Below, piece after piece: positions 1 to 64,000 of a stretch of DNA of 64,000 nt. The notes below the pieces were generated by a model that worked only from the letters and a program-made list of their open reading frames with translations, was not told the DNA's origin and searched no databases. Both the position numbers and the translations under genes were made by a program. The stretch's first letter is position 1; the number at the start of each line of letters is the position of its first letter. Source of the DNA: Microbacterium sp. SLBN-154 (lineage in GTDB: Bacteria; Actinomycetota; Actinomycetes; Actinomycetales; Microbacteriaceae); contig NZ_VFNL01000001.1 in NCBI RefSeq assembly GCF_006715565.1, forward strand, positions 1,612,001 to 1,676,000, written 5' to 3'.

Positions 1-1
1 C

Positions 2-256
2 GTCGGCGAGCGATACGAGGTAGTGACCAACGTGCCGGTCGACACAGGATTCGCTGAACTGACCGTGTCGATCCTGCCGGGAGGGACCGGGCCGGCATCA
101 ACGACACTCACAGTGTCCACAAAGGTGTTCGTGGGCTCGACCTTGCCGGAGAGCCGCATACTCGAAATGGTGGATAACGCCCACAATGTGTCAAAGGAAG
201 CGTTCTTCGCGATAGTGTCCGATGACGCGACGAGCAAGTGGGGGGCTTCGGAGTGA
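2..256 (+). CDS. C-terminal part of a TIGR04255-family protein (5' partial)
   Basis: The frame is open from base 2, so the gene begins left of the window; an internal GTG at 23 need not be the start. The 84 visible residues end in a helix with the pattern ILEMVDNAHN, then a phenylalanine-rich segment and a tail DATSKWG. This resembles the C-terminus of the sporadically distributed TIGR04255 family (about 250 residues, unknown function), where an AH...F...I pattern precedes the end. The family assignment rests on recall of that tail and is moderate. The stop overlaps the ATG of the next gene by one base, so translation is probably coupled. Confidence 0.5.
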   Translation, partial: VGERYEVVTNVPVDTGFAELTVSILPGGTGPASTTLTVSTKVFVGSTLPESRILEMVDNAHNVSKEAFFAIVSDDATSKWGASE

Positions 257-750
257 TGTTGAGCGCGACTCTCTCGAGAGATGACATTGGGGCGCAGCTG
301 GACGAACACGCGCACGGGCGTCCGTCCTTCTCGTTCATGGAAGACGTTGCGCCGATCGACAGGTCTCGTGCCGCGTTGTTGTCCTACGCGCATCGGCAGC
401 TAGTCTCGCTGGCTCGGCGACAGGGCGCGACGGCCACGAGTGTCCGCCGATACTCCTCGGTCCTGCGGCTCTTGGGCGCGCTCGTGACCGACGGGACACC
501 TACTCCCCAGGTAGCGGATAACGGTGAAGGCGGAATTTCGGTCGAGTGGCTCGTCAACGGCAATTCGCTTCTTCTGGATTATGAAGACGAAACCGAGATC
601 CTGCTGTCCGCTCGCAGTTCAGAAGGAGAACGCGTCCTATGCGAGACCATCACGGGTTGGTGGTCGAAAAGCGACGCTCCCGTTGTAGCCGCACGGGAAT
701 TCCTGCGGCGCGTGGCTCCCGCTGTCCAGAATCCTCTTCCCTTGCGCTGA
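256..750 (+). CDS. Unknown protein, second gene of the left-end cassette
   Basis: The ATG at 256 overlaps the upstream TGA by one base (TGATG), which is why it is preferred over GTG at 238 or 253. The product is about 164 residues: an N-terminal stretch of mixed polar residues, a basic helical segment around residues 40-70 (ALLSYAHRQLVSLARRQ), then a beta-rich half containing GGISVEWLVNG and DEILLSA-like strands and ending in a predicted helix. I do not recognise a named family. Its tight coupling to the TIGR04255-type gene and to the next gene suggests that the three proteins act together. Confidence 0.6.
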   Translation: MLSATLSRDDIGAQLDEHAHGRPSFSFMEDVAPIDRSRAALLSYAHRQLVSLARRQGATATSVRRYSSVLRLLGALVTDGTPTPQVADNGEGGISVEWLVNGNSLLLDYEDETEILLSARSSEGERVLCETITGWWSKSDAPVVAAREFLRRVAPAVQNPLPLR

Positions 751-753
751 GTC

Positions 754-1224
754 TTGACGGAGTTCACAAGCCTCACGGTCACGATCGACCGCGAGGTTCA
801 CATGCACGAAGAGATCCTGCGAAGGTTCAACGACCAAGATCCGTCCCACTACGACACAGTCGTGAGGGACGAGGGCGACGGCACACGGAAACTCAAAGGT
901 GGCGCGCTCAGGTGGGACGACGACGGATGCTCCGTGTACAGATCGCGCATTCTCCTGATTTTGGGGCTGCCGAAAGACTGCATCGCAACTGACGCCCACC
1001 CCGCGGTCGCCAGGACAAGTCGGGCATTGATCGAGTCGTTCACATCGGGCCTTGCTGACACGGCGGTCAGACCGGAGTTTGCAGTCGTCGCCGACCCGCT
1101 CGAGCCTGGCGAGCCTTACGATCCCGCCCACACGCTCATCCAGCCGATGGCCGAGTACCCGTCGAAAACCAAGCGTCGAACGGCCGCCAACGATCTAGCC
1201 CGGTCCGCATTCTCGCTGCTCTAG
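754..1224 (+). CDS. Unknown protein, third gene of the left-end cassette
   Basis: TTG at 754 is the assigned start, three bases after the previous stop; an internal ATG at 802 is an alternative. The product is about 156 residues. It has a conserved-looking core with DGTRKLKGGALRW, a short cysteine-containing strand (GCSVYRSRIL), and a C-terminal part rich in Pro and Glu that ends in a basic helix. I do not recognise the family. No membrane segment or signal peptide is visible. A strong hairpin at 1250-1285 ends the unit just downstream. Confidence 0.55.
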   Translation: MTEFTSLTVTIDREVHMHEEILRRFNDQDPSHYDTVVRDEGDGTRKLKGGALRWDDDGCSVYRSRILLILGLPKDCIATDAHPAVARTSRALIESFTSGLADTAVRPEFAVVADPLEPGEPYDPAHTLIQPMAEYPSKTKRRTAANDLARSAFSLL

Positions 1225-1249
1225 GCTCCTTCGCGGGTTTGTCGCCGAG

Positions 1250-1285
1250 GGGCCGCCTCGCGAGAAGATGAGCGCGAGGCGGCCC
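1250..1285. terminator. Strong hairpin between convergent units
   Basis: Perfect 13-bp arms at 1250-1262 and 1273-1285 (GGGCCGCCTCGCG and its complement) enclose a 10-base loop. It lies between the end of the rightward cassette (1224) and the end of the leftward tape measure unit (1326), so it could stop transcription from both sides. There is no clear T tract. Confidence 0.7.
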
Positions 1286-1325
1286 GTGGCGGCTCCCGTG
1301 TGCCTCAGGAGCGTCTGGATCGCCG

Positions 1326-2060
1326 TCAGGCGGCGACAGGTGCCGCGTCCGCCTCGGCGACGTGAGAGGCGATCCCGGCGGCCATCATGTCGGCGGCCCC
1401 CGTGTCGACCAGGCTCTGCGCGGCGTCGAGGTACGGTGCCGCGGCGGCGAACTTCACGTCGGCGGTGTTCGCGGCGGTCAGAAGCTCGGCGAGGCGCTCG
1501 TCGGGGGTGATCTGCGCGATCCGGTCGTACACCGCTCGCTGCATCCACGAAGTCACCGCGGCCGGCACAGCGTCCGGGGCGAGGGCAGCTCCCACGCGTT
1601 CCTGGAACGTGGGCGGACGGTAGCCGCTGGCGGCGACCCAGGAGGGACCGAACTCAGCGATCGCGAGGGCGGTGTCCATGTCAGCCGTCTTCAGGATGTC
1701 GCGGAGTTCCATGCCGGCGTCGAGCTGCCGCTCCACCTGCCGCCACTTCTGCTCCGACCGGATGAGAGCCGCCGGGTCGTCGGCGACGCGTACGTTCTCC
1801 CTGGCAGTGTCGATGAGGTACCGACGGGAGTTCTCGAGGGAGCGGCGCAGGTTCTCCACGTCGGTCTGGGCGGCAGCGCGGAACTCGCGTGCCATCTCCT
1901 GCTGCAGCCTCGCCAAGGCATCCTTCGTCAGGTTCGGGTCACGGTGCTGCCGTGCACGGGTCAGCGCGTCGCTGATTTCTCGTGCGGAGCTGATGGCTCG
2001 CTCCTTCGCCTGGGCGAGGTCGCGGGCAGACAAGCGAACGCTTTCGATGAAGATGGGCAT
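1326..2060 (-). CDS. Helical phage-type protein downstream of the tape measure gene
   Basis: The start ATG at 2060 is preceded by an AGGAG ribosome site; a longer open frame upstream overlaps the tape measure gene and is not used. The 244-residue product begins MPIFIESVRL and is almost wholly alpha-helical. It has an N-terminal coiled-coil-like region (about residues 10-100, rich in Ala, Arg, Glu and Gln) and an Ala-rich C-terminus. No catalytic motif, signal peptide or membrane segment is visible. Its place directly after a tape measure gene would suit a minor tail protein, but it has no typical tail-protein features. Function unknown. Confidence 0.7.
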   Translation of the reverse strand: MPIFIESVRLSARDLAQAKERAISSAREISDALTRARQHRDPNLTKDALARLQQEMAREFRAAAQTDVENLRRSLENSRRYLIDTARENVRVADDPAALIRSEQKWRQVERQLDAGMELRDILKTADMDTALAIAEFGPSWVAASGYRPPTFQERVGAALAPDAVPAAVTSWMQRAVYDRIAQITPDERLAELLTAANTADVKFAAAAPYLDAAQSLVDTGAADMMAAGIASHVAEADAAPVAA

Positions 2061-2106
2061 GGGGTTTCTCCTTCGGGGTGGTGCTCGCATTCGGCGAGCG
2101 TTGGGG

Positions 2107-4998
2107 TCAGATGGTCGAGTGTCGGCCCCGGGCGACCCGGGCTTGCGCGGCGTCGTGGGCGCGGATGCGGCTGTCCGCGGCTCCTGCCATCTCGGCGAGG
2201 AAGTACTCCGGGGAGAACGGGGACTGCACGTAGATCGCCGGAGCCGGGCTGGACGCGGCGGGGGAGCCGTCCGCGAACCGTGCTGCGCCCGCGGGAATGT
2301 AGACGCCGCCGAGGATCGCTGCGGTCTCAGCCATGATCGCCTCGGACCGTGCCCTCTTCGACGGTGCGTGCGGGATGTACGACTCCCCGCCGGTCTCCGG
2401 CTCCGCCCAGACCCGCCAGTCCCCGGCGCGCGCAATCTGTGCGACGTGATGCTCGACCCCGCCGCCGGCGAAGTACTTCACCACGCCGCCGTCCGCCTGT
2501 TGCAGCGCGCCGCGGCCACCACCGCCGCCTGTGTTGATCACGTCGAGGTAGACGTTGAACCGGCGATCCTTGTTGCGGCGCATGAACGCCTCGACGCTGT
2601 CCTGCGCCTGGGCGGTCTCTGCAGTGATCGCGACGGCTCTCTCGTCCGGGAGCCCGAACACCTTGTCTGCGAGCTTCTGCACCTCGTCGGCGTTGAACCC
2701 GGCCGCTCGGGCTGACTCCTCGAACGCCTGCCGCTGAGCGGCGAGCGTTCCGTAGTACTTGTCGGAAGCGTCCTTCGCGCTCATCGTCCGCTGATCAAGC
2801 TCGAACTGCTTCAGGGCCGCGTCCTGAGCGTTGCTGGCCACATCGGCGAGCATCGCCGCGTTCGCGGAGCCGGCGACAGTGGCCTCGTCCAGTGAGAGGC
2901 TGAAGCCGTCGAGCGTGCCGTTCGTCTGCTGGAACTCGTCTCGCTGACGCTGAACCTCGCCCGAGATCCCTGCGAGGGCTTCCTGGTAGCGGGCGTTGGA
3001 GGTGATCGCGTCCTGCCCCACCCCATTCGCCTCGTTGATCTCGTCGATCAGCTCCGAGAGCTGCGAGGACAGCTCTTCAGCGCCGGAAGCTGCTTCCAGG
3101 TAGGCGTCGGCGGCGGACTCTGTCTCCTCGACCCCTTCCGAGGTGATCTCGTTCTTCTGCTCAGTGATGCGCGCGCCGTCCTTCTCGGCCTGCTGGAGCG
3201 CCTCGATGCCGGCGAGCGCGCGGGTGGACGCCGAAGACACTTCGAAGAGCGAGAGCCCGTGCTCATCGGCGAGGCGCTGAGCGGCTTCCATGTCGCCCTG
3301 CCCGGCCTTCATCACGTCGGACAGCTCCGCCAGGGCATCCTTGTTCCCCTGTGCGGCGTCGGCGAGTGTGTCGAGGCTGATCCCGAACTTCTCGGCGGCG
3401 TCAGCAGCGGACCCGCGCGACACCCACAGCCATGACTCCTCCGCGGTGAGCTGCTCAGCGACGAACGACCGCGCGGCTCCCTCGCCCTGCTCGAGAGCGT
3501 CGGCGTACGCCTCTGCCCGCTGACGGGCTTCCGCCTGCCGCTGCGCGAGGAGTCCGACGACGGTAATCACGCCGGCGAGAGCGAGCCCGACCGCACCACC
3601 GATCGCGGCCGTCCGCGTCATGCTGATCTCCGCGGTCTTGAACTGTGCGCCCAGCTCGATCAGCTTGGCCCTGAGCCCGACGGTCGCTCCGGAGGCCAGC
3701 AGCAGAGCGCCAGTGAAGACACCGACGACGAGAGTGGTCGTCTGGACCCCCTCCGGGAGCTCCCCGTACCAGTCGACGAGGAGGGTGATGGCCTGCACCA
3801 TGTCGCGGAGGACGTCGTTCGCGCTTGACCCTGTCTTGATCAGGGCGGTGTCGAGCGCGCCGCCGAGCTTCTCGATGTCACCCGCCAGGTTGTCCTGTCG
3901 AATCGCGGCCTGCTCCGCCGCATAGCCGGTGTCGTCGACCGCCGCGGTCCACTCGTCGACAGCCTTCGCACCACCCTCGTACAGCAGAGTCGCGGCGTTC
4001 AGAGACTCGTTGCCGAAGATCCGACCCAGTGCCGCGAGGCGCTCCTGCTCGCTGAGTCCGCCGAGGCGGCTGCGCAGCTGCTCCGCGATGCCGGACAGCG
4101 ACAGCATGTTCCCCTGCGCGTCGAACACGGTGATCCCATACCGCTCGAGCTCGGTGTTGGCCGCCGCTGAGGGTGCCTGGAGCGATGCGAGCACGCCGCG
4201 GAGTGCTGTTCCCGCCTTCTCGCCGATGACGCCCTGCGTGGCGAAGTAAGCGATCGTGCCGGCCGTCTCTTCGATCGAGAGACCTACCGAGCCGGCGAGG
4301 GGGCCCACGTAGGAGAGCGCGAGCGAGAGGTCGTCGACGGACCCCTGCGCCTTGCCTGCCCCGGCGGCGAGGATGTCCGCGACGCGGGCGGCCTGCTCCG
4401 CGGGAAGCCGGAACTGGGTGAGCGTCGTCGCCATGATCTCTGCGGACCGGGCGACGGCGAGCTGCCCGGCCGCCGCCAGTGACAGGGCCCCGTTGAGTGA
4501 CCCGTTGACGATCTGGGAGACCGACTGTCCCGCCTTCGCGAGTTCCTCCTGAGCGGCGGCTGCCTCGGTCGCGCTGTACGCCGTGTCTGCTCCAGCCTCG
4601 AGCGCGGCGTCGCCGAGAGCTCGCTGCTCTTCCGCTGTCGCCATCGTCGCGGCGCGCACGTTCGACATGCCCTGGTCGAACTCAGCGAACTTCGCCACAG
4701 AGAGCCCCACCATGGCGGTGACCGCGAGGCCCCCCGCGATGAGGGCGAGGCTGAGGCCCTTCGCGGTCTGGATCTGCGCCTCCGTCGCCTGAGCCTGCTT
4801 CTTCTGGTCCTCCGCGGCCTTCCGAGATCGGCCGCCGAGGTCATCTGTCGCCTTCCCCTGCCCAGCGAGAGCGGTCGAGGCGGACTTGGACGATCCCTCG
4901 ACCTTCTTCACTGCTTGATCGGCCTGGGCCATGTCCCGCTGGAACATCTGCGCCCCGGCGGTCTGGATCTTGAAGATCAGCGCTCCGACGTCGAACAT
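2107..4998 (-). CDS. Phage tail tape measure protein (TP901 type)
   Basis: The product is 963 residues from ATG at 4998, with AGGAG just upstream and a one-base overlap with the preceding stop. Residues 1-80 are polar and helical. Residues 81-101 form a hydrophobic segment, followed by FDQGMSNVRAAT, typical of the start of the TP901 core. Two further hydrophobic stretches lie roughly at 430-455 and 465-490. Long Ala/Glu-rich helices follow, and a Gly-rich C-terminus includes FAGGGVEHHVAQI and GGESYIPHAP, seen at the ends of many tape measure proteins. The protein normally sets tail length in siphoviruses. Here no tail tube, chaperone or baseplate gene is recognisable next to it, which is unusual. 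Confidence 0.9.
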   Translation of the reverse strand: MFDVGALIFKIQTAGAQMFQRDMAQADQAVKKVEGSSKSASTALAGQGKATDDLGGRSRKAAEDQKKQAQATEAQIQTAKGLSLALIAGGLAVTAMVGLSVAKFAEFDQGMSNVRAATMATAEEQRALGDAALEAGADTAYSATEAAAAQEELAKAGQSVSQIVNGSLNGALSLAAAGQLAVARSAEIMATTLTQFRLPAEQAARVADILAAGAGKAQGSVDDLSLALSYVGPLAGSVGLSIEETAGTIAYFATQGVIGEKAGTALRGVLASLQAPSAAANTELERYGITVFDAQGNMLSLSGIAEQLRSRLGGLSEQERLAALGRIFGNESLNAATLLYEGGAKAVDEWTAAVDDTGYAAEQAAIRQDNLAGDIEKLGGALDTALIKTGSSANDVLRDMVQAITLLVDWYGELPEGVQTTTLVVGVFTGALLLASGATVGLRAKLIELGAQFKTAEISMTRTAAIGGAVGLALAGVITVVGLLAQRQAEARQRAEAYADALEQGEGAARSFVAEQLTAEESWLWVSRGSAADAAEKFGISLDTLADAAQGNKDALAELSDVMKAGQGDMEAAQRLADEHGLSLFEVSSASTRALAGIEALQQAEKDGARITEQKNEITSEGVEETESAADAYLEAASGAEELSSQLSELIDEINEANGVGQDAITSNARYQEALAGISGEVQRQRDEFQQTNGTLDGFSLSLDEATVAGSANAAMLADVASNAQDAALKQFELDQRTMSAKDASDKYYGTLAAQRQAFEESARAAGFNADEVQKLADKVFGLPDERAVAITAETAQAQDSVEAFMRRNKDRRFNVYLDVINTGGGGGRGALQQADGGVVKYFAGGGVEHHVAQIARAGDWRVWAEPETGGESYIPHAPSKRARSEAIMAETAAILGGVYIPAGAARFADGSPAASSPAPAIYVQSPFSPEYFLAEMAGAADSRIRAHDAAQARVARGRHSTI

Positions 4999-5336
4999 CA
5001 GGACTCCTTTCCGGGGTGGTTGATGCCGAGGACCCTGCAGGCGAGCGCGAGCCGGTTCAGGTGCTTGAGGTGAGTCGGGATCGACCACGTCGGCACTTCG
5101 ACGGCGATGCACATGGCGTACGTGGAGATGGCGGCGAGGATGACGTGGCGCGCGTACCCGGGGTGTTCGGCGTGGGTGGCGTGGAAGCGGAGCAGCTCCG
5201 ATGTGCCGTCGGGAGTCTCGCGGAACGCTTTCGCAAGATGGAATGTGTCAGCGTCGGTGGTGGCTGCGTCGACGGCGACGAGTCCGTCGAGCTGTCGAGC
5301 GAAGTTCTCGACTTCTTGGTCGATGTGGTCGGTCAT
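4998..5336 (-). CDS. Small unknown phage-type protein between replication-type and tape measure genes
   Basis: The 112-residue product starts at ATG 5336 and overlaps both neighbours (four bases upstream, one base downstream). Residues 1-60 are acidic and polar; the second half is helical with several Cys, His and hydrophobic residues, ending in GINHPGKES. In ordinary siphoviruses this slot holds the tail assembly chaperones with a programmed frameshift. No second overlapping frame or slippery site is evident here, so that identity is not supported. Function unknown. Confidence 0.65.
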   Translation of the reverse strand: MTDHIDQEVENFARQLDGLVAVDAATTDADTFHLAKAFRETPDGTSELLRFHATHAEHPGYARHVILAAISTYAMCIAVEVPTWSIPTHLKHLNRLALACRVLGINHPGKES

Positions 5337-6316
5337 GAGGCGACTTCCAATGTTTGGAGGGCTGTCGGGTATCGGTGTTCCGGGCAGTAGACGCACGTGC
5401 CGTCCGGAAGCCAGCGATGCCCGGCGGCTTCGCATCCGCCCTTGGCCCTTTCCTGCGCCTCGATCCGAGCTACAACGGCGAGGTTCTCCTCGCCCCGAGT
5501 CGGCTTTCGGGCGGCGAAGCGGCCTGCAACGACACGACCAGCAGCGGCAGTGGTCAATGCCCGCTCCGTTGGTGCCATGAGCGCGTTCCACTCGGCCTCG
5601 GTCGGGATGGGGGCGACGGGCGGGTCATCCGTCCACCGCTCGCCCTTCAGCCACACACACAGCGCCGGGACGAACTGTCGCTCGGTGGTGGCTGCGTAGG
5701 CCTGGCCAAATCGGATGACGTCCGCTGTGAGAGTTGCGAGGTCGCGGGACTTGGCAGCTCGGATGAACGCATCGAGCGACCGCTTGCGCTCGACCTTCTT
5801 CGGCCACTGCGAATAGGCCCGATCGAACTGCGACTCGATCTCGCGCGCCGAAGGCGGGGGAGTTAGTTCTTCGTGATGATCTTCTGGCAGATGGTGTTCT
5901 GAAGTACTGGTGTTCTTAGTGGCGGATTCACCGACGTCGGAAAAACCGTCGTCGGCTGAACCGTCGTCGGTAAATCCACCGGTGTCGGATTTCCCGACAG
6001 CGGTGGATATTCCGACAGCGGCCGGATCGTTGATCTCGTACTCGATCTCGTTGAACCGACCGTGAGCGCCCTGCGTCTGCCGGCGGACCAGGTACCCGCA
6101 CTCAGCGAGCTCGAGCACTGCCCCTCGGATCGCATCGCGCCCTTCCGGGCCGGCCTTCTGCAGCCCTGCGATCGTCACGTGCCATCCGGCCCGATGGGTC
6201 ATCAGCTCGGCAAGCAGTCCACGCGCACGACGCGACAGACGTTCGTCACGGAGCCACGCATTCGGGATCTGCGTGAAGTCCCGCTCGAAAGCCATCGTCG
6301 TGCGCGTGATGCCCAT
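5333..6316 (-). CDS. Phage replication-type HTH protein
   Basis: The 327-residue product starts at ATG 6316, overlapping the upstream stop by one base; Met8 (6295) is an alternative. Its N-terminus reads MAFERDFTQIPNAWLRDERL and continues into a winged-helix region (to about residue 85), as in actinophage helix-turn-helix or replication-initiation proteins. A low-complexity Asp/Ser/Thr linker follows (about 95-150). A second conserved block has YSQWPKKVERK and ends near VCVWLKGERWTD-like residues. The C-terminus has a paired-cysteine feature (CEAAGHRW...CVYC) that could bind zinc. It probably helps start element replication or load a helicase; this is inferred from family resemblance. Confidence 0.7.
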   Translation of the reverse strand: MGITRTTMAFERDFTQIPNAWLRDERLSRRARGLLAELMTHRAGWHVTIAGLQKAGPEGRDAIRGAVLELAECGYLVRRQTQGAHGRFNEIEYEINDPAAVGISTAVGKSDTGGFTDDGSADDGFSDVGESATKNTSTSEHHLPEDHHEELTPPPSAREIESQFDRAYSQWPKKVERKRSLDAFIRAAKSRDLATLTADVIRFGQAYAATTERQFVPALCVWLKGERWTDDPPVAPIPTEAEWNALMAPTERALTTAAAGRVVAGRFAARKPTRGEENLAVVARIEAQERAKGGCEAAGHRWLPDGTCVYCPEHRYPTALQTLEVAS

Positions 6317-6546
6317 CAGGCAGCCTCGAGGACGTGCTTCAGATCGGCGAGGGCACGGGCGTAGCGGATGCGGAACTCACCTCGGGGGCGGCGCTTGCCG
6401 GTCTCCCACATATTGATCGTCACCCGGTTCACGCCGACCTCGGCGGCCAGCCGACCGACGCCAATACCCGCGGCCTCGCGGATGCGTCGAGCCTCCGCGG
6501 GGGTGGGTAGCGCCTTCAGCAGCTGGGCTTCCTCGATGAGAGTCAC
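6316..6546 (-). CDS. Small XRE-family HTH regulator
   Basis: The 76-residue product starts at GTG 6546, preceded by AGGAAGG at good spacing. Its core is a Cro/C1-type helix-turn-helix (GVGRLAAEVGVNRVTINMW followed by ETGKRRPRG). It is the first gene of the leftward unit that runs into the replication-type and tape measure genes, and is divergent from another XRE gene at 6651. The arrangement suggests a Cro-like switch controlling that unit. Confidence 0.8.
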   Translation of the reverse strand: MTLIEEAQLLKALPTPAEARRIREAAGIGVGRLAAEVGVNRVTINMWETGKRRPRGEFRIRYARALADLKHVLEAA

Positions 6547-6570
6547 GGTCCCGTCCTTCCTGTTGTTTCC

Positions 6571-6599
6571 AGGCTGGCGGGGCGCTACTGTCGTGTCAA
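6571..6599 (-). promoter_or_regulatory. Candidate promoter for the leftward XRE-replication-tape measure unit
   Basis: On the minus strand TTGACA (6594-6599) is followed after 17 bases by CAGCCT (6571-6576). This gives a perfect -35 box and a weak -10 box. The predicted start lies about 20 bases before the GTG at 6546. Confidence 0.45.
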
Positions 6600-6650
6600 C
6601 GCAAAGAGTGCGGGTGTAACTCAAACCGATGACATGAGAGCGGCAGATCC

Positions 6651-7151
6651 ATGAGGATCGAAAAAATTGTGGGGCAGAACGTTGCGCGACTACGAGCAGC
6701 GAAGGGCTGGAGCCAGCCCCAGTTCGGCGAGGAAATCGGCTCCTTGCTGAAGTCCAAGCCGTGGACACGGCAGGCGGTCTCGAACGCGGAGAAGGGCCAG
6801 CGCGCGTTCACCGTCGCTGACCTCGTCGCCCTCGCCTGTGTGCTGGAGACATCACCGGCGGCGCTGCTCACGTTGCCGCCGACGCTGTCGACGGTGCAGG
6901 TTGGGGACGCGGAGATCAGGCGCGACTACCTCGAGAACCCGACCTGGAGTCACGAGTCCACATCGGAGGCGCTCGCGAGCGTGGTCGACGTGGTGCGTGT
7001 GATCGAGGATGGCCTGAACGCGCTGCGAGACCTGACTGACCCTCTCCTCGAGAAGGCCGGCGACCTGACCACGGCGGGAGTCGTCTTGCAGGGCCGTATC
7101 CGACTTGAGGAGGCGGGCGCAGCTCGGCCCGGCGACTACGGATGGGCATGA
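6651..7151 (+). CDS. XRE-family transcriptional regulator
   Basis: The 166-residue product starts at ATG 6651. The N-terminal domain is a typical XRE helix-turn-helix (VARLRAAKGWSQPQFGEEIG, then RQAVSNAEKGQRAF). The C-terminal part has acidic helices of unknown role. It faces away from the XRE gene at 6316-6546, and the two probably share operators in the 104-base gap. It begins a rightward three-gene run (6651-8080). Confidence 0.8.
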   Translation: MRIEKIVGQNVARLRAAKGWSQPQFGEEIGSLLKSKPWTRQAVSNAEKGQRAFTVADLVALACVLETSPAALLTLPPTLSTVQVGDAEIRRDYLENPTWSHESTSEALASVVDVVRVIEDGLNALRDLTDPLLEKAGDLTTAGVVLQGRIRLEEAGAARPGDYGWA

Positions 7152-7163
7152 GGAGAGCACAAA

Positions 7164-7550
7164 ATGGCTGAGACACCACGCCGAACAGTCCGGCCCGAAG
7201 ATGAACCACCGCGGACGCTCGCGGAATTGCTTGACATCGCGGGTGCAATTCCGGGCATGCCGTTCCTCGGCGAGGGCGTCCCCAGCCTGTACACCGAGGG
7301 AGCGATCTCCCACGCGGAGGCGAGGCTCTTGGAGCACCACGCGAGGCGCAGCGCCGCCGGTCAGAAGCGGGCTCTCGCTCAGCCCCGTCAGGCCACGGAT
7401 GAGCAGCTCGCGAAAGCTCGTAGCGACCTCGACGACGTGCTCGAGCGTCTCCATCAGAAGTACCCGCACCTCAATAGCGCGCAGGCTCGCCGAGCGCCCG
7501 AGTCCACACCACCGGTTGCAGGGCCGGCCACGCCACGAGGAGGCGAATGA
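7164..7550 (+). CDS. Unknown small phage-type protein
   Basis: The 128-residue product starts at ATG 7164, twelve bases after the previous stop. The N-terminus is basic and Pro-rich. The middle contains a helical stretch (EARLLEHHARRSAAG) and an Ala/Asp-rich helix, and the end is Pro-rich and disordered. No known domain is recognised. Its stop overlaps the start of the next HTH gene by four bases, so the pair is probably co-translated. Confidence 0.65.
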   Translation: MAETPRRTVRPEDEPPRTLAELLDIAGAIPGMPFLGEGVPSLYTEGAISHAEARLLEHHARRSAAGQKRALAQPRQATDEQLAKARSDLDDVLERLHQKYPHLNSAQARRAPESTPPVAGPATPRGGE

Positions 7551-8080
7551 TGCCCGCAATCACCCCTGAGATCCGCGATCGGATCGTTGCCCTCTTCGAC
7601 GAGGGGCGGCACCGCAATGAGATCGCGCGCGAGCTCGGAGTCTCAGGTCCCACTGTCACCCGCGTCTGCCGTGACGCCGGCCGTGAGTTCGACCGGGCGA
7701 ACGACATCCTCGAGCTGCGAGCTGCGAAGGTCGATCTCGACGACATGCGGGAGCGTGTCGCGAAGAAGATGCTGATCGTCGCCGACGACACGCTCAGCGA
7801 CCTCGACGCACCCCACCTCGTGTACAACTTCGGCGGGAAGGAGAACACCTACGCGGAGCATCTCCTCGACGAGGCACCTCTCGCTGCCAAGCTCGACGCG
7901 CTTCGCGGAGCGAGCCTTGCTGTCGACAAAGCGACCCGCATTGTCGAAAGAGCTCCCACCGGTGCTGGGGAAGCGCTCGGGATTTTGGACACGCTCGCCG
8001 CTGGATTCGAGCTTGCCGCTCAGCAGATCCGCGCAGAGGAGTCGGAACCCCGGGCGGGGAGCACCGACGACGGGACCTGA
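7547..8080 (+). CDS. Actinophage HTH protein, possibly terminase small subunit-like
   Basis: The 177-residue product starts at ATG 7547, with a second ATG at 7550. The N-terminus carries a recombinase/homeodomain-like helix-turn-helix (HRNEIARELGVSGPTVTRV). A conserved segment LVYNFGGKENTYAEH follows about two-thirds along, a pattern I recall from HTH proteins of actinophages, some annotated as terminase small subunits. The C-terminus is helical and acidic. The HTH is visibly related to that of the gene at 9073-9429 on the other side of the AbiTii gene. Its stop faces the AbiTii stop, 6 bases away. Confidence 0.65.
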   Translation: MMPAITPEIRDRIVALFDEGRHRNEIARELGVSGPTVTRVCRDAGREFDRANDILELRAAKVDLDDMRERVAKKMLIVADDTLSDLDAPHLVYNFGGKENTYAEHLLDEAPLAAKLDALRGASLAVDKATRIVERAPTGAGEALGILDTLAAGFELAAQQIRAEESEPRAGSTDDGT

Positions 8081-8086
8081 GGCGCC

Positions 8087-8998
8087 TCACCAGCCGAGGA
8101 ATTGTCCCGCGAGCGCGATGAGGCCAGTCGCCGCCATGTCGGACGTCACCCCGGCCGCCAGCGCGACGCTGCCGGACTTGATAGCGCCACCCAGCCGTTC
8201 TAGCTTCGACCGCTTTTCGGTGTCACTACCGTCACTTGTGATCACGGCGACAGCCTCGCCGATGGCTTTCTGGTCCGTCAGCAGGCGGGAAATCGCCCCG
8301 GTAAGGCCGACGATGTCACCCTTCGCGACCACAGCCGTCTGAGTGATTCCTGTTCCCTGTGCGACGTTCGCACCGTCGCCGTAGATGTGATTGATGTTCA
8401 CTGTCAGGGCACGATGGATATCCGGGTCTTCTCTAGTAGGACCGCCCACCTCTCCCGCGTGCGGGTCCACCGCCTGCAAGTCCAGGGCAAGCTCCAGCGC
8501 CTGGGTCCGGATGCTCTCCGCGATCCCTCGAAGCATCGCGGGCGTGACAACCTTCCGTGCGGAATAGACCCCCATCATGACGAAGCGCGGAACCTTCTGC
8601 TGCTCGACGAGGCTGTTGTAGCGCGAAAGAGCGTAGCCATTCCACGGCTCGCCGAGCTGCTCCTCCTTCGCTGCTAACACCTCGAGTTCCGGAAGGGCCT
8701 GCCGAAACGAGAACCTGAACAACGGCAATAGGTCATCCGGCACGCCGGCGGGCGACAAGGTGCTCTCAGCAGACGAGCCGTATGGCCCTGACCATCTCGC
8801 CTGAACGACCGCATCGAACGGTCCACGGTAAACGGGCAAAGGGGCTTCCGAATCGTAACCGTCGAGTTCAGCGCGCACCCATGTTCGAAGGTCTGACGCA
8901 CCAACCCGAGCGGCCAAAGTTTGCACCTTTCGGAGCAAGTTGGTAGTCGTCATCTCATCAGATGATGCGCCGTCGATGATGTCGTCAAGAAGCCCCAT
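8087..8998 (-). CDS. AbiTii-domain abortive infection protein
   Basis: The 303-residue product is read from ATG 8998, with GAGGGAT upstream; the open frame continues further but without a better start. Residues 1-70 match the AbiTii pattern: GLLDDIIDGAS, then NLLRKVQTLAARVG, then LRTWVRAELDGYD. The middle is helical. The C-terminal third contains a short turn-rich motif (GDGANVAQGTGITQTAVV) and a hydrophobic Gly/Ala-rich tail that could insert in a membrane. AbiTii is one of the two proteins of the lactococcal AbiT phage-exclusion system; its biochemical activity is unknown. It reads as a cargo gene of the element, lying between two related HTH genes. Confidence 0.8.
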   Translation of the reverse strand: MGLLDDIIDGASSDEMTTTNLLRKVQTLAARVGASDLRTWVRAELDGYDSEAPLPVYRGPFDAVVQARWSGPYGSSAESTLSPAGVPDDLLPLFRFSFRQALPELEVLAAKEEQLGEPWNGYALSRYNSLVEQQKVPRFVMMGVYSARKVVTPAMLRGIAESIRTQALELALDLQAVDPHAGEVGGPTREDPDIHRALTVNINHIYGDGANVAQGTGITQTAVVAKGDIVGLTGAISRLLTDQKAIGEAVAVITSDGSDTEKRSKLERLGGAIKSGSVALAAGVTSDMAATGLIALAGQFLGW

Positions 8999-9072
8999 GC
9001 TCGCAGTATCCCTCGCCGATATCGGCTCTTCTGCTCTCACGCGCGCGTAAGCGTGACCGGGAGCCGCGGGCT

Positions 9073-9429
9073 CTAGGGGCTGGGGTACCGGCCGTTGTGG
9101 TGCCGGTCGAGGTTGTAGAGGGCGTAGGAGGCTCTGCGCAGCCGGCTGGTGTCGGTGCCATCGGGGCGATTCGGTGCGTCGAGGAAAGCCTCCCATAGGG
9201 TTCGGGCTCGTCTCGCTCGGCTGACCGCCTGGTCGATCTGCCGGGCGGCGCTGGCAGAGGCGGTGCGTTCGGCGTCGCGGAAGCAGATTCCCTCTTGGCG
9301 GGCGATCTTTGACACCGTTCCACCGGAGACGCCGTGAGCTCGAGCGATGGCGTTCCTGCCGAGGCCGACGCGGATATCGGCGGCGATGCGGTGCCGGATT
9401 TGAGGGTCGAGCGGGGTGGTCGCTGGCAT
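9073..9429 (-). CDS. HTH phage protein coupled to the WhiB-like gene
   Basis: The 118-residue product starts at ATG 9429, which overlaps the TAA of the upstream WhiB-like gene by one base. A helix-turn-helix (LGRNAIARAHGVSGGTVSKI) occupies residues 20-45 and resembles that of the protein encoded at 7547-8080. An Ala/Arg-rich helix follows, then a short tail YALYNLDRHHNGRY. It is probably a DNA-binding regulator or packaging-type protein of the element; the exact role is not known. Confidence 0.65.
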   Translation of the reverse strand: MPATTPLDPQIRHRIAADIRVGLGRNAIARAHGVSGGTVSKIARQEGICFRDAERTASASAARQIDQAVSRARRARTLWEAFLDAPNRPDGTDTSRLRRASYALYNLDRHHNGRYPSP

Positions 9430-9689
9430 TAAGCCGCCTTCTCGCCGCTGCGGTTCTTGGGGCCGTAGTAGCGTCCGGCCCAGAATCCGACGCGGGGGCG
9501 GGCGGCGTCGGCGTACGCGGCGCAGAGGAGTCGCAGGTCGCAGGCCGTGCAGATCGGTTTGAGTGCGGCGATGTCGTCGCGGGTGAGGCGATCGGCTGTG
9601 AACGCGTCGATCCCCTTGCATCCTGGCGTGCGCTCCACCATGCCCTCGAGGAGTCGCTCGTGCGCCTTGTCTGCCCTCTGCGCCGTCAT
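9429..9689 (-). CDS. WhiB-like iron-sulfur regulator of the element
   Basis: The 86-residue product starts at ATG 9689 with GGGAG upstream. Four cysteines at residues 24, 47, 50 and 56 follow the WhiB pattern (one isolated Cys, then C-x2-C-x5-C), and a GFWAG turn follows in place of the usual G(V/I)WGG. WhiB proteins bind a 4Fe-4S cluster and act with the principal sigma factor; many actinophages carry one. It is co-translated with the HTH gene at 9073-9429. Confidence 0.75.
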   Translation of the reverse strand: MTAQRADKAHERLLEGMVERTPGCKGIDAFTADRLTRDDIAALKPICTACDLRLLCAAYADAARPRVGFWAGRYYGPKNRSGEKAA

Positions 9690-9816
9690 CTCGCTCCCAG
9701 TGATCGACGTTTCCCAATCAGTCGCAGAGTAGCCGGGTTTGTGTGCCGTGCCGTGGTGGTGTCGGCATGTCGCCGTACCTTGATCACCCCGGGAACTATG
9801 CGAAGGAGACCGCACC

Positions 9817-10299
9817 ATGCAGCTGCACGAGATCTGGAAAGAGATCATCGAGTCCCACGAGGGCTACTGGAACTACATCCCGAGGGGGCCCCTGTTCAAC
9901 TACAACCTGGGCACCTCGAACGGGGCCGCGTGGGTTGCCGGGTACCACGATGCGCGCGCGGTGCTCCTACACGACGTGGACATCGCGCTCGAGTTCGGGA
10001 TGGACTCGAACATCTGGCAGGAACGGGAGCCCGCGAAGCCTGAGTGGGCACCGTTCGCGGATCGCGAGGTCTTCTTCGTGTGGTGCGACATCATGTACCG
10101 CGGTTCCCTCGTTGACCGGGTTGAGCTCGCCTCGGTCGACGGCGGGCGAGCCACTCTGCCCTTCCCGGAGAAGCGCGACGGGGAGTGGATCGTGATGGAC
10201 CGGCCGTACCACCTCGCCCGCGTCATCGACGACATCCAGGGTGGACGGGAATTCGAGGAGTACTTCGAGCGGAGCGGCATCCGCAAGTGGCCCGCGTGA
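9817..10299 (+). CDS. Lone cargo-type gene of unknown function
   Basis: The 160-residue product starts at ATG 9817 with AAGGAGA at good spacing. It is rich in aromatic and acidic residues (HEGYWNYIPRGP, FFVWCDIMYRG, FEEYFERSGIRKW), looks soluble and mixed alpha/beta, and has no signal or membrane segment. I do not recognise the family. It stands alone, divergent from the WhiB-like unit and ended by a strong hairpin at 10410-10447, an arrangement typical of independently expressed 'moron' genes in prophages. Confidence 0.65.
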   Translation: MQLHEIWKEIIESHEGYWNYIPRGPLFNYNLGTSNGAAWVAGYHDARAVLLHDVDIALEFGMDSNIWQEREPAKPEWAPFADREVFFVWCDIMYRGSLVDRVELASVDGGRATLPFPEKRDGEWIVMDRPYHLARVIDDIQGGREFEEYFERSGIRKWPA

Positions 10300-10409
10300 C
10301 ACGCGAGCAGGCCCTCGATCGGAGAGCTCGCTGACAAGTTCTCGCGACCACGGGTGGCGTAGCGATGGATCGCGCGGGAGCGGGCCTTACGGCGACGGAT
10401 AACTCACTA

Positions 10410-10447
10410 AGAGCCCCGCCCCCGGGTGTGTTGAGGGGCGGGACTCT
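10410..10447. terminator. Strong hairpin between convergent element genes
   Basis: Arms at 10410-10422 and 10435-10447 pair over 13 positions with one mismatch around a 12-base loop. The gap 10300-10457 otherwise shows nothing recognisable. It can end both the rightward gene at 9817 and the leftward unit ending at 10458. Confidence 0.7.
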
Positions 10448-10457
10448 CCTGGTCTAA

Positions 10458-10700
10458 TCACACGTCGCGAGACATGAGCAGCTCGTCGACATCCGGTCGG
10501 CGTTTCAGACCTGCCCGTGTCCCGGCGGCATCGGCTTGGTGTGCAGCAGCCGTGAGCGCCGCCGCGAGCGCGCGCGCCTCGCCCGGAAGCATCCCCGCGG
10601 AAGGCCCTGACATCGTCACCGTGACCCCCGCCACCCCGCAGACGTCCGCCTGTTCGACGACGATCGGGCCGCCCGCGAACCGTGCTTCGAGGACGGCCAT
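10458..10700 (-). CDS. Small unknown protein, last gene of the excisionase unit
   Basis: The 80-residue product overlaps the upstream stop by one base at ATG 10700. It begins with a beta-rich segment (GPIVVEQADVCGVAGVTVTMSG), continues with an Ala-rich helix and ends in a basic acid-tipped tail. No known family is recognised. It lies at the end of the five-gene leftward run that opens with the excisionase-like gene. Confidence 0.6.
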   Translation of the reverse strand: MAVLEARFAGGPIVVEQADVCGVAGVTVTMSGPSAGMLPGEARALAAALTAAAHQADAAGTRAGLKRRPDVDELLMSRDV

Positions 10701-10978
10701 CAGTCGCCCGCGTCTTCTCGTGCCGAGGGTCGGTCCGGGTAGAGGATGCGTAGCTCCTCTGCCAGGCGCATGAGGGTGAACCGGAAGATGTGGCGGATGT
10801 GCCGCTCACCCGCTTTTCCGTCGTCGGTCGTCATGTCAGCGAGCACGGCGTCGAGGAAGTCGGGGTCGTTGGCGTGCCCCCAGACGACCTCGAAGTATCG
10901 CTCGGCGCACGCTCCGAAGATCTCGCGCTCGATCGCGTGGCGTTCTTCGTCGGTGAACTCGGGACCCGGCGTACTCAC
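10700..10978 (-). CDS. Small unknown acidic protein
   Basis: The 92-residue product starts at ATG 10978, overlapping the previous stop by four bases. It is helical and acidic, with EEREAI-like, FEVVWGHANDPDFLDAVL and IFRFTLMRLAEEL segments. No motif is recognised. Coupling to both neighbours makes it a real gene; its function is unknown. Confidence 0.6.
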   Translation of the reverse strand: MSTPGPEFTDEERHAIEREIFGACAERYFEVVWGHANDPDFLDAVLADMTTDDGKAGERHIRHIFRFTLMRLAEELRILYPDRPSAREDAGD

Positions 10979-11502
10979 GCTGCCACCGTCGCAGTGCTCG
11001 CGCTCACGGCATCGAGGGCAGTTCTCGTCAGCTGATTGAGCAGTCGGCTCCGATCCTCATCGTCGCGGCTGAATGCGCCGGCCAGGTCGCCGAGGTCGGC
11101 AAGGGTCCAGGACGAGTGCCCGTTGAGCCGGTGCAGCAACTTCGCTCTGGTCATGCCCGCAGCGTCGGCGGCCACGTTGATCGTCCACTCCCGGTCGCCG
11201 AGCAGCGCCTGCACCTCGGCGGTGATCGCGGCGTCGGCCGGATGCGCCGCCTTGGTCGCGCTGGCGGCCGCGCGCTCGAGTGACTCGGCCATGCGGATGA
11301 GGAAGCGGATCTCCTCGACGAACCGCTTCGTCTCCTGGATGGTGAGGTCACTGACGCCGACGGCATCGACCGGAGCGATCCGCCAGGGTCCGCCGTCGGT
11401 GCGGGTGATGCAGTGCAGTTCGTCGCTGCGCACCGTTGACGGGTAGCTGTAGGTCTCGATCCCGTTGTCGTGGGTGTGGGTGGTGGGGGATAGGGTGATC
11501 AT
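10975..11502 (-). CDS. Phage-type protein with C-terminal HTH
   Basis: The 175-residue product starts at ATG 11502 with AAAGG upstream. The first 60 residues are beta-rich (DELHCITRTDGGPWRI). Residues 60-95 form a charged helix. The C-terminal part has an XRE-like helix-turn-helix (WTINVAADAAGMTRAKLLHR, then SSWTLADLGDLAGAF). It is probably a DNA-binding regulator of the element, within the unit that begins with the excisionase-like gene. Confidence 0.6.
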   Translation of the reverse strand: MITLSPTTHTHDNGIETYSYPSTVRSDELHCITRTDGGPWRIAPVDAVGVSDLTIQETKRFVEEIRFLIRMAESLERAAASATKAAHPADAAITAEVQALLGDREWTINVAADAAGMTRAKLLHRLNGHSSWTLADLGDLAGAFSRDDEDRSRLLNQLTRTALDAVSASTATVAA

Positions 11503-11575
11503 AACGGTTGCCTTTCGGGGTAGCTCAGCCCTCGTGACTCGTGCCGGAGTCGCGGGGGCTTCTTCTGTGTGGGGG

Positions 11576-11902
11576 TCAGGCGAGGCACCAGACGCTCGCC
11601 CTGTTGCCGAGCTTGGAGAAGCCGAACGCGTCGGCCTCGCGGACCTTGCCGGCGACGACGAGCTCGCGTCGGCGTGTGCGGATCGACTGCGGGGTGACAG
11701 TCGGCACCGCGGGGTGGGCGCCCGCCCTGGCGTTGTAGCGGTCGACGATCTCGTCGTCGGTCTGGGGGCCGTACTCGGCCAGGATCGACATGATGACGGC
11801 CTGAACGCGACTGGTGCGGGCGTCGGTCTGAAGGGCTGCCGCCTCCAGCGATGTCCCGGAATCCAGGGCGAGTGCCCGGGTGCGGGCGGCGAGGGCCTTC
11901 AC
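11576..11902 (-). CDS. Winged-helix phage protein
   Basis: The 108-residue product starts at GTG 11902, overlapping the excisionase-like stop by four bases. After a polar N-terminus it has a winged-helix pattern: RVQAVIMSILAEYG, TDDEIVDRYNA, VTPQSIRTRRRELVVAG, then a wing with ADAFGFSKLGNRASVW. This resembles winged-helix modules common in actinophages. A DNA-binding role is inferred. Confidence 0.65.
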   Translation of the reverse strand: MKALAARTRALALDSGTSLEAAALQTDARTSRVQAVIMSILAEYGPQTDDEIVDRYNARAGAHPAVPTVTPQSIRTRRRELVVAGKVREADAFGFSKLGNRASVWCLA

Positions 11903-12132
11903 GATGCCTCCGCCGCGGTGCCCTGGCGCGCGCTTGCCTCGATCCAGTCGATGATGTCGGCGCGGCGGTACAGCACCTTGCGAGGGGTTGGCTTCCGATA
12001 GCGGGGGCCTTCGCCGTGGAATCGCATCTGAGCAAGGTGCGTCCGGCTGAAGCCGAACTCCCGCTCGACGTCGGCCGGCGTCAGGTAGGGGCTCGTCCGA
12101 GCCTCGGGCGATGGTGCGGTTGGTGCGGTCAT
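11899..12132 (-). CDS. Excisionase-like HTH protein
   Basis: The 77-residue product starts at ATG 12132 with GGAGAG upstream. A MerR-type or HTH_17 helix-turn-helix (YLTPADVEREFGFSRTHLAQ), then a wing with RYRKPTPRKVLYRRADIIDW, fits excisionase/Xis and AlpA-like proteins. It is divergent from the repressor-integrase pair across an operator region, the usual place for a recombination directionality factor. It may also act as first regulator of the five-gene leftward unit. Confidence 0.7.
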   Translation of the reverse strand: MTAPTAPSPEARTSPYLTPADVEREFGFSRTHLAQMRFHGEGPRYRKPTPRKVLYRRADIIDWIEASARQGTAAEAS

Positions 12133-12145
12133 AGGTCTCTCCGTC

Positions 12146-12220
12146 TCAAGTAGTCGAAAATTCGATGTACGGATATCTGACCATCTGAAATCACAGCGTG
12201 TCAAGTAGTCGGCTTTTCGA
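12146..12220. promoter_or_regulatory. Immunity operator region with two direct repeats
   Basis: Two 20-bp copies, 12146-12165 and 12201-12220, share TCAAGTAGTCG at one end and TTCGA at the other and lie exactly 55 bases apart. The first copy also holds the palindrome TCGAA-AA-TTCGA. They sit between the divergent excisionase-like gene and repressor, and are the best candidates for repressor binding sites overlapping both promoters. Confidence 0.6.
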
Positions 12221-12233
12221 TTACCATCAGCAC

Positions 12234-13040
12234 GTGTCGATACCTGCTGATCACCCCCTGCGTGACGTGCTCCCTCTCGCGGCCGCCTTCGGCCGGGGAG
12301 TCCGCAAGATCCGCACCGATCACGGACTGACGCTCGACAGGGTCGCGACCACCGCGACGCTGTTCGGCCTCAAGTGGTCGACCGCTCGTGTCGTCGAATT
12401 CGAGAACGGCAAGATCCCCATCACCCTCCCGACGTTGATGCGGGTGGGGACCGCGCTCACAGCCCTCACGGAGAAGCCGGTGACGCTGTCGGACATGCTC
12501 GGCTGGGACCGGTGGCTCGAGTTGCCCGGCGGGGGAGTGATCCATTCCGATGCGTTCCGGCAGGCGTTCGCTGGCGGGCCGGTCGATCTCCGTCAAGGTG
12601 ACGACGTCGAGTTCGCGCGAGATGACGCCACGGACGCGTCGGCGCTGATCGAAGGTGTGCCACCCGGGATCACTGCCCGTCAGCTGAAGTGGATGCACGA
12701 GTACGCAGGTTTGGCCGACGAGCGCGCGGCGAAGACGCTCGGGCTGTCCCTCGATGAGTTCCTCGCCTTCGCGTTCCCCGTCGTCGGGATGGCGCTCAGC
12801 CAAGCGACACATGCCGGCGGCTCAGAGTCACCGCAACAGCGCGGCCACCGCACGCGACGCCTGACGCGTCTGGTCGGCGAGTTCGTGGAGCTGTACAGGT
12901 CCGGCGATCCACGAGTCGTCGGCATCATGTCCCGGCTTGCCGACCTGTGGAGATCAGAGGACCCCGATGCCAAGGCGGCGGTGCGGGCGAGCATCGACGA
13001 GGTCGTCGACGAACTGAGCGACGGGCGTCGGGATGGGTAG
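12234..13040 (+). CDS. Prophage immunity repressor (XRE-like)
   Basis: From GTG 12234 the product is 268 residues; GTG 12198 would add 12 but would overlap the second operator repeat. Neither start has a clear ribosome site, so a leaderless message is possible. Residues 15-75 contain an XRE-type HTH (FGRGVRKIRTDHGLTLDRVA, then STARVVEFENGKI). A middle segment carries an acidic linker, and a second helical region (ITARQLKWMHEYAG...AAKTLGLSLDEFL) resembles a further HTH. It overlaps the integrase gene by eight bases, so repressor and integrase are co-expressed in the lysogen. Confidence 0.75.
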   Translation: MSIPADHPLRDVLPLAAAFGRGVRKIRTDHGLTLDRVATTATLFGLKWSTARVVEFENGKIPITLPTLMRVGTALTALTEKPVTLSDMLGWDRWLELPGGGVIHSDAFRQAFAGGPVDLRQGDDVEFARDDATDASALIEGVPPGITARQLKWMHEYAGLADERAAKTLGLSLDEFLAFAFPVVGMALSQATHAGGSESPQQRGHRTRRLTRLVGEFVELYRSGDPRVVGIMSRLADLWRSEDPDAKAAVRASIDEVVDELSDGRRDG

Positions 13041-14157
13041 CGTCCATCCGTACACGACCGCGGCCGGCAAGAAGCTGTACCGGATCTCCTACCGCCGCCC
13101 GGATCACTCACAGACGACCGAGCGAGGATTTCGCACCAAGCGCGACGCCGAACTGCGGCTCGCCGAGCTCGAGGTCTCGAAGGCGCGTGGCGAGTACGTC
13201 AACCCGGCCACCGCAGCCGTCACGGTCCGGACCCTCGGCGAGGAGTGGCTTGAGAGTCGCCGCGGTGTGCTCAAGCCGTCATCGTTCCGACCGTTGGAGT
13301 CGGCCTGGCGGAAGCACGTCGAGCCGAAGTGGGGGAGTCGCTCGATCGGGGGCATCCGCCACTCCGAAGTGCAGGCGTGGGTATCGAGCATTGAAGGAGG
13401 GTCGACAACGGTCCGCCGGTGTCAAGGAGTCCTCGCCGGCATCCTTGACAACGCCGTCAGCGATCGCCGCCTCACACGCAACGTCGCCCGCAACATCGAT
13501 TTGCCAGCCCGGAAGCGCAATGCACGCAGGCACTATCTGACCCACGGTCAAGTGCAGGCCCTCGCGGACCACGCCAGACACCCCACATTGGTGCTCTTCC
13601 TGGCCTACACGGGCCTGCGTTGGGGAGAGGCGACAGCGCTCCGGGTCCGGCATATTGACGCGCTCAGACGGCGTGTGACGGTCGAAGAGAACGCGGTCCT
13701 CGTGTCCGCACGCGTGCACGTGGGGTCGCCGAAGACGCACCGCTCGCGATCCGTTCCTTATCCCGAGTTCCTCGCGCTGCCGCTCGCGCAGCTCGCCGAG
13801 GGGAAGACGCGCGACCAGCTGCTATTCGGCGACGGCGAGAGCCACGTGAAGCTACCGGCGTCCCGGAACGGCTGGTTCACGGTGGCCGTGCGTGCGGCGC
13901 AAGCCGATGATGAGAGCTTCCCCAGAGTCACGCCACACGACCTGCGTCATACCGCTGCGAGCCTCGCTGTGCAGGCCGGAGCGCACGTGAAGGCCGTGCA
14001 GCGAATGCTCGGACATTCGTCCGCCGCGATGACGCTAGACGTCTACGCCGACCTCTTCGACGACGACCTCGACGCCGTCGCAACGGCCCTCGATGAGGCC
14101 AAGCGCGCGGCGAATGTTGTCACGTCGTTGTCAAAGGAAAGGGACCGCGGGGCCTGA
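13033..14157 (+). CDS. int: Tyrosine site-specific integrase
   Basis: The 374-residue product starts at ATG 13033 inside the end of the repressor gene. An N-terminal AP2-like arm-binding region and a SAM-like core-binding domain (about 65-155) precede the catalytic domain. Catalytic signs are Arg in TGLRWGEA, the box HDLRHTAASL, GHSS, and the Tyr in LDVYADLF near residue 340. The stop lies 25 bases from a tRNA-Arg(CCG) 3' end, its probable attachment site. It inserts and, with the excisionase-like protein, removes the element. Confidence 0.95.
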   Translation: MGSVHPYTTAAGKKLYRISYRRPDHSQTTERGFRTKRDAELRLAELEVSKARGEYVNPATAAVTVRTLGEEWLESRRGVLKPSSFRPLESAWRKHVEPKWGSRSIGGIRHSEVQAWVSSIEGGSTTVRRCQGVLAGILDNAVSDRRLTRNVARNIDLPARKRNARRHYLTHGQVQALADHARHPTLVLFLAYTGLRWGEATALRVRHIDALRRRVTVEENAVLVSARVHVGSPKTHRSRSVPYPEFLALPLAQLAEGKTRDQLLFGDGESHVKLPASRNGWFTVAVRAAQADDESFPRVTPHDLRHTAASLAVQAGAHVKAVQRMLGHSSAAMTLDVYADLFDDDLDAVATALDEAKRAANVVTSLSKERDRGA

Positions 14158-14174
14158 ATGACCCGCGATCCCTT
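14139..14174. terminator. Hairpin overlapping the integrase stop
   Basis: Arms at 14139-14151 and 14162-14174 pair over 13 positions with one mismatch around a 10-base loop that contains the integrase stop. It can end the repressor-integrase message before the oppositely oriented tRNA gene. Confidence 0.6.
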
Positions 14175-14182
14175 GTCCCGAT

Positions 14183-14227
14183 TGGTGCCCCCGACAGGAA
14201 TCGAACCTGCGACCTTTGGTACCGGAA
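14183..14227. other. Predicted attachment site core (attR/attL) in the tRNA 3' half
   Basis: Integrases that sit beside a tRNA 3' end usually recombine in the T arm to acceptor, sometimes reaching the anticodon. The exact core cannot be set without the second copy, which is not in this window. Confidence 0.4.
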
Positions 14228-14258
14228 ACCAACGCTCTATCCCCTGAGCTACGGAGGC
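14183..14258 (-). tRNA. tRNA-Arg (anticodon CCG), 3' CCA encoded
   Basis: The minus strand folds as a cloverleaf: acceptor GCCTCCG with CGGGGGC, D stem GCTC/GAGC, anticodon stem TTGGT/ACCAA around loop TTCCGGT, and T stem GCAGG/CCTGT around TTCGATT. The anticodon CCG reads CGG. Discriminator A is followed by an encoded CCA (14183-14185 on the plus strand). The gene 3' end faces the integrase. Confidence 0.95.
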
Positions 14259-14301
14259 GTACCGGTCGAGATTACCACCCGGGAGAGGGCCTCCCCGACG
14301 G

Positions 14302-15141
14302 TCAGGGAGCGACGACGTCCTCGTCCACCGGCGCGTCGGCGACGACGTCTGCGCCCTCGCCGAGCATGCGCACGGCGTCGGCGACGCGGTCGGCGAGATA
14401 GGCGTGGCCCTCGGTGGAGGGGTGATCGCGACCGATTCCGGTGTCGATCACCGCGTCGTAGTTGGCCTCGCCGATCCACTCCTCGTCGATGGGGGAGACG
14501 TACCACCAGCCGCGTTCGGCCGCGAGGGCGGCGAGATCATCGTCGATCTGCGCGGTCGCCGTCTCCACCGGCAGCACCTGGGGTGCCGGGCCGAGGATCA
14601 CCACCGTGGCGTCGGGGTAGGTCGCCGAGAGCGCATCCCACACCGCCGTGACGGCCTCGCGGTATCCGGCCGGGTAGAGGCGGCGGTCGTTGATCGATCC
14701 CTGCAGGATCACGAGGTCGGGATCCAGCGACGGGTCCAACGCCGCCACGCGCTCGCCGAACGAACCCCCGTCGAGCCCGGGCTTGAGGTACCCGCTGCCG
14801 CGCACTCCGTCCACGACGACCTCGGCGCCCAGGCGATCGGCCAGCTGGTAGGCGTAGCCGAGGGACGGGTCGCTGGCGGCCGAGCCGAAGGTCCACGAGT
14901 CACCGAAGACCAGGATGCGGGGGTCGTCGGGGAGGACCAGGGGAGCGGGCTGCACGACCGCATCCTCGGGTGCGGCGACGGCCACGGGCGGGGCCGGCGG
15001 CGGCGTCAGCCAGGCTCGGATGCCGGCGACGGCGGCCACGGCGCCGACGGCGACGGCGAGCGCGAGCACGGCCGCGATCAGGCGGCCGCGCGACGACAGC
15101 CGAGGGGCGAGGACACGGGGCACACGGGAAGGGTAAATCAC
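14302..15141 (-). CDS. Secreted or membrane-anchored SGNH hydrolase
   Basis: From ATG 15141 the product is 279 residues; GTG 15123 is an alternative, and neither has a clear ribosome site. A basic N-terminus and one hydrophobic segment (about 22-42) suggest a membrane anchor or signal. After a Pro/Ala linker come the SGNH blocks: VFGDSWTFG (nucleophile Ser), a Gly in RGSGY, GSINDRR (block III Asn), and DHPSTEGH (Asp-His of block V). SGNH enzymes are esterases or lipases acting on carbohydrate esters or lipids; the substrate is not evident. Confidence 0.85.
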   Translation of the reverse strand: MIYPSRVPRVLAPRLSSRGRLIAAVLALAVAVGAVAAVAGIRAWLTPPPAPPVAVAAPEDAVVQPAPLVLPDDPRILVFGDSWTFGSAASDPSLGYAYQLADRLGAEVVVDGVRGSGYLKPGLDGGSFGERVAALDPSLDPDLVILQGSINDRRLYPAGYREAVTAVWDALSATYPDATVVILGPAPQVLPVETATAQIDDDLAALAAERGWWYVSPIDEEWIGEANYDAVIDTGIGRDHPSTEGHAYLADRVADAVRMLGEGADVVADAPVDEDVVAP

Positions 15142-15192
15142 TCGGGCCCGGGTACCGAATCCGGCTCACCCGGAGCGTGCGAGGATACTCCG

Positions 15193-16014
15193 GTGCCGCG
15201 TGTCGTGACCGCTGAAATGGACCTGGAGATCTGGTCTCCCGTCGACCTGATCCTCCAGGTCGCGGCGACCCGTCACACCCCTCTGGCGGAGGAGTCGCTG
15301 ACACTCCGGCAAGGCGACCGGGAGTACACGCCCGCCGAGATCGTCGACCAGAACGGCAGCCGCCTCCATCGGATCACCGGCGAGGCCGGACTGCTCGAGC
15401 TGCGCTACCGCGCGGTGGTCACCGGCCCCGCGGCCGCGACCGAACCGCGCGACCTCGAGACCATCACCTATCTCCGTCCGAGCCGCTACTGCCAGTCGGA
15501 TGAGGTGTTCGCCCAGGCGCGTCGCCAGTTCCGGGGCCTCGAGGGCGCCGAGCTGCTGACGGCGGTCGAGGACTTCGTCGCTTCGAGCACGACCTATGCG
15601 CCGGGCCTGAGTCAGGGCACCGACAGTGCGGTCACGACGCTGATGACCGGGCAGGGCGTCTGCCGCGACTACGCGCACGTGGTCATCGCGCTGCTGCGGG
15701 CGATGGATGTGCCGGCGCGCTACACCGCCTGCTACGCCCCGGGGCTCGAGCCCATGGACTTCCACGCGGTCGCCGAGGCGTACCTCGACGGGGCCTGGTA
15801 CGTCATCGACGCCACGCGCCTGGCCGACCGGCGCTCGCTCGTGCGCATCGCCACGGGGCGCGATGCCGCCGACTGCGCGTTCCTCAGCTATCACGGTGGC
15901 GCCGTGGGTCTACAGCATCTGCGGGTGGATGCCGCGTGGATGACGGGGGCCGCTGCCGACCCGGACCTCCCCGGCGGCGTGGACGATCATCGCGCGCTCG
16001 TGCGGATCGGCTGA
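15193..16014 (+). CDS. Transglutaminase-like cysteine protease-fold protein
   Basis: GTG 15193 with GAGG eight bases upstream gives 273 residues; the longer open frame to the left crosses the SGNH gene and is not coding. An N-terminal beta domain (1-110) precedes a transglutaminase-like domain whose triad is visible: Cys in GQGVCRDYAHV, His in MDFHAVAEAYL and Asp in YVIDATRLAD. Bacterial members are usually proteases or peptide-modifying enzymes. No signal peptide is seen. Its substrate is unknown. Confidence 0.85.
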   Translation: MPRVVTAEMDLEIWSPVDLILQVAATRHTPLAEESLTLRQGDREYTPAEIVDQNGSRLHRITGEAGLLELRYRAVVTGPAAATEPRDLETITYLRPSRYCQSDEVFAQARRQFRGLEGAELLTAVEDFVASSTTYAPGLSQGTDSAVTTLMTGQGVCRDYAHVVIALLRAMDVPARYTACYAPGLEPMDFHAVAEAYLDGAWYVIDATRLADRRSLVRIATGRDAADCAFLSYHGGAVGLQHLRVDAAWMTGAAADPDLPGGVDDHRALVRIG

Positions 16015-16047
16015 CCTGCGTCATCCGGCGGGCATACCCGCCACATC

Positions 16048-16053
16048 TAGACT
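16048..16053 (+). promoter_or_regulatory. -10 box TAGACT before argS
   Basis: TAGACT ends nine bases before the argS ATG, so the message probably starts at or very near the start codon. No convincing -35 box is seen. Confidence 0.5.
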
Positions 16054-16062
16054 GGTCGGGCT

Positions 16063-17730
16063 ATGAATCCCGACATGCTCTCCGCCGCCCTTCTCGACGT
16101 CATCGCCCCGCTCGCCGAGGCCCGACGCCCGGGCGCGAGCGAGGGCCTGACGGCTGCCGACCTGGTGCTGGAGCGGCCGAAGAACCGCGACCACGGCGAC
16201 TGGGCCTCCAACGCCGCGCTGAAGCTGTCGAAGGCGGTCGGGGCGAACCCCCGCGAGTTCGCGGGCGAGATCGCCGAGCGCCTCCGCGCGGTCGACGGGA
16301 TCGCCGAGGTCGAGGTCGCGGGGCCCGGCTTCATCAACATCCGACTGGATGCCGCCGCCGCCGGCGCCCTGGCGAAGCAGATCGTCGATGCGGGGGAGGC
16401 CTACGGCACCAACGACTCCCAGCGCGGCAACACCATCAACCTGGAGTTCGTCAGCGCCAACCCGACCGGCCCGATGCACATCGGGCACACGCGGTGGGCG
16501 GCGCTCGGCGACTCGATGGCCCGGCTGCTGCAGGCCAGCGGTGCGACCCTCGCCCGTGAGTTCTACGTCAACGACGCCGGCGCCCAGATGGAGCGGTTCG
16601 GTCGCTCGGTGCTGGCCGCGGTCAAGGGTGAACCGACACCCGAGGACGGCTATCCCGGCTCGTACATCGACGATCTGGCCCGGCGGGTGCTCGCCGACGA
16701 GCCCGAGCTGCTCTCCCTCCCCGACGACGAGCAGCTCGCTCTCGCCCGCGACCGCGCCTACGAGCTCCAGCTCGGCGACCTGCGGACCTCGCTGGAGAAG
16801 TTCAACGTGTACTTCGACGTGTTCTTCAGCGAGCGCACCCTCCATGCTCCGGGCCCGGACGGGGCGCCGAGCCTCGTCGACCAGGCGGTGGATCGGCTGC
16901 GCGCCCAGGGGCACGTGTTCGATGACGAGGGCGCGGTCTGGGTGCGCACCACCGACTTCGGCGACGACAAAGACCGGGTGATCCGGCGCTCGAACGGCGA
17001 GTACACCTACTTCGCCGCCGATGCGGCCTACTACCTGAACAAGGGTGACCGCGGGTTCGCGCACAAGATCTACCTCCTCGGAGCGGATCACCACGGGTAC
17101 GTGCACCGGCTCAAGGCGCTGGCCGGCGCGGCGGGCGACGACCCCGAGAAGGACATCGAGGTGCTGATCGGCCAGCTCGTCTCGGTCAACGGCGCACGGC
17201 TGTCCAAGCGCGCGGGCAACATCATCGAGCTCGACGACCTCCGGGACTGGATCGGCACCGACGCGCTGCGTTACTCCCTGGCGCGCTACCCCGCCGACTC
17301 CCCGCTGACGCTCGATCCCGAGATCCTGCGCAAGCGCACGAACGACAACCCCGTCTTCTACGTCCAGTACGCCCACGCCCGCACCCACAACGTCTCGCGC
17401 AACGCTGCGGACTCGGGGGTGGACCGGTCGGAGTTCGCACCCGAGCTGCTCACCCACGAGACGGAGTCGGCGCTGCTCGGAGCCCTCCAGGAATTCCCCC
17501 GCGTCGTCGCATTCGCCGCCGAGGTGCGCGAGCCGCACCGCGTCGCGCGCTACCTCGAAGAGCTCGCCGGGATCTACCACCGCTGGTACGACAACTGCCG
17601 CGTCATCCCCCTGGGGGATCAGCCCATCGAGGCGGTGCACCGCACCCGCCTGTGGGTGAACGACGCCACCGGCCAGGTGCTGCGCAACGGCCTGACGCTC
17701 CTGGGCGTCTCGGCACCCGAGCGGATGTAG
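16063..17730 (+). CDS. argS: Arginyl-tRNA synthetase
   Basis: The 555-residue product charges tRNA-Arg with arginine. Class I signatures are present: HIGH-type MHIGHTR near residue 138 and the KMSKS-type RLSKRAGN near 380. The N-terminal Add-1 tRNA-binding domain (1-100) and C-terminal DALR anticodon-binding domain (about 430-555, ending NGLTLLGVSAPERM) are complete. It starts a rightward block leading through lysA and thrB to rho and prfA. A -10 box close to the ATG suggests a leaderless transcript. Confidence 0.97.
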   Translation: MNPDMLSAALLDVIAPLAEARRPGASEGLTAADLVLERPKNRDHGDWASNAALKLSKAVGANPREFAGEIAERLRAVDGIAEVEVAGPGFINIRLDAAAAGALAKQIVDAGEAYGTNDSQRGNTINLEFVSANPTGPMHIGHTRWAALGDSMARLLQASGATLAREFYVNDAGAQMERFGRSVLAAVKGEPTPEDGYPGSYIDDLARRVLADEPELLSLPDDEQLALARDRAYELQLGDLRTSLEKFNVYFDVFFSERTLHAPGPDGAPSLVDQAVDRLRAQGHVFDDEGAVWVRTTDFGDDKDRVIRRSNGEYTYFAADAAYYLNKGDRGFAHKIYLLGADHHGYVHRLKALAGAAGDDPEKDIEVLIGQLVSVNGARLSKRAGNIIELDDLRDWIGTDALRYSLARYPADSPLTLDPEILRKRTNDNPVFYVQYAHARTHNVSRNAADSGVDRSEFAPELLTHETESALLGALQEFPRVVAFAAEVREPHRVARYLEELAGIYHRWYDNCRVIPLGDQPIEAVHRTRLWVNDATGQVLRNGLTLLGVSAPERM

Positions 17731-17734
17731 CACG

Positions 17735-18562
17735 GTGAACCCGGGGGACACCCAACCGACGCAGCCGCTCCCCGAGTGGGCGATCGCCACCGCACCTCCC
17801 CCGCGCCGGCGTCGCCGGGTCTGGCCGTGGCTGCTGGCCTTCTTCGTGGTGGCGGGTCTGGCGGTCGTGGCGTGGTCCGTGGGCGAGGCTGTCGCACGCG
17901 ACCTGGTCGTCCGCACCGTCCGCGAGCAGGTGATCACCAATCTCGCGCTCCCGGCCGATCAGCAGATCGACGTCGAGGTCGCCGGCGCCGTCCTCCCGCA
18001 GCTGATCCGCGGGAGTCTCGACGACCTCGCCATCTCGTCGGACGACGTCACGATCGGGCCGCTCACCGGCGACATCGATGTCCGCGTCCAGGGCGTTCCG
18101 ATCCGGGGGGATGCCGACCTGGAGGCCGGGTCGGGATCGGTCACCCTCGACGCGGCACAGCTGCAGGCTCTCCTCGGCAGCCTCGAGGGCTTCCCCGACG
18201 GTGCCGAGGTCGCGCTCGACGCTCCGAACGTGCGCCTGACCACCGCATTCCCGGTGTTCGGGGTCGAGGTGCCCGTCACGATCGCCGTCGTCCCGTCGGC
18301 GGTGGAGGGCGACCTCGCCCTCACCCCCTCCGCGGTGTCGGTGGCGGGGGCGGAGCTCACGGCCAACGGCGTGCGAGACCAGTTCGGCGGGCTCGCCGAC
18401 GGCGTGCTCCAGACCTGGACCGTCTGCATCGCCGGAGACCTTCCGGCGGGGATCACCCTGACCGACCTCGTCGTCGAGGGCGACCGGCTGACCGGATCGT
18501 TCGATGTCGACCCCGCCATCGTCCGCGATGTCTCGCTGCAGGAGAACGGCGCGTGCGCATGA
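17735..18562 (+). CDS. LmeA-like (DUF2993) membrane-anchored protein
   Basis: GTG 17735 lies four bases after argS. The 275-residue product has a Pro/Arg-rich cytoplasmic start, one membrane segment (about 30-50, WPWLLAFFVVAGLAVVAW) and an extracytoplasmic beta-rich domain with repeated Asp-Val-Thr patterns typical of DUF2993. The mycobacterial member LmeA binds phospholipid and helps mannan assembly in the periplasm. A cell-envelope lipid role here is inferred from family. Confidence 0.8.
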   Translation: MNPGDTQPTQPLPEWAIATAPPPRRRRRVWPWLLAFFVVAGLAVVAWSVGEAVARDLVVRTVREQVITNLALPADQQIDVEVAGAVLPQLIRGSLDDLAISSDDVTIGPLTGDIDVRVQGVPIRGDADLEAGSGSVTLDAAQLQALLGSLEGFPDGAEVALDAPNVRLTTAFPVFGVEVPVTIAVVPSAVEGDLALTPSAVSVAGAELTANGVRDQFGGLADGVLQTWTVCIAGDLPAGITLTDLVVEGDRLTGSFDVDPAIVRDVSLQENGACA

Positions 18563-18615
18563 CGGGTCTGACGAGGCCGCACGTCACGCGACCGGAGAGC
18601 GGTGGGGCTCTGCCC

Positions 18616-18648
18616 TAGACTGCAAGGACTGCCCGACGCGTGAGTCCT
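18616..18648 (+). promoter_or_regulatory. Promoter -10 box and leader hairpin before lysA
   Basis: TAGACT (18616-18621) resembles the other -10 boxes of the window. It is followed by a small hairpin, AGGACT at 18625-18630 with AGTCCT at 18643-18648, and about 100 bases of leader before the lysA GTG. The leader is too short and lacks the layout of a lysine riboswitch. Confidence 0.45.
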
Positions 18649-18724
18649 CCGGTCGAGGCAGCCCGTCACACCGGCGATCCCGGTCGACGTCGCGCCGAAG
18701 CATCCACTGATTGGTCTCCCACCC

Positions 18725-20167
18725 GTGTCCGCCGCCCCATCGCCCGGCTCGTCTCCCTCTCGAGTCGTGCCCGTCGATCCGAACGCCCTCGCCGCCGGCG
18801 TGTGGCCCGGGCGCGCCCACCGCGACGATGACGGAGAGCTCGTGCTGGGCGGAGTCGCGGCGACCGCGCTGGCGGAGCGGTTCGGCACCCCGCTGTACGT
18901 GATGGACGAGTCCGAGGTACGTGAGCACGCCCGGCGCGTGCGCGACGCCTTCGAGGGCGCGGCCGCCGCGCACGGCACGACAGTGCGCATCTACTACGCG
19001 GGAAAGGCGTTCCTGTCGACCGAGATCGTGCGCTGGGTGACCGCGGAGGGCCTGGGCGTCGACGTCGCCAGCGGCGGGGAACTGGCCATCGCGATCGCGG
19101 GCGGAGCGGATGCCGCGGCTGTGGGTTTCCACGGCAACAACAAGAGCGTCGCCGAGCTCGAGAGAGCGATCGACCTGGGCGTGGGCTCCATCGTCGTGGA
19201 CAGCCACATCGAGATCGAGCGGCTGGCTGCTCTGACCGCGCGCGCCGACGCGCCGCGCACCGGTCCTCAGACCGTGTTCGTGCGCGTCAACAGCGGAGTG
19301 CACGCCGAGACCCACTCGTTCCTCGCCACCGCGCACGAGGACCAGAAATTCGGCTTCGCCCTGCACGACGCTCCCGCCGCGGTCGCGCGGATCCGCGAGA
19401 TCCCCGGTCTCCGGCTCGGGGGGCTGCACTCCCACATCGGCTCGCAGATCTTCGGCGTCGCGGGGTTCCGAGAGGCCGCCTCGCGTCTCATCGACCTGCA
19501 CGCGGCGCTGCTCGAGGGGGGCGAGGTCCCCGCCCTCAACCTCGGCGGCGGGTTTGGCATCGCCTACACCGAGGCCGACGAACCGACCGACATCGCAGAC
19601 CTCGCCGCGGCGATCGTCGGTGCGGTCGCCGAGGAGTGCGCGGCCCGCGGCATCCCCGTTCCCCGCCTCGCATTCGAGCCCGGACGCTCCATCGTGGGCC
19701 AGGCGGGGGTGACCCTGTACGAAGTCGGCACGGTCAAGCCCGTGCACCTCGAGTCGGGGGTCGACCGGCTCTATGTCAGCGTCGACGGCGGGATGAGCGA
19801 CAACGCCCGCACCGCCCTCTACGGCGCGCAGTACTCCGCCCGGATCGCGTCGCGCATCAGCACCGCCGACCCCGCGCTCAGCCGGGTCGTGGGCAAGCAC
19901 TGCGAGGCCGGCGACATCGTGGTCGACCTCGAATACCTGCCGGGCGACGTGGCCCCCGGCGACCTGCTCGCCGTCCCCGCGACCGGCGCCTACTGCTACT
20001 CGCTCGCGAGCAACTACAACGCCGTACCCCGGCCCCCGGTCGTCGCCGTGCGCGACGGCCAGGCCCGGCTCATCGTCCGCGGCGAGACCGTGGACGACCT
20101 CCTCGCCCGAGACGTCGGCGCCGCGGTGCGGCCGGCCGACGCATCATCGAAGGGACCCCATGCCTGA
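18725..20167 (+). CDS. lysA: Diaminopimelate decarboxylase
   Basis: The 480-residue product makes L-lysine from meso-diaminopimelate with PLP. Seen: the PLP lysine in YYAGKAF near residue 93, the glycine-rich phosphate loop in NLGGGFGIAY, SHIGSQIF near 236, EPGRSIVG near 318, the substrate Cys in KHCEAGDI near 393 and the tyrosine-bearing YCYSLASNYN near 425. GTG 18725 is chosen; no strong ribosome site is seen. It overlaps hom by eight bases, coupling lysine and threonine/methionine branches. Confidence 0.95.
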   Translation: MSAAPSPGSSPSRVVPVDPNALAAGVWPGRAHRDDDGELVLGGVAATALAERFGTPLYVMDESEVREHARRVRDAFEGAAAAHGTTVRIYYAGKAFLSTEIVRWVTAEGLGVDVASGGELAIAIAGGADAAAVGFHGNNKSVAELERAIDLGVGSIVVDSHIEIERLAALTARADAPRTGPQTVFVRVNSGVHAETHSFLATAHEDQKFGFALHDAPAAVARIREIPGLRLGGLHSHIGSQIFGVAGFREAASRLIDLHAALLEGGEVPALNLGGGFGIAYTEADEPTDIADLAAAIVGAVAEECAARGIPVPRLAFEPGRSIVGQAGVTLYEVGTVKPVHLESGVDRLYVSVDGGMSDNARTALYGAQYSARIASRISTADPALSRVVGKHCEAGDIVVDLEYLPGDVAPGDLLAVPATGAYCYSLASNYNAVPRPPVVAVRDGQARLIVRGETVDDLLARDVGAAVRPADASSKGPHA

Positions 20168-21500
20168 CTACCGTCGCCTGCGCGTGGCGCTCCTGGGAGC
20201 CGGCGCCGTCGGCTCGCAGGTCGCCGCCCTGCTGCGTCTGCACAGCGCCGAGCTCGCCGATCGGGCCGGTGCCAGCCTCGAGCTCGCCGGCATCGTGGTG
20301 CGCAACCTCGACGCGCCGCGCGAGACCGACCTGCCCAAGGAGCTGTTCACCACCGACGCCGAGAGCCTCATCGTCGGCGCCGACATCGTGATCGAGCTCA
20401 TGGGCGGGATCGAGCCGGCACGCACCTACCTGCTGCAGGCGATCAACTCCGGCGCCGACGTCGTCACGGCCAACAAGGCGCTCCTCGCCACCCACGGCCC
20501 CGAGATCTTCGACGCCGCCGACCAGGTCGGAGCGCAGGTGTACTACGAAGCGGCCGCGGCGGGCGCGATCCCGATCATCCGGCCGCTGCGCGACTCGCTC
20601 GCCGGCGACCGCGTGCAGCGCATCATGGGCATCGTCAACGGCACGACCAACTACATCCTCGACCGCATGGACACCGAGGGAGCAGAGTTCGCCGACGTGC
20701 TCGCCGACGCGCAGCGTCTCGGGTACGCCGAGGCCGACCCGACGGCGGATGTGGAGGGCTACGACGCCGCCCAGAAGGCCGCGATCCTGGCGAGCCTGGC
20801 TTTCCACACCTCGGTACCGCTGGAGTCGGTGCACCGCGAGGGCATCACCGGCATCGACAAGGCGATGATGGATGCCGCGCGGCACGCCGGCCTCGTGATC
20901 AAGCTTCTCGCGGTCTGCGAGCGGCTGCGCGACGCCGGCGATGCGGAGTCGATCTCGGTCCGGGTGTACCCCGCGCTCATCGACCGCACCCACCCCCTCG
21001 CCAGCGTCCACGGCGCCAACAACGCCGTGTTCGTCCAGGCCGAGGCCGCGGGCAACCTCATGTTCTACGGCGCGGGTGCCGGTGGCGTGCAGACCGCCTC
21101 AGCCGTGCTCGGCGACGTCGTGTCTGCTGCTCGCCGTCACATCGCCGGCGGTGTCGGCGTGGGGGAGTCCACCCGGGCCAACCTCGCCGTCGTGCCGATC
21201 GGCCGGGTCACCACGCGCTACCAGATCACCCTCGAAGTCGACGACCAGCCGGGGGTGCTCGCCACGGTGGCGGGGATCCTGTCGGAGGGGCGTGTGTCGA
21301 TCGCGACCGTCGAGCAGACGGTCGCCGGTGAGCCCGTCCCGGGCGGTGGCACCGCGCCCCAGACCCCTGAGAACACCGCGCGCCTGGTCATCGGCACGCA
21401 CAAAGCCAAGGAGCAGGACCTGAGCGAGACCGTGGCACGACTGGCCGGCAGCGGCGTCGTCGAGCGGGTCGTCTCGGTGCTGCGAGTGGAAGGAGAGTGA
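20160..21500 (+). CDS. hom: Homoserine dehydrogenase
   Basis: The 446-residue product reduces aspartate semialdehyde to homoserine. The NAD(P) loop [10 protein letters not shown] is at residues 10-20. The catalytic region holds the [11 protein letters not shown] signature and the [17 protein letters not shown] segment. A C-terminal ACT domain (about 355-440; [16 protein letters not shown]) fits threonine feedback control. ATG 20160 has GAAGGGA upstream and overlaps lysA; thrC starts two bases after its stop. Confidence 0.96.
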
Positions 21501-21501
21501 C

Positions 21502-22590
21502 ATGGCGCACGTCTGGCGGGGAGTCCTCCGCGAATACGCCGATCGACTGGGAGTGACCGACGACTCCACCGTGGTCACGCTGGGGGAGGGCGGCACGCCC
21601 CTTCTTCCGGCCCCGGCCCTGTCCCGGCGCACGGGTGCCGACGTCTGGGTGAAGTTCGAGGGGATGAACCCCACCGGGTCGTTCAAGGACCGCGGCATGA
21701 CCGTTGCGCTCTCGCGCGCCGTCGAGCACGGCGCCAAGGCGGTCATCTGCGCCTCGACGGGCAACACCTCGGCCTCGGCGGCCGCCTACGCCGCGCACGC
21801 CGGCATCACCGCGGCCGTCCTCGTGCCCGAGGGCAAGATCGCCATGGGCAAGCTCAGCCAGGCCGTCGCGCACCAGGGCCGCCTGATCCAGATCCGCGGC
21901 AATTTCGACGACTGCCTCGAGATCGCGCGCGAGCTCGCCGACAACTACCCGGTGCACCTGGTGAACTCGGTCAACCCCGACCGCATCGAGGGTCAGAAGA
22001 CGGCGGCCTACGAGGTCGTCGAGGTGCTCGGCGACGCACCGGACTTCCACTTCATCCCGGTCGGCAACGCCGGCAACTACACCGCCTACTCGCGCGGCTA
22101 TCGGGAAGAGGTCGAACGCGGCGTCGCCACCCGGGTGCCCCGGATGTTCGGTTTCCAGGCGGCCGGCAGTGCGCCGCTGGTCACGGGCGCGGTCGTGCGT
22201 CACCCCGAGACGATCGCCAGCGCCATCCGGATCGGAAACCCCGCGTCGTGGCAGTTCGCCCTCGAGGAGCGTGAGGCCACCGACGGCTACTTCGGCGCCA
22301 TCGACGACGAGCGCATCCTCGCCGCGCAGAAGCTCCTCTCGGGCGAGGTCGGCATCTTCGTCGAGCCCGCTTCGGCGATCAGCGTCGCGGGACTCCTCGA
22401 TCGCGCCGAGGCCGGGGTCATCCCCGCGGGGTCCCGCGTGGTGCTCACCGTCACCGGGCACGGGCTGAAGGACCCGCAGTGGGCGCTGCGCAACGCCGAC
22501 GGCTCGCAGGTGGAGCCGACGGTGGTCGATGCCGCGACCACCGAGGTCGCTTCGGTGCTCGAGCTCGCCCCCGTCGCGGCGCCGGCGTGA
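21502..22590 (+). CDS. thrC: Threonine synthase
   Basis: The 362-residue PLP enzyme converts O-phosphohomoserine to threonine. The PLP lysine is Lys62 in GSFKDRG. SGN-type [13 protein letters not shown], the glycine loop [14 protein letters not shown] and VTGHGLKD complete the signature. The length fits the short actinobacterial form. ATG 21502 has GGAGAG upstream. Its stop overlaps the thrB GTG by four bases. Confidence 0.96.
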
Positions 22591-23525
22591 GCGGGGTGCC
22601 CGTGGGGCGAGAAGTCGTCGTGCGGGTGCCGGCGACGAGCGCGAATCTCGGTCCGGGATTCGACACTCTCGGCCTCGCCCTGAGCGTCTACGACGAGTTG
22701 ACGGTCACCGCCCTCGAACCGGGCCGCCTCGAGATCGAGGTCGAGGGGGAGGGCGCCGAGGGTGTCCCGCGGGATGCCTCGCACCTCGTGGTGACCGCCA
22801 TCCGCTACGCGTTCGACGCGGTCGGGCGCGAGATGCCGGGGCTGCGTCTTCGCGCCGTCAACGTCATCCCGCACGGGCGTGGACTCGGTTCCTCGGGAGC
22901 GGCGGTCGTGTCGGGCCTGCTCGCGGCGAAGGGGCTGCTCGCCGGCGACGTCGACCTCGACGACGACACCCTGCTGCGCCTGGCCACCGAGATGGAGGGC
23001 CACCCCGACAACGTCGCCCCGGCCCTCTTCGGCGGGCTCACGATCGCCTGGGTCGACGACGGGCGTCCGCAGCACAAGAAGCTGCTCGTGCACCGCGGGG
23101 TCGCGCCGCTGGTGTTCGTCCCCGAGTTCACGATGTCGACCTCCGTCGCGCGGAGCCTGCAGCCGCTTCAGGTGCCGCGGGAAGACGCCGTGTTCAACGT
23201 TTCGCGGTCGGCGCTGCTGATCGCGGCGCTCACCCAGAGCCCTGAGCTGCTCCTGGCGGCCACCGAGGACAAGCTGCACCAGAACTATCGCGCGCAGGCG
23301 ATGCCCGACACCGACAAGCTGGTGCGGGCGCTGCGCGCGGTGGGGTTCGCCGCGGTCGTCTCCGGGGCCGGTCCCAGCGTCCTCGTGCTCGCCGACGGGC
23401 CCGGTCGGCGCCTCGAAGCGGTGGCCGTCGCCGAACGCGCCACCGACACCCCGTGGGAGGCCCTCATGCTGGCCGTCGACGTCAAGGGTGGTACAGTGAA
23501 GGAGTACGCGGAGGGTTCCACGTGA
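22587..23525 (+). CDS. thrB: Homoserine kinase
   Basis: The 312-residue GHMP kinase phosphorylates homoserine for threonine synthase. GTG 22587 is preferred because it overlaps the thrC stop (GTGA); GTG 22596 is possible. Signatures: [13 protein letters not shown] at the N-terminus, the ATP loop [12 protein letters not shown] near 95-107, and the C-terminal [13 protein letters not shown]. It ends the aspartate-family run, followed by a 178-base leader before rho. Confidence 0.95.
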
Positions 23526-23703
23526 TACGTGAATCTGGCCTCCGTCGCAATTCTGCGAAACCACCGCACACCTCTCGTCCTGACGAAGCGCTCTAGCCAC
23601 GCCAGGTCGCCGGGATCCGGACGAGATTCTGCTTTGCCGCGCGTGCGGTCATCGTGCACCGTCTGACATTCATCTGCCTGCAATCTGCTGACAAGGAGAA
23701 CTC

Positions 23704-25872
23704 GTGGAGTCCATCTCCGAGGTCCACACCCCTGACGACACCACCGACGAGCGCGCCGACGCGCCCGAGGCGGTCGCCACGGACCCGAACACCACCCCCG
23801 ACAACCCCGCCGAGGCCGCCGAGGCCGAGGGCGCCGCTCCGGCGGACGCCGAGGAGAGCGCGGATGCCGTCGCTGAAGCGACGCCGGCCGACGCCCCCGC
23901 TGCGGAGCCCGCCGATGCCGCTGCCGAGGCGCCGGCCGCCGACGCCGCGGAGGCGCCCGCCGACGCTTCTGCCGAGGAGGCGCCTGCCGAGACCGCGCCG
24001 CGCAAGCGTGCGCCCCGCCGGGCCAAGACCGAGGGCGCAACGGCGACCACCCGCCCCAAGCGCACTCGCGCCACCAAGGCCGAGAAGACCGCCGCGGCGG
24101 ACGACGCGCCGGCCGCGGACCAGCCGACCGTCGAGCAGTCCGCCGTCGAAGAGGTCGCTGCCGCGGCGCCCGAGACGGTGGCTCCCGCCGACGACGCCGA
24201 CGCGGCGCCCAGCGAGAGCACCGCCGACGCCGCGCCCAGCGAGAGCGCCGCCGACACCACGACCTCCCCGGCCGAGACGCCGGCCGCCGACAGCACGTCC
24301 GAGGGCGACACCGCAGCGCCTGCCGCCGAGCAGTCCGATGATGCGTCGTCCTCGTCCGAGGGTGACGCCGACGCGGGCACGCGAGACGACGCCGACGAGA
24401 CCCCGTCGCGTGGCCGGAGCCGCAGCCGCAACCGCAACCGCAACCGCGGTGGCCAGAACCCGAACGCACAGGAGGCCGGCAACGGCCAGGGCGGCCAGAA
24501 CCAGGGCGGCCAGAACCAGGGCGGCAACGGTCGCGGCGCGCAGAACCAGAACACCGCGACGAACGTCGGCCCCGAAGCATCCGATGACGACACCTCCGCG
24601 GCGGGCGGCCGTGGGCGCCAGCGCAACAAGCGTCGTGGCCAGGGGCCGGTCGACGAGTTCGAGACCGAGATCAGCGAGGATGACGTCCTCATCCCGATCG
24701 CGGGCATCCTCGACGTGCTCGACAACTACGCGTTCGTGCGCACCACCGGCTACCTTCCCGGACCGCAGGACGTCTACGTCTCGCTGGGGCAGGTGAAGAA
24801 GTACAACCTGCGCAAGGGCGACGCCGTCGTCGGCTCGATCAAGCAGCCGCGCGAGGGCGAGCAGTCCAGCCGCCAGAAGTACAACGCGCTCGTGAAGGTC
24901 GACGCGGTCAACGGCCTGTCGGTCGACGATGCCGCCGAGCGCGTCGAGTTCGGCAAGCTCACCCCGCTCTACCCGCAGGAGCGCCTGCGCCTGGAAACGG
25001 CGCCCGAGAAGCTCACGCAGCGCATCATCGACCTCGTCGCCCCCATCGGCAAGGGTCAGCGCGGTCTCATCGTCGCCCCGCCGAAGGCGGGCAAGACGAT
25101 CGTGCTGCAGCAGATCGCCAACGCCATCGCGATCAACAACCCCGAGGTGCACCTGATGGTCGTGCTCGTCGACGAGCGCCCCGAAGAAGTGACCGACATG
25201 CAGCGGACGGTCCGCGGCGAGGTCATCGCCTCGACCTTCGACCGGCCGGCCGAGGACCACACCACGGTCGCCGAGCTCGCCATCGAGCGGGCCAAGCGCC
25301 TGGTGGAGCTCGGTCGCGACGTCGTCGTGCTGCTGGACTCGATCACGCGCCTGGGTCGTGCCTACAACATCTCCGCGCCCACCTCGGGTCGCGTGCTCAC
25401 CGGCGGGGTCGACGCCTCGGCCCTGTACCCGCCCAAGCGGTTCTTCGGCGCAGCGCGCAACATCGAGAACGGCGGCTCGCTGACGATCCTCGCCACCGCG
25501 CTGGTCGAGACCGGCTCGAAGATGGACGAGGTGATCTTCGAGGAGTTCAAGGGCACCGGCAACAGCGAGCTGCGTCTGAACCGCCAGCTCGCCGACAAGC
25601 GGATCTTCCCGGCCGTGGACGTCAATGCGTCGTCGACGCGTCGCGAAGAGATGCTGATGTCGGCCGACGAGGTCAAGATCACCTGGAAGCTCCGGCGGGC
25701 CCTCGCGGGTCTTGACCCCCAGCAGGCGCTGGAGGTCGTGCTCGGAAAGCTCAAGGAGACCGGCTCGAACGTCGAGTTCCTCGTGCAGATGCAGAAGTCG
25801 ATGCCCGCTCCAGCGCAGGGCGGTCACGGCGGCCACGGCAGCAGCCACGGTCACGACAACAGCATCCGCTGA
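23704..25872 (+). CDS. rho: Transcription termination factor Rho with long disordered arm
   Basis: The 722-residue product begins at GTG 23704 with AAGGAGA upstream, in a 178-base leader (23526-23703) without other clear features. Residues 1-315 are low-complexity: acidic and Ala-rich, with a Lys/Arg patch near 100-125 and an Arg/Asn/Gly/Gln-rich part near 235-290. The conserved Rho core follows: an RNA-binding cold-shock fold from [10 protein letters not shown] (about 316-390), Walker A PPKAGKTI near 458 and Walker [17 protein letters not shown] near 540. E. coli Rho is 419 residues, so the arm adds about 300. Such arms are typical of Actinobacteria and assist RNA binding. Confidence 0.97.
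24490..24519 (+). repeat. Tandem 15-bp repeat inside rho
   Basis: Two perfect copies of GGCGGCCAGAACCAG (24490-24504 and 24505-24519), flanked by partial copies, encode GQN-rich repeats in the disordered arm. Length change here would stay in frame. Confidence 0.85.
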
Positions 25873-25883
25873 GCGCGACGCCC

Positions 25884-26978
25884 GTGGCTGAGCCCGCGAT
25901 GTGGGAGTCCGTCCGCACGCTGATCGACGAGCACGCGGCGGTGCAGCACGAGCTGTCCGATCCGGCCGTGCACGCCGACGCGGCGCGCGCCAAGCACGTC
26001 AACCGGCGGTACGCCGAGCTGTCGCGCATCGTCGCGGCTCACGAGGCCGTTCTCGCGGCATCCGAGGATCTGGATGCCGCGCGCGACCTCGCACGCGAGG
26101 ACGCCTCGTTCGCCGAGGAGGTCCCGTCGCTCGAGGCTCGGCTCGCGGAGGCGCAGGAGAAGCTGCGGCGCCTGCTGATCCCTCGGGATCCGGACGACGC
26201 CCGCGACGTGATCATGGAGATCAAGGCCGGCGAGGGCGGCGCCGAAAGCGCACTGTTCGCCGCGGACCTGCTGCGGATGTACGTGCAGTACGCCGCTGCG
26301 AAGGGCTGGAAGACCGAGCTCCTCGAGCGCACGGAGTCCGACCTCGGCGGCTTCAAAGACGTCCAGGTGGCGATCAAGGGATCGTCGACCGATCCTGCGC
26401 AGGGCGTGTGGGCCCACCTGAAGTACGAGGGCGGCGTTCATCGCGTGCAGCGGGTTCCCGCCACGGAGTCGCAGGGGCGGATCCACACCTCGACCACCGG
26501 CGTGCTCGTCTTCCCCGAGGTCGACGAGCCCGAGGAGGTGCAGATCGACCCCAACGACCTCAAGGTCGACGTGTTCCGGTCGTCGGGTCCGGGGGGCCAG
26601 TCGGTCAACACCACCGACTCGGCGGTGCGCATCACCCACCTCCCCACCGGCATCGTCGTGTCGATGCAGAACGAGAAGTCGCAGCTGCAGAACCGCGAGG
26701 CGGGCATGCGGGTGCTGCGCGCCCGACTCCTCGCGCGTCAGCAGGAGGAACGGGATGCCGCGGCATCCGATGCCCGGAAGTCGCAGATCCGGGGGATGGA
26801 TCGCTCCGAGCGGATCCGCACGTACAACTTCCCCGAGAACCGCATCGCCGACCACCGCACCGGATACAAGGCGTACAACCTCGACCAGGTGATGGACGGC
26901 GCTCTGGAGCCTCTCGTCGCGTCGTGCATCGCCGCCGACGAAGAGGAGCGGCTCGCCGCCCTCGGCGGCGACGCCTGA
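25884..26978 (+). CDS. prfA: Peptide chain release factor 1
   Basis: The 364-residue product ends translation at UAA and UAG. The stop-reading tripeptide PAT lies in RVPATESQG, and the catalytic GGQ is in [15 protein letters not shown]. The N-terminal helical domain is complete. GTG 25884 lies eleven bases after rho, with only a weak ribosome site, so translation may follow from rho. Its usual partner prmC, which methylates the GGQ glutamine, is not next to it but at 31502. Confidence 0.96.
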
Positions 26979-26985
26979 CGGCTGC

Positions 26986-28383
26986 TCAGGGCGCCGGGGG
27001 ACGGGGGAGCGGCCCGCGAAGACGCTCGAGCTGCGCGGCGGCGGCGAGGATCGTCCGCTCGCCGCCCGGGCGGCCGATGAGCTGCACGCTGACCGGGTGC
27101 CCGGCGGCCATCACCAGGGGGAGCACGAGTGCCGGAAGGCCGGCGACGTTGACGAAGCTGCTGAAGGGCGCGTACTCCACCTGCTGGGCGAAGCCCCGCT
27201 CGGGGTCGTCGCGGTCGTACCAGCCGATGGGACGCGGCGTCTGCGCGAGCGCCGGGGTGAGGACGACGTCGTAGGGCGCGAACGCGGCGATCGTCTCCCG
27301 CTCGAAGACGCGTGCCTCGGCGAGGGCGCCGAGCAGACCCCGGGCGTCGAGGGCGCGTCCCTCGCGCACGAGCCAGGCGGTGAGCGGTTCGACCATCCGC
27401 AGGTCGTCATCGGTGAGAGGGATGCGGGCAGCGCTTGCGCGCCACAGCACCCGGAAGAGCGGTCCGTAGCCGTGCGGTCGCCACGCGGCATCCTCCACCA
27501 CGTGTCCTTCGGACGCGAGGCTTCTCGCGGCCTCATCGAGCGCGGCGATCGCCGCGGGGTCCACAGCGATCTCGAGGTCGTCATCCCACGGCGACACGGT
27601 GGTGACGCCCACGCGAAGGCGAGGCGGGTCTGCGGCCGTCGCCGGTAGGAACGGCGGCGAATCGGCCGCACGCACCGAGAAGTCGTAGGGAGCGAGTGCG
27701 CACAGCGCGTCGAGGAAGAACGCCGCATCCTCGACCGTCCGGGCGATGGGCCCCGTGACCGCGAGTCCGTCCGGTGCGTCCAGGCCCGACCCGAGGGGGA
27801 GGCGACCCCGCGACGGCTTCAGTCCCACCACACCCACGGTGGCCGCCGGGATCCGGATCGATCCGCCGCCGTCCGACCCCGGCGCGATCGCCAGCACGCC
27901 CGCCGCCACCGCCACCGCGGCGCCGCCGCTCGAACCGCCCGCTCCGTGGGCGGGGTTCCACGGGTCGCGCGCCCAGGCTCCGCCTCCGAGCGGCTCGGTG
28001 TACCCCGTCAGACCGAACTCCGAGGTGCTGGTCTTCCCGATGCTCACGGCGTCCGCCCGATCCAGGGCGGCGGCGAGCGGGTCCGATGCGGTCGGTACGA
28101 AGTCCGCGCGGGTGCGGGAGCCATACCGGGTGGGGACCCCGGCGCGTGCCACCAGATCCTTGTCGGCGATCGGGATGCCCCAGAGCGGCCCGTCCGGCAC
28201 GGCCGCGTCGCGGCGCGCAGCCTGTTCGAGGGCCCGTTCGGCGGTCACCTCGACGAAGGCCCCCAGCTCGCGCGTCGCCGCGGCCCGCGCGAGGGCGGCC
28301 CGGACGACCTCGACCGCGCCGAGCTCGCGGCGTCGCAGCGCTGCGGCCAGATCGACCGCCGACATCCCGAGGAGATCACTCAC
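26986..28383 (-). CDS. Amidase signature family hydrolase
   Basis: The 465-residue product has the Ser-cisSer-Lys site of the family: Lys in IPIADKD near residue 73, the Ser-rich GAGGSSGGAAVAV near 150, and the nucleophile region GSDGGGSIRIPA near 170. GatA works with GatB and GatC, which are absent here, so this is more likely a stand-alone amide hydrolase or AtzF/carbamoyl-type enzyme. The substrate is not evident. It is convergent with prfA, 7 bases apart. Confidence 0.88.
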   Translation of the reverse strand: MSDLLGMSAVDLAAALRRRELGAVEVVRAALARAAATRELGAFVEVTAERALEQAARRDAAVPDGPLWGIPIADKDLVARAGVPTRYGSRTRADFVPTASDPLAAALDRADAVSIGKTSTSEFGLTGYTEPLGGGAWARDPWNPAHGAGGSSGGAAVAVAAGVLAIAPGSDGGGSIRIPAATVGVVGLKPSRGRLPLGSGLDAPDGLAVTGPIARTVEDAAFFLDALCALAPYDFSVRAADSPPFLPATAADPPRLRVGVTTVSPWDDDLEIAVDPAAIAALDEAARSLASEGHVVEDAAWRPHGYGPLFRVLWRASAARIPLTDDDLRMVEPLTAWLVREGRALDARGLLGALAEARVFERETIAAFAPYDVVLTPALAQTPRPIGWYDRDDPERGFAQQVEYAPFSSFVNVAGLPALVLPLVMAAGHPVSVQLIGRPGGERTILAAAAQLERLRGPLPRPPAP

Positions 28384-28465
28384 CCTCCGACCCTAGTCAG
28401 CCGGGCCGTCCCCGCCCCGCGGCGTGGCGGTGCCGGACCGGCCCGCCACGAGCGGACGCGAGGCG

Positions 28466-28471
28466 TACCCT
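28466..28471 (+). promoter_or_regulatory. -10 box TACCCT before the small membrane protein
   Basis: TACCCT ends six bases before the GTG at 28478, which predicts a leaderless or nearly leaderless message. Confidence 0.45.
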
Positions 28472-28477
28472 GAGCGC

Positions 28478-28909
28478 GTGATCATCTTTCTCATCCGTGC
28501 GCTCATCTTCCTCGTCTCCGCCGCGCTCGGGCTGATCGTGGCAGATCTCCTCCTGCCCGGATTCCGCATCGACTGGGCGAATTGGTGGGGATTCGTCCTG
28601 GCCATCGTCATCTTCGCGGTGCTGCAGAGCATCCTCACCCCGTGGATCGCGAGCGTCGCCCGCAGGAACGCCCCCGCCCTCCTCGGCGGCATCGGCATCA
28701 TCTCCACGCTGGTGGCCCTGATCGTCGTGGTGCTCATCCCCGGGGCCGGCATCACGATCGGCCAGCCGTTCGTGCTCACCTGGATCCTGGCGCCGGTGAT
28801 CGTCTGGCTCGTCACGGCGCTCGCGACGCTGTTCCTGCCGATGATCTTCCTCAAGCGCCGGATCGAGGATCGTCGCGACAGCGCCAACGGGGGCGGGAAG
28901 CGGGCCTGA
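28478..28909 (+). CDS. Phage holin-4 family (PF04020-like) small membrane protein
   Basis: The 143-residue product from GTG 28478 has four membrane segments: IIFLIRALIFLVSAALGLIV, GFVLAIVIFAVLQSILTPWI, a Gly/Ile/Val-rich third segment, and a fourth ending FLPMIFLKRR. The pattern matches the small YvlD/holin-4 family found widely in chromosomes, where no lysis role is known. It is divergent from the amidase and convergent with cysE, six bases apart. Confidence 0.75.
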   Translation: MIIFLIRALIFLVSAALGLIVADLLLPGFRIDWANWWGFVLAIVIFAVLQSILTPWIASVARRNAPALLGGIGIISTLVALIVVVLIPGAGITIGQPFVLTWILAPVIVWLVTALATLFLPMIFLKRRIEDRRDSANGGGKRA

Positions 28910-28915
28910 GCCTGC

Positions 28916-29494
28916 TCAGATCACATACTCCGGGGCGGTCAGGACGGCGCGGGTGTCCATTCCCTCGCGCCGCGCCCGGGGCTTGGCGGGTACCCCCACC
29001 AGCACGCTGTCGGCGGGGGCGTCCTTGGTCACCACCGCGTTCGCGCCGACGACCGACCGGGCTCCGATCGTGATCGGTCCGAGGATCTTCGCGCCCGCAC
29101 CGACGGCCACGCCGTCGAGCAGCGTGGGGTGACGCTTCCCCCCCTCGCGCTGCCGCCCGCCGAGGGTGACCCCGTGGTAGAGCATCACGTCGTCGCCCAC
29201 CTCGGCGGTCTCGCCGATGACGACCCCCATGCCGTGGTCGATGAAGAAGCGGCGGCCGATGACCGCTCCCGGGTGGATCTCGATTCCCGTGACCCAGCGG
29301 GTCACCTGCGAGCCGAGCCGCGCGGCGAAACGCAGGCGTCGCCGCCAGAGCGCGTGCCAGACGCGGTGCGCCCAGATCGCGTGAAGGCCCGGGTAGAGCA
29401 GAGCGATCTCGAGCGCGCCGCGCGCGGCGGGGTCGCGCAGCTTCGCCGCGGCGAGGTCTTCGCGCACGCGTGCGAGGGCTCGGGTGAGGATCAT
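28916..29494 (-). CDS. cysE: Serine O-acetyltransferase
   Basis: The 192-residue product acetylates serine to O-acetylserine for cysteine synthesis. The N-terminal helices are short. The left-handed beta-helix domain shows hexapeptide repeats ([20 protein letters not shown], then [23 protein letters not shown]) with the catalytic Asp-His of IDHG. Its ATG overlaps the stop of the upstream cysK paralogue by four bases, so the three cys genes form one leftward operon. Confidence 0.93.
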
Positions 29495-30444
29495 GCCGGT
29501 ACCGCCTGTTCTTCGCGGAGGTCCGCGTACATCGCGGTGGAGAGGTAGCGCTCGCCCGAGTCCGGCACGATGACGACGATCCGCTTCCCGGACGCTTCGG
29601 GACGACGGGCGATCTGCAGCGCCGCGCTCACCGCGGCGCCCGCCGACATTCCGGCGAGGATGCCCTCGCGGGTGGCCAGGTCGCGGGCGACCCGGATCGC
29701 GTCGTCGAAGTCGGCGTCGACGATCTCGTCGACGACGCTGCGATCGAGCACGTCGGGAACGAAGTTGGGGCCGATGCCCTGGATGCGGTGCCCGCCCGCT
29801 CGCCCCTCGGTGAGAACGGGGGAGTCCTTCGGCTGCACGAGGACGACCCTGACGTCGGGGTTCCGCTCCTTCAGCACGCGACCGACGCCGGTGACCGTGC
29901 CGCCGGTGCCCGATCCTGCGACGAAGTAGTCCACGCGACCGTCGGTGTCGCGCCAGATCTCCTCCGCGGTCGTGCGACGGTGGATCTCCGGATTGGCCGG
30001 ATGCTCGAACTGGCGGGCGAGCACCGCGCCGGGGGTGTCGGCGGCGATCTGCTTAGCCGTGCGGACGGCCTCCGTCATCCCCTTGTACGGATCGGTGAGG
30101 ACCAGTTCGGCCCCGTAGGCCTTCAGGAGCGTCCGACGCTCCTTCGACATCGACGCGGGCATCGTGAGGATGACGCGATAGCCGCGAGCGGCGCCGACGA
30201 GCGCGAGGGCGATGCCGGTGTTCCCGCTCGTGGACTCCACGATCGTGCCGCCGGGCCGGAGTTCCCCCGACGCCTCCGCGGCGTCGATGAGCGCGATGCC
30301 GAGGCGGCATTTGACGCTCGCGCCGGGGTTGTAGAACTCCAGCTTGGTGACGACCTCGGCCTCGAGGCCCTCGGTGAGGGCGTTCAGCCGTACGAGCGGC
30401 GTGCCGCCGAACGCGGTGGTGATGTCGGAATGGATGGCGGACAC
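29491..30444 (-). CDS. cysK: Cysteine synthase paralogue with KCR in place of KDR
   Basis: From GTG 30444 the product is 317 residues of the O-acetylserine sulfhydrylase fold: the PLP lysine in [32 protein letters not shown] and the C-terminal [10 protein letters not shown]. In cysteine synthases the lysine is normally followed by Asp-Arg (KDR); here the codon at 30307-30309 gives Cys. The neighbouring paralogue keeps KDR and has VEPADSP where this one has VQPKDSP. It may prefer another acceptor or substrate, or be weakly active. It is translationally coupled to cysE. Confidence 0.88.
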
Positions 30445-30475
30445 GGGAACGCTCTTCGCCGCCGGGGGGCCCGGC

Positions 30476-31414
30476 TCAGTCCTCTCGGAGATCGGCGTAC
30501 AGCGGCGTGGAGAGGTAGCGCTCGCCGAACGACGGGATGATGACGACGATGTTCTTTCCCGCCGCCTCGGGGCGGGCCGCGAGCTGCAGCGCAGCCCACA
30601 CCGCGGCGCCCGACGAGATCCCGACGAGGATGCCCTCGCGGGCGCCCACGTCACGCGCCGTGGCGACGGCGTCATCGAACTCGACGTCGAACACCTCGTC
30701 GATGACGCCCCGGTCGAGGATGGCGGGGATGAAGTTCGGGCCGATCCCCTGGATCTTGTGGGGCCCGGGGGTGCCCGTGGTCAGCAGAGGCGAATCAGCC
30801 GGCTCGACCGCGACGATCTTCACGCCGGGGACGCGCTCCTTCAGCACCTGCCCGACGCCGGTGATGGTGCCGCCGGTGCCGATTCCGGCGACGAGGTAGT
30901 CGACGGCACCGTCGGTGTCGCGAAGGATCTCCTCGGCGGTGGTCTTTCGGTGGATGGCCGGGTTGGCCTCGTTCTCGAACTGGCGGGCGAGGACCGCGCC
31001 GGGAGTCTCGGCCACGATCTCCTGCGCCTTCGCGACCGCGCCCTTCATGCCACCGGCGGGATCGGTCAAGACGACCTCGGCCCCGTATGCGCGCAGCAGA
31101 ATACGGCGCTCGATCGACATCGACGACGGCATCGCCAGGATGACCCGGTAGCCGCGCGCGGCTCCGACCATCGCCAGCGCGATGCCGGTGTTGCCGCTCG
31201 TGGCCTCGACGATCGTGCCGCCGGGTGCGAGCTCACCGGAGGCCTCCGCCGCGTCGACGATCGCGATCCCGAGGCGGTCCTTGACGCTGGACGCCGGGTT
31301 GTAGAACTCCAGCTTCGCGATGACCGTGCCGGGGAGCCCCTCGGTGACCCGGTTCAGTCGGACGAGCGGCGTGTCGCCGAAGGCGGACGTGATGTCGGGG
31401 TGGATGCCGGGCAT
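30476..31414 (-). CDS. cysK: Cysteine synthase (canonical copy)
   Basis: The 312-residue product starts at ATG 31414 with AAAGG upstream. It makes cysteine from O-acetylserine and sulfide. Canonical motifs: PLP lysine in [20 protein letters not shown], the phosphate loop [12 protein letters not shown] and [12 protein letters not shown]. It is the first gene of the leftward cysK-cysK-cysE unit. A minus-strand TAGGCT at 31448-31453 may be its -10 box. Confidence 0.95.
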
Positions 31415-31501
31415 GGCTGACCTTTCGGGCGGTGGGGTGACCCTGAAAGCCTACGGGAGGAGGGGGGAGGCGGCCCGAATGTGACAGTCTGGACGGCGGT
31501 C

Positions 31502-32380
31502 ATGAACAGCTCCTCCGCCGCGATCCCCCTCGCCGACGCGCTTCGCGACGCCCGAGCACGGCTCGAGCGCGCCGGCGTCGGCGGTGCCGACGTCGATGCC
31601 GAACTGCTCGCCGGACACGTCCTGGGACTCGGTCGGGGCGAGGTGCAGGCGTCCGCCATCCGCGGTGCACGCCTGGACGCCGCCCAGCGCTCCCGGTTCG
31701 ACGCCCTCGTCGATCAACGGGCGACGCGTGTGCCGCTGCAGCATCTGACCGGACGCGCCCCCTTCCGTCATCTGGAGCTGCGCGTGGGCCCGGGGGTCTT
31801 CGTCCCCCGCCCCGAGACCGAGATGGTCGCCCAACTGGCGATCGACGCCCTCCGCGCGGCTGCATCACCCGAGCCGATCGCCGTCGATCTCGGCACCGGC
31901 AGCGGCGCGATCGCTCTCGCCGTGGCGACCGAGGTTCCCCACGCCCGGGTGCACGCTGCCGAGAACGACGTCGAGGCGTTCCTCTGGGCCAAGGAGAACT
32001 TCGCCGCCGTGGGCGCTCCGAACGCGCGTGTCGCGTTCGCCGACCTCGCTACCGCGTTCGGTGAGCTCGACGGAACCGTCTCCGTGCTGGTCTCCAACCC
32101 GCCCTACGTTCCCGACGACGCGGTGCCCCGCGACCCGGAGGTGCGGTTCTTCGATCCGCCCGCCGCGCTCTACGGCGGTCCCGACGGACTCGATGTCGTC
32201 CGCGTGCTCAGCGGCGTCGGACGCCGACTGCTGCATCCGGGTGGGGTGCTCATCGTCGAGCACGGGGAGTGGCAGGGTGCCGACATCCGCGCGCTGCTGA
32301 CGGCGGACGGATGGCGCGCTGCGGCCACCCACCGGGATCTCACCCTCCGGGATCGCGCGACCACCGCGCTGCGTCCCTGA
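31502..32380 (+). CDS. prmC: Release factor glutamine methyltransferase
   Basis: From ATG 31502 the product is 292 residues (GTG 31481 is an alternative). It methylates the GGQ glutamine of release factors. Present are the N-terminal helical domain, PRPETEMV, the SAM loop VDLGTGSGAIALA, and the catalytic NPPYVP. It normally follows prfA directly; here about 4.5 kb of other genes lie between. tsaC follows in the same direction, as is common. Confidence 0.94.
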   Translation: MNSSSAAIPLADALRDARARLERAGVGGADVDAELLAGHVLGLGRGEVQASAIRGARLDAAQRSRFDALVDQRATRVPLQHLTGRAPFRHLELRVGPGVFVPRPETEMVAQLAIDALRAAASPEPIAVDLGTGSGAIALAVATEVPHARVHAAENDVEAFLWAKENFAAVGAPNARVAFADLATAFGELDGTVSVLVSNPPYVPDDAVPRDPEVRFFDPPAALYGGPDGLDVVRVLSGVGRRLLHPGGVLIVEHGEWQGADIRALLTADGWRAAATHRDLTLRDRATTALRP

Positions 32381-32436
32381 ACCGGCCCGCGGGCCGGCGA
32401 CGGAGGGGAGCCGGGGGCAGGAGGAGGTCGGGGCCG

Positions 32437-32442
32437 TAGACT
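32437..32442 (+). promoter_or_regulatory. -10 box TAGACT before tsaC
   Basis: TAGACT ends nine bases before the tsaC ATG, with the same spacing as at argS, so the transcript is probably leaderless. No good -35 box is seen. Confidence 0.5.
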
Positions 32443-32451
32443 CGTCGCGTC

Positions 32452-33147
32452 ATGTCTACCCTCTTCGACTGCCGTGACGACGAGCAGCTCCTTCCCGGAA
32501 TGCGGCAGGCCCGACAGGCCATCAGCCGCGGCGACCTCGTCGTGATGCCCACCGACACCGTCTACGGCGTGGCCGCCGATGCGTTCAACGCCCGTGCCGT
32601 GCAGCGGCTGCTCGACGCCAAGGGCCGGGGCCGCCAGTCGCCGCCGCCGGTGCTCGTGGCGGGACAGGCGACGCTGCGGGCACTGGTGGCGGAAGTCCCC
32701 GAGCCGGTCGAACGCCTGGTCGCGGAGTTCTGGCCGGGCGGTCTGACCATCGTCCTGCCCTCTCAGCCGTCGCTGTCGTGGGACCTCGGCGAGACCCACG
32801 GCACCGTCGCGGTGCGCATGCCCGCGCACCGCATCGCGCTGGAACTGCTGGAGGAGGCCGGCCCCCTGGCCGTCTCCAGCGCCAACCTCACCGGACAGCC
32901 GGCGGCCGTGCGGATCGATGAGGCCCAGGCCATGCTCGGCGACAGCATCGCGGTCTACCTCGACGGCGGACCCGCCGACGTCGGGGTCGCCTCGACCATC
33001 GTCGACGCCACGCCCCTGGTGGTGCGCGGCGCCGAGCCTCGGGTGCGGATCCTCCGCGACGGCGCGATCGGTCGCGATCGTCTGCGCGAGGTGCTGGGCG
33101 AGCTGCTGGAGGATCCGGAGCCGGCGCCGGCGGGCGACGACGAGTGA
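32452..33147 (+). CDS. tsaC: L-threonylcarbamoyladenylate synthase
   Basis: The 231-residue Sua5/YciO/YrdC protein makes threonylcarbamoyl-AMP for t6A modification of tRNAs that read ANN codons. Signs: the early PTDTVYGVAADAF, KGRGRQSPPPVLVA, WPGGLTIVLP and SSANLTGQPA. The length fits the short TsaC form without a Sua5 C-terminal domain. Confidence 0.92.
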   Translation: MSTLFDCRDDEQLLPGMRQARQAISRGDLVVMPTDTVYGVAADAFNARAVQRLLDAKGRGRQSPPPVLVAGQATLRALVAEVPEPVERLVAEFWPGGLTIVLPSQPSLSWDLGETHGTVAVRMPAHRIALELLEEAGPLAVSSANLTGQPAAVRIDEAQAMLGDSIAVYLDGGPADVGVASTIVDATPLVVRGAEPRVRILRDGAIGRDRLREVLGELLEDPEPAPAGDDE

Positions 33148-33163
33148 GAGCGGACGGCAGAGG

Positions 33164-34324
33164 GTGAAGCAGTATGTCTTCACGGTCCTCTTCACCGCCA
33201 CGGTCACCTTCGTGCTGACCTGGGTGGTCTGGCGACTGAGTCTGCGCTTCAAGCTGTATCCCGGCATCCGCGAGCGCGATGTGCACAAGACCCCCACCCC
33301 GCGCCTCGGGGGAGTGGCGATGTTCCTGGGGGTGGTCGCCGCCTTCCTGGTGTCGTCGCAGAACCCCTTCTTCTCCATCGTCTGGCTCGAGCCGCGCACC
33401 GTCATCGCGATCCTCGTCGCGACCGCTCTCATCGTCATCGTCGGGGTCGCGGACGACCTGTTCGATCTGGATTGGATGGTCAAGCTCGGTGCGCAGTTCG
33501 TCGCGGCGGGCATCATCGCGTGGTTCGGCGGGCTGCAGATCTACACACTGCCGATCGGCGACCTCATCATCGGCTCCGGCTGGCAGAGCTTCCTCCTCAC
33601 CGTCCTGTCGATCGTGATCGTCATGAACGCGGTCAACTTCATCGACGGTCTGGACGGTCTGGTCGCCGGAGTCTGCCTCATCGCGAATGTCGTGTTCTTC
33701 GCGTACTCCTACCTGCTCGCCCGCGACACGGGGCAGAACACCTACTTCAACCTCGCCACCCTGATCGCGGCCGTGCTGATCGGGGCGTGCATCGGCTTCC
33801 TGCCGCTGAACTGGAGCCCGGCGAAACTGTTCATGGGCGATTCCGGAGCCCTGATGCTCGGTCTCCTCATGGCCTGCTCGGCGATCTCGATCACCGGGCA
33901 GCTCTCGCCCGAGCTGCTCGACCCCGAGCGCTTCGGCCGCTCCCAGCTGCTGGGTGCCTTCATCCCGATCATCCTGCCCATCGTGGTCGTGCTGCTGCCG
34001 CTGCTCGATTTCGGCCTGGCCGTCATCCGGCGCATGCGTGCCGGAAAATCGCCGTTCTCGCCCGACCGAAAGCACCTGCACCACCGCATGCTCGACATGG
34101 GGCACAGCGATCGCGACGCGGTGCTCATCTTCTATTCGTGGACCGCCGTGGTCAGTCTCGCGGTGCTGCTGATGTACGTCGGCACCCAGGAGGAATGGCC
34201 GGGAGACTATCTCCTGGGCGTCGCCCTGGGTGCTGTCGGCGTCGTCGCCTGCCTCGTGGTCACCCTTCTCCCCGCTCGCCAGCGCGGCCGCAGCGCCGCC
34301 GACGTCCCCCAGGAAGCCTCATGA
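33164..34324 (+). CDS. WecA/MraY-like undecaprenyl-phosphate sugar-1-phosphate transferase
   Basis: GTG 33164 gives 386 residues with about eleven membrane segments. Conserved cytoplasmic motifs are VADDLFDLD, NAVNFIDGLDGL, FMGDSGALMLG and the histidine motif HLHHRML. These define polyisoprenyl-phosphate N-acetylhexosamine-1-phosphate transferases. HLHHRML and gene position upstream of the ATP synthase fit the actinobacterial WecA/Rfe group that starts cell-wall glycan or arabinogalactan-type linkers; the sugar used is inferred. It overlaps the next gene by four bases. Confidence 0.9.
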   Translation: MKQYVFTVLFTATVTFVLTWVVWRLSLRFKLYPGIRERDVHKTPTPRLGGVAMFLGVVAAFLVSSQNPFFSIVWLEPRTVIAILVATALIVIVGVADDLFDLDWMVKLGAQFVAAGIIAWFGGLQIYTLPIGDLIIGSGWQSFLLTVLSIVIVMNAVNFIDGLDGLVAGVCLIANVVFFAYSYLLARDTGQNTYFNLATLIAAVLIGACIGFLPLNWSPAKLFMGDSGALMLGLLMACSAISITGQLSPELLDPERFGRSQLLGAFIPIILPIVVVLLPLLDFGLAVIRRMRAGKSPFSPDRKHLHHRMLDMGHSDRDAVLIFYSWTAVVSLAVLLMYVGTQEEWPGDYLLGVALGAVGVVACLVVTLLPARQRGRSAADVPQEAS

Positions 34325-34836
34325 CCTCCGATGTGTCCAGCAACCCGATCCTTCGCACGACCCTCCTGTGGTCGGGGGTGGTCACCGTGGTGCTCGCCGT
34401 CGCCGCGGCCATCATCGGCGGCCTCGTGGCGGGCACGGACGGGGTGTGGAGCGCCCTGTCCGGCGTCATCCTGGCCGCAGTCTTCCTCGGCATCACCGGC
34501 GCCAGCATCCTCATCGCCAACCGCTGGTTCGGCGACCCGCTCTATGTGCCGGTGTTCTTCGGGATCGTCATGGGCGGCTGGATCCTCAAGCTCATCGTCT
34601 TCATCGTCGCCCTGATCATCTTGCGCGGGCAGCCGTGGCTGAACGGCCCGGTCTTCTTCGTCGCCGTGGTGGTGAGCGTTCTGGCATCGCTCGCGATCGA
34701 CGTGGTCGTGCTCACCCGGATGCGCATGCCCCACGTCAGCGACGTGTCGCTCCCTACCACGGACCCGGAGGAGGACCGCAACCGGCCTCTCGACGACGAG
34801 AAGGACCCGGACACCCGGAAAAACGACGCTCCCTGA
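34321..34836 (+). CDS. Small AtpI-position membrane protein
   Basis: The 171-residue product from ATG 34321 (ATGA overlap) has four membrane segments (roughly 18-38, 44-66, 76-98 and 108-130) and an acidic tail rich in Asp, Glu and Arg. It lies where AtpI-like proteins usually sit, just upstream of atpB, and may help c-ring assembly. Sequence similarity to AtpI is not obvious; the assignment is from position and topology. Confidence 0.65.
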   Translation: MTSDVSSNPILRTTLLWSGVVTVVLAVAAAIIGGLVAGTDGVWSALSGVILAAVFLGITGASILIANRWFGDPLYVPVFFGIVMGGWILKLIVFIVALIILRGQPWLNGPVFFVAVVVSVLASLAIDVVVLTRMRMPHVSDVSLPTTDPEEDRNRPLDDEKDPDTRKNDAP

Positions 34837-34842
34837 GTTTGA

Positions 34843-34944
34843 TAGGGTGGACACTGCGCCCGCCCGCCGCTCTGCGCGCGTCTGCGGAACGACTCTCACC
34901 GACCATCGTCGCAACGGTCCTCGACCGGTGCCCCGAAGCTGGAG
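34843..34944 (+). promoter_or_regulatory. Candidate atp operon promoter and leader
   Basis: A -10 box TAGGGT (34843-34848) precedes a leader of roughly 95 bases that ends with GGAG at 34941-34944, six bases before the atpB CTG. No strong -35 box is visible. Confidence 0.4.
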
Positions 34945-34950
34945 CCCGCG

Positions 34951-36049
<1,099 letters not shown>

Positions 36050-36068
36050 TCCCCTTCCTCACGTTTAA

Positions 36069-36655
<587 letters not shown>

Positions 36656-36656
<1 letters not shown>

Positions 36657-37447
36657 TGGGAAGCGCGACCACGCAGGCCCGGGTGTCGGGCATCGCTGCA
36701 CTGGATGCCGCGGCGATCACCGACCTCGCCGTGGCGCGTGAGCTCTTCGGGGTCGCTCGTGCCGTGGGTCAGACCCCGCAGCTGGCATCGGCCCTCGCCG
36801 ACGCGGCGGCGCCTGCGCCGGCCCGACAGAAGGTCGTCGACGACGTCTTCGGGCGTCAGGTGTCGGCCATCACGCGCACCCTGCTGGGCGCCGTGGTCGC
36901 AGAGCGCTGGTCGTCGGCCGCCGACCTCGTGGAGGGCATCGAGGAGCTGGCGGTGCGTGCCGCCGCCGTGGCGGAACCGCAGGCCGACGTCGAGGCCGAC
37001 CTGTTCGCTTTCTCCCGCGTCGTCGCCGACAACGGCGAGCTCGAGCTCGCGCTCGGCAGCCGTCTGGGCGACCCGGCGGCGAAGGGCCGGCTCGTGTCCT
37101 CCCTGCTCGCAGGCCGCGCAAGCGCGTCGGCGATCGTCATCGCCGACGCCCTCGTGCAGCAGCCCCGCGAGCGCCGCGTGCGTCAGCTCCTGACCTGGGC
37201 GATGCGCATCGTCGCCGACCAGCGCGGCCGCAAGGTCGCCACGGTCGTCACCGCCGTCGCTCTCAGCGACGCGCAGATCGAGCGTCTGGCACGGACGCTC
37301 TCGGCCCGCTACGGCACCGAGGTATCGATCAACACCGTCGTCGACCCGACCGTGGTCGGCGGGCTGCGCGTGCAGATCGCCGACGACGTGATCGACGCCA
37401 GTGTGTCGTCGCGCCTCGCCGACCTCCGCCAGCGGCTGGCCGGCTAA
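36656..37447 (+). CDS. atpH: ATP synthase subunit delta
   Basis: The 263-residue product links F1 to the peripheral stalk. It is longer than the roughly 177-residue E. coli delta, as usual in Actinobacteria, with the extra part at the N-terminus. The C-terminal signature VDPTVVGGLRVQIADDVIDA is clear. Confidence 0.93.
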
Positions 37448-37531
37448 CAGACTTCCCGTGCGCTTCCCAGGAAGCGCCGGAGCATTCGGGGTCACACTCG
37501 ACGGTGAGGCCCCACCGAACGAAGGAAGATC

Positions 37532-39169
37532 ATGACAGACCTCTCTATCAGCCCCGACGTCATCCGTGACGCGCTGAAGGACTTCGTCGCGGCCTACGAA
37601 CCCACCGGCGCTGCCGCGACCGAGGTCGGCACGGTCATCGACGCCGCCGACGGCATCGCCCACGTCGAGGGCCTGCCCGGCGTCATGGCGAACGAACTGG
37701 TGATGTTCGCCGACGGCACCCAGGGACTCGCGCTGAACCTCGACGAGCACGAGATCGGCGTCGTCGTCCTCGGTGAGTTCTCCGGCATCGAGGCCGGTAT
37801 GCAGGTGACCCGCACCGGCGAGGTTCTCTCGGTCGCCGTCGGCGACGGGTACCTCGGTCGCGTCGTCGACCCGCTCGGCAACCCGATCGACGGACTGGGC
37901 GAGGTCGCCACCACCGGCCGCCGCGCCCTCGAGCTCCAGGCGCCCGGCGTCATGCAGCGCAAGTCGGTGCACGAGCCGATGCAGACCGGCATCAAGGCCA
38001 TCGACGCGATGATCCCGATCGGTCGCGGTCAGCGTCAGCTGATCATCGGCGACCGTCAGACGGGCAAGACCGCCATCGCGATCGACACGATCATCAACCA
38101 GAAGGCCAACTGGGAGTCGGGCGACCCGACCAAGCAGGTGCGCTGCATCTACGTCGCGATCGGTCAGAAGGGCTCCACCATCGCCGCGGTGAAGGGTGCG
38201 CTCGAGGACGCCGGCGCGATGGAGTACACCACCATCGTCGCGGCCCCCGCCTCCGACCCCGCCGGTTTCAAGTACCTCGCCCCCTACACCGGCTCGGCCA
38301 TCGGCCAGCACTGGATGTACGACGGCAAGCACGTGCTGATCGTCTTCGACGACCTCACCAAGCAGGCCGAGGCCTACCGTGCCGTGTCACTGCTGCTGCG
38401 TCGTCCCCCGGGCCGCGAGGCCTACCCCGGCGACGTCTTCTACCTGCACTCGCGTCTGCTCGAGCGCTGTGCGAAGCTCTCCGACGAGCTCGGCGCCGGT
38501 TCGATGACGGGTCTGCCCCTCATCGAGACCAAGGCCAACGACGTCTCGGCGTACATTCCGACCAACGTGATCTCGATCACCGACGGTCAGATCTTCCTGC
38601 AGTCCGATCTCTTCAACGCCAACCAGCGTCCGGCGGTCGACGTGGGCATCTCGGTGTCCCGCGTCGGTGGTGACGCCCAGGTGAAGTCGATCAAGAAGGT
38701 CTCGGGAACCCTGAAGCTCGAGCTCGCGCAGTACCGCTCGCTCGAGGCGTTCGCGATGTTCGCCTCCGACCTCGACGCCGCCTCTCGTCGCCAGCTCGCG
38801 CGCGGTGCGCGCCTGACCGAGCTGCTGAAGCAGCCGCAGTACTCGCCGTACCCGGTCGAGGAGCAGGTCGTGTCGATCTGGGCGGGCACCAACGGAAAGC
38901 TCGACTCGATCGACGTCGAGGACGTGCTGCCGTTCGAGCGCGAGCTGCTGGACTACCTGCGCCGCAACACGACGATCCTCGATCGCCTCCGCGACTCCAA
39001 CGTCCTCGACGACGACACCGTCGCCGAGCTGGACAAGAAGGTCGACGAGTTCATCCTGGAGTTCCGCTCCGGCAAGGGGCAGTCGATCAACCGTCCCGGC
39101 AGCGACGAGGTCGCGGCTGCCGAGGCTGAGGACGTCAACCAGGAGAAGATCGTCAAGGGCCGTCGCTGA
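37532..39169 (+). CDS. atpA: ATP synthase subunit alpha
   Basis: The 545-residue F1 alpha subunit has Walker [10 protein letters not shown] near residue 170, [14 protein letters not shown] and the C-terminal helical domain with [20 protein letters not shown] 37532 is preceded by GAAGGA. Together with beta it forms the catalytic hexamer. Confidence 0.97.
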
Positions 39170-39188
39170 GCGGAACCGGTAAAGGATC

Positions 39189-41572
<2,384 letters not shown>

Positions 41573-41574
41573 TC

Positions 41575-41835
41575 ATGCCTCTCAAAGTCAGCCTGGTCTC
41601 CGCCGACGCGGAGGTCTGGTCCGGTGAGGCATCGCTGGTGGTCGCCAAGACGGTCGAGGGAGAGATCGGCTTCATGGCCGGCCACGAGCCGGTGCTGGCG
41701 ATCCTCGCCGAGGGCCAGGTGCGCATCACCCGCACCGACGGATCCAAGATCGTCGCCAACGCTCAGGACGGCTTCCTGTCGATGGAACGCGACGAGGTCA
41801 CGGTCGTGGCAGGAAACGCCGCACTGATCTCCTGA
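41575..41835 (+). CDS. atpC: ATP synthase subunit epsilon, short form
   Basis: The 86-residue product from ATG 41575, two bases after atpD, holds only the N-terminal beta-barrel domain (GEIGFMAGHEPVLAIL, then GFLSMERDEVTVVAG). The C-terminal helical hairpin of the usual 130-140 residue subunit, which inhibits ATP hydrolysis, is missing. No frame remnant of it is seen downstream. Confidence 0.93.
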   Translation: MPLKVSLVSADAEVWSGEASLVVAKTVEGEIGFMAGHEPVLAILAEGQVRITRTDGSKIVANAQDGFLSMERDEVTVVAGNAALIS

Positions 41836-41873
41836 GCGCCTGATCTCCGCCTCCGCTTTCCTGCGAGAGTGCA

Positions 41874-41920
41874 ACTGGCCGCCGAGAGCACGGGTGAACC
41901 CCGCGCCCTCAGCGGCCAGT
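41874..41920 (+). terminator. Hairpin at the end of the atp operon
   Basis: Perfect 9-bp arms ACTGGCCGC (41874-41882) and GCGGCCAGT (41912-41920) enclose a loop with a smaller inner GGGT/ACCC hairpin. It lies 39 bases after atpC and 33 bases before yaaA. There is no T tract. Confidence 0.5.
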
Positions 41921-41952
41921 GGTATCCTCACCGTCCTTCATCGTGGTGCCGC

Positions 41953-42705
41953 ATGCTGATCCTCCTCCCGCCCTCCGAGACGAAGCAGACCGGCGGGCGC
42001 CGTCGGGCGCTCGACCTCGACAGCCTCGCGCTGCCCTCCCTCGGACCGCAGCGCGCGGAGGTTCTCGCGGCGCTGATCGCGCTGTCGAACGATGCGGACG
42101 AGGCCGCGCGCGTGCTGAAGCTCGGACCGCGCCAGCGCGACGAGGTCGCGGTCAACGCGCTGCTGCGCACCGGCCCGACCCTTCCCGCCGTCGACCGCTA
42201 TACCGGGGTGCTCTTCGATGCGCTCGATGCTCCGAGCCTCGATGCGCCCGCGCGGCGCTGGCTGAAGACGCACGTGCTCATCCACTCCGCACCGTTCGGC
42301 CCCGTGGGTGCGCTGGATCCCCTCCCCAACTACCGGCTGGGAGCGGGCGTGCGCCTTCCCGGGCTCGCGTCACCCGCCCGGCACTGGGCCGATGCCGTCG
42401 CCGCCGCCCTCGCGACCGCAGCGCCGCCGTTCATCCTCGACCTCCGCTCCCACGCGTACGTCGCTCTCGGACCGGTGCCCGGCTCCGTCCCCGCGGTCTC
42501 GCTGCGCGTCGTCACCGACGCCCCGGGTGGCGCGGTGCGGGCTCTCAACCACTTCAACAAGCAGGCCAAGGGAGAGCTCGTCCGGCTGCTCGCCGTCGAG
42601 CGACCGCGCATCCGCAGCGTCGCCGGGTTCCGGCAATGGGCGGATGACGCGGGGCTGCGAGTGGTCGGTGAGTCCGGCTCCGCGGCACTCGACCTGATCG
42701 TCTGA
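41953..42705 (+). CDS. yaaA: YaaA-family peroxide stress protein
   Basis: The 250-residue product starts at ATG 41953, directly before the family signature LILLPPSETK. Other signs are RYTGVLFDALDA, VLIHSAPFGPVGALDPLPNYRLG and the C-terminal HFNKQAKGELVRLL. E. coli YaaA (DUF328) lowers free iron and DNA damage under hydrogen peroxide and binds DNA; the molecular activity is not fully known. Confidence 0.85.
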   Translation: MLILLPPSETKQTGGRRRALDLDSLALPSLGPQRAEVLAALIALSNDADEAARVLKLGPRQRDEVAVNALLRTGPTLPAVDRYTGVLFDALDAPSLDAPARRWLKTHVLIHSAPFGPVGALDPLPNYRLGAGVRLPGLASPARHWADAVAAALATAAPPFILDLRSHAYVALGPVPGSVPAVSLRVVTDAPGGAVRALNHFNKQAKGELVRLLAVERPRIRSVAGFRQWADDAGLRVVGESGSAALDLIV

Positions 42706-42711
42706 CGCCGG

Positions 42712-43176
42712 CTACCGCCGGGTGTGCGCTGCGGTGCGTTCGGTGTTCTCCGCGATCGCGATGAGAGCGACGACGGCTTCGATGACGAACCGGAGAGCGA
42801 TCACGGCCAGGAACGAGAAGAGCGGGACCAGGATGACGGTGGCCACGATCAGCGAGATGCCGGCGCCCGGGTTGAACCAGAGAGCGCCGATGCCCTCGAC
42901 GATCCCGGTCACGAGGTAGACGACGAAGGCGATGCCGATCGCCATCAGACCCACGACGTAGAACACGGCGGCCAGCCGTCGCGTGATGAAGGTGCGGAAC
43001 GACAGATCGAACAGCGCGCGGAAGAATCCCCGCCCGACGTCGACCGTCTCCCTGTCGCCGACGGAGGGGACGCCGGTGTCGTCGACGCCGGCGATTCCGG
43101 GCGCCGCAGGCTCGGTGGCGCGGGCCGCCTCGGCGGCGGGCTGACGGGGCAGCGGGGGAGGGGTGTCGGTGCTCAT
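42712..43176 (-). CDS. DUF4282-type membrane protein
   Basis: The 154-residue product starts at ATG 43176 with GAGGA upstream. After a Pro/Ala-rich soluble start comes FFRALFDLSFRTFITRRLA, typical of DUF4282, then two membrane segments (about 68-94 and 103-130) and an amphipathic helix ending AENTERTAAHTRR. Function unknown. It is convergent with yaaA and divergent from the next membrane protein; the 167-base gap (43177-43343) holds only a possible -10 box. Confidence 0.75.
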   Translation of the reverse strand: MSTDTPPPLPRQPAAEAARATEPAAPGIAGVDDTGVPSVGDRETVDVGRGFFRALFDLSFRTFITRRLAAVFYVVGLMAIGIAFVVYLVTGIVEGIGALWFNPGAGISLIVATVILVPLFSFLAVIALRFVIEAVVALIAIAENTERTAAHTRR

Positions 43177-43343
43177 GGGTCCTCGTCCTTCGTCGGCGTC
43201 TCTCGGCCACGTTACCGATCGCGACGCGCCCGACCTCGTGTTTCTGGGAATTTCCTCACAACGACGGTGCCGCGTCGATACCATGACCTCGCGGGCAGAC
43301 CATCCCGCCGTGCTTGCACGCTGGGGAACACTCTGGAGGTCTC

Positions 43344-44093
43344 ATGGATTCTACGTACGACGGATACGGCGCGATGCTGGCGTTCCTGCTGATCCTGCTG
43401 CCGCTCCTGCTCATCTTCGCGCTCGCGGGGTATCTGATCAGTGCCTTCTTCCTGATGAAGATCTTCGAGAAGGCCGGTGTCGAGGGGAAGTGGCGGGCAT
43501 GGGTGCCGGTGTACAACACCCTGGTCCTCGCCAAACTCGGCGACCTCTCTCCCTGGGTCATGCTGGGCGCCGTGGTGGGCTCGGCCATTCTCAGCCAGGT
43601 ACCCGTCATCGGCTGGATCCTGTCCCTGGTGGCCATCGCGGTCGGCGTCATCGTCGGCTGGCGCGTCGGACTGAAGCTCGGGAAGGACTGGCCCTACCTC
43701 CTCCTGTGGCTCATCCCCGGTGTCGGACCCCTGATCTGGCTGGGCATCCTCGCCTTCTCCTCCGACCGCTGGAACCCCAACATCCCGCCGGCGCCGTGGG
43801 CGAACTCGTTCCTCAAGGACACCACGGTGTGGCCTGGCATCCCGCAGCAGCCGAGTGCCGTCGCCGCGCCCGGCTACGGCTACCCGCCGGCCGCATCCGG
43901 CGGTCCTGCCGCGCCGCCCGCCGGGTACGAGCCCGCGCCGGGCTACCAGGCCCCGTCGGCGCCTGCTGCCGCACCGCCGGCGACGCCCCCGGCACCGCCG
44001 GCGGCCGCGCCCTCGGCCAACCCCACTCCGCCGCCTGCCAACGAGCCGCCTGCGACCGAGCCGCCCGCGGGTCCGGACGCTCCGCGGGCGTAG
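43344..44093 (+). CDS. DUF5684-type membrane protein with Pro-rich tail
   Basis: The 249-residue product starts at ATG 43344 with TGGAGG upstream. It has four membrane segments in the first 150 residues; between the first two is the motif KAGVEGKWRAWVPVYNTLVL, typical of DUF5684 proteins. The last 90 residues are Pro/Ala/Gly-rich and probably disordered. Sorting or signal peptidase-like roles have been guessed for the family, but none is proven. Function unknown. Confidence 0.75.
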   Translation: MDSTYDGYGAMLAFLLILLPLLLIFALAGYLISAFFLMKIFEKAGVEGKWRAWVPVYNTLVLAKLGDLSPWVMLGAVVGSAILSQVPVIGWILSLVAIAVGVIVGWRVGLKLGKDWPYLLLWLIPGVGPLIWLGILAFSSDRWNPNIPPAPWANSFLKDTTVWPGIPQQPSAVAAPGYGYPPAASGGPAAPPAGYEPAPGYQAPSAPAAAPPATPPAPPAAAPSANPTPPPANEPPATEPPAGPDAPRA

Positions 44094-44100
44094 CCCCGCC

Positions 44101-44136
44101 ACGATAGCCCCCGGCCCCGCCGCCGGGGGCTGTCGT
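44101..44136 (+). terminator. Strong terminator after the DUF5684-type gene
   Basis: Arms at 44101-44115 and 44122-44136 pair over 15 positions, with one G-U type pair, around a 6-base loop. It lies seven bases after the stop and just upstream of the next gene's -10 box. Confidence 0.8.
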
Positions 44137-44150
44137 CGTTCGTGCGCGGG

Positions 44151-44156
44151 TAGCGT
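44151..44156 (+). promoter_or_regulatory. -10 box TAGCGT before the aldo/keto reductase
   Basis: TAGCGT ends six bases before the ATG, again the leaderless layout; the terminator at 44101-44136 isolates it from the upstream gene. Confidence 0.45.
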
Positions 44157-44162
44157 GGAGCC

Positions 44163-45146
44163 ATGAATGCTGTGCCGCTTCGTCGTCTCGGATCATCCGG
44201 TCTGCTCGTCTCCGCCGTCGGGCTGGGCTGCAACAACTTCGGCCGGCCGGGGACCCGCACCGAGACCATCGAGGGCACCCGCGCCGTCCTGGACGCTGCG
44301 ATCGATGCGGGCGTGACCTTCCTCGACACCGCGGACATGTACGGGGGCGACCCCGGCCAGTCCGAGCTCCTCATGGGCGAGGCTCTCGCGGGGCGCCGCG
44401 ACCAGGTCGTGCTCGCGACCAAATTCGGTCATTCCGGCCGCGACATGGGGTACGGGCTGGCCGGCGCCAAGGCGTCTCGCGCATACATCCGGCGTGCGGT
44501 CGACGCCTCCCTGACCCGGCTGCGGACCGACTGGATCGACCTCTACCAGTTGCACACGCCCGACCCGGGAACTCCGATCGAGGAGACCCTCGATGCCCTC
44601 GACGACCTCGTGCGGGAGGGGAAGGTGCGCTACCTCGGGCATTCCAACCTCAGCGGGTGGCAGATCGCCGAGGCGCACTTCGTCGCCGAGCGGCGCGGCG
44701 GCGCGCCGTTCGTGTCCTCGCAGGACCATTACAGCCTGCTGGCACGGGGCGTGGAACGAGAGCGGCTCCCCGCCGCAGAGCATTTCGGACTCGGGTTCCT
44801 CCCGTACTTCCCGCTCCACAACGGACTCCTCACGGGCAAGTTCTCGCGCACCGAGGCTCCTTCCGACACCCGCATCATGCGGCAGCGTCCCCACCTGTGG
44901 GAGGACGCACCGTGGGACGCGCTCGAGGCCTACGCGTCGTTCTGCAGCGATCAGGGGATCACGATGCTCGAGGCCACCTTCGGGTGGCTGCTGGCGCGGT
45001 CGTCGATCTCGAGTGTGATCGCAGGCGCGACGAGCCCCGAGCAGGTACGCGCCAACGCGGCGGCGGCGACAGCGTGGACGCCCACCGTCGCGGACGTCGC
45101 CGAGATCGACGCCATCTTCCCGCTCCCCGACGATCCGGCGGCCTGA
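44163..45146 (+). CDS. Aldo/keto reductase
   Basis: The 327-residue NADPH-dependent oxidoreductase has the catalytic tetrad: Asp and Tyr in LDTADMYGG, Lys in ATKFGHSG and His in LYQLHTPDP. The (beta/alpha)8 barrel continues with VRYLGHSNLSGWQ and the cofactor region SSVIAGATSPEQVRAN. It resembles the YghZ/Kv-beta-like AKR group. The physiological substrate is unknown. Confidence 0.9.
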   Translation: MNAVPLRRLGSSGLLVSAVGLGCNNFGRPGTRTETIEGTRAVLDAAIDAGVTFLDTADMYGGDPGQSELLMGEALAGRRDQVVLATKFGHSGRDMGYGLAGAKASRAYIRRAVDASLTRLRTDWIDLYQLHTPDPGTPIEETLDALDDLVREGKVRYLGHSNLSGWQIAEAHFVAERRGGAPFVSSQDHYSLLARGVERERLPAAEHFGLGFLPYFPLHNGLLTGKFSRTEAPSDTRIMRQRPHLWEDAPWDALEAYASFCSDQGITMLEATFGWLLARSSISSVIAGATSPEQVRANAAAATAWTPTVADVAEIDAIFPLPDDPAA

Positions 45147-45263
45147 GTCCGGGGGCCGGTTCGCTCAGAGCGCACCGGCGAAGGAGGTTGACCTGGCGCA
45201 ACGGATGTAGCGTTCACGGAGGTGCGGATGCCGTGACGGGCCCGCGTCGTGGAAGGGAACCCT

Positions 45264-46994
45264 GTGCTCGGCAAGCTCCTCGCCCGCTACCTCCGACCCG
45301 GCTGGGCGCTCATCATCGCCGTGGTCGTCTTCCAACTCGCACAGTCGATCGCGTCGCTCCTGCTACCGACCCTCAACGCCGACATCATCGACAACGGCGT
45401 GGTCACCGGCGACATCCCCTACATCTGGTCGACGGGGGCGGTGATGCTCGGGATCAGCCTGGTGCAGATCGTGTGCGCCATCGTCGCGGTGTACTTCGGC
45501 TCCCGCTTGGCGATGGGTGTCGGCCGTCAGATGCGGGCCGACCTGTTCCACCGGGTCGTCGCCTTCTCGCAGCGCGAGGTCGGTCATTTCGGTGCCGCGT
45601 CGCTCATCACCCGCAACACCAACGACGTGCAGCAGGTGCAGATGCTGGTGCAGGTGTCGGCGACGCTCATGGTGTCGGCGCCGATCCTCGCCGTCGGCGG
45701 CGTCGTCCTCGCCATCAGCCAGGATGTGGGTCTGTCGTGGCTGATGGCGGTGTCGATCCCGGCCCTTCTCATCATCGTCGGCGTGATCGTGTGGCGCATG
45801 GTGCCCGCCTTCACCGTCATGCAGAAGCGGATCGACCGGGTGAACCAGATCCTGCGCGAGCAGCTCAGCGGCATCCGCGTCATCCGCGCCTTCGTCCGCG
45901 AGCCTCAGGAACGCGCGCGATTCTCGGTGGCGAGCGCGGAGGTCATGGCCACCGGCCTTCGCGCCGGCAACCTCATGGCACTGATGTTCCCGGCGGTCAT
46001 GCTGGTGCTGAACGTCTCGAGCGTCGCGGTGATCTGGTTCGGCGCGTTCCAGGTGCAGCAGAACGAGGTGCAGATCGGCACGCTCTTCGCGTTCCTGACA
46101 TACATCATGCAGATCCTCATGGGCGTCATGATGGCGACCTTCATGTTCGTGATGATCCCCCGGGCCGCGGTCTGCGCCGATCGCATCGGCGAGGTGCTCG
46201 CCACCGACCCCTCGGTGGCGCCCCCCGCCGTGCCGGCAACCCCGCCGGCCCCCGGGGGTGCGGTGCGCTTCGACGGGGTGGCCTTCGCCTACCCCGGCGC
46301 CGCCGACCCCGTGCTCAGCGACATCTCGTTCGAGGTGGCGCCCGGGACCACGACCGCCGTCATCGGGTCGACCGGGTCGGGCAAGACCACCCTCATCGGA
46401 CTCGTGCCGAGGCTCTTCGACGCGACAGCGGGATCGGTGCGGGTGGATGGAACGGATGTCCGCGACTTCGATCCCGATGAGCTGTGGCGCCGTGTGGGAC
46501 TGATCCCGCAGCGCGCGTTCCTGTTCTCGGGGACGGTGGCCTCGAACCTGCGGTACGGCGATCCGGACGCCGGAGACGCCGAGCTGTGGCACGCGCTCGA
46601 ACTCGCGCAGGCGGCCGACTTCGTCCGCGCCATGCCGGAGCAACTCGACGCACCGATCGCGCAGGGCGGCACCAACGTCTCGGGTGGGCAGCGTCAGCGA
46701 CTCGCGATCGCTCGGGCGCTGGTGAAGAAGCCCGAGATCTACCTCTTCGACGACGCCTTCTCGGCACTGGACCTCGCCACCGATGCCGCGCTCCGACAGG
46801 CGCTGGACACGCACCTTCCGCACGCGACGCGGATCGTGGTGGCCCAGCGGGTCTCGACCGTCCAGAACGCCGATCAGATCGTCGTGCTCGACCACGGCCG
46901 CGTGGTCGGCATCGGCACCCACGATGAGCTGGTGGAATTCAGCCAGACGTACCGCGAGATCGTCGAGTCGCAGCTCTCGGCGGAGGCGGCATGA
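45264..46994 (+). CDS. ABC exporter half, subunit with degenerate Walker B
   Basis: GTG 45264, with GGAAGGG upstream, is preferred to GTG 45249; the product is 576 residues. Six membrane helices (about 1-310) are fused to an ATPase domain: Walker A GSTGSGKTT, signature NVSGGQRQR and Walker B IYLFDDAFSALD. The catalytic Glu after Walker B is Asp, as in the TM287/BmrC-type half of heterodimeric exporters. It overlaps the second half by four bases. Substrate unknown; drugs or lipids are typical. Confidence 0.92.
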   Translation: MLGKLLARYLRPGWALIIAVVVFQLAQSIASLLLPTLNADIIDNGVVTGDIPYIWSTGAVMLGISLVQIVCAIVAVYFGSRLAMGVGRQMRADLFHRVVAFSQREVGHFGAASLITRNTNDVQQVQMLVQVSATLMVSAPILAVGGVVLAISQDVGLSWLMAVSIPALLIIVGVIVWRMVPAFTVMQKRIDRVNQILREQLSGIRVIRAFVREPQERARFSVASAEVMATGLRAGNLMALMFPAVMLVLNVSSVAVIWFGAFQVQQNEVQIGTLFAFLTYIMQILMGVMMATFMFVMIPRAAVCADRIGEVLATDPSVAPPAVPATPPAPGGAVRFDGVAFAYPGAADPVLSDISFEVAPGTTTAVIGSTGSGKTTLIGLVPRLFDATAGSVRVDGTDVRDFDPDELWRRVGLIPQRAFLFSGTVASNLRYGDPDAGDAELWHALELAQAADFVRAMPEQLDAPIAQGGTNVSGGQRQRLAIARALVKKPEIYLFDDAFSALDLATDAALRQALDTHLPHATRIVVAQRVSTVQNADQIVVLDHGRVVGIGTHDELVEFSQTYREIVESQLSAEAA

Positions 46995-48976
46995 GCGGGC
47001 CGGGGCACGGGCGCATGCAGACCGCGCCGGTGGTGAAGGCGAAGAGCTTCGGTCCGAGCGCGCGACGTCTGCTGGGCACACTGAGTTCGGACAGGCCTCG
47101 GCTGGTGGTCGTGCTCGTGCTCGGCGTCCTGAGCGTGGGGCTGTCGGTGCTCGGCCCGAAACTGCTCGGTGACGCCACGAACATCGTGTTCGCCGGGTTC
47201 CTCTCCCTCCAGGCGCCGGCAGGGGCGACCAAGCAGCAGGTCGTCGACCAGCTCGTCGCTTCGGGGCAGGGGCAGCAGGCAGACCTCGTCCGGGCCGTCG
47301 ACTTCACTCCCGGCGCGGGTATCGCCTTCGACGCGCTCGCCGCGGTCATCCTCGCCGTGCTCGCCGTCTACGTGTTCTCCAGCATCTTCGGCTGGCTCCA
47401 GGCGCGGTTGCTCAACGGCATCGTGCAGCGGGCGATGAACCGGCTGCGCATGCAGGTGGAGGACAAGATCCATCGCCTGCCGCTGTCGTACTTCGACCGG
47501 GTGCAGCGGGGGGAGCTGCTCAGCCGGGTCACCAACGACGTCGACAACATCGGCCAGTCGATGCAGCAGACGCTGTCGCAGGTGATCATCTCACTGCTGA
47601 CCGTCATCGGCGTCATGGTGATGATGTTCCTCATCTCGCCGCTTCTCGCGGTGATCGCCCTCGTGACCGTGCCGTTGACGCTGGTCATCACCGCCGTGGT
47701 CGCGAGCCGTTCGCAGAAGCTCTTCGTCGCGCAGTGGAAGGCGACGGGGGTTCTCAACGCACGGGTCGAGGAGACGTTCTCCGGCCACGCGATCGTGAAG
47801 GTGTTCGGCCACCAGCGCGAGGTCGAGGCCGACTTCCTGGCCGAGAACGAAGAGGTCTACCGTGCGAGCTTCGGCGCGCAGTTCCTCTCGGGGATCATCC
47901 AGCCCGCGATGATGTTCGTCGGCAACCTCGTATACGTCGCCATCGCCGTCGTGGGCGGTATCCAGGTGGCATCCGGTCTCCTGTCCATCGGCAGCGTGCA
48001 GGCCTTCATCCAGTACTCGAGGCAGTTCACCCAGCCCCTGGCGCAGCTCGGCTCGATGGCCAACCTGCTGCAGTCCGGTGTCGCCAGCGCCGAGCGCGTG
48101 TTCGAGCTCCTCGACAAGGCCGAGCAGACACCCGACCCCGCGCCCGCCCAGACCGTGCCGTCGTCGGCGCGCCGACTGGCATTCGAAGACGTGTCGTTCC
48201 GGTACAGCCCCGACACGCCCCTCATCGACGACCTGGACCTCACCGTGGAACCGGGCAGCACGATCGCGATCGTCGGTCCGACCGGGGCGGGCAAGACCAC
48301 CTTGGTGAACCTCATCATGCGCTTCTACGACGTCGACGCGGGCCGGATCACCCTCGACGGGATCGACATCCGCCGGATGACCCGCGACGACCTCCGGTCG
48401 CGCACGGGCATGGTGCTCCAGGACACGTGGCTGTTCTCCGGCACCATTCGCGAGAACATCGCCTACGGGCGGCCGGACGCCGACGAGTCCGCCATCCTCG
48501 CCGCGGCGCGCGCGGCGTACGTCGACCGGTTCGTCCACGCCCTGCCGGAGGGCTACGACACCGTCCTCGACGATGAGGCGGGGAACCTGAGCGTGGGCGA
48601 ACGGCAGCTCATCACCATCGCCCGCGCGTTCCTCGCCGACCCGCGCATCCTCATCCTCGACGAAGCGACCTCGTCGGTCGACACCCGCACCGAGCTCCTG
48701 ATCCAGAGGGCGATGTCGCAGTTGCGGCAGGATCGCACGGCGTTCGTCATCGCTCACCGGCTCTCCACGATCCGCGATGCGGACCTGATCCTGGTGATGG
48801 AGGACGGCCGGATCGTGGAGCGCGGGACGCACGACCAGCTGCTCGCGGCCGGCGGTGCCTACCGTCGTCTGTCGGATGCGCAGTTCCGCGCAGCCGTGAC
48901 CGATGAGGAGGAATCGGATGCTGCGGACGCGGCGGGGGAGTCCGCGGGGGCGTCCCGGGTGTCCACTAGGATGTGA
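46991..48976 (+). CDS. ABC exporter half, subunit with canonical Walker B
   Basis: The 661-residue partner has six membrane helices (about 35-370) with a long extra loop after the first, rich in Gln (about 70-105), then an ATPase domain: Walker A GPTGAGKTT, Walker B ILILDEATSSVD with the catalytic Glu, and signature NLSVGERQL in place of LSGGQ. The deviant signature completes the degenerate site formed with the Asp-containing partner, while the other site is intact. This is the TM288/BmrD-type half. A disordered acidic tail follows. Confidence 0.92.
   Translation: MSGPGHGRMQTAPVVKAKSFGPSARRLLGTLSSDRPRLVVVLVLGVLSVGLSVLGPKLLGDATNIVFAGFLSLQAPAGATKQQVVDQLVASGQGQQADLVRAVDFTPGAGIAFDALAAVILAVLAVYVFSSIFGWLQARLLNGIVQRAMNRLRMQVEDKIHRLPLSYFDRVQRGELLSRVTNDVDNIGQSMQQTLSQVIISLLTVIGVMVMMFLISPLLAVIALVTVPLTLVITAVVASRSQKLFVAQWKATGVLNARVEETFSGHAIVKVFGHQREVEADFLAENEEVYRASFGAQFLSGIIQPAMMFVGNLVYVAIAVVGGIQVASGLLSIGSVQAFIQYSRQFTQPLAQLGSMANLLQSGVASAERVFELLDKAEQTPDPAPAQTVPSSARRLAFEDVSFRYSPDTPLIDDLDLTVEPGSTIAIVGPTGAGKTTLVNLIMRFYDVDAGRITLDGIDIRRMTRDDLRSRTGMVLQDTWLFSGTIRENIAYGRPDADESAILAAARAAYVDRFVHALPEGYDTVLDDEAGNLSVGERQLITIARAFLADPRILILDEATSSVDTRTELLIQRAMSQLRQDRTAFVIAHRLSTIRDADLILVMEDGRIVERGTHDQLLAAGGAYRRLSDAQFRAAVTDEEESDAADAAGESAGASRVSTRM
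48967..48972 (+). promoter_or_regulatory. -10 box TAGGAT before the PP2C gene
   Basis: TAGGAT lies inside the 3' end of the ABC exporter gene, about 66 bases before the PP2C start, which has its own GAGGAGA ribosome site. Confidence 0.45.
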
Positions 48977-49044
48977 GGACGCCACCGCCGGCGGTCGTGC
49001 CGATCCGGTGGCGAATGCGAGCCGACGTGGGGAGAGGAGAGCAG

Positions 49045-49863
<819 letters not shown>

Positions 49864-49929
49864 GGCGAGTTCTCCACCGATCGAGCGTGACGAAGACGCT
49901 CACGGTCGCCCGGTGTCCAGGGTGGGTGG

Positions 49930-52857
49930 GTGTCGTCGTTCACTCCGCGTCCCCCGACTCATCCCCCGATGTCGTCACCGGGGGCCCGATCGTCGGGCCG
50001 CGCCGGGGTGGCTGAGACCGCTCCTGCGCTCGCGTCGACCCCGGTCGACGACCCGGCACCGGACGAACTGCTCCACCTCGAGGACGGGTGGGAGCGTCCG
50101 CCCCGGCCTCCGCTGCCGATCGTCGCCTCGACGGTTCCGATCCTCGGAGCCGGCGCGCTGTGGCTGGTCACCGGGTCCATCCTCGCGCTGTGGCTCGCCG
50201 CCCTCGGGCCCCTCATCGCCATCGCGTCGATCGCCGACGCCGCCCGCACCGCACGGCGGGACCGACGTGCGGCCGAGCGAGAGGGCGCGAGGACGCGCGC
50301 CGAGGTGATGCGCGCAGTGGCGTCGCGGCACCGGAGGGAACGCGAACGGTGGTGGGGCGTGCATCCCGACGTCGCGCGGCTCGTGGAGTCCGACGTCGAG
50401 GTGTGGCGGACTCACCACGATCGCGGTGACACCGTGGTGGTCGGCCGAGGACGCATCCCCAGCGCTGTCCGGGTCACCGGTGGGCGTCGCGACCCGCGTG
50501 CCGGTGAGCTGCGCCGCCGCGCCGCCGTCCTCGAGGATGCGCCGATCGCGGTGCCGCTGGACGCCGGGATCGCCGTCATCGGGCCGCCGGTCGTCAGCGC
50601 GGCGGTGGCTCGCGCGCTCGTCCTGCAGGCCTGCCTGGCGCATCCGCCCGGGTCGTTCTCGCTCCTCGCGTCGGACTCCGACGATGAGGTCTGGCTCGAA
50701 CGGCTGCCGCATCGCCGGGTCGCCGCCGGGCGCACGCTCGCGTTCCGGGTGGGGGGAGCGGACGGCGCGGACGCCGCCGACATCCGGATCGTCCGCGTCG
50801 GTCCTGGAGAACCGCCGCCGCCCGGTTGCGCGGTCGTGCTGCGTGTCGACGGTCCCGACCGGGCGCAGGTCGACATCGGAGGAGAGACGTACGAGATCAG
50901 GCCTGAAGCGGTCGGGCGGGCACAGGCGGCATCGATCGCCGATGACCTGGCCCTCCGCGCCGCGCGCTCATTCGGCGACCTGGGCGGGGACGACCGTCCC
51001 GTTCTCCTGGCCGAGCTCTTCGCCGATGCCGGCCGGTCACCCGTCGCCGACGGCGGACTCGCCGTGACGATCGGACGCGATCGCGCTCCGGTGTCGGTGG
51101 ACCTCGTGGAGGACGGTCCTCACGCCGTCGTCACCGGGATGACCGGGTCGGGCAAGAGCGAACTCCTCGTCACCTGGGTGCTGGCCCTGTGCGCCCGCTA
51201 CTCCACGCGCGAGGTCACCTTCCTCCTGGCCGACTTCAAGGGCGGCACCGCATTCCAGCGCCTCGCGGGCCTCCCGCACGTCACGGGGGTCATCACCGAC
51301 CTCGATCCCGGAGGAGCCCGCCGGGCGATCGAGAGCCTTCGGGCCGAGATCCGGTGGCGGGAGTCCGAGCTCGCCCGCACGGGGGCCCGCGACATCCGCG
51401 ATGACAGAGCCGAGCTGCCGCGGCTCGTCGTGGTCGTCGACGAGTTCGCTGCGCTCCTGGCCGATCATCCCGAGCTCCAGGCGCTGTTCACCGACCTCGC
51501 GGCGCGCGGACGGGCGCTCGGGATGCACCTCATCCTCGGCACGCAGCGCACGACGGGGGTCATCCGAGAGGGACTGTGGGCGAACCTGCCGCTGCGGCTG
51601 AGCCTGCGGGTCGCCGACGCCGCCGACAGCCGGGCCGTGCTGGGGACGGATGACGCGGCAGGGCCCGTGTCGACGGGAACCGAGCGCGGCACCGCCTGGT
51701 TGCGCCGGAGCATCGACGCCGCGCCCCGGCGGTTCCGGGTGGCTCTCGCCCGCACCGAGGACGTCACCGCCGTCGGTCGCTCCGCTCAGGGCCCGACGCC
51801 GCGACGCTCCTGGCTGCCCGCCCTGCCGGCGCGCGTCGACCTCGCCGACCTGCGGATGCCGGCCGAGGGGGTCGGGACCGCGCCCCTGGTCGTGGGGCTC
51901 CTCGACGAACCCGACGAGCAACGGCAGCGGCCGGCGGTGCTCGAGCGCCACGCACCCGGAGTGGTGTTCCTGGGGCGAAGCGGCAGCGGCCGGACGACCG
52001 CGTTGCAGACGCTCAGCGCTCAGCGTGCCGATTCGGCGACGTGGGTGCCGGCTGATCCGGAGGCGGCGTGGGATCGCGTCGCTGAACTCGTCCGGGCGCC
52101 GCTCCCGGCGCCGGCCTCGCCGGGACTGATTCTCATCGACGACGTGGATGCGCTGGTCGGGCGCTACCCGATGGACTATGCCGGGGAGTTCCTCCAGCGG
52201 CTCGAGGATCTTCTCCGCGGCGCCGGAGGTGACGGCGCCGTCGTCGCACTCACCGCGCAGCGGCTGACCGGCGGCGTGGCGCGGCTGGTGGATCTGGCCC
52301 CTCGCCGCATCCTGCTCGCCACGGCTTCGCGTGCCGATCACGTCGCACTCGGCGGCGACCCGGCGGGGTGGGATGCCCGTGCCGTGCCGGGTCGCGGAAC
52401 GATGGACGGCATCGCCCTGCAGGTGGCGACAGCGTGGGACGCAGCGGTTCCGGGTCCGGCGGATCCGCCGGAGATGTGGCACCCGCGAGCGCTCACGGGG
52501 TTCGTGACGCGGCGCTCGCCGCAGGCGCGGGCGGCGCTGCGCGCCTGGGAGGCTGCAGGGGCCGCGCTCATCGACCTCGACGCCTTCGACGCCGGAGTGG
52601 AGCGCGGCAGCCGCACGGGGCGCGTCGTGGTCGTCGGCGAACCCGACGAGTGGCAGCGGCACTGGCGGACCCTCGCGCTCATCCGGTCGGACCACGACCT
52701 CGTCATCGATGCGTCCTGCGGACCCGAGTATCGGATGCTGACGGCCGACCGCGACCTGCCGCCCTACTGCCTGACCGGACGCGGTCGCGCCTGGGTGCGC
52801 CACGCAGCAGGCGAGCCCCGTCGCGTCCTTCTTCCCGACACTCCCGCGCATGCTTGA
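49930..52857 (+). CDS. EccC/EssC-like FtsK/SpoIIIE ATPase
   Basis: The 975-residue product starts at GTG 49930. After a disordered start come two membrane helices (about 65-110) and a charged helix. An FtsK/SpoIIIE ATPase domain has Walker A GMTGSGKSELL near residue 402 and Walker B LVVVVDEFAALL near 500. A second P-loop-like domain has GRSGSGRTT near 680 (Arg in place of the Walker Lys) and LILIDDVDALV. Two membrane helices plus tandem ATPases resemble the motor of type VII secretion, and lack the FtsK gamma domain. No WXG100 gene is nearby. Confidence 0.85.
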   Translation: MSSFTPRPPTHPPMSSPGARSSGRAGVAETAPALASTPVDDPAPDELLHLEDGWERPPRPPLPIVASTVPILGAGALWLVTGSILALWLAALGPLIAIASIADAARTARRDRRAAEREGARTRAEVMRAVASRHRRERERWWGVHPDVARLVESDVEVWRTHHDRGDTVVVGRGRIPSAVRVTGGRRDPRAGELRRRAAVLEDAPIAVPLDAGIAVIGPPVVSAAVARALVLQACLAHPPGSFSLLASDSDDEVWLERLPHRRVAAGRTLAFRVGGADGADAADIRIVRVGPGEPPPPGCAVVLRVDGPDRAQVDIGGETYEIRPEAVGRAQAASIADDLALRAARSFGDLGGDDRPVLLAELFADAGRSPVADGGLAVTIGRDRAPVSVDLVEDGPHAVVTGMTGSGKSELLVTWVLALCARYSTREVTFLLADFKGGTAFQRLAGLPHVTGVITDLDPGGARRAIESLRAEIRWRESELARTGARDIRDDRAELPRLVVVVDEFAALLADHPELQALFTDLAARGRALGMHLILGTQRTTGVIREGLWANLPLRLSLRVADAADSRAVLGTDDAAGPVSTGTERGTAWLRRSIDAAPRRFRVALARTEDVTAVGRSAQGPTPRRSWLPALPARVDLADLRMPAEGVGTAPLVVGLLDEPDEQRQRPAVLERHAPGVVFLGRSGSGRTTALQTLSAQRADSATWVPADPEAAWDRVAELVRAPLPAPASPGLILIDDVDALVGRYPMDYAGEFLQRLEDLLRGAGGDGAVVALTAQRLTGGVARLVDLAPRRILLATASRADHVALGGDPAGWDARAVPGRGTMDGIALQVATAWDAAVPGPADPPEMWHPRALTGFVTRRSPQARAALRAWEAAGAALIDLDAFDAGVERGSRTGRVVVVGEPDEWQRHWRTLALIRSDHDLVIDASCGPEYRMLTADRDLPPYCLTGRGRAWVRHAAGEPRRVLLPDTPAHA

Positions 52858-52883
52858 CCGCTGTCGCCCGCTGGCCATAACGT
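52854..52883 (+). promoter_or_regulatory. Promoter of the amino-acid permease gene
   Basis: TTGACC (52854-52859) and TAACGT (52878-52883) are 18 bases apart, and the ATG begins six bases after the -10 box, so the message should start at or near the ATG. Confidence 0.65.
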
Positions 52884-52889
52884 CAGCGC

Positions 52890-54431
52890 ATGGCAACCTC
52901 CCCTGTGACCCTGGGCCGACCCGAAGGCAAGGGACTCGCAGCGGGGACGCTGGGGCTGTGGGGCTCGACCGTGATCGGTCTGGCGTCGACGGCACCGGTG
53001 TACTCGCTGGTCGCAACCCTCGGATTCGTGGTCCTCGCCGTCGGTGCGCAGGCGCCGATCGCGTTCATCATCGCCTTCGTGCCGATGCTGTTCATCGCCT
53101 TCGCCTACCGCGAGCTGAACAACGCCGTACCCGACTGCGGCACGACGTTCACCTGGAGCACGAAGGCCTTCGGCCCCTGGATCGGCTGGCTCGGCGGGTG
53201 GGGTGTGGCCGTCGCCGGCACGATCGTGCTCGCGAACCTCGCGCAGATCGCCGGCATCTACTTCTGGTCCCTCTTCGGAGACGGCTCGCTGGCCGACAAC
53301 GTGCCGCTGGTCACCGCCACCGGTGTCTTCTTCATCGCCCTGATGACCTGGGTGAGCTGGCGGGGTGTGGAGATCGGCGAACGGATCCAGAACGTCCTCC
53401 TCGCCATCCAGTACCTCCTGCTGGCGGTCTTCATCGTCGCCGCACTCTGGCAGTTCTTCACCGGCACCGCGCCGAACCCCACGCCGTTCGATCTGTCGTG
53501 GTTCTACCCGCTCGGGTTCACCGATTGGAGTGCGTTCACAGAGGCGATCCTCCTGGCGATCTTCATCTACTGGGGGTGGGACACCTGTCTCGCGCTGAAC
53601 GAGGAGACGAAGGACCCCAAGCGCATCCCGGGTCGGGCAGCGCTCCTGACCACGCTCATCCTCGTCTTCACCTACGTCGGCGTGACCGTGGCGGCGATGA
53701 TGTACGCCGGTCTCGGATCGACGGGTGTGGGTCTGGGCAACGAGGCCAACGCCGACGACATCTTCCTGGCGCTCAAAGACGACCTGCTCGGCCCGCTGGC
53801 CCCGCTCCTGCTGATCGCGGTCCTGATCTCGGCGGTGTCGTCGACGCAGACGACGATCCTCCCCACGGCGCGTGGCACCCTGTCGATGGCGGTGTACAAG
53901 GCGCTGCCGCAGCGGTTCCGCACGGTGCACCCCGTGTACAAGACCCCCTCGTTCTCCACGATCGTCATGGGGATCGTCGCGAGCCTGTACTACATCGGGA
54001 TGACGCTGATCAGCGACGACATCCTGCAGGATTCGATCCTGTCGCTCGGTCTCGCGATCGCGTTCTACTACGCCCTCACGGGGTACGCCTGCGTCTGGTA
54101 CTTCCGACGCGACCTGTTCACCTCGGCGCGGAACCTGGTGTACCGCGGCATCCTGCCCCTGCTCGGAGCCCTGATGCTGACCTACGCCTTCATCCAGTCC
54201 GCGATCGACATGTACGACGTCGACTACGGGTACACCGTGCTGCTCGGCGTCGGCGGCACCTTCGTCGTCGGCGTCGGTTCGCTGGCGATCGGCGTGGTGC
54301 TGATGTTCATCTGGTACGCCTTCCCCGCGTCCAAGCCCTTCTTCCGCGGGGAGCGGCTCAACCGCGACACGCCGGTGCTCGTGCCCGATGAGGGGGCCTA
54401 CCAGCGATCGGTCGACGGTGGGCTGAGCTGA
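52890..54431 (+). CDS. APC-family amino-acid permease
   Basis: The 513-residue product has twelve to fourteen predicted membrane helices. The first contains the family motif GSTVIGLASTAPVYSL. The fourth or fifth contains GYAC-type and WDTCLALNEETKDPKRIPG, typical of the APC superfamily. It transports an amino acid or amine with protons; which one is not readable. The alanine dehydrogenase and asparaginase genes downstream, on the other strand, suggest amino-acid use. Confidence 0.85.
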   Translation: MATSPVTLGRPEGKGLAAGTLGLWGSTVIGLASTAPVYSLVATLGFVVLAVGAQAPIAFIIAFVPMLFIAFAYRELNNAVPDCGTTFTWSTKAFGPWIGWLGGWGVAVAGTIVLANLAQIAGIYFWSLFGDGSLADNVPLVTATGVFFIALMTWVSWRGVEIGERIQNVLLAIQYLLLAVFIVAALWQFFTGTAPNPTPFDLSWFYPLGFTDWSAFTEAILLAIFIYWGWDTCLALNEETKDPKRIPGRAALLTTLILVFTYVGVTVAAMMYAGLGSTGVGLGNEANADDIFLALKDDLLGPLAPLLLIAVLISAVSSTQTTILPTARGTLSMAVYKALPQRFRTVHPVYKTPSFSTIVMGIVASLYYIGMTLISDDILQDSILSLGLAIAFYYALTGYACVWYFRRDLFTSARNLVYRGILPLLGALMLTYAFIQSAIDMYDVDYGYTVLLGVGGTFVVGVGSLAIGVVLMFIWYAFPASKPFFRGERLNRDTPVLVPDEGAYQRSVDGGLS

Positions 54432-54440
54432 CCCCGGCGC

Positions 54441-55556
54441 TCAGCCGAGGACATCGGCGACCGGCGTGTGCGCCAGACCGTGCGCGGCGGCGACGCCCGC
54501 GCTCGTGACGGCACCGCCGACGACATTGAGGCCTGCGGCCAGTGCGGCGTCCTGCGCGAGCGCCGGCCGCCATCCTCGCCCGGCGATCTGGCGGATGTAG
54601 GGCAGGGTCGCGTTCGTCAGCGCCGAGGTCGAGGTGTTCGGCACGGCGCCGGGCATGTTCGCCACGCAGTAGAAGACGGTGTCGTGCACGGTGAACGTGG
54701 GATCGGCGTGGGTGGTCGGCCTCGTGTCGGCGAAGCAGCCGCCCTGATCCACGGCGATGTCGACGAGGACGCTGCCCGGTCGCATCCGGGACACCGTGTC
54801 GTTGCTGACGAGCTTGGGCGCCTTCGCTCCCGGGATCAGCACCGAACCGATGACGAGGTCGGAGTCCACGACGGCGCGATCGAGGTCGAGAGGGTTCGAC
54901 GACGCCGTCTTGACCCGCCCCTGGAAGTGATCGTCGAGGTAGCGCAGGCGTTGGATATTGGTGTCGAACACCGTGACATCCGCCCCGAGGCCGACGGCGA
55001 TGACGGCGGCGTTCGCCCCGGCGACCCCGCCCCCGATCACGGTGACCCGCGCGGGGCGGGTGCCGGGGACACCCGACATGAGCAGGCCCCGTCCGCCCTC
55101 GGAGCGCAGCATCGTGTGCGCGCCGACCATGGGTGCCAAGCGCCCCGCGACCTCGCTCATCGGGGCGAGAAGCGGCAGCCCGCCCCCGGGCAGCTGCACG
55201 GTCTCGTAGGCGATCGCGGTGACCCCGTCGGCGACGAGGCGCTCGGTCAGCGGGCGGTCTGCGGCGAGGTGCAGGTAGGTGAAGAGGACGAGGTCGTCGC
55301 GTAAGTACCGGTACTCCTGGGCGACCGGCTCCTTCACCTTCAGCAGGAGTTCGGCGCGCCCCCACACCTCGGCGGCGTCGTCGACCAGGACCGCCCCGGC
55401 CTCGTCGTACTCGTCGTCGGGCATCGATGATCCCGCGCCGGCACCGCGCTGCACGACGACCTCGTGTCCCGCGACGACGAGGTCGTGCACTCCCGACGGG
55501 GTCAGCGCGACCCGGTATTCGTTGTTCTTCACCTCGGTGGGAACTGAGATCCTCAT
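54441..55556 (-). CDS. ald: Alanine dehydrogenase
   Basis: The 371-residue product from ATG 55556 interconverts alanine and pyruvate with NAD and ammonia. Signs: the N-terminal [19 protein letters not shown], Lys in LLKVKEPV and His in [10 protein letters not shown] (substrate), NAD loop [12 protein letters not shown], and [12 protein letters not shown]. It is convergent with the permease and may share a catabolic role with it. Its ATG lies 32 bases after the stop of the asparaginase gene, so the two form one leftward unit. Confidence 0.95.
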
Positions 55557-55588
55557 CGTTGCGGTCCTCTCCGCTCCTGGTGGAAGCG

Positions 55589-56578
55589 TCACATGACGGG
55601 GCGGATCACCCCGACGTCTCGATCGCCGCCGGTGACTGACAGCGGAAGCTCGGCGAGGGTCGCGGCGACGTCGGCCGCGCGCAGCGCCCCATGGCGCTCG
55701 AGCAGACGCAGGGCGACCGCGGTCGCCGCGCGCGACGACCCGTCGAGCATCTTCAGAGCCACGGTCATGCCGCCCGGGGCGGTCATCACGAGCACACCCT
55801 CGGCGCCGGTCTTGGCGAAGACGCCCAGGCGCTCGATGGCGACGGTGTCGGGGCGACCGGGTCCTTCGATGGTCCAGGGGTGCTCGCGCACCGTGCGGAC
55901 GAGTGTTCCGGACTGGCGGTGCAGGGCGAAGGGCGACCGCTCGGACGACACGCCGATGCGGTGGACGGCGCGGGCGAGCCCCAGCAGGGTGACCGCGAAG
56001 ACAGGGGCTCCGCAGCCGTCGACAGCGGTCGCGGCGACGCGTTCGCCGGTGAGACGTTCGATCACCTCGCGGATGCGGGTCTGCAGGGGATGCTCGGGGT
56101 CGAGGTAGGTCGCGGTGTCCCAGCCGTTCGCGGTGGTGGTCAGGAGCATCGCGGCGTGCTTGCCCGAGCAGTTCATCCGCTCGCGGGTGGGCTCGCCGCC
56201 GGCGCGGACGAGCGCATCGCGCGTGGGCTGGTCGGACGGCCAGGCCGGAGGGCAGCCGAGCGCGCGTTCGTCGAGGCCGGCACGATCCAGGATGCCGCGG
56301 ACGACGGCCACGTGCCGGTCGGTGCCGGTGTGGCTCGCGGTGGACAGACCCAGCTCCTCGCCGGCGAGGTCGGCTCCGGCCGTGAGGAGGGCCAGCGCCT
56401 GGAGAGGTTTGAGGCTGGAACGGGGGAGGATCAGCGCCTCGACGGCGCCGAGACGCTCGGAGACCACGCCGTCGGCGTCGAGCACCACGGCGACTCCGCT
56501 GTGACGGGACTCCACGAACCCACTGCGTTCGACGACGGCGAGCTCGACGGCCTCTGCGGCGGCGATGGTCTGCGGCAC
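55589..56578 (-). CDS. Asparaginase II family protein (Rhizobium ReAII type)
   Basis: From GTG 56578 the product is 329 residues. It has the PF06089 pattern: an early HSGVAVVLDADG, the RSSLKPLQALALL box, NCSGKHAAML and VDGCGAPVFAV. Related enzymes hydrolyse asparagine to aspartate and ammonia using Ser-Lys pairs and bind zinc by a cysteine. It opens a leftward pair with ald. Confidence 0.85.
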   Translation of the reverse strand: MPQTIAAAEAVELAVVERSGFVESRHSGVAVVLDADGVVSERLGAVEALILPRSSLKPLQALALLTAGADLAGEELGLSTASHTGTDRHVAVVRGILDRAGLDERALGCPPAWPSDQPTRDALVRAGGEPTRERMNCSGKHAAMLLTTTANGWDTATYLDPEHPLQTRIREVIERLTGERVAATAVDGCGAPVFAVTLLGLARAVHRIGVSSERSPFALHRQSGTLVRTVREHPWTIEGPGRPDTVAIERLGVFAKTGAEGVLVMTAPGGMTVALKMLDGSSRAATAVALRLLERHGALRAADVAATLAELPLSVTGGDRDVGVIRPVM

Positions 56579-56637
56579 GCCCGTCAGCCTACCCTCGACC
56601 CCGGAGGCTCCCGGATCCCTCGTGCGAGACTGGGGCC

Positions 56638-57153
56638 ATGTGGGGTGAGCATCGATACGCGCTGCGCGCGACGTGGACCGGCAACCGGGGGACTGGCACC
56701 AGCGGGTACCGGGATTACGACCGTTCGGTCACCATCGAGGTCGACGGCAAGCCCACGCTGCTGGCCTCGGCCGACAAGCCGTTCCGCGGAGATCCGGCGC
56801 GATGGAACCCCGAGGACCTCCTCCTCGCCGCGCTCAGCGAATGCCACCTGCTGTCCTACCTGCACGCATGCGTCATGGCCGGGGTCGTCGTCGTCGACTA
56901 CGACGACGAGGCGACCGGTCTCATGGTCGAAGACGGTGCGGGCAGCGGAGCATTCCGCGAGGTGGTGCTGCACCCGCGCGTCACCGTGGCGTCGGAGGAG
57001 ATGCGGGATGCTGCGATCGCCGCACACGAGAAGGCCCACGCCCTGTGCTTCATCGCCAACTCGGTCAACTTCCCGGTGCGCCATGAGCCGACCATCCTGG
57101 TGGCCGGCGCCGCGGTGCGAGCTACAGGCGCTCGTGCGGAAGAACCTGCTTGA
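56638..57153 (+). CDS. OsmC-family peroxide-reducing protein
   Basis: The 171-residue product starts at ATG 56638. OsmC/Ohr features: WTGNRGTGTSGYRDYDRS, NPEDLLLAALSECHLLSYL with the first Cys of the redox pair, and KAHALCFIANSVNFPV with the second Cys. Such proteins reduce organic hydroperoxides; this form is OsmC-like rather than Ohr proper. Its last 32 bases overlap the end of the oppositely oriented acyltransferase gene. Confidence 0.85.
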   Translation: MWGEHRYALRATWTGNRGTGTSGYRDYDRSVTIEVDGKPTLLASADKPFRGDPARWNPEDLLLAALSECHLLSYLHACVMAGVVVVDYDDEATGLMVEDGAGSGAFREVVLHPRVTVASEEMRDAAIAAHEKAHALCFIANSVNFPVRHEPTILVAGAAVRATGARAEEPA

Positions 57154-57898
57154 TGCGCTCGATCGGATTCTGAGCGGGAACCTCGTTGTAGGCGCCGGCG
57201 AGCTCCTGCTCGCTGAGGGCGTGGATCGCCGCCATGATCTCGTCGGTCGCCCCTCGGCGCGCACGCCCCGAGGATGCCGCGCCGTGGTGTGACAGATCCA
57301 GCGGTGTGCCGAACCGCACGGTGATGCGCTCGGAGAGCGAGGGACGCTTCGCACCGACCGGCATCACGCGGTCGGTGCCGATGAGACCCACCGGCACGAC
57401 GGGGGCGCCGGTCTCCAACGCGAGGAAGGCGACGCCGGTACGGCCTTTGTAGAGCCGTCCGTCGAGGGAACGCGTGCCCTCGGGGTACAGGGCGACCGCG
57501 CGCCCCTCCGCCAGGAGCAGGCGCTGCTGCTCGAGGGCGTCGAGCGCCGCCTGGCCCGCTCCGCGCTGGACGGGGATCGCGCCGATCGCCCGGAAGAACT
57601 CCCGCGACATCCAGCCCTTCATCCCCGAGCCCTCGAAGTAGCTGGCCTTGGCCAGGAAGTGCACCGGGCGGGGGGCGGCGACCGGGATGGCGATCGAGTC
57701 GATGAACGACAGGTGGTTGCTGGCGAAGATGACGGGTCCCTGGCGCGGAACGTTCGCCTTGCCCTCGACCTTCGGGCGGTAGATCAGCCGCCCCAGCGGA
57801 GCGATCACCATCCGCCCCAGTGCATAGGTCATGCCGATGGAGTGCGAAGAGGCGTCGGGGGCCCCTGGGGGGAGATCGCTGGCTGCCTCGGACGTCAC
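57122..57898 (-). CDS. 1-acyl-glycerol-3-phosphate acyltransferase (PlsC-like)
   Basis: From GTG 57898 the product is 258 residues (Met23 is an alternative). The acyltransferase boxes are HX4D in SNHLSFID near 60-68, the FEGSGMKGWMSREFF region, YPEGTRSLDGRLYKG and VVPVGLIGTDRVMP. It acylates lysophosphatidic acid or a related lipid at the membrane. The 3' end overlaps the OsmC gene by 32 bases in a convergent arrangement. Confidence 0.88.
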   Translation of the reverse strand: MTSEAASDLPPGAPDASSHSIGMTYALGRMVIAPLGRLIYRPKVEGKANVPRQGPVIFASNHLSFIDSIAIPVAAPRPVHFLAKASYFEGSGMKGWMSREFFRAIGAIPVQRGAGQAALDALEQQRLLLAEGRAVALYPEGTRSLDGRLYKGRTGVAFLALETGAPVVPVGLIGTDRVMPVGAKRPSLSERITVRFGTPLDLSHHGAASSGRARRGATDEIMAAIHALSEQELAGAYNEVPAQNPIERIKQVLPHERL

Positions 57899-58048
57899 CA
57901 GACGAGGGTACTCTCGCTCTCATTCCGTCGTCGGCATCACCGCCGTCCGACCCCTGTGCGCAACCGACCATCTCGACCTCTCAGCCCAGACAGAGGAAAG
58001 GTAGGCCAGGATGGGGAGGTCCTTCCGTCCCTCGACCCTGAGGTTTTT

Positions 58049-58999
58049 GTGCGTATTCGTCCGCTCGCCGCCCTGTCCGTTGCCGCCGTATCGGTCTTGC
58101 TGTTGACGTCGTGCTCCGCTGGTGCGCCCGACGCGACCCAGTCGCCGTCGGCCCAGGTCGCCGATCTGTGCGACGCGGTCGCCCCGTCGGGCGACGCGTC
58201 CGAAGCGGTCACGGTCGAAGGTGAGCCCGGCGCCGCCTCGCAGGCGGTCTTCACCGCGCCGCTGGAGATCTCCGAGCTGCAGAGCACCGTCGTCACGGAG
58301 GGCGAGGGTGACGCGGTCGAGGCCGGCGAGCTCGTCAACATCGCCTTCACCGCCTTCAGCGCCGAGACCGGCGAAGAGCTGGGATCGCTGAACTACGAGC
58401 CTGGGCAGTTCCTGCCGCAACAGATCTCCGCTGACAACCCCATCGGCCAGGTCCTCGGGTGCGCCACGCCCGGCACACGGGTGGTCGCCACCTTCCCCGC
58501 GACCGAGACCAACGGCGGCGAGGTCTACGTCTTCGACTTCCTCGAGACCGTCCCCGATGCCGCGTGGGGCACCGAGCAGCCGGCGCCCGAAGGGCTTCCC
58601 GAGGTGGAGCTGGCGGATGACGGTGAGCCGACCATCACGGTGCCCGACGCCGATGCCCCCACCGAGGTCGAGCTCGCGACGTTGAAGCAGGGTGACGGCG
58701 AGACCGTCGAGCCCGGTGACACCGTGCTCGTGCAGTACACCGGCGTCAAGTGGTCGGACAACGAGGTGTTCGACTCCAGCTGGGAGGCCGGGACGCCGAC
58801 GTCGTTCCAGACGACCGGCGTGGTCGACGGGTTCCGCCAGGCGCTGGAAGGTCAGACCGTCGGTTCGCAGGTGCTCGTGGTGATCCCGCCGGAGTTCGGA
58901 TATGGCGCCGTCGAGGGCAATGAGCTCCAGGAGGAGACCCTCGTCTTCGTCGTCGACATCCTCGGTGTCCAGCACGCCGCACCCACGACCGTTCCCTGA
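58049..58999 (+). CDS. Lipoprotein with two FKBP-type domains
   Basis: GTG 58049 gives 316 residues, with GAGG upstream. The signal ends at a lipobox with Cys22 (LLLTSC), so the protein is anchored outside the membrane. The first FKBP-like domain (about 60-170) lacks most active-site aromatic residues. The second (about 210-305) has VLVQYTGVKWSDNEVFDSSW, GFRQALEGQTVGSQVLVVIPP and FGYG typical of prolyl isomerases. It probably helps fold secreted proteins. Confidence 0.88.
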   Translation: MRIRPLAALSVAAVSVLLLTSCSAGAPDATQSPSAQVADLCDAVAPSGDASEAVTVEGEPGAASQAVFTAPLEISELQSTVVTEGEGDAVEAGELVNIAFTAFSAETGEELGSLNYEPGQFLPQQISADNPIGQVLGCATPGTRVVATFPATETNGGEVYVFDFLETVPDAAWGTEQPAPEGLPEVELADDGEPTITVPDADAPTEVELATLKQGDGETVEPGDTVLVQYTGVKWSDNEVFDSSWEAGTPTSFQTTGVVDGFRQALEGQTVGSQVLVVIPPEFGYGAVEGNELQEETLVFVVDILGVQHAAPTTVP

Positions 59000-59024
59000 C
59001 GCCGCTGCGCGGGAGGAGCGCGGA

Positions 59025-59030
59025 TAGGCT
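59025..59030 (+). promoter_or_regulatory. -10 box TAGGCT before dxr
   Basis: TAGGCT ends six bases before the dxr ATG. It repeats the leaderless layout of argS and tsaC. Confidence 0.45.
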
Positions 59031-59036
59031 GACCGG

Positions 59037-60125
59037 ATGCGACGCATCCTCGTCCTCGGCTCCACCGGCTCCATCGGCACGCAGGCCCTCGAGGTCATCG
59101 CAGCCAATCCCGACCGCTTCGAGGTGGCGGGTCTCGCGGCGGGGAGCCGCCGCGACGAGCTGACTGCGCAAGCGGCGCGGTTCGGGGTCTCCGAGACTGC
59201 GTGCGCGCTCGGTGCCGTCGAGGCGGAGCAGCTCGTCCGTGACGTCGAGGCGGATGTCGTGCTCAACGGCATCACGGGGTCGGTGGGGCTCGGGCCGACT
59301 CTCGCCGCGCTCGAGACCGGTCGTACCCTGGCGCTGGCGAACAAGGAATCGCTGATCGTGGGCGGTGAGCTCGTCACCGCGCTCGCTGCACCGGGGCAGA
59401 TCGTCCCTGTGGACTCCGAGCACTCCGCGATCGCCCAGGCGCTTCGCGCCGGCACCCACGAGGAAGTGCGCCGCCTGGTGCTCACCGCTTCGGGTGGACC
59501 CTTCCGCGGGCACTCCCGATCGGAGCTCGCCGACGTCACTCCGGCGCAGGCCCTGGCCCATCCCACGTGGGACATGGGCCGGGTCGTGACGACGAATTCC
59601 GCCACGCTGGTGAACAAGGGGCTCGAGGTCATCGAGGCGCACCTGCTGTTCGGTGTGCCCTACGACGCGATCGACGTCGTCGTCCACCCCCAGTCGGTGG
59701 TGCACTCCATGGTCGAATTTGTCGACGGGTCGACCATCGCACAGGCGTCACCCCCCGACATGCGCCTTCCGATCTCGCTGGGCCTGGACTGGCCGCAGCG
59801 CGTGGCCGGTGTCGGCGCGCCGATCGACTGGACCCGGGCGACTCAGTGGACCTTCGAGCCGCTCGACGAGGATGCCTTCCCTGCGGTGCGTCTGGCCAAG
59901 CGGGTCGGGAAGGCGGGGGCCACCTACCCCGCCGTGTTCAACGCGGCGAACGAGCAGGCCGTCGACGCCTTCCACGAGGGTCGACTCCGGTTCCTCGACA
60001 TCGTCGACCTCGTCGCCGACGTCGTCGACCGTCATGAGGCCCCCGCCGCTCTCACACGGGCATCACTGGCCGACGCCGAGAGCTGGGCACGGCGCGTCGC
60101 CGACGAGCGGATCGCCGCGCGCTGA
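59037..60125 (+). CDS. dxr: 1-deoxy-D-xylulose-5-phosphate reductoisomerase
   Basis: The 362-residue product converts DXP to MEP in the isoprenoid pathway. The NADPH loop [14 protein letters not shown] is at residues 7-20. [14 protein letters not shown], the metal site [15 protein letters not shown] and [15 protein letters not shown] match the family, as do the C-terminal [10 protein letters not shown] residues. Confidence 0.96.
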
Positions 60126-60128
60126 GGG

Positions 60129-60161
60129 CCTTCGCGCGGCCTGTCTCAGGCCGGGCGAAGG
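60129..60161. terminator. Two-part hairpin between convergent dxr and murE-like gene
   Basis: Outer arms CCTTCGC (60129-60135) and GCGAAGG (60155-60161) enclose inner arms GGCCTG (60138-60143) and CAGGCC (60147-60152). The hairpin overlaps the stop of the leftward gene and can serve both strands. Confidence 0.65.
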
Positions 60162-61801
60162 GGATCGGATGACGGTGTGCTGTCCTCCGGGTACGGCACC
60201 GGCCACCGGGGCTCGGGAACGGGCCAGCCGCGGGCGGCGAGAGCCCGCCGGGCGAGTTCCCGCGCGGAATAGGGAGTGCGCACGCCGCGGATGTCACGGT
60301 AGTCCTGGTGCCCGGGGCCGGCCCACAGGATGGCATCACCCTCCCCGACCAGCGCGACGGCCTCGCGGATGGCCCGCTCCGGTGGGGAGTACTCGTGGAT
60401 CTCGGCGTCGGGCTTCGCCCGGCGCGCTCCCTCGATGAGGATGGCCCGGATCGAGTCGGGGTCCTCGTGACGCGGGTGGTGGTCGGTGACGACCAGGATG
60501 TCGCTGCCCTCGGCGGCGGTGCGTCCCATGTCCAGCCGCTTCGTGGCGTCGCGGTCGCCGTCCGCGCCGACGAGCATCAGCACGCGGCCCGGAGTGACGT
60601 GCCGCACCGCGGCGAGGGTCTTCTCGAAGGCGTCGGGGGAGTGGCCGAAGTCGACGAAGACCGCCGGTCCGCGCTCACCCGAGACGAGTTCGGTGCGTCC
60701 GGGCAGATACGCCCGGATTCCGCCGTCGCGGGTGAACGCCGCGACGAGGTCGTCCCACGCGTAGCCACCCTCGAGGAGCATGACGATGGCGAGACCGGCA
60801 TTGGCGGCCATGTGCTGGCCGATGACCGGGACGACGGTCTCCAGCATCCGTCCGTCTTTCGACGACAGTCGGAACCGCGTGCCCTGCTGGCGCTCCTTGA
60901 CGATCTCGACGACCCAGTCGGCCCGCGCCGCGGCCTCGGGGTCCACGGCGATCGCGGGGGTCCCGACGGTGAGGGTCGGTACCTCCGATCGCGCGACGAC
61001 GTCCACACCGGCGGATGAATCGAGGGAGACCACGGCGCGGCGGGCGCGCTCGGCGGTGAAGAGCGGCAGCTTCGCCTCGAGGTACTCGGCCATGTCGGCG
61101 TAGTCGTCGAGGTGGTCGTGGCTGAGGTTGGTGAACCCGGCGACATCGAAGACGATGCCGTCGACGCGGCGACGACTCAGCGCCTGCGCGCTCACCTCGA
61201 CCGCCACGGCCTGCACGCCTCGTTCGCGCATGAGCGCCAGCAATGCGTGCATCTCGTAGGCCTCGGGGGTGGTCAGGCGGGAAACCACCACCTGCCCGGC
61301 GATGTGCCGCTCCGCCGTCGAGGAGAGCCCCGTGACGACGCCGAGCTGATCGAGCATGCCCTCCAGTAGGTGCGACACACTCGTCTTGCCGTTCGTGCCG
61401 GTGGTGCCGAACAGCAGGGGCAGGTCGTCGTCGCGCCCGGTGCCGTAGACCCACGCCGAGATGGCGCCGAGCAGGGCGCGCGGGTCGTCGACGACGAGGA
61501 CGGGGAGACCGGATGCCGCGGCGAGTGCTTCACCGGCCTCGTCGGTCACGACCGCCACCGCGCCGCGTTCTGCGGCATCGCCGGCGAACTCGGCGCCGTG
61601 ACGATTCACCCCGCGGACGGCGACGAAGACATCGCCCGGTCGCAGATCTGCGGTCGCCAGGGTCACCCCGGTGAGGGTCAGCTCGGCGGGGTCGCCGCTG
61701 ATGCGGCGAGCGAAGCGGTGAGCGAGGTCGCCCACACGGTGCACGGGCGGGTGGTCCGGCCGAAGCACGGGGGGCAGGTGGGGAGCGTCATCCGTCGGCA
61801 T
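60146..61801 (-). CDS. MurE-like Mur ligase with altered specificity motifs
   Basis: The 551-residue product starts at ATG 61801 with GGAGG upstream. All three Mur domains are present: the N-terminal UDP-binding fold, the ATP loop FGTTGTNGKTSVSHLL near 130-145, a DHLDDYADMAEYLEAK segment holding the likely carbamylated Lys, and a C-terminal domain. Two normally fixed features differ: EVSSH reads EVSAQ, and the DNPR amino-acid specificity box reads HHPR (in TDHHPRHEDP). It lies alone, away from other wall genes. It may be the main MurE or a paralogue with another substrate. Confidence 0.8.
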   Translation of the reverse strand: MPTDDAPHLPPVLRPDHPPVHRVGDLAHRFARRISGDPAELTLTGVTLATADLRPGDVFVAVRGVNRHGAEFAGDAAERGAVAVVTDEAGEALAAASGLPVLVVDDPRALLGAISAWVYGTGRDDDLPLLFGTTGTNGKTSVSHLLEGMLDQLGVVTGLSSTAERHIAGQVVVSRLTTPEAYEMHALLALMRERGVQAVAVEVSAQALSRRRVDGIVFDVAGFTNLSHDHLDDYADMAEYLEAKLPLFTAERARRAVVSLDSSAGVDVVARSEVPTLTVGTPAIAVDPEAAARADWVVEIVKERQQGTRFRLSSKDGRMLETVVPVIGQHMAANAGLAIVMLLEGGYAWDDLVAAFTRDGGIRAYLPGRTELVSGERGPAVFVDFGHSPDAFEKTLAAVRHVTPGRVLMLVGADGDRDATKRLDMGRTAAEGSDILVVTDHHPRHEDPDSIRAILIEGARRAKPDAEIHEYSPPERAIREAVALVGEGDAILWAGPGHQDYRDIRGVRTPYSARELARRALAARGWPVPEPRWPVPYPEDSTPSSDPLRPA

Positions 61802-61851
61802 GGCGCCTCCATCCTCTCACCCGGCTTCGGCCGAACCGTGACCCCGCCGGC

Positions 61852-62556
61852 TCAGGCCCGCGCGCGTCGGCGCCAGAACGCGACGACGAGGGCCCCGACA
61901 CCGGTCGCGAGACTCGCGGCAGCGAGACCGCGGGCGACGGGATCGTCCCCGCCGGCGGACTCCGCCGCCGCCGAGGTCGACGGGGCGTCCGAGTCGGAAT
62001 GGCTGTGCGCGTCGCCGTGCCCGCCACTCGCCGTCACCGCCTCGTGTGCGTCGGCAGCCGATATCGCAACGATGGGAGCGGGATGCGCCGGCTCCTCTGC
62101 GCCGGCTTCGGTCACCTCGTTCCAGGCGGTCGAGCCGACGATGCATCGCTGCTCGACGGGGAAGGCGACAGAGGTACCGACCGAGCTTTCCGCGAAGGTC
62201 ACATCGAGGGCGATCGTGGCGCGCAGCCCGCTCTCGACGGGCGCGTCGGCGGTGAACGTCACGCGGGTCGGAACGCCGTCGGCGCCCAGGTCCCGAGCGA
62301 TCACCCACTCGCCGGTCGTTACCGGCGTGACGGTCGTGACCTCATCGGGGATGTCCACGGCCAGGGCCGTGGTGGGAGAGTCGTCGCAGCCGTGGGAGAA
62401 CGAGAACTGCAGCGTTGTTCGGGTGCCGGCCGGGGCGACGTCGGGGGATACTCCGACGTGCGCCGAAGCGGCGAGGGGCACCGCGAGAGCGAGTGCGATG
62501 CCGACGAGGGAGCCGGCTGTCGCCAGGTGGGTGCGGCGGGAAACGGGAGTGGCCAT
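61852..62556 (-). CDS. YcnI-family (DUF1775) copper-type extracytoplasmic protein
   Basis: The 234-residue product starts at ATG 62556 with GAAGGAAG upstream. A signal peptide is cut after ASA, so His33 becomes the mature N-terminus, as in Bacillus YcnI where it binds copper. The DUF1775 beta-sandwich (HVGVSPDVAPAGTRTTLQFS) is followed by a His/Ser/Asp-rich linker and one C-terminal membrane helix (about 205-226). It follows a membrane protein gene on the same strand. A role in copper handling is inferred from family. Confidence 0.85.
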   Translation of the reverse strand: MATPVSRRTHLATAGSLVGIALALAVPLAASAHVGVSPDVAPAGTRTTLQFSFSHGCDDSPTTALAVDIPDEVTTVTPVTTGEWVIARDLGADGVPTRVTFTADAPVESGLRATIALDVTFAESSVGTSVAFPVEQRCIVGSTAWNEVTEAGAEEPAHPAPIVAISAADAHEAVTASGGHGDAHSHSDSDAPSTSAAAESAGGDDPVARGLAAASLATGVGALVVAFWRRRARA

Positions 62557-62667
62557 GCGTTTTTCTTCCTTCACAGATCGGGGTCGACGGCGTACCGCCG
62601 GGATCGGCGGGCACGCTCGGATCACCGGCGCTCGAACCGAGCGCCGGTGTGCAGGGTCGGCGCGGCT

Positions 62668-63255
62668 TCAGACGGCCGCGACGAGTGCCGGGGGACCCCG
62701 GGAGGAACAGCCCGATGCCGGTCGGGGGCGCACCGTCCATGCCGGCCCGTCGATGGCGAAGTGAGGCATCGCGGCGCGAAGCGGAGGCAGCGCCGGACGC
62801 GCCCTGGCGAGGAGGGCGCGCACCCCGCAGCCCAGGGCGTGCAGCATCCGCTCCCCGCGGTGGAGCAGGAGGGCGGTGATGATGGCCGCGAGGGCGTGCG
62901 CGCCGAGCATCGGGGCGTCAGGAACGGCTGCTACGGCGCCTTCGGCGAGAGGGAGCGGCACGTGGTGGAGGTGCCCCGCAGCGGAGACGGACCCCGAAGT
63001 GGCGCCTGGCGCGACGAGTGCGAAGGCGAGGTGATAGATCGCCTGCGCGGCCGCGACGGTGGCGAGTGTCCGCCCGAAGCTCAGTCGGCGGCCGATCAGG
63101 AGCAGGGTGACCGGCGTCGCGAGCACGGTCGCCGCCAGGAGCAGGATGATCGGTGGCGGTCCCTCCGCGGCGAGCGTGTGCGAGGTGCCCGCGATCACCG
63201 TCGCCGTCGTGGCGGCTGCGACGGCTCGGCCGGCGCGAAGGTGACGGGGGCTCAC
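62668..63255 (-). CDS. Membrane protein upstream of the ycnI-type gene
   Basis: The 195-residue product has four predicted membrane segments (about 8-30, 35-55, 63-85 and 115-135), a histidine-rich loop (GHLHHVPLPLAEG) and a basic tail with two cysteines near the end (around residues 143 and 183). It is the first gene of a leftward pair with the YcnI-type gene; histidines in an outer loop would suit metal binding. The family is not identified. Confidence 0.65.
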   Translation of the reverse strand: MSPRHLRAGRAVAAATTATVIAGTSHTLAAEGPPPIILLLAATVLATPVTLLLIGRRLSFGRTLATVAAAQAIYHLAFALVAPGATSGSVSAAGHLHHVPLPLAEGAVAAVPDAPMLGAHALAAIITALLLHRGERMLHALGCGVRALLARARPALPPLRAAMPHFAIDGPAWTVRPRPASGCSSRGPPALVAAV

Positions 63256-63443
63256 GGGCGTCCTTCGGGAAGCAGGATCATGCAGGCGATCTCAGGCTAC
63301 GACGTGCGAGAAGCGACCTCGTGACGGCAGGCCGCCCTCGACTGCGGCAGGGGAACAAAGATTCGGTAGAAGGATGTCGATGTTATCGTCAATGTCGGAA
63401 CCCCCTGCGATGATGTGGGTAGGTCATCGAGACGGGGATTGCA

Positions 63444-64000
63444 GTGGACGCGAACGAGAAGCGGCGGCGGGCGGAGGACAAGCGCGCCGGGCTGTTCGCG
63501 GATGAGCTGATCAAGCTGCAGCGGGCGGAGGCGAAGCTTGCGGCGAAAAAGGCCCGGCTGCTGGCGGACGCGTACGCGTTGACGCTCGAGCAGCGGTCAC
63601 GAATCGGGTCGGTGTCATCGCGGGAACGCGACATGCCGCTGCGGTCGATGGCCCTGGAACTGGGGATGGCGGTCAGGGTGAACGACCGGTCGATGCAGAC
63701 CCAGATGCACGACGCGCACGAGCTGGTCGCGTTGTTCCCGCAGACGATGGAAGCACTCGTGGAGGGGCGGGTGACGCGGGCGCATGCGCAGGTGATCCAA
63801 GACGCGGGGCGGGTGATCGAGGATGCCACAGACCGGGCGGCGTACGAACGCATCGTGCTCGTCGAAGCCGAACGGCAGACCGTACCGCGGACGAAGAAGT
63901 ACGCCATCCAACGTGCGGCGGCAATGGATCCACGGCCGTTGCAGGAGCGACATGACCGGGCTGTGCGGGAACGGCGGGTGTGGGTGACGGACCTGGATGA
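63444..64000 (+). CDS. DUF222 / HNH endonuclease-type protein (3' partial)
   Basis: The open frame from GTG 63444 runs off the right edge with 185 complete codons visible. The product is strongly helical and charged, with VTRAHAQVIQDAGRVI and the AYERIVLVEAE segment typical of the DUF222 domain that precedes an HNH nuclease domain in 13E12-type proteins. Such genes occur in many copies in Microbacteriaceae and Mycobacterium genomes. The HNH part would lie beyond base 64000. Confidence 0.75.
   Translation, partial: MDANEKRRRAEDKRAGLFADELIKLQRAEAKLAAKKARLLADAYALTLEQRSRIGSVSSRERDMPLRSMALELGMAVRVNDRSMQTQMHDAHELVALFPQTMEALVEGRVTRAHAQVIQDAGRVIEDATDRAAYERIVLVEAERQTVPRTKKYAIQRAAAMDPRPLQERHDRAVRERRVWVTDLD

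What the first reader, a model, noticed from the sequence alone, without database searches (positions are those of the whole stretch)
2107..6546. A tape measure gene fused into a replication-type operon with no tail genes beside it
A complete-looking 963-residue TP901-type tape measure gene is co-transcribed, with overlapping ends, behind an XRE regulator and a replication-type HTH protein. No tail tube, chaperone, baseplate or head gene is seen in the 14 kb of element. In phages the tape measure gene lies inside the tail operon. A lone copy in an integrative element could be a satellite tool that alters the tails of a helper phage, or a repurposed protein. This would be a new use of the family.
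Basis: partly seen in the sequence, partly recalled or inferred. Interest (0 to 1): 0.7.

Follow-up and report, generated by a model that had tools for sequence, protein, structure and literature searches.

The report
Phage satellite carrying a tail ruler
This is a complete 15 kb mobile element that looks like a parasite of phages; it carries one phage tail gene, the protein ruler inside the tail, and relatives in the same bacterial family do the same, probably so that their DNA leaves the cell in a borrowed tail with the parasite's own ruler in it.

Summary
A 963-residue TP901-type tape measure protein (TMP) gene follows an XRE regulator and a replication-type gene in a tight minus-strand operon, with no other recognisable tail or head gene. 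The element is complete: 14.9 kb between 47-bp direct repeats of a tRNA-Arg end, with chromosome on both sides.

It is not a one-off. Of 198 genomes of its genus (Microbacterium), 22 carry related TMP genes: 13 loci are lone-TMP elements, 11 are phage or prophage loci, one a fragment. Eight lone-TMP elements, one from another genus, are bounded by direct repeats (10.1-16.5 kb). Some sister elements add a terminase small subunit, head scaffold, tail assembly chaperone, or minor tail or spike-like protein. TMP and backbone histories disagree, satellite and phage TMPs are interspersed on the tree, and TMP is under purifying selection.

Best reading: an actinobacterial phage satellite that supplies its own TMP to tails made by a siphovirus helper. 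The mechanism has a precedent in Vibrio PLEs (Nature 2026). No induction, packaging or particle was observed. New variant of a known kind.

The parts
14184..14230 (.). right border: 47-bp exact repeat inside the tRNA-Arg(ccg) gene (14183-14258, -); its copy lies at genome 1611246, 754 bp left of the window
13033..14157 (+). tyrosine integrase, 374 aa
   Evidence: PF00589 8.7e-20, phrog_1 6.2e-64
12198..13040 (+). 280-aa gene overlapping the integrase gene, no family hit
11899..12204 (-). excisionase-like protein
   Evidence: phrog_66 2.1e-7
11576..11902 (-). 108-aa gene, 85% identical in L063 and 57% in L036
8087..8998 (-). AbiTii candidate defence gene
   Evidence: PF18864 1.7e-28, PADLOC AbiTii 3.6e-30
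7547..8080 (+). 177-aa HTH-type gene of a phage family of unknown function
   Evidence: phrog_5536 4.9e-28
7164..7550 (+). 128-aa gene after the cI-like gene, 49% identical in L036
6651..7151 (+). cI-like XRE regulator, divergent from the TMP operon; 75% and 69% identical in L036 and L062
6316..6546 (-). XRE regulator, first gene of the TMP operon; 86% and 71% identical in L036 and L062
5333..6316 (-). replication-initiation-type protein, 327 aa
   Evidence: phrog_270 3.9e-23
4998..5336 (-). p112, small helical protein ending in the TMP start codon; relatives sit directly upstream of TMP in L036, L062 and L069; no match in the phages collection
2107..4998 (-). tape measure protein, 963 aa
   Evidence: TIGR01760, PF10145, PHROGs
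1326..2060 (-). p244, all-helical protein recurring in relatives of the element; no match in the phages collection
1..1224 (+). left cargo: end of a 263-codon gene that starts outside the window, then 238-750 and 754-1224; function not assigned

Best explanation
The element is an integrated phage satellite of Microbacterium. It integrates at the end of a tRNA-Arg gene with its own integrase and carries a cI/XRE switch, a replication gene and a defence gene. When a siphovirus helper grows in the cell, the satellite's rep-p112-TMP-p244 operon is expressed. The satellite TMP is then built into tails otherwise made of helper proteins (tube, tip, terminator). Satellite DNA, packaged in helper heads, leaves in particles whose tail ruler and genome-entry protein is the satellite's own. 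This would free the satellite from, or let it compete with, the helper's TMP. The TMP gene is exchanged with phages, and its last 45 or so residues, which should dock in the tail tip, behave as an exchangeable end. Shown here: the bounded element, the operon, the recurrence of lone TMP, discordant TMP and backbone histories, purifying selection, and packaging or assembly genes in some sister elements. Inferred: helper dependence, induction, incorporation into tails, and the benefit.
For: Bounded 14.9 kb element. 13 lone-TMP loci against 11 phage loci in 198 genomes. Eight TMP elements with direct-repeat borders, 10.1-16.5 kb. Terminase small subunit in L080 and L090, head scaffold in L085 and L086, tail assembly chaperone in five elements (hhalign 99.3%). 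PHROG scans of 169 proteins of 12 elements list no portal, major capsid or tail tube family among those shown, while the control phage L068 does show portal, major head, connector and tail protein. Tree: satellite and phage TMPs interspersed, 10 label changes, at least 8 forced, shuffled mean 10.2. Window and L036 share cI 75%, XRE 86%, rep 67%, p244 53% but TMP 31%. dN/dS 0.105-0.233 within satellites. C-end matches to phages in 10 of 14 satellites. PLE precedent (PMC12987554).
Against: No induction, packaging or particle data. No helper identified; the genome holds no second TMP and none of the three terminase or portal families tried. The window element itself has no terminase small subunit, scaffold or recognisable chaperone; p112 does not match chaperone profiles. 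The window's own C-end has no good phage match (best z 2.6). The link between C-end type and tip gene in phages is weak and has clear exceptions. Most elements are known only from sequence, and one sister TMP (L089) is split.
Confidence: 0.72

Rival explanations
1. The TMP is a weapon: a decoy ruler that enters the helper's or an invading phage's tails and spoils them, protecting the host like tail-assembly defences (Tai, Rta), with no need to serve satellite particles.
For: Satellites and prophages are known to block tail assembly (PMC11364771 passages; PMC12987554). The element also carries AbiTii, and L036, L062 and L064 carry other candidate defence genes.
Against: Full length and purifying selection are kept; some sisters carry terminase small subunit, scaffold or chaperone, which a decoy does not need; TMPs and their C-ends track many phages.
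Confidence: 0.13
2. A decayed prophage that happens to keep its tape measure gene.
For: Integrase, cI-like gene and tRNA site are prophage-like; the TMP is 61% identical to that of phage locus L066.
Against: Eight separate bounded elements keep TMP intact and lack the rest; the backbone genes p112 and p244 have no match in the phages collection; XRE, cI and p244 are conserved between elements whose TMPs differ; dN/dS is low in satellite-satellite pairs.
Confidence: 0.05
3. A repurposed TMP that works outside virions, for instance in DNA entry, exclusion of other phages or conjugation.
For: TMPs take part in genome entry (recalled; the title of Cumby 2015 appears in the reference list shown). 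The lone copy sits beside a replication gene.
Against: Conserved length, chaperone partners in sisters, exchange with phage TMPs including the C-end; no conjugation gene seen in the family scans of the element.
Confidence: 0.05

Closest known systems
Vibrio cholerae PLE satellites with chimeric tails (PLE11, PLE1, PLE4; PMC12987554, section 8 read)
   Same: A satellite carries its own TMP without a full tail module; in PLEs tmp comes with a chaperone gene, as in five sisters here; defence genes ride along.
   Different: PLEs parasitise one contractile phage (ICP1); here the TMPs resemble those of siphovirus-type actinobacterial phages and many TMP lineages are involved. The window element has p112 in the place of the chaperone and no recognisable chaperone. 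PLE function is shown by experiment; here it is inferred.
PICIs (SaPI type; recalled, with passages in PMC10690885 and PMC11364771)
   Same: Integrase, divergent regulators, replication gene, size, defence genes; terminase small subunit in two sisters, scaffold in two.
   Different: PICIs are described as altering capsid size and packaging; a TMP is not part of the usual set. No capsid-size gene is recognised in the window element.
cf-PICIs (capsid-forming; passages in PMC10690885 and PMC12987554)
   Same: Some are reported to carry putative tmp genes (Extended Data Fig. 10 legend of PMC12987554).
   Different: cf-PICIs encode capsid, portal and terminase genes; none was seen here.
Siphovirus tail modules of Microbacterium phages (Footloose, L066, L068)
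   Same: Homologous TMP (about 35% to 61% identical to the window's).
   Different: There TMP lies between chaperone and tip genes in a full head-tail module.

Membership tests
Phage satellite of PICI-like build | integrated at a specific site between direct repeats, with its own integrase | tested here: met
   47-bp repeat in tRNA-Arg, integrase beside it
Phage satellite of PICI-like build | divergent regulators and a replication gene | tested here: met
   cI-like and XRE genes divergent; phrog_270 replication gene
Phage satellite of PICI-like build | lacks genes for a complete virion | tested here: met
   no structural family other than TMP in the proteins scanned; the genes at 10458-10700, 10700-10978 and the left-edge gene were not scanned alone
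Phage satellite of PICI-like build | excised, replicated and packaged with a helper phage | not testable with these tools
   needs experiment; no helper seen in the genome with the probes tried
PLE-type chimeric-tail satellite | encodes a TMP | tested here: met
PLE-type chimeric-tail satellite | encodes a tail assembly chaperone | tested here: inconclusive
   five sisters yes; in the window p112 fills the slot, with negative profile comparisons and no clear fold match
PLE-type chimeric-tail satellite | homology to PLE genes outside the tail cluster | not tested
   no PLE was fetched
PLE-type chimeric-tail satellite | satellite TMP present in its particles | not testable with these tools
   needs particles
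cf-PICI | own capsid, portal and terminase genes | tested here: not met
   none in the window element's scanned proteins
Ordinary siphovirus tail operon | TMP flanked by tail tube, chaperone and tip genes | tested here: not met
   contrast with phage loci L066 and L068

The most novel reading that the evidence does not exclude
Microbacteriaceae hold a large, unrecorded class of phage satellites whose main contribution to the virion is a tail kit: TMP, with or without chaperone, minor tail or spike protein and head scaffold. The TMP C-terminal end acts as an exchangeable plug fitted to the tail tip of a particular helper, so satellites change helper by exchanging TMP or its end with phages. In this genus lone-TMP satellites would be about as common as the phages from which their TMPs come.
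Probability: 0.4. Interest if true: 0.85.

Novelty: new variant of a known kind. Interest (0 to 1): 0.7.

Why it matters
Chimeric tails built with a satellite-encoded ruler have been shown, as far as I found, only for PLEs and one contractile phage (2026). A recurrent siphoviral version in Actinobacteria would make ruler replacement a general satellite strategy. It would also give a system in which the open question, what a satellite gains from its own ruler, can be tested directly: many annotated phages of the genus exist (66 Microbacterium records matched the TMP). The repeated exchange between satellites and phages is a natural comparison for which TMP parts fit which tail tip.

Tried and rejected

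TMP C-end and tip gene: among 14 phages, similarity of the last 45 residues goes weakly with similarity of the gene after TMP (Spearman 0.26, permutation p 0.0065), while the TMP body does not (-0.10). There are clear exceptions: L068 and L030 share the C-end with L079 but not the next gene; L093 and Footloose share the next gene but not the C-end. Of the last 109 residues of the window's TMP, the 25 phage rows shown (of 126 records) match only the first 43-57.

Limits of the counts. The 13 to 11 count uses the satellite's own TMP as query, E <= 1e-20, in 198 of the 366 genomes of the genus, with only the four best candidates per genome scored, so it favours TMPs near this one. 'Lone' rests on BLAST against Footloose and six phage loci plus PHROG scans of 12 elements. 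There only proteins of 70 aa or more from my own gene caller were selected, 169 of 172 of these were given (three integrase or partial integrase rows left out), and 25 of 33, 55 and 36 families were shown, so a weak single hit could be hidden. Two of the 13 lone loci (G044, G197) and L063 lie at contig ends. Dropped rows: fragment L094; the second piece of L089 from the tree; L063 and L089 from the C-end test; P0016 (looked chimeric) from the p112 alignment. The search of viral contigs with one p244 protein found nothing, and with A2 only L074, the same contig as L036. Only 3 of 398 genomes of the family match the p244 profile, the window's included, and 3 of 398 the satellite chaperone profile. 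No direct repeat of 20 bp or more was found in L036, L069, L082, L086 and L091. dN/dS is a simple Nei-Gojobori estimate with dS near or above 1 in several pairs. The tree is a quick one with SH-aLRT support only.

Print: searches found no report of TMP-bearing satellites in Actinobacteria; only open-licence PMC papers are held. Seen of papers: PMC12987554 section 8 in full plus passages; PMC11364771, PMC4936722, PMC10690885 and PMC12908700 passages; the others search listings only. General features of PICIs and of TMP function are recalled.
Full report
What is there. The window is bases 1612001-1676000 of a 3.57 Mb single-contig genome. The genus is very probably Microbacterium: contig G219:C2 of the same genus has the length (1,240,318) of the contig of a protein named for Microbacterium halimionae. 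The TMP at 2107-4998 (-) is 963 aa, hits TIGR01760 and PF10145 over their cut-offs, and is the last but one gene of a minus-strand run XRE - rep - p112 - TMP - p244 in which the first four genes overlap by a few bases. A cI-like gene is divergent from it, followed by two small genes, one of a phage HTH family, and then by an AbiTii candidate defence gene on the other strand.

Borders. A 47-bp stretch of the tRNA-Arg(ccg) gene beside the integrase recurs exactly 14,938 bp to the left, 754 bp outside the window. Left of it are chromosomal-type genes. So the element is complete, and no tail module lies next to it. The genome has no second match to this TMP and no hit to the three terminase or portal probes tried.

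Recurrence. A search of 198 genomes of the genus with the TMP gave 26 rows in 22 genomes. I fetched contexts of up to 20 kb and classified them by gene calls and BLAST. Thirteen loci are lone-TMP elements: G000, G005, G035, G044, G066, G074, G094, G116, G125, G149, G180, G185 and G197, the last as a split gene taking two rows. Eleven are phage or prophage loci with head and tail genes: G011 twice, G049, G058, G073, G074, G083, G140, G143, G148 and G180. One, G142, is a fragment. Other lone-TMP loci are L036 (IMG/VR), L063 (G231, contig end) and L077 (G641, another genus). Direct repeats of at least 20 bp bound eight TMP-bearing elements of 10.1-16.5 kb: the window, L062, L064, L077, L080, L081, L085 and L090; in five of these the repeat overlaps a tRNA gene called by ARAGORN. 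L073 from Agromyces humatus is bounded too and has p244 but no TMP.

What the elements carry. PHROG scans of 169 non-TMP proteins of 12 elements show integrases, regulators and replication proteins, terminase small subunits in L080 and L090 (1.6e-16, 2.7e-18) and head scaffolding proteins in L085 and L086 (4.2e-10, 2.1e-7); no portal, major capsid or tail tube family was among those shown. A family named terminase large subunit (phrog_13702, 218 positions) hits a 233-238 aa gene just after TMP in L064 and L063; these are too short for a terminase and were not resolved. The same scan of 18 proteins of phage L068 finds portal, major head, connector and tail proteins. Five elements (L081, L082, L085, L086, L089) have a chaperone whose profile matches phage chaperones at 99.3%, directly upstream of TMP in four and one gene away in L081. 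L082 has a beta-helix protein after TMP (PF13229), and L077 a protein 29-30% identical to minor tail proteins of three phage records. L073 has, between rep and the p244 gene, a protein matching an Arthrobacter phage minor tail protein (43% over 45% of its length). Candidate defence genes differ from element to element: AbiTii in the window, a NucC-like nuclease in L036, a TIR-like protein in L062, PDC-M30A in L064; in the first three they lie near the cI-like gene.

Exchange. On the TMP tree (16 satellite, 14 phage rows) the two labels are mixed as if shuffled: 10 changes, at least 8 forced by well-supported branches, shuffled mean 10.2. The window's TMP groups with phage L066 (61% identical, support 99), L077's with phage L033, L036's with phage L092. 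The backbone tells another story: window and L036 share cI 75, XRE 86, rep 67 and p244 53%, yet their TMPs are 31% identical, while L036 and L064, whose p244 genes are only 26% identical, have TMPs 46% identical. One clade of six satellite TMPs (L080, L081, L082, L085, L086, L089) has no phage in it, so some TMPs seem to have stayed in satellites for long, with dN/dS 0.105, 0.233 and 0.226 for three pairs within it; phage pairs give 0.16 and 0.19, satellite-phage pairs 0.27-0.42. The last 45 residues match a phage well (z above 7) in 10 of 14 satellites tested, and in all 10 the top-scoring phage differs from the top-scoring phage for the body, though L062 and L082 are near ties; the window's own end has no good phage match but is 44% identical over 50 residues to that of satellite L085.

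Mechanism. From established knowledge (recalled), TMP sets tail length, is covered by its chaperone, docks with its C-end in the tail tip and takes part in genome entry. A satellite that supplies only TMP must rely on a helper for all else. The PLE work shows that such particles exist: satellite TMP in, helper TMP out, tails about 10 nm shorter, and 96-99.9% loss of transduction without tmp (PMC12987554, section 8). I infer the same for this element, with a siphovirus helper that must come from outside. What is gained is open: escape from a block aimed at the helper's TMP, preference for satellite heads, entry, or interference with the helper. The lengths do not point to resizing.

Novelty. 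[quoted passage not shown] My searches found nothing on Actinobacteria. The elements here show no capsid genes and hold many TMP lineages. I file this as a new variant of a known kind.

Noticed in passing
L073:8197-9255 (Agromyces humatus): A related bounded element without TMP carries, between rep and p244, a protein like an Arthrobacter phage minor tail protein: perhaps another tail part used in the same way.
   Followed up: partly
L082:11294-12928: A 544-aa right-handed beta-helix protein (PF13229) follows TMP in a satellite: a possible satellite-encoded tail spike.
   Followed up: partly
L085:7840-8286 and L086:7199-7705: Head scaffolding-type proteins just upstream of chaperone and TMP in two satellites: possible capsid-size control beside tail control.
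   Followed up: partly
L063:4998-5714 and L064:14471-15172: A 233-238 aa protein right after TMP hits a PHROG family named terminase large subunit (218 positions), too short for a terminase; no Pfam hit; identity unknown.
   Followed up: partly
A11 set (L077, L080, L081, L082, L085 proteins): One member hits PHROG families named superinfection exclusion (1.7e-29, 2.4e-24); which one was not traced.
   Followed up: no
G011:C1, L067 and L096: Two copies of the same prophage structural module about 44 kb apart, identical in the proteins compared; a tandem prophage or an assembly duplicate.
   Followed up: no
L089 (G197:C18, 97-3360): A satellite TMP split into two overlapping frames at a contig start: a recent break or an assembly error.
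   Followed up: no
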